In this document: positions 1-13,624 of the stretch, piece by piece
How positions within the stretch are numbered: the stretch's first letter is position 1
Layout of the letters: every line of letters starts with the position of its first letter
NCBI GenBank assembly: GCA_017538685.1
Contig: JAFYIK010000157.1
Location: forward strand, 1 to 13,624
DNA length: 13,624 nt
Reading direction: 5' to 3'
Source: Bacteroidales bacterium
GTDB lineage: Bacteria; Bacteroidota; Bacteroidia; Bacteroidales; UBA932
Notes under the pieces: model-generated
Databases searched by the model: none
What the model was told of the DNA's origin: nothing
Seen by the model: the letters and a program-made list of their open reading frames with translations, nothing else
Translations under genes and position numbers: made by a program

Positions 1-44
1 AAAATTTGGGACATCTTCGACACTTCTATGTTGTTTGAAGAATA
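1..44. other. Short 3' flank of the outer-membrane protein gene
   Basis: These 44 bases lie downstream of the minus-strand stop of the beta-barrel gene and run to the window edge. I see no convincing terminator hairpin, RNA gene or start of another reading frame here. The segment is AT-rich compared with the coding DNA, as expected of an intergenic stretch. Confidence 0.4.
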
Positions 45-677
45 TTAGAACAGATAAGCGACTCCGACATACCACTGAGCGTCGTTAATCTTGGTGTTGT
101 CAGCGGAAGAGCGGTTGAGGAGACCAATATCGTAGCCGGCCTTGATGCGAATGGTGTTCATCACGTCCACGCCGACGCCTGCGCCGAGGAGGAGGTTGAA
201 CTTACCGTAGTCGCTGCCGTCGGCATAGTTGTCGGTGGTGTTGACAGTGTTGGTGAGGCCGGTCTGATCAGTGTCGACAGTCTTGGAAGACAGACCGAAG
301 GAAAGGCTCGGGCCTGCGAATGCGAAGAGCTTGAGGTCGTTGCTCAGCACATAAGAGTAGTTGCACTGGACAGGAACGACAAGATACATCTCGCTGGTCT
401 TGGAGGTCGCTGCACCGAGAAGAATATCGTGCTCGGGAACGAAGAGAAATGCTCCCTTGAGGCCGGCGACAACGCCGAGGCCCTGGCCGAGATCGAAGGT
501 GTAGTCAGCACCTGCATAGAAACCCTTAGAAGCTTCAGCCACGGTAGTGGTGGTGCTTCCGGATGTGACCGCGGTCTTCTGTGTGTTAGCGAGATAACCT
601 GCTCCGACTGAGATCTGAGCAAATGCGCTGGTGGCTGCTGCAGCCACGAGAGCAATAGTCAAAAGAATCTTTTTCAT
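45..677 (-). CDS. Small outer-membrane beta-barrel protein
   Basis: A 210-residue protein predicted to sit in the outer membrane as a small barrel of about eight strands. Residues 1-20 are a signal peptide (MKK start, hydrophobic LLTIALVAAAATSA core, cleavage after AFA before Gln21). The mature part alternates amphipathic beta-strands rich in Gly and aromatic residues (for example around GFYAGADYTFDL and LKLFAFAGPSLSFGL) with polar Ser/Thr/Asp loops. It ends in YVGVAYLF, and a C-terminal Phe is typical of proteins inserted by the BAM machinery. This fits the OMP_b-brl families (PF13568/PF13505 type), which are abundant in Bacteroidota and mostly of unknown role. It is a single gene with its own candidate promoter, 48 bp downstream of the dipeptidase stop on the same strand. 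No substrate can be inferred. Confidence 0.85.
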   Translation of the reverse strand: MKKILLTIALVAAAATSAFAQISVGAGYLANTQKTAVTSGSTTTTVAEASKGFYAGADYTFDLGQGLGVVAGLKGAFLFVPEHDILLGAATSKTSEMYLVVPVQCNYSYVLSNDLKLFAFAGPSLSFGLSSKTVDTDQTGLTNTVNTTDNYADGSDYGKFNLLLGAGVGVDVMNTIRIKAGYDIGLLNRSSADNTKINDAQWYVGVAYLF

Positions 678-711
678 ATCTAGATTGTGGTTTATTGCAT
701 TTAAAGCGGTG

Positions 712-719
712 CAAAGATA
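712..719 (-). promoter_or_regulatory. Candidate -7 promoter element for the beta-barrel gene
   Basis: Read on the minus strand the bases are TATCTTTG, an exact match to the Bacteroidota -7 consensus TAnnTTTG. It lies 34 bp upstream of the ATG at 677, in the 48-bp gap after the dipeptidase stop codon. I found no good TTTG -33 box at the usual spacing, which would fall inside the dipeptidase coding sequence. Transcription would start near 705-708, giving a leader of about 30 nt. Confidence 0.5.
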
Positions 720-725
720 ACAATT

Positions 726-2426
726 TTATTTGGAACGGAGTATCTCGCCGTTGTCGCGGACTATTGCCCTTTTGAAACGCTCGGTGTAACCGGGCTGGGT
801 GAGACCGTCCGGAGTTCCGTCGTTGTACTTTGTGTGCTTGAAGTTGCCCTTGGCGTCCTGGGCCTTGACGTTTCCATCGATGAACTTCACGAGCAGGGTC
901 TCTTCGAGCTTGACCCAGGCATTGAACTGCTTCTGTGCGGTGTTCACAGAGAATGAGGTCATCTGCTTGATGGCCTTGTCTGCCTTACCTGCGTGTACGA
1001 GGTCTGCGAGTTTCTTGTCCATATCCGGAACAGCCTTGCCGATCTGCTCGTTTTCAAAAGCGTCGACCCTCTCGCGCACGAACGGCTCCATCTGGTCGTA
1101 CATACGGTAGCAGGAATTCGCCACGCGGTTGTTGATCCAGAATGCGGACTTCGCGGAGTAGTGCAGGAGGTCGCCGTTGCCCACCTTGAAGCACTCGGGC
1201 ACTTCGGTGGAGCAGACATAGATGGGGGTGAGCCAGGAGGTGGCGGTGTCGTCCACGCCGAACCAGATCAGCGCGCCCACGGCATCGGGCAGCGAAGGAC
1301 GCGCCTGCGCCACGAACCAGAAACCGGTCTGCTGGGTGGCGATCGCGCGCTCGTTGACATACTTCACGCCGTCCACCTCGAAGCCCATAGGCCTCCAGCG
1401 ATAGGGGCAGGCGTTTCCGCCGGCGCCGGCGTCCACCCTCATATCCATCGGCGTGCCCTCGAAGTGGTCGCGCATAGCGTCGGCAACGTCCTTGACAGTG
1501 AGCTTGCGGGTGGGCTTTACGAACAGCGGCATCTCGCCGGAGAGGTCGTAGCCCATCGCATAATTGAGGTAGTCGTCCGCCGAGGCGCCGCGCTCGTTGC
1601 CGTACTGGTCGATGTAGGCGAAATGGCCGTCGCAGAGGATGTTGAACGCTGCCCAGACTCGCGCGTCGCAGGCCCTTGCACCGCCGAAGTCGAGCGGGTT
1701 GTAGGCGTCGCGGAAGCTGAACGCTTCGTCGGATTCGCCGGCGTACCAGCCGTTTGCGCGGGCGTAAGTGATAACGTCGGCGGCGTACTGGCAGTTCTCA
1801 GGGTCGTTGAGGGGGAAGGTGGTGATGCGGCACTGGTTGGCGTGGCCGCAGATGTAACCGTCCGGAATGCGGCGCGCCACCCACACGATGCCCTTTTCCT
1901 TGCCCTTGCCCACGAGGTCCATAATCCACGCTTCATCCTTGTCGGCGATGCTGAAGGTCTCGCCCTCAGAGCAGTAGCCGTAGGTGTTCGCCAGGTCCAC
2001 GATGACCTTGATGGCTTCGCGGGCCGACTTTGCGCGCTCTAGCGCTATGTAGATCAGGCTTCCGTAGTCCATCAGGCCGCCTTCGTTGATCTGCTCCTCG
2101 CGTCCGCCCCAGGTGGTCTCGCCGATTATGAGCTGATGCTCGTTCATATTGCCCATACGCTGGTAGGTCTGTGCTACTTCGGGTATCTTGCCGAGCGGTT
2201 TGAAAGTGTCCCACTCGATCACCTGGCGCATTGCCTTGGGCTTGAATGTGCCCGCTTTCTTGAGGTAGAGTTCTCCGTAGAGCCAGTGGGAGTCGGCGGC
2301 ATAGGAGACCATATTCGAACCGTCCGCGCTCGCGCCCTTGGTGACTATTATGTTCGTGCAGGCAAAAGCCTGGACGGCCGACATCAGAAGGAGGGCTGCC
2401 GCGGCCAGGAAAAGCTTGTTTTTCAT
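726..2426 (-). CDS. Secreted C69-family dipeptidase
   Basis: A 566-residue peptidase of family C69 (PepD/secernin, N-terminal nucleophile hydrolases), which hydrolyse dipeptides. Residues 1-22 form a signal peptide ending AFA. Cleavage there exposes Cys23 in ACTNIIV, and in this family the new N-terminal Cys is the catalytic nucleophile, so signal cleavage and activation appear to coincide. Family-like segments follow: ADGSNMVSYAADSHW (residues 34-48), then NEHQLIIGETTWGG and EGGLMDYGSLIYIALERA in the N-terminal third. The protein is longer than lactobacillar PepD (about 470 residues) because of a C-terminal helical extension, a form common in gut Bacteroidota. It is probably periplasmic or secreted. 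It is transcribed alone, divergently from the gene at 2478, with 51 bp between the two starts. The start is fixed by the signal peptide. Substrate preference is unknown. Confidence 0.9.
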   Translation of the reverse strand: MKNKLFLAAAALLLMSAVQAFACTNIIVTKGASADGSNMVSYAADSHWLYGELYLKKAGTFKPKAMRQVIEWDTFKPLGKIPEVAQTYQRMGNMNEHQLIIGETTWGGREEQINEGGLMDYGSLIYIALERAKSAREAIKVIVDLANTYGYCSEGETFSIADKDEAWIMDLVGKGKEKGIVWVARRIPDGYICGHANQCRITTFPLNDPENCQYAADVITYARANGWYAGESDEAFSFRDAYNPLDFGGARACDARVWAAFNILCDGHFAYIDQYGNERGASADDYLNYAMGYDLSGEMPLFVKPTRKLTVKDVADAMRDHFEGTPMDMRVDAGAGGNACPYRWRPMGFEVDGVKYVNERAIATQQTGFWFVAQARPSLPDAVGALIWFGVDDTATSWLTPIYVCSTEVPECFKVGNGDLLHYSAKSAFWINNRVANSCYRMYDQMEPFVRERVDAFENEQIGKAVPDMDKKLADLVHAGKADKAIKQMTSFSVNTAQKQFNAWVKLEETLLVKFIDGNVKAQDAKGNFKHTKYNDGTPDGLTQPGYTERFKRAIVRDNGEILRSK

Positions 2427-2451
2427 TTTATCTTGGAATTGATTAATTTTG
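2421..2451 (+). promoter_or_regulatory. Candidate promoter for the small secreted protein-pheS operon
   Basis: TAATTTTG at 2444-2451 matches TAnnTTTG. Nineteen bases upstream is TTTC at 2421-2424, one mismatch from the -33 box TTTG. The predicted transcription start is about 2456-2458, giving a leader of about 20 nt before the ATG at 2478. The element lies in the 51-bp divergent gap shared with the dipeptidase gene. Confidence 0.55.
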
Positions 2452-2469
2452 CGTGCTTTATGTAGTAAG

Positions 2470-2477
2470 CAAATATA
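2470..2477 (-). promoter_or_regulatory. Candidate -7 element for the C69 dipeptidase gene
   Basis: Read on the minus strand the bases are TATATTTG, an exact TAnnTTTG match and identical to the -7 element of the tRNA-Gly gene at the right end of the window. It abuts the ATG of the divergent gene at 2478. No clear -33 box is seen at the expected spacing, which would fall inside the start of that gene. The predicted start near 2463-2466 gives a leader of about 40 nt before the ATG at 2426. Confidence 0.5.
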
Positions 2478-2897
2478 ATGAAATTATTCCGCATACTGAT
2501 TTCCGTCGCGCTGGTCATCACCCTGATGCCCTTTACCGTCCGCGCCCAGGAGCCGAAAAGCCCCGAGCAGATGGAGAAAGAGATGAGGGAGGCGATAGAC
2601 AAAGAGGTGGAAAAATACATACGCACGCTGGACCTTGATATGGCCCAGGAGTTCTATGTGGACTCCATCCTCACGCACGATTATAACGCGATGAGGGAGG
2701 AGCTGATGGAGAAAAGCCGCGCCAAGGTCAGCAATTCGGATGTCTATGTGGCGGTTCAGGATAAATGGGCCGAGCGTATCTATGTGGCATTCCGTAAGGT
2801 CCTGGACGACGACCAGTGGGCGAAATATCTTAAAAGCGGCGCCGCAAGGGACAAAAAGGCCCGCGACAAGCGCGAAGCGAAGCGCACAGCACAGTAA
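2478..2897 (+). CDS. Small secreted helical protein of unknown function
   Basis: A 139-residue protein I cannot assign to a named family. Residues 1-23 are a signal peptide (MKLFRILISVALVITL, cleavage after VRA before Gln24), so it should be exported, probably to the periplasm. The mature part is almost wholly charged, amphipathic helix. A Glu/Lys-rich segment (residues 30-48) is followed by LDMAQEFYVDSILTHDYNAM (residues 53-72), a region around DVYVAVQDKWAERIYVAFRKVL, then DDQWAKYLK and a very basic tail (about 122-139). Helical periplasmic proteins with a D-x-Q-W/Y-x-K-Y-L ending recall Spy/CpxP-like LTXXQ proteins, but the diagnostic motif is not clearly present, so this is only a structural analogy. 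It is the first gene of a likely operon, ending 2 bp before the pheS ATG. Confidence 0.8.
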   Translation: MKLFRILISVALVITLMPFTVRAQEPKSPEQMEKEMREAIDKEVEKYIRTLDLDMAQEFYVDSILTHDYNAMREELMEKSRAKVSNSDVYVAVQDKWAERIYVAFRKVLDDDQWAKYLKSGAARDKKARDKREAKRTAQ

Positions 2898-2899
2898 TT

Positions 2900-3937
2900 A
2901 TGAAGACAGAAGACATACAGCAGGTGATTTCGGAGCTGCAGGCTCTGAAGTGTGAGACTCTCAAGGATGTTGAAGAAGCCAGGGTGCATTTCCTCGGAAA
3001 GAAAGGCTTGATTACGGCCCTCTTCGATGAGTTCCGTACCGTGGACAGGGCCCAGAAGGCGGAGTTCGGCCGCCCGCTCAACGAGCTGAAGCAGCTCGCC
3101 ATCGCGAAGGTCGAGGAGCTCCGCGACGCGCTCGCGTCGTCCGAGGCCGCTTCCGGCCCTCGAGAGGATCTCTCGATGCCCGGCGACGCCCTCTCCCTGG
3201 GCTCGCGCCACCCCGTGAGCATAGTCCGCAAGGAGATCGTGGACATCTTCCGCAAGTTCGGTTACGATGTGGCCGAGGGTCCGGAGATCGAGGACGACTA
3301 CCACGTCTTCGAGGCTCTGAACTTCCCTCCGAATCATCCCGCCCGCGATATGCAGGACACCTTCTTCGTGTCCGCAGGGCATCTCAACCCGCTGCTTCTG
3401 CGCACTCACACCTCTTCCGTGCAGGTACGCGCGATGGAGAAAATGCCTCTCCCGATCCGCGTAGTCTGCCCCGGCCGCGTGTTCCGCAATGAAGCCATCA
3501 GCGCCCGCGCGCACTGCATCTTCCATCAGATCGAGGGCCTCTATATCGACGAAAACGTGACCTTCGCAGACCTCAAGCAGGCGATTCTCCTGTTTGCCCG
3601 CGAGATGTTCGGCCCGGAGACTCAGATCCGTATGCGCCCTTCGTACTTTCCCTTCACCGAGCCTTCTGCCGAGGTGGACGTCAGCTGCAACATTTGCCAC
3701 GGCAAAGGCTGCAACATCTGCAAGGGAACCGGCTGGCTGGAGATCCTCGGCTGCGGTATGGTGGACCCCAACGTGCTCAAGGCGTCCGGCATCGACCCGG
3801 ATAAATACAGCGGATTCGCTTTCGGTATGGGCCTCGAGCGAATCGCTATGCTGAAGTGGCAGGTCAACGACCTCCGCCACTATTTCGAGAATGATCTGCG
3901 CTTCCTACGCGAGTTCTCTACCGCTGTGGAAGTGTAA
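2900..3937 (+). CDS. pheS: Phenylalanyl-tRNA synthetase alpha subunit
   Basis: Catalytic alpha subunit (345 residues) of the cytoplasmic alpha2-beta2 enzyme that charges tRNA-Phe with phenylalanine (EC 6.1.1.20). Residues 1-85 form the N-terminal helical arm. The class II catalytic core follows: HPVSIVRKEIVDIF (104-117) opens it, motif 2 is FRNEAISARAHCIFHQIEG (195-213), and motif 3 is GFAFGMGLERIAML (305-318). Ala307 sits where the E. coli enzyme has the Ala that limits substrate side-chain size. Four cysteines at 263, 266, 271 and 274 form a CxxC-x4-CxxC knuckle, also found in PheS of many Firmicutes and Bacteroidota. Length is normal (E. coli 327). pheT is not adjacent. The gene lies 2 bp after the small secreted protein gene. 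Its last 20 bp overlap, tail to tail, the end of the GH26 gene. Confidence 0.97.
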   Translation: MKTEDIQQVISELQALKCETLKDVEEARVHFLGKKGLITALFDEFRTVDRAQKAEFGRPLNELKQLAIAKVEELRDALASSEAASGPREDLSMPGDALSLGSRHPVSIVRKEIVDIFRKFGYDVAEGPEIEDDYHVFEALNFPPNHPARDMQDTFFVSAGHLNPLLLRTHTSSVQVRAMEKMPLPIRVVCPGRVFRNEAISARAHCIFHQIEGLYIDENVTFADLKQAILLFAREMFGPETQIRMRPSYFPFTEPSAEVDVSCNICHGKGCNICKGTGWLEILGCGMVDPNVLKASGIDPDKYSGFAFGMGLERIAMLKWQVNDLRHYFENDLRFLREFSTAVEV

Positions 3938-6047
3938 TCACCCAATCGGAATTCATCCAAGAATTGAGGAAGGCTGCATCGTTGTACGGCGCGGCCATAA
4001 ACTCGCCGTACCACGGCATAGCCCACAGCCACATTGCACCGTCGTGGGCGCAGGCCTCCGCCTGAGGGATGGCGCCGCACTCGCCCAGGGCCAGCATCTT
4101 CTTGTTTGAAATCGAGAGAAGTAAATCCCAGGCATCCTTGCCGGAAGTGTGGTAGATGTTCTCGCTCTGGGGATACCAGTCATAGGCAATGATATCCACA
4201 TAATTGTCGCCGGGATACCAGTCGGCATCGCCGAGGCAGGAGGTCCAAACCCAGATGAGGTTGTGGATTCCGGCTGCGCCCAAATAGTCGAACACGTGCT
4301 TCCAGAGGGCGACATAATCGTCCGCGGTGCCTGCGCCCCACCAGAACCAGCCGCCGGACGCTTCGTGGAGAGGGCGGAAGAGCACTGGGATGTTCTGGTC
4401 CTGAAGGAGTTTCAGATAAGCCGCTAGTTTCTCCAGGTCGGCCTCCATCACTTCATTCTGCCAGGTGCCTTCCTTGAGGGCCTCGCCCGGAGTGAACTGG
4501 TTGTCTTTAGAGTAGAAACTAAGCTCCGGCTCATCGGTTGTGCGGATAATGCGTTTCTTCAATTCCGTTTTGCCGACGGGAGTCTTTATCACCACTGATT
4601 TGAGAGTGAAGGTGTTGCCGCCGATAATAAGGCCATACTCCAGCATACTTGCAAGGGAGAGGTCGTCTACCTCCACGGTGACCTTGCTGTTTCCTGCCGG
4701 GATGCTGAAAGCGTTGTAGTTGATTCCTGCCCTGTTGGCCAGCCCGACCCAACCGTCGTGATTCTCCAGAAGGGACATCTGTGAGCCTGCGGGCGCGTCC
4801 TCGTAGTTGATCACCACCTGGCAGTTCTCCTTCAAGGTCAGGAAGTGCAGGGAGTCGAGATACACGGCCTGTCCCCACATAACCACAGCCCCTTCATCAT
4901 AGATGACCTTTTCATCATAATCCAAGGGATAGTTGAGGCCGATAGCTCTGTAGGTGAGATAACGTCCGGTCATCACGAGGCCGTGCAGGCTCAGTTCGGC
5001 GAGCATTTTCTCGTCTAGTATCACCGAGTACTTGCCCTCGCCCGGCTGGATGTCTACGTATGTGTAGTCCACGTTGTCTGCGCTCACCAGCCCGGGCCAA
5101 TTCTCCGAATTCACTTTCAGGGAAAGCATAGGGTTATAGTCGCCCACGTGCGCGTCTTTGTAGTAGACGTTCATCTTGGTGCCGGGAGCAAGGCCTTCGA
5201 ACGCGGAACTGTCCACGATCGCCCAGTTGTCCCACACGCCGATGGTCGCGTCCGGGAAGTCGACCACTATGTCGTCCGGGAACTCGGAAGTGACTGGACC
5301 GGGATCGCCGGATCCGTCGCTGGTGGGCACTGCCCAGTGCCAGCCTGCCGCCACTATTCCGCCTTTGTCGCTCCAACCCTTGACGGGCGAGATGTCGCCA
5401 TAGTCAATCCAGTCGGCGGGGCTGGCGGCGAGGTGGATGTAGTCAAAGGCGTTGATGGCCGGATACTTACCCGCGACGCTCTTGATCGCCTCGGCGTTGG
5501 CCGTGTTCCAGCTCACCTCCGCCATAGCGGCGGTGTAGATCTTCGAGCCGAAGTCGGCCTTAAGCTGTCCGTAGAGGGCTTTCGCCTCGGCGGTGGCTGA
5601 CGGGTCCACCGGGCTGTCGGCAAGCGCAAAGGCACCCGCGTTGAAGTTGTTCAGGCTGACGGTCGTGAACGTGAGCGTCAGGTCCTCGGCGTAGTTGCCG
5701 TCCGCGTCCTTGACCGAAGGTTTGAGCACCTTAACTGTGTACTGCGTGCCGCTCTGCAGGGTCACGGGGATGTAGAGGACGTTCTCCACCACGTAAATGG
5801 CTTCGTCGTAGTATTCGCCGTTCACGCTGATGGTGGGGTTCGGGGCCAGGCTGATAGGTTTGTCGTAGTTTATAACTATCTCGTTAATGAGTTCCACGCC
5901 GGTCGCGTTTGCAGCCGGCACCGTGCTCACCACTTTCGGCGCTTCGGTGGGTTCGGGCTTGACATCGTCCGGTTCTTTGGGCTCAACCTCAGGTGTGCAG
6001 GCGAACGCCAGAAGCAGAATGCTTAGACAGAATAAAAACTTTTTCAT
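3918..6047 (-). CDS. GH26 lipoprotein, likely endo-beta-1,4-mannanase with split barrel
   Basis: A 709-residue surface lipoprotein expected to cut beta-1,4-mannan or glucomannan chains internally. Residues 1-16 are a lipoprotein signal with Cys17 as lipid anchor, followed by an acidic, Pro-rich stretch (to about 37) resembling the Bacteroidota surface-export signal. Residues 38-129 look like an SbsA/Big_5 Ig-like domain. The GH26 barrel starts near 143 and includes FDYIHL and WHW (236-238). It is then interrupted by about 265 residues (245-508) holding two similar beta-rich modules. It resumes with the catalytic acid/base motif RPLHEASGGWFWWG (Glu562), YDWYPQ (622-627) and the nucleophile in ALGECG (Glu656). 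The glutamates are 94 apart, compatible with GH26. It is the last gene of the PUL operon, 1 bp after the preceding stop. Mannanase is the commonest GH26 activity, but lichenase or xylanase members exist, so the substrate is inferred. Confidence 0.93.
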   Translation of the reverse strand: MKKFLFCLSILLLAFACTPEVEPKEPDDVKPEPTEAPKVVSTVPAANATGVELINEIVINYDKPISLAPNPTISVNGEYYDEAIYVVENVLYIPVTLQSGTQYTVKVLKPSVKDADGNYAEDLTLTFTTVSLNNFNAGAFALADSPVDPSATAEAKALYGQLKADFGSKIYTAAMAEVSWNTANAEAIKSVAGKYPAINAFDYIHLAASPADWIDYGDISPVKGWSDKGGIVAAGWHWAVPTSDGSGDPGPVTSEFPDDIVVDFPDATIGVWDNWAIVDSSAFEGLAPGTKMNVYYKDAHVGDYNPMLSLKVNSENWPGLVSADNVDYTYVDIQPGEGKYSVILDEKMLAELSLHGLVMTGRYLTYRAIGLNYPLDYDEKVIYDEGAVVMWGQAVYLDSLHFLTLKENCQVVINYEDAPAGSQMSLLENHDGWVGLANRAGINYNAFSIPAGNSKVTVEVDDLSLASMLEYGLIIGGNTFTLKSVVIKTPVGKTELKKRIIRTTDEPELSFYSKDNQFTPGEALKEGTWQNEVMEADLEKLAAYLKLLQDQNIPVLFRPLHEASGGWFWWGAGTADDYVALWKHVFDYLGAAGIHNLIWVWTSCLGDADWYPGDNYVDIIAYDWYPQSENIYHTSGKDAWDLLLSISNKKMLALGECGAIPQAEACAHDGAMWLWAMPWYGEFMAAPYNDAAFLNSWMNSDWVITLPQR
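4524..5315 (-). repeat. Tandem beta-sandwich-like modules inserted in the GH26 barrel
   Basis: This segment encodes residues about 245-508 of the GH26 protein. Two modules, residues about 270-373 and 389-488, align with each other. Trp272 matches Trp391, the DS at 279-280 matches 398-399, NWPGL (Trp317) matches GWVGL (Trp433), and HGLVMTG (355-361) matches YGLIIGG (471-477). The offset is 119 and then 116 residues throughout. The alternating beta pattern and conserved Trp suggest tandem carbohydrate-binding modules, but I cannot assign a CBM family from the sequence alone. Confidence 0.75.
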
Positions 6048-6048
6048 A

Positions 6049-7221
6049 TCAATAATTTTCAGGTTCTATACGGAAATTGGCCACGGCGAAGTCCACGTCC
6101 CAGTCGGTGGGCGGCTGGATGGTGAAAGCAAAGTCGAGATAATCCCCTTGCGGAGGCAGTTCGGAAGCCACCTGTGACAGGGGGAAGGAGAGAGTGACCC
6201 ATTCTCCTCCGGTGTTGAAAGCGGTGCCGCCGAGGTCCAGGGCCACGTTAGTCTTCAGCTCGATCTGCACCAGCAGACCCTGGTTGCCGGCGGCGTTGTA
6301 GGCCGGCAGCGGCTTGGCCGGGTTGGTCCAGAGCTCGAACTTGAATATCCAGGAGGTCCAGTCCTCGGGCACTTCGTAGTTCCAGTCGTCGCCCATTCCG
6401 AGCGAATTCCAGGTCCAGCCGGAGTACGTGTTGTTGAAACGAAGGAACTTGTATCCCGGCGATTCAGGGTCGCCTTCGCCCGTCCCGTCCGTCAGGATGG
6501 TGGAGGCGAGGGCGGGGCTCCAGAAGCCGGTGGTCGCGAAATTGCCGAAGAACAAGTGGGAAGTGTCCCTGAAAGGAATGTTCTTCGTCTGCGGACCGAG
6601 CTTGATGTCGTTCCACTTGAAGGTTATGAGCGTCTGGTCCGGAGTTCCCTCGGGGATGACTATGTAGAGGCCATTCTGGTCGATGGACGAGACCTCCACG
6701 GGGTCGCCGTAGATGGTGATGGATGCTCCTGAACCCTCACGCCCGAAGCCGTAGAGGTCGAAATAGTCGCCCGCCACCTTCACCGTGCTGCCGGCGTGGG
6801 CGAATTCGTTGGCGAGGCCGGTCAGAACAAGCTGGGGAACGCTTATCTCGAAGTCGATGGACACGCTTCCCTGCGCTGTCCTGTAGACCAGGCTGTTGCT
6901 CATCACGTCCGGCATCACCCTGGGAATCAGGATATAGCTGTTTTCGTTCTCGCAGTAGCATTTGTCGAGCTCCGCATCTATCCCGTTGAAGCTCACGCTC
7001 AGCGGATTCGCGAGGTTCTTGCCGACTATGTGGATGAACTGCGCAAGGGCGCCCTCCGTCAGAGGGGTCTCCATCTCACCGTCGTGGATGTCGTACACCG
7101 CTTCGATGACGGGAGCGCCGTCGTTGGTAAAACGGTCGGGATAATCCGTCTTGTAGGTCACTATGTCGTTGCACGCGGCGGCAAGGACGCAGACCGAAAG
7201 CATTATAAGTAACTTTTTCAT
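6049..7221 (-). CDS. IPT-domain surface glycan-binding lipoprotein (SGBP-B type)
   Basis: A 390-residue non-catalytic surface lipoprotein thought to hold the target glycan next to the SusC/D importer. I chose the ATG at 7221 over the in-frame ATG at 7254. The downstream start gives a clean lipoprotein signal (MKKLLIMLSVCVLAAAC, anchor Cys17 followed by Asn-Asp) and does not overlap susD, leaving a 7-bp gap. Residues about 37-128 and 129-208 resemble tandem IPT/TIG immunoglobulin-like folds. Residues about 217-390 form a C-terminal beta-sandwich rich in Trp/Tyr (TTGFWSPALAS, YSGWTWNSLG, DWTSWIFKFELW), resembling the SGBP-B ligand-binding domain known from xyloglucan loci (PF18329 type). The position between susD and the hydrolase is the usual one for this class. 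Ligand is inferred to be the GH26 substrate. Confidence 0.85.
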   Translation of the reverse strand: MKKLLIMLSVCVLAAACNDIVTYKTDYPDRFTNDGAPVIEAVYDIHDGEMETPLTEGALAQFIHIVGKNLANPLSVSFNGIDAELDKCYCENENSYILIPRVMPDVMSNSLVYRTAQGSVSIDFEISVPQLVLTGLANEFAHAGSTVKVAGDYFDLYGFGREGSGASITIYGDPVEVSSIDQNGLYIVIPEGTPDQTLITFKWNDIKLGPQTKNIPFRDTSHLFFGNFATTGFWSPALASTILTDGTGEGDPESPGYKFLRFNNTYSGWTWNSLGMGDDWNYEVPEDWTSWIFKFELWTNPAKPLPAYNAAGNQGLLVQIELKTNVALDLGGTAFNTGGEWVTLSFPLSQVASELPPQGDYLDFAFTIQPPTDWDVDFAVANFRIEPENY

Positions 7222-7228
7222 CGCTGCG

Positions 7229-8923
7229 TTAATTCCATCCGGGGTTGTTTTCATTGATCTGGGTGTTGGAGTTAATCTCCTCCTGAGGGATAGGGAACAG
7301 CAGATGCTTGCCGGTGCGCTTCTTGTTCACGCCCGAGTCGTCGATGCTCACGGCGTTCATAGCATCTATGTAGATACCCCAGCGGATGAGGTCCCAGCGG
7401 CGGTCGCCCTCGCAGGCAAGCTCTTTCGCGCGCTCCTCGAGGATGGCGCTGCGCATAGCGTCCCTGCCCGGCACCGCCGCCATCTGCACGGCGTTCGAGC
7501 GCTTGCGTATCTTGTTGAGGCAGAGCATCGCTTCGTCGCCGTGGCCCAGCTCGTTCTGGGCTTCGGCATAGATCAGCATCACGTCCGCGTAGCGCAGGAA
7601 CGGGTAGGCCGAGTCGGAGTTCTCCGCCGTGCGGTCAGTGACGTCGTCGTACTTCATCGTGAAGGCGAGGGTGTAGCTGTTGTGTGTGTACTGGTAGGTG
7701 TTTCCGTCCGCAAGGCCCGCATACTTGTCTTTGTCGGACTCGGGGTAGTAGTAGTACCCGTTGTAGTCCGCCTGGAACGACTGCTGCCAGAGGTGGCGTA
7801 CGCCGTTCGTGATGCGGTAATCTCCGTCGTCGAACAAGCGGTACCAGTTGTAGGTGTTGCCCAGCCACTGCCCGGTGGTCACCTTGTTGCTGGTGGCGCT
7901 GGCGAACACTCCGCTGTAGTAAACGTGCACCTGGGTGCGGAAGACCATCTCGCCGCTGAGTGACTGCACGCTGAACAGGAACTCGGACGCGTCGCGGTTA
8001 GAGGCCTTCCAGAGCTTGTCGTAGTCGGAGAGCTCCACCGTTCCGTACTCGCCGTCAATAACCTTCTTCGCCCATTCGGAGGCCTTGGCGTACAAAGCCG
8101 CGGAATCCATATTGTCGTAGCCTGCGACCGCTTCCTTATAGAAGATGTTGGTCATCAGCGGGCTGTATTTGTAGACCGTCTGGCCGAACTCCACGTCGGA
8201 GTAGACCGCGCTTATGCCGTTGCCCGTGCGGACGGTGATCGGCGTGCCTTCCGGCATAGCGGCCGAGGCCATAGTCGCATAGACCTTCGCGAGAAGGCCG
8301 GCGGCGCTGGCAGCGCACACGTGGCCGGGGGAGCGGCGCGGATCTCCGCTCTTGTACATCATCGACGCCGCATCTTCGAGCAGCCCGATTATATGGTCAT
8401 AGACCACCTCCACGCTGTCGCGCGGGCTGGAATACGAGCCGCCGTCCAGCACGTCCTTCTTGATGCACGGCACAGGGCCGAACGCGCGGACGAGGAGGAA
8501 GTAGGCGAACGCTTCGTGGAAGTAGAGCTCGCCGATGGCGTTGTTCTTATATGCATCGCTGACATTCTGCATTTTCGCTATCTGCCTTTCGGCGAGATTG
8601 GCGTCCATTATCAGGTTGTAGCAGCATTTCCACATTCCGGGGACCATTTCGGCGGCCTGGAAATTACCGGCGCCCATAGTGCCGAGGAACCAGTCCGGGC
8701 CGGAGATGTAGTCGCAGTCCAGTTCGAGCACGAACGGGAACCACGCCCAGCGGAACATATCATCCAGGTAGTTGGCATACACGCCGCTCACCCACACGTC
8801 CACTCCCCCTTCGGAGTCCTCGATCTGCTCTGGTCCTATGAAGGATGAAGGCTTCTCGGCGAGCCAGTCGTTGCAGGAAGTCAAGAGAACCGCAGTGATT
8901 AGTATGATGATTATTCTTTTCAT
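7229..8923 (-). CDS. susD: SusD/RagB-family glycan-binding lipoprotein
   Basis: A 564-residue outer-membrane lipoprotein that acts as the lid and glycan-binding partner of the SusC barrel. The signal is MKRIIIILITAVLLTSC with anchor Cys17, followed by NDWLAEKPSS, a very typical start of a mature SusD protein. The N-terminal half has the tetratricopeptide-like helices (around EDAASMMYKSG and LLAKVYATMA). The C-terminal RagB/SusD region is clear: FLRYADVMLIYAEAQNELG (about 442-460), LNKIRKRSNAV, ILEERAKELACEGDRRWDLI (about 493-513), and the closing FPIPQEEINSNTQINENNPG. The gene starts 1 bp after the susC stop, and the two products are expected to form a complex. The symbol denotes the family only; the substrate is not starch and cannot be read from this sequence. 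Confidence 0.96.
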   Translation of the reverse strand: MKRIIIILITAVLLTSCNDWLAEKPSSFIGPEQIEDSEGGVDVWVSGVYANYLDDMFRWAWFPFVLELDCDYISGPDWFLGTMGAGNFQAAEMVPGMWKCCYNLIMDANLAERQIAKMQNVSDAYKNNAIGELYFHEAFAYFLLVRAFGPVPCIKKDVLDGGSYSSPRDSVEVVYDHIIGLLEDAASMMYKSGDPRRSPGHVCAASAAGLLAKVYATMASAAMPEGTPITVRTGNGISAVYSDVEFGQTVYKYSPLMTNIFYKEAVAGYDNMDSAALYAKASEWAKKVIDGEYGTVELSDYDKLWKASNRDASEFLFSVQSLSGEMVFRTQVHVYYSGVFASATSNKVTTGQWLGNTYNWYRLFDDGDYRITNGVRHLWQQSFQADYNGYYYYPESDKDKYAGLADGNTYQYTHNSYTLAFTMKYDDVTDRTAENSDSAYPFLRYADVMLIYAEAQNELGHGDEAMLCLNKIRKRSNAVQMAAVPGRDAMRSAILEERAKELACEGDRRWDLIRWGIYIDAMNAVSIDDSGVNKKRTGKHLLFPIPQEEINSNTQINENNPGWN

Positions 8924-8924
8924 A

Positions 8925-11900
8925 TCAGAAGGTGCAACTGATTCCTATTGCGAAGGTTCTTGATGCCGGATAAGAGTAGACGTCCACACCGCGGCGGGAT
9001 GAATCCGTGCCGAATGCGTTCACGTCGGGGTCGTAGCCTGAGTACTTTGTGAGAGTAAGCAGGTTGTTTGCGGAGAGGGTAAGGAGAATCTGTTCCACTC
9101 CCTTGAAAGGAGCGGGTATCCTCCACGATAAGTCGAGGCTCTTAAGCTTCACATAGCTGCCATCCTCGATATAGCGGTTGCTGAGCAGGAAGTTGCGGGT
9201 GTAGCCGGCCGTGGCCTTGGGCCATTTGGCGTTTTCCTTGTTTTCGGGCGTCCACCTCGTGTCGTAGGCGTCCCTGGTGATGTTTCCGATATTGCCCAGC
9301 TTGATGTCCCACAACGTTCCGTTGAAGATATCGTTGCCCTGGCAGCCCTGGATGAGGAAGCTCAGGGAGAGGTTCTTGTAGGAGATGCTGTTCGTAATGC
9401 CGAAGGTGTAGTCGGGGTTGGCGTCGCCTATCACGGCGCGGTCGGAGGTGGTGATGCTGCCGTCGCCGTCGAGGTCGCGGTACTTGATTTCACCTATCTT
9501 CGAGAGCACCACGGCGGCGGTGGCGTCCCTGTACTGCGGGTCCGCGCGCACTTCCGCTTCGTTGTCGTAGAAACCGTCTTCCACATAGCCGAACATCGCT
9601 CCGATGGGCAGGCCGTTGCGCTGGAGGAAAACGTCGTCGGCGGCGTACCAGAGGCTGTTCGCGAACTGGTCGCCGCTGAGTCCGCCGATCACGTTGCGGT
9701 TGAAGGAGATATTCGCATCCACGGTCCAGTTCCAGTTTCGCTTGGAGACCGCGACCGCGCGGGCGGTGAGTTCGAGGCCGGTGTTCGTGACGTTGCCGCT
9801 GTTCACCAGCATATTCGAGAAGCCGGTGGACGGCGGAATCTGGATTTCCTGCAACAGGTCGCGGGTGACCTTCTTATAATAGTCCACGGTGAAGGTGAAG
9901 CGGTCGCCGGCGAAGCCAAGATCGACGCCGGCGTTCACCTGCGAGGTCGTCTCCCACTTGATGTCCGAGGACACTGGGCCGCGCCAACTCGTTAGAGCGG
10001 AGCCGGAGGTCATCGAGCCGCCGAAGGGGTAGTTGGCGGTGCTGAGCATCGCGATCGAGCGGTAGGAGCCTATGCCCTGGTTGCCTGTTTCGCCGTAGCT
10101 CACCCTGAATTTAAGGTTGCTGAAAACTCCAAGGTCTTTTATGAACTGCTCTTCTGAGGCCTTCCAGGCGAGGGCGCCGGAAAGGAAGGTCGCCCATTTG
10201 TTGCCCACGGCGAATTTCGACGAACCGTCCGTACGCACGCTCGCGGTGAGCAGGTACTTGCCCATCAGGGTGTAGTTCACTCGCCCGAGGAAGGAGGCCA
10301 GGGTCATATAGCCGGTGTCGCTTGTGATGGTGGCTTTGTCCAGGGCGCGCGAAAGGTCGTTGTCCTTGGTCTGGTCGTCGGGGAAGTTCATCAGGTTCAT
10401 CGTGTATTGCTTCCACTCGCTTCTTTCAGCGGTGAAACCTGCGACTGCGTTTATGCTGTGGATGTCCGCAAGGATCTGGTCGTAGGTGAAGAGCGATTCG
10501 CTGGTGAGGCTGCTCCAGGTGCTGCCGCTTCGGCTGGCCTGGCCGTTGCGCGGTGCGCGGCCTTCGTAGGAGTGGCGGTCGTAGAAGGCGCCGCGCTCCT
10601 GGTCGCTGTAGCCCAGTCCGAGGTTCTGCCTGAAGCGAAGGGTGGGGAGTATGCGGATTTCGAGGTATGAACTGTCGTAAAAGTTGATTCCGGAGAGGTG
10701 GTCCTTGGTGTTTTTCACGTAGGCCGCCGGGTTGGCCGCGAGCCAGTTGAGGTCGTCGGCGGTGGAGGTGTCCATATCTGCGCCATAGACGGGAGGGAAG
10801 ACTATCGCAGAACGGATGATTCCGGTGTTGTAGGAGAGGGTGTTCGCGAAGTCGGTCTCGGATTTGGTGAAGCTGAGGTTGGTGCCGATTTCCATCCAGC
10901 CTGTGACGTGTTTGCCTATGCTGGCGCGCAGCGAATAGCGCTCGTAGCCGGAGTTGCGAATGATGCCGTCCTGCCTGGCGTAGTTGCCGGAGTAGGCGTA
11001 GAAGCCTTTGTCGTTGCCGCCGCTCACGCTGAGGTTGTAGTCGGTGGAGAAGGAGGTGCGGAAGATTTCTTTCTGCCAGTCGGAGGCGCCGATTTCGAAG
11101 GAGTTGCCGTATTCGTCGTAGTAGAAGCCGGGGGTCTTGAAGTCTTCAGGCGCGGGGGAGTAGACGCCGGCCGCGTAGTTGGGGTGACCGTCGGCGAAGT
11201 TGGGATACGACCAGCGGCCGGCGTACTGGTAGGTGTCGTACATCGCGCCTTCGTAGTAGGTGCTGTTGTCGTACTGTTCGTTGATGTAGCTCGCGTAGGT
11301 GGCGGCGTCCAGCACGGGGATGATGCGGACCACGTTCGCCATAGAGGCGTTCACGCTCAGCTCCACCCTGGGTTTTTCGGTGCGCCCGCGCTTGGTGGTG
11401 ATTATCACCACGCCGTTGGCGCCTCGGGAGCCGTAGATGGCGGTGGCGGATGCGTCTTTGAGCACCTCCATACTCTCGATGTCGTGCGGGTTGATGAAGC
11501 TCAGCGGATTGGACGACTGCTCGGAGGTGAGGGCGGTGTTCGAGGGTGTGCTGCCCGTTTCGAGCGGAATCCCGTCCACGATGAACAGCGGCTGGGAGCT
11601 GGTGGTGAAGGAATTGGCTCCACGGACGAGGATGCTCATACCTCCGCCCGGGGCGCCGTCGCTCTGCTGGACCACCACGCCGGCGATCTTGCCCTGCATA
11701 CCGTGGGCGATGTCGATCGAGCCGCCCTTCATAAGGTCTTCGGATTTGAGCTGGCTGACTGCGCCGGAGAGGTCGCTTTTCCTGACGGTGCCGTAGCCGA
11801 TGACCACCACTTCATCCAGGTACTGAGTGTCTTCGTGAAGCACGACGTCGATCACGCTGCGGCCGCCCACCGGGATTTCCACGTTGGAATAGCCTATGGA

Positions 11901-12116
11901 GGAGAGGACCAGGATGGCGCCTTCTTTCACGTCTATGGCGTAGTGTCCGTCGAGGTCGGTGACGGCGCCGTTGTAGGTGCCCTTCTCCAGTACGCTGGCG
12001 CCGACGACTGGTTGCCCGGTGTTGTCGGTGACCGTGCCGTGGACGTTTCTGGTCTGTGCGAACAGTCCGGTTGCCACGGTCAGGGCCAGCAGGAAGGTTG
12101 CTAGTTTTAAGTTCAT
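8925..12116 (-). CDS. susC: SusC/RagA-family TonB-dependent outer-membrane transporter
   Basis: A 1063-residue outer-membrane transporter that imports oligosaccharides using TonB-ExbBD energy. Residues 1-20 are a signal peptide (cleavage after LFA before Gln21). Residues about 23-96 are the carboxypeptidase-regulatory-like domain (VHGTVTDNTGQPVVGASV). The SusC signature DEVVVIGYGT (101-110), which includes the TonB-box-like stretch, leads into the plug domain (about 110-240) with GVVVQQSDGAPGG, LFIVDGIPL and IESMEVLKDASATAIYGSRG. The rest is the 22-strand barrel, ending SRTFAIGISCTF with the usual C-terminal Phe. No extra N-terminal signalling (STN/DUF4974-interacting) domain is seen, so it does not look like an anti-sigma-linked transducer. 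The gene starts 2 bp after the stop of the DUF4434-like gene. The symbol denotes the family, not a starch substrate. Confidence 0.97.
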   Translation of the reverse strand: MNLKLATFLLALTVATGLFAQTRNVHGTVTDNTGQPVVGASVLEKGTYNGAVTDLDGHYAIDVKEGAILVLSSIGYSNVEIPVGGRSVIDVVLHEDTQYLDEVVVIGYGTVRKSDLSGAVSQLKSEDLMKGGSIDIAHGMQGKIAGVVVQQSDGAPGGGMSILVRGANSFTTSSQPLFIVDGIPLETGSTPSNTALTSEQSSNPLSFINPHDIESMEVLKDASATAIYGSRGANGVVIITTKRGRTEKPRVELSVNASMANVVRIIPVLDAATYASYINEQYDNSTYYEGAMYDTYQYAGRWSYPNFADGHPNYAAGVYSPAPEDFKTPGFYYDEYGNSFEIGASDWQKEIFRTSFSTDYNLSVSGGNDKGFYAYSGNYARQDGIIRNSGYERYSLRASIGKHVTGWMEIGTNLSFTKSETDFANTLSYNTGIIRSAIVFPPVYGADMDTSTADDLNWLAANPAAYVKNTKDHLSGINFYDSSYLEIRILPTLRFRQNLGLGYSDQERGAFYDRHSYEGRAPRNGQASRSGSTWSSLTSESLFTYDQILADIHSINAVAGFTAERSEWKQYTMNLMNFPDDQTKDNDLSRALDKATITSDTGYMTLASFLGRVNYTLMGKYLLTASVRTDGSSKFAVGNKWATFLSGALAWKASEEQFIKDLGVFSNLKFRVSYGETGNQGIGSYRSIAMLSTANYPFGGSMTSGSALTSWRGPVSSDIKWETTSQVNAGVDLGFAGDRFTFTVDYYKKVTRDLLQEIQIPPSTGFSNMLVNSGNVTNTGLELTARAVAVSKRNWNWTVDANISFNRNVIGGLSGDQFANSLWYAADDVFLQRNGLPIGAMFGYVEDGFYDNEAEVRADPQYRDATAAVVLSKIGEIKYRDLDGDGSITTSDRAVIGDANPDYTFGITNSISYKNLSLSFLIQGCQGNDIFNGTLWDIKLGNIGNITRDAYDTRWTPENKENAKWPKATAGYTRNFLLSNRYIEDGSYVKLKSLDLSWRIPAPFKGVEQILLTLSANNLLTLTKYSGYDPDVNAFGTDSSRRGVDVYSYPASRTFAIGISCTF

Positions 12117-12118
12117 TA

Positions 12119-13432
12119 TCAGAATGCGACCCTGTTGGACTCTTCTCCGAGATAGTTGTAGGTGGCGATCTGATACGTGTCGGCCGCCCTGCCGTTCTGG
12201 TCGAAGAAGGTGTTGGGGGTTAGAGTGGGTGTTATTTGCAGTTTAATGTAAAGTTCCGAGTTTTTGTAGATGGCGAAGCCGTCCGCGTTGTCTTTGGTGG
12301 GGAGGACCCACGTCAGGGAGACTCCGGTGCCCACTTCTTTGGTGGCGGAGCTCACGGCCTTGGGCACGGGGCAGGTCTCGAGCTGGCCGGTTTTCACGTA
12401 ATTCTTGTAGGCTTCGTGGTGATGACCGAGAACGTTGTTCGGGCTCTGGTAGTGAGGATAGGCGAAGCAAATGATCTTGCTGACGAATTTGTCCACGGCT
12501 TCCATCTGTTCGACTATGCGTCCCAGCGGAGCGCTTGCGAAATGACTGCCGTCCTTGAGGCTGAACTGCTCGAAGGTCTCCACGTTGCCCCATAGCTGGA
12601 GGCCCTGGACCAATGCGGTCGCTTCCTGGTACTGGTAGAACCAGCCTTTGACGTTCGCCACAGCCATCCTGGTTGCGCCCACGCAGTCTTGCGGTGAGAA
12701 TATGTCGCCTTCCCTGAAATGCATCTTGGGGAGGACTTCCTTCCAGAACTTGCCGTAGCTGGCTGCCGATCCCAGCGAAGGGTTGGCGAAGGGGCTGAAT
12801 ATAAGCGGAGTGTCTTCCGGTATGGCGTCCAGGATGACGTTGATTGCGTCTACGAAGAGTTGTTTGGCGTCGTCTGAGTTCCAGTTGAGGTTGTCGATTT
12901 CCCAGTCCCAGTACCAGCCGTATAGAGTGCCTTTATAGTCGTTCTGGAAGCGGTTGAGGATGCTCGCTATCACGGTTTTACCCTCTTCCATCCTGGCCAT
13001 AAGCCACGTCCGGTTGCGGCCCTGGCTCCACCAGTCGCTGTGGTAGTTGGGGCCTACGAAGATTTTTATGTCGTGTTTCTTCGCGCTCTTGAGGCATTTC
13101 CCCAGAGAAACAAGGTCTGCGTCGTTGCCCCCGTCTTTGATCGGGGTGTAAATCAGGTAAGTGATGCCGGCTTCTTTGAGGACATCCATTTCGGAGTCCC
13201 ACCTTGCGTCATCCCAGTAGACAGTGTACCAATGCTGGAGGAATGTGCCCTCGATGACAGGGAAAGTCTTGGTTGTCGTGGTGTCCGTGGGATTGGTATG
13301 GGTGGTGGTATCCGTCGGATTTGGCTTCGGATCGGGGTCAGGAGTCGGTCCCGGCTCCGGATTCTCGGGGCCGCAAGCCGCCGCCAAAACGGCAATCAGA
13401 GCTATTGCAGTTATTAATTTGAGTGTTTTCAT
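12119..13432 (-). CDS. DUF4434-like TIM-barrel lipoprotein, candidate glycoside hydrolase
   Basis: A 437-residue predicted surface lipoprotein (MKTLKLITAIALIAVLAAAC, anchor Cys20). Residues 21-57 are a Pro/Thr/Asp linker containing a 9-residue tandem repeat. Residues 58-330 match the look of DUF4434 (IEGTFLQHWY, WDSEMDVLKEAGITYLIY, GWYWDWEID). Eight strand-like segments can be placed in order: near 60, 92, 123, 170, 210, 244, 278 and 319. Glu178 falls at the end of strand 4 and Glu285 at the end of strand 7, the clan GH-A catalytic arrangement. Residues about 355-437 look like a fibronectin type III domain (SLTWVLPTKDNADGFAIYKN). It is the first gene of the PUL operon, 2 bp before susC. Enzymatic activity is my inference; a non-catalytic glycan-binding role is possible. 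The ATG at 13432 is supported by the signal peptide and an upstream TAnnTTTG element. Confidence 0.82.
   Translation of the reverse strand: MKTLKLITAIALIAVLAAACGPENPEPGPTPDPDPKPNPTDTTTHTNPTDTTTTKTFPVIEGTFLQHWYTVYWDDARWDSEMDVLKEAGITYLIYTPIKDGGNDADLVSLGKCLKSAKKHDIKIFVGPNYHSDWWSQGRNRTWLMARMEEGKTVIASILNRFQNDYKGTLYGWYWDWEIDNLNWNSDDAKQLFVDAINVILDAIPEDTPLIFSPFANPSLGSAASYGKFWKEVLPKMHFREGDIFSPQDCVGATRMAVANVKGWFYQYQEATALVQGLQLWGNVETFEQFSLKDGSHFASAPLGRIVEQMEAVDKFVSKIICFAYPHYQSPNNVLGHHHEAYKNYVKTGQLETCPVPKAVSSATKEVGTGVSLTWVLPTKDNADGFAIYKNSELYIKLQITPTLTPNTFFDQNGRAADTYQIATYNYLGEESNRVAF
13278..13324 (-). repeat. 27-bp tandem repeat encoding the Pro/Thr linker
   Basis: Two nearly identical units, 13278-13296 and 13305-13324, are offset by 27 bp and encode NPTDTTTHT and NPTDTTTTK in the lipoprotein linker of the DUF4434-like protein. 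The 27-bp unit keeps the reading frame, so unit gain or loss would change only linker length. Confidence 0.65.
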
Positions 13433-13445
13433 TGTTATGTAGCCT

Positions 13446-13453
13446 CAAATTTA
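13446..13453 (-). promoter_or_regulatory. Candidate -7 element of the PUL operon
   Basis: Read on the minus strand the bases are TAAATTTG, an exact TAnnTTTG match, 13 bp upstream of the ATG of the first PUL gene at 13432. Transcription would begin near 13440, giving a leader of only about 8 nt. No TTTG -33 box is seen at the normal spacing, which fits a promoter needing an activator. No inverted repeat that could be an operator stands out. Confidence 0.45.
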
Positions 13454-13463
13454 GCAATAATTT

Positions 13464-13494
13464 TTTGCGTATTTTATTTTTTGCCGTATATTTG
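13464..13494 (+). promoter_or_regulatory. Promoter of tRNA-Gly
   Basis: TTTG at 13464-13467, a 19-bp spacer, and TATATTTG at 13487-13494 match both boxes of the Bacteroidota housekeeping promoter (TTTG-N19-TAnnTTTG) exactly. The start would lie near 13499-13501, about 20 nt before the mature tRNA. The surrounding sequence is strongly AT-rich, as expected of a strong stable-RNA promoter. Confidence 0.75.
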
Positions 13495-13519
13495 CAGTCC
13501 CGTTTTTCGGGAACACGAC

Positions 13520-13592
13520 GCGGAAATAGCTCAGTTGGTAGAGCGCAACCTTGCCAAGGTTGAGGTCGCGGGTCCGAGCCCCGTTTTCCGCT
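13520..13592 (+). tRNA. tRNA-Gly (anticodon GCC)
   Basis: A full 73-nt cloverleaf can be folded by eye. The acceptor stem GCGGAAA (13520-13526) pairs with TTTCCGC (13585-13591), with discriminator T at 13592. The D stem is GCTC/GAGC (13529-13532 with 13541-13544) and its loop holds the GG pair. The anticodon stem is CAACC/GGTTG (13546-13550 with 13558-13562), with loop TTGCCAA giving anticodon GCC at 13553-13555, which reads GGC and GGU. The T stem is GCGGG/CCCGT (13568-13572 with 13580-13584), including one G-U pair. CCA is not encoded. The T loop is TCCGAGC, with C instead of U at position 55. Confidence 0.96.
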
Positions 13593-13603
13593 CAAACGTT
13601 GAA

Positions 13604-13624
13604 TGACAGCCTTCACGGCTGTCA
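13604..13624 (+). terminator. Hairpin downstream of tRNA-Gly, possible terminator
   Basis: TGACAGCC (13604-13611) pairs perfectly with GGCTGTCA (13617-13624) around the loop TTCAC, an 8-bp stem starting 12 nt after the tRNA. The window ends at the last base of the stem, so the T tract that would make it an intrinsic terminator cannot be seen. Confidence 0.5.

Follow-up and report, generated by a model that had tools for sequence, protein, structure and literature searches.

Tandem CBM112-type modules inserted in the catalytic barrel of a predicted GH26 β-mannanase from a Bacteroidales PUL

Organization of the locus

The window, that is, the entire stretch of 13,624 nucleotides analyzed here (contig JAFYIK010000157.1 of a Bacteroidales bacterium; all positions refer to it), carries a PUL on its minus strand in the order DUF4434, SusC, SusD, SGBP and GH26, after which follows a convergent gene that we take to be pheS. 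The first PUL gene (12119..13432, minus strand) encodes a DUF4434 protein according to Pfam. It is followed by an ORF adjoining the SusD gene (8925..12116, minus strand), the product of which is presumably a SusC-like TonB-dependent transporter, by the gene for a SusD homologue recognized by Pfam (7229..8923, minus strand), and by the gene for a short SGBP of about 400 residues (6049..7254, minus strand), in which Pfam recognized IPT/TIG and SGBP_B_XBD domains and our profile detected no CBM112-like module. The last PUL gene (3918..6047, minus strand) specifies a predicted GH26 β-mannanase lipoprotein of 709 residues, the catalytic barrel of which is broken by two CBM112-type modules. In a locus from a red deer MAG (L002), the gene order of the window was repeated, including pheS, with 70% identity in the best segment. 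The 3′ ends of the GH26 gene and the convergent pheS gene overlap by 20 bases in both loci (3918-3937 in the window and 12123-12142 in L002).

The GH26 enzyme starts with a signal peptide (5997..6047, minus strand), the lipobox of which, read from the sequence by eye, ends in LAFAC17 and marks a lipoprotein that is probably exposed at the surface. A Big_5 Ig-like domain occupies residues 34-129 (5661..5948, minus strand; PF13205, E 1.8e-10). The catalytic domain belongs to GH26, as PF02156 matched in two stretches with 149.8 bits against a cut-off of 20.2 (E 1.4e-43; best stretch 528-704). Alignment and model assigned residues 150-244, including W213 and the WHW motif at 236-238, to the N-terminal part of the barrel (5316..5600, minus strand), and alignment with BoMan26B assigned residues 509-705 to its C-terminal part (3933..4523, minus strand). 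BoMan26B was the nearest solved chain by sequence (E 2.2e-69; query residues 150-260 and 514-682, flanking the insert on both sides) and also ranked first when the model of the whole enzyme was searched with Foldseek (E 1.4e-21). The acid/base Glu562 and the nucleophile Glu656 align with Glu-201 and Glu-291 of BoMan26B, respectively, and W213 aligns with Trp-112 of its −5 subsite. By family, the enzyme is predicted to be an endo-β-mannanase.

A tandem insert in the β3-α3 loop of the GH26 barrel

The two parts of the barrel are separated by an insert of residues 245-508 (4524..5315, minus strand), which the model, a comparison of loop lengths and the sequence place in the β3-α3 loop. The original prediction had the barrel split at exactly this position, between WHW 236-238 and a catalytic half with Glu562 and Glu656, and was correct on these points. 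Its claim that a compact GH26 enzyme needs only a short loop here was equally borne out, as WHW and the G[TSHN]W motif lie 291 residues apart in the window enzyme versus 30-40 residues in relatives without a module (22 of 40 rows, namely those in which the motif was found). In our own mapping on the alignment, the insert sits just before the positions of BoMan26B Tyr-148 and Lys-149.

Profile matches, a residue table and the model delimited two modules within the insert, module 1 comprising residues 258-374 with W272 and W317 (4926..5276, minus strand) and module 2 comprising residues 377-490 with W391 and W433 (4578..4919, minus strand). The modules are similar to each other, as had been noticed from the sequence at the outset: a two-sequence BLASTP gave 25% identity over 114 columns (E 1e-12), and the motif pairs W272/W391, DS279/DS398, W317/W433 and GLVMTG/GLIIGG recurred at offsets of 119, 119, 116 and 116. 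Structure prediction likewise returned two strand-rich modules located between β3 (231-237) and α3 (529-550), the latter followed by β4 (555-559), and both modules are predicted to be β-sandwich-like. When modelled alone, the insert reached a mean pLDDT of 91.6; in the full model, which had a pTM of 0.55, the geometry between the modules is unreliable. HMM searches of Pfam and NCBIfam named neither module, and Pfam gave no match for either at E values up to 10.

Assignment of the modules to CBM112

The original prediction had further supposed that the modules may form an unnamed CBM family and that no GH26 case had been described. Both suppositions failed: the family was named CBM112 in May 2026, and it was founded on single modules inside GH26 enzymes of Bacteroides cellulosilyticus and B. 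uniformis (PMC13357471). The proviso that both modules might match a well-described CBM family already known inside GH26 enzymes therefore applies in part, CBM112 being known there, in the available text, as a single module. According to that text, 61 of 82 members are internal to the GH26 barrel, and W257 and W301 of BcWH2 are conserved across the whole family. The founding modules bind mannan only, the ligand of the family being β-mannan of at least 4 residues; the W257A and W301A variants lose binding, and Y310A and H339A bind more weakly (PMC13357471). In BcWH2_GH26, the module comprises residues 239-355 and the directly following Ala359 occupies the position of BoMan26B Lys149 (PMC13357471), where the window insert also ends, which indicates the same insertion site. 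Removal of the internal CBM112 from BcWH2_GH26 left the kinetics and the activity on insoluble mannan unchanged, and the authors discuss a role in utilisome placement (PMC13357471). The 'two repeats' mentioned in the available text of this paper refer to a CE7 esterase, and one internal module is described.

To assess membership, we built a profile of 15 single-module relatives from which the window modules were excluded, the 15 having been delimited with a profile that contained them. In the full window protein this profile scored 24.3 and 34.1 bits, versus 11.2 bits for the best of 2140 matches on 2000 shuffled modules. The matches covered positions 36-109 and 38-113 of 114, the first third of the profile being unmatched in both modules. 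With a narrower profile of seven Bacteroides-type modules, isolated module 1 scored 10.1 bits against 9.9 for the best shuffle and was absent in the full protein; module 2 scored 18.0 bits in isolation and a modest 12.5 in the full protein. As the narrow profile does not lift module 1 above the noise, membership in CBM112 runs through intermediates. Both modules furthermore carry the Trp pair of the family (W272/W317 and W391/W433) and lie within a GH26 barrel, and by homology and residue positions both are CBM112-type. The originally proposed tandem duplication of a CBM inside the barrel loop is also supported. By fold, and weakly by sequence, CBM112-type modules look homologous to the C-terminal domain of the mixed-linkage glucan SGBP-B (6E57/6E9B), a term absent from the main text of PMC13357471.

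One of the single-module relatives, P0120 (B. uniformis according to its source label), carried all eight published BcWH2_GH26 contacts at a constant offset of +1, and its module was delimited to 244-352, next to 240-354 for the Bu_CBM construct (PMC13357471). A 12-position fingerprint of BcWH2_GH26 found no full match among the relatives, the best having 8 of 12 positions at one offset without the four barrel positions, and BcWH2_GH26 itself was thus not identified among them. Over 89 modules, the equivalent of W257 was conserved in 88 and that of W301 in all. The remaining contacts (Q262, Q293, S295, K297, Y310 and H339), which are specificity determinants rather than defining features, were incomplete in both window modules; Q262 and H339 vary in single-module members too. 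Module 1 keeps five of the eight founding contacts, including S295, K297 and Y310, and module 2 keeps four, including Q293 and S295. Loss of Q293 was confined to 4 of the 89 modules, namely slot 1 of the window enzyme, P0002, P0003 and L002; in module 1 the residue is M307, an assignment taken from an alignment that has an indel immediately ahead of this position. Replacement of Y310 by Ala was likewise limited to 4 of the 89, here slot 2 of these proteins, and all four of these slot-2 modules also have K297 replaced by Leu (A446 and L427 in module 2). Module 2 of P0011 shares the change of K297 to Leu and has lost the first Trp, all other window-lineage modules in the residue table keeping both; six further modules have Trp or Phe for Y310. 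The founding paper places Q293 at the end of the site and proposes that Y310 enforces mannose there, the exclusion of glucose by Y310 being speculation in its available text (PMC13357471). Given the complementary loss of contacts, different ligand preferences would be expected for the two modules. Module 2 may accept glucose better, i.e. glucomannan, and for either module binding could be weak or directed at another ligand.

Copy number and descent of the modules

Our set of relatives consisted of the best 120 of 3076 matches, mostly from metagenome assemblies, and with the window enzyme it amounted to 121 proteins. No module was found in 11 of these, one in 72, two in 31 and three in 7, counts that are biased to near relatives by this selection. 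Beyond the module-free loops given above, and likewise over the rows that contain the motif, the loop comprised 139-167 residues and in one case 211 with one module (19 of 23 rows measured), 279-308 with two modules (10 of 12) and 407-428 with three modules (6 of 6). The 784-residue P0021 was the only protein without the RPxHE motif among the 121 (best 120 of 3076 matches plus the window enzyme). It carries three CBM112-type modules with both Trp and lacks the equivalents of both catalytic Glu, H237 and W213. Judging from these residues, it may be an inactive enzyme that has been retained for binding; its C-terminus is short and it lies on a single 2.7-kb contig, making a decayed gene or a sequence error possible.

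The barrel tree was computed from 81 GH26 sequences, thinned from 166; P0021, which has no RPxHE motif, and L005, the contig of which ends in the gene, were excluded. The window enzyme fell in a group of 15, all with two or three modules (89/74, not starred). Two-module enzymes were also found elsewhere in this tree: P0038 was placed beside the one-module P0066 (100/100), and P0048 and P0053 (100/97) near the one-module P0071 and P0065. In the module tree, the two modules of P0048 were sisters (100/95) and those of P0038/P0040 close neighbours (99/80), and the two modules of P0053/P0076 fell in different clades. The scatter of two-module barrels and these placements indicate that tandem arrays arose more than once, through local duplication and perhaps also through capture. 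Within the window lineage, a slot-1 clade of 14 rows (99/94) was separate from a later-slot clade of 21 rows (97/94), both starred, and this split accordingly looks old. A module profile matched 12 of 399 genomes of one family at E 1e-14, none having two matches in an ORF of about 700 residues, and 12 of 299 genomes of the family of L002 at E 1e-5. Double matches in one long ORF were found among the latter in the genome of L002 itself (the GH26) and in G093 (748 residues). P0040, used as a query to find other tandem lineages for an independent comparison of SGBP types, matched none of the 399 genomes at E 1e-100 and none of 297 genomes at E 1e-80; as this search had no positive control, its negative result carries no weight.

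The persistence of the slot-1 and slot-2/3 clades across two- and three-module members bears on whether one module is a working CBM and the other a degenerate copy. The two slots have lost different contacts and P0011 module 2 its first Trp, as such decay would have it. Against this stand the persistent clades and the low dN/dS of both modules (0.17 and 0.22 between the window and L002, compared with 0.14 and 0.17 in the barrel parts, at a dS of 0.9-2.1 that is near saturation), and we consider a degenerate copy somewhat doubtful. The same low dN/dS, and the retention of both Trp in window-lineage modules other than P0011 module 2, argue against modules that are mainly spacers or docking surfaces placing the barrel in a SusC/SusD/SGBP complex, with at least one of the two binding sugar weakly or no longer. 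Moreover, P0021 retains three modules with both Trp and lacks the catalytic Glu, which suggests a value in binding itself. Spacing or docking would agree with the neutral CBM deletion and the utilisome placement discussed for BcWH2_GH26 (PMC13357471), with the loss of several contacts in both window modules, and with identities between the window enzyme and P0003-P0005 of 52-55% in module 1 and 60-64% in module 2 versus 78-82% in the barrel parts, a difference that cassette exchange can explain too. We regard it as unlikely.

Internal modules and the upstream SGBP

The SGBP genes were compared over 42 loci from one genome scan. In five of these, as in the window, the GH26 enzyme has two or three internal modules, and only a short SGBP without a CBM112-like module is encoded directly upstream. 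Among the other 37 loci, 29 have a long SGBP (an ORF of 645-1015 residues) bearing one or two CBM112-like modules and five (L009, L014, L036, L037, L038) a short module-free SGBP; the upstream gene of L018, L021 and L024 was not recognized and stands outside the SGBP classes. The SGBP-module profile was iterated on the same loci, and a profile of GH26 modules only finds 22 of the 29. The contrast holds in the 42-locus set but represents effectively one lineage, and the five loci with a short module-free SGBP have no internal module either.

Because tandem-insert PULs have no long SGBP with one or two C-terminal CBM112-like modules, the internal pair might be thought to have moved from the neighbouring SGBP into the GH26 enzyme. 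We rejected this origin as highly improbable, since all 33 modules of the tandem lineage united in one starred clade (100/99) of the module tree, which was placed on the same side as the single GH26 modules; 47 of 49 SGBP modules fell on the opposite side, together with four GH26 modules.

Long SGBPs ending in two CBM112-like modules were found directly upstream of the GH26 gene in 20 loci (L006, L007, L008, L010-L013, L020, L023, L025, L026, L029, L031-L034, L039-L042), most SGBP modules forming a clade apart from the GH26 modules. In five long SGBPs that were scanned, Pfam named TIG domains only. Three ORFs of about 484 residues (L036:16893-18347, L037:17007-18458, L038:17913-19364) contain three weak CBM112-like repeats each, and the L036 copy had no Pfam match. 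The L006 record is titled as a Staphylococcus sp. MAG (2.6-Mb contig), which appears to be a mistake, since its susD/SGBP/GH26 PUL is of the Bacteroidales type.

In L003, where the GH26 is likewise of the tandem type, the PUL goes on to encode DUF4434, the product of an unnamed ORF, GH5, GH26, GH130 and a SASA esterase, a set that fits mannan. DUF4434 is present in the tandem-insert PULs of the window and of four of the five loci (L001-L004), the contig of the fifth ending in the GH26 gene. No DUF4434 was found by phmmer in the other 37 loci, a search that misses distant members such as L003:112-1773, which is DUF4434 by Pfam. Possibly the DUF4434 protein is an unrecognized mannan-active enzyme.

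Mosaic pairs and probable exchange of the insert

Several pairs of relatives were closely similar outside the insert and dissimilar within it. P0010 with three modules and P0017 with two shared 97% identity ahead of the insert and 91% behind it, with best module identities of 46-48%, and P0013 (three modules) and P0018 (two modules) were 90% and 94% identical outside and 36-43% in the modules. P0011 was 93% and 84% identical outside the insert to both P0004 and L002, with 43-45% and 43-44% inside, respectively. In windows of 30 residues, P0017 and P0010 were 93-100% identical for starts 1-211, 19-67% for starts 241-526 and 83-100% from 541 onwards, so that the stretch of low identity corresponds to the insert plus some 30-40 residues after it. 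The reverse was also found: P0003 and P0005 were 76% and 82% identical outside and 92% and 93% inside, and the window enzyme and P0002 81% and 84% outside and 92% and 87% inside. At sites where the window enzyme differs from P0004, P0002 sided with the window enzyme 80:9 in the modules and 28:35 elsewhere (Fisher p 1.4e-9); the counts were 83:7 and 29:24 against P0003, and 83:8 and 33:32 against P0005.

The trees bore out this discordance. The modules of P0017 and P0018 belonged to a 17-row clade (98/96) with those of P0019, P0020, L001, L003, L004 and L005, whereas the barrel of P0017 grouped with P0010 (100/100) and that of P0018 with P0013 (100/98), a disagreement on starred branches. In AU tests of the backbone, for which the groups were picked after the trees had been seen, {P0003, P0004, P0005, L002} was rejected (p 0.015) and {window, P0002} was not (p 0.31), and the barrel alone therefore does not contradict the insert for the latter pair. 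Grouping of the P0002 barrel with P0004 was rejected (p 1e-4). For the position of the window's own barrel, the tree was too poorly resolved to decide on exchange. Exchange of the insert appears to explain the mosaics best. Assembly chimeras, or very uneven rates, would offer a different explanation, and chimeras are possible for P0010, on one 7.5-kb contig, and P0013, on two contigs of at most 6.1 kb, both having been compared as proteins. However, such artefacts sit badly with the starred conflict for P0017 and P0018, with a discordance that runs in both directions, and with the mosaic between P0011 (three contigs, the longest of 19.9 kb) and L002 (MAG contig of 35.6 kb), and we judge them quite improbable as a general account.

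Discussion

With a probability of roughly 0.7, we interpret the window gene as encoding a surface GH26 endo-β-mannanase of a mannan PUL, in which a tandem CBM112 pair in the β3-α3 loop would serve multivalent mannan capture, with diverged slots and an insert that was duplicated and exchanged as a cassette. The host would be an uncultured, probably rumen, member of the Bacteroidales, in which the lipoprotein would stand on the outer membrane with SusC/SusD, the CBM112 pair lying next to the cleft at its glycone end. The Trp pair of each module would grip a mannan chain, leading to multivalent capture near the active site, which would cut the captured chain for import by SusC/D. Most sister PULs have a second SGBP that carries CBM112-like modules, and in the window lineage the internal pair would take its place. 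The cassette would have expanded to two or three copies by duplication at its site and would have been passed between barrels. Family, insertion site, duplication, Trp pairs and PUL context follow from the computations; binding, specificity and exchange are here read from sequences, and the neutral CBM112 deletion in BcWH2_GH26 implies that a catalytic benefit of the insert cannot be assumed.

We lean, at slightly better than even odds, to a broader reading in which GH26 mannanases of Bacteroidales use loop 3 to dock exchangeable cassettes with one, two or three CBM112 modules. These cassettes would be duplicated at the site and swapped between barrels through recombination in conserved flanks, and in the window lineage the array would replace a separate SGBP. 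If so, the slots would diverge in their contacts and the enzyme would re-tune which mannans it grips with its active site untouched.

The CBM112 family and a single module inside GH26 are known already, and the founding paper leaves open why the CBM sits inside the barrel, its deletion being neutral (PMC13357471). Beyond its available text go the internal arrays of two or three modules, arisen more than once; the two old slots that lost different ligand contacts; the mosaic pairs with 90-97% identity outside and inserts below 50%, with three versus two modules, and their reverse; and the tandem-insert PULs without a separate SGBP carrying CBM112-like modules, in contrast to 29 of the 37 other loci. 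The words 'tandem' and 'recombination' are absent from the main text of PMC13357471, the tree of which could hold uncommented tandem GH26 enzymes, and 'CBM' and 'insert' are both absent from the available text on a Segatella copri glucomannan GH26 (PMC12704710). Our searches of the open-licence literature brought up neither tandem internal CBM112 modules nor the exchange of an internal CBM. The series from zero to three modules, the like barrels with unlike inserts and the PULs with either array or SGBP provide natural tests of the role of an internal CBM. Between about 110 and 400 additional residues are tolerated by the loop, and this may aid mannanase engineering.

A CBM within the catalytic domain is likewise found in SusG, a surface GH13 amylase with a single inserted CBM58; SusG differs from the window enzyme in its GH family, in having one CBM and in acting on starch. 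The C-terminal domain of the B. ovatus mixed-linkage glucan SGBP-B is part of a binding protein and binds mixed-linkage glucan, whereas the window modules lie inside an enzyme. GH10 and GH26 barrels both belong to clan GH-A. The analogy with GH10 xylanases drawn in the original prediction proved apt, as Xyn10C and Pm25, a termite GH10 with tandem CBM4, hold CBMs in the same β3/α3 loop; Pm25 shares with the window enzyme two related tandem CBMs at this site and a PUL position after susC-susD, and its CBMs act synergistically on insoluble substrate (PMC7848910). Xyn10C-like enzymes differ in GH family, CBM family and substrate (PMC7848910), and with a GH26 domain in place of a GH10 domain with CBM4, the window enzyme resembles this design without being a member. 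BoMan26B (6HF2/6HF4) has no CBM; where the insert would be, it has a short loop with Tyr-148 and Lys-149, which bind the galactosyl side group in subsite −4 (PMC6556568). The most similar systems are BcWH2_GH26 (BcellWH2_02025) and BuGH26 (BACUNI_00373), which share with the window enzyme the GH26 lipoprotein, the N-terminal Ig-like/β-sheet domain, the mannan PUL, the CBM112 insertion site and the essential Trp pair (PMC13357471). These enzymes have one module, whereas the window enzyme has two, and its relatives up to three, with other contacts diverged and with an assignment to CBM112 based on profile and residue positions.
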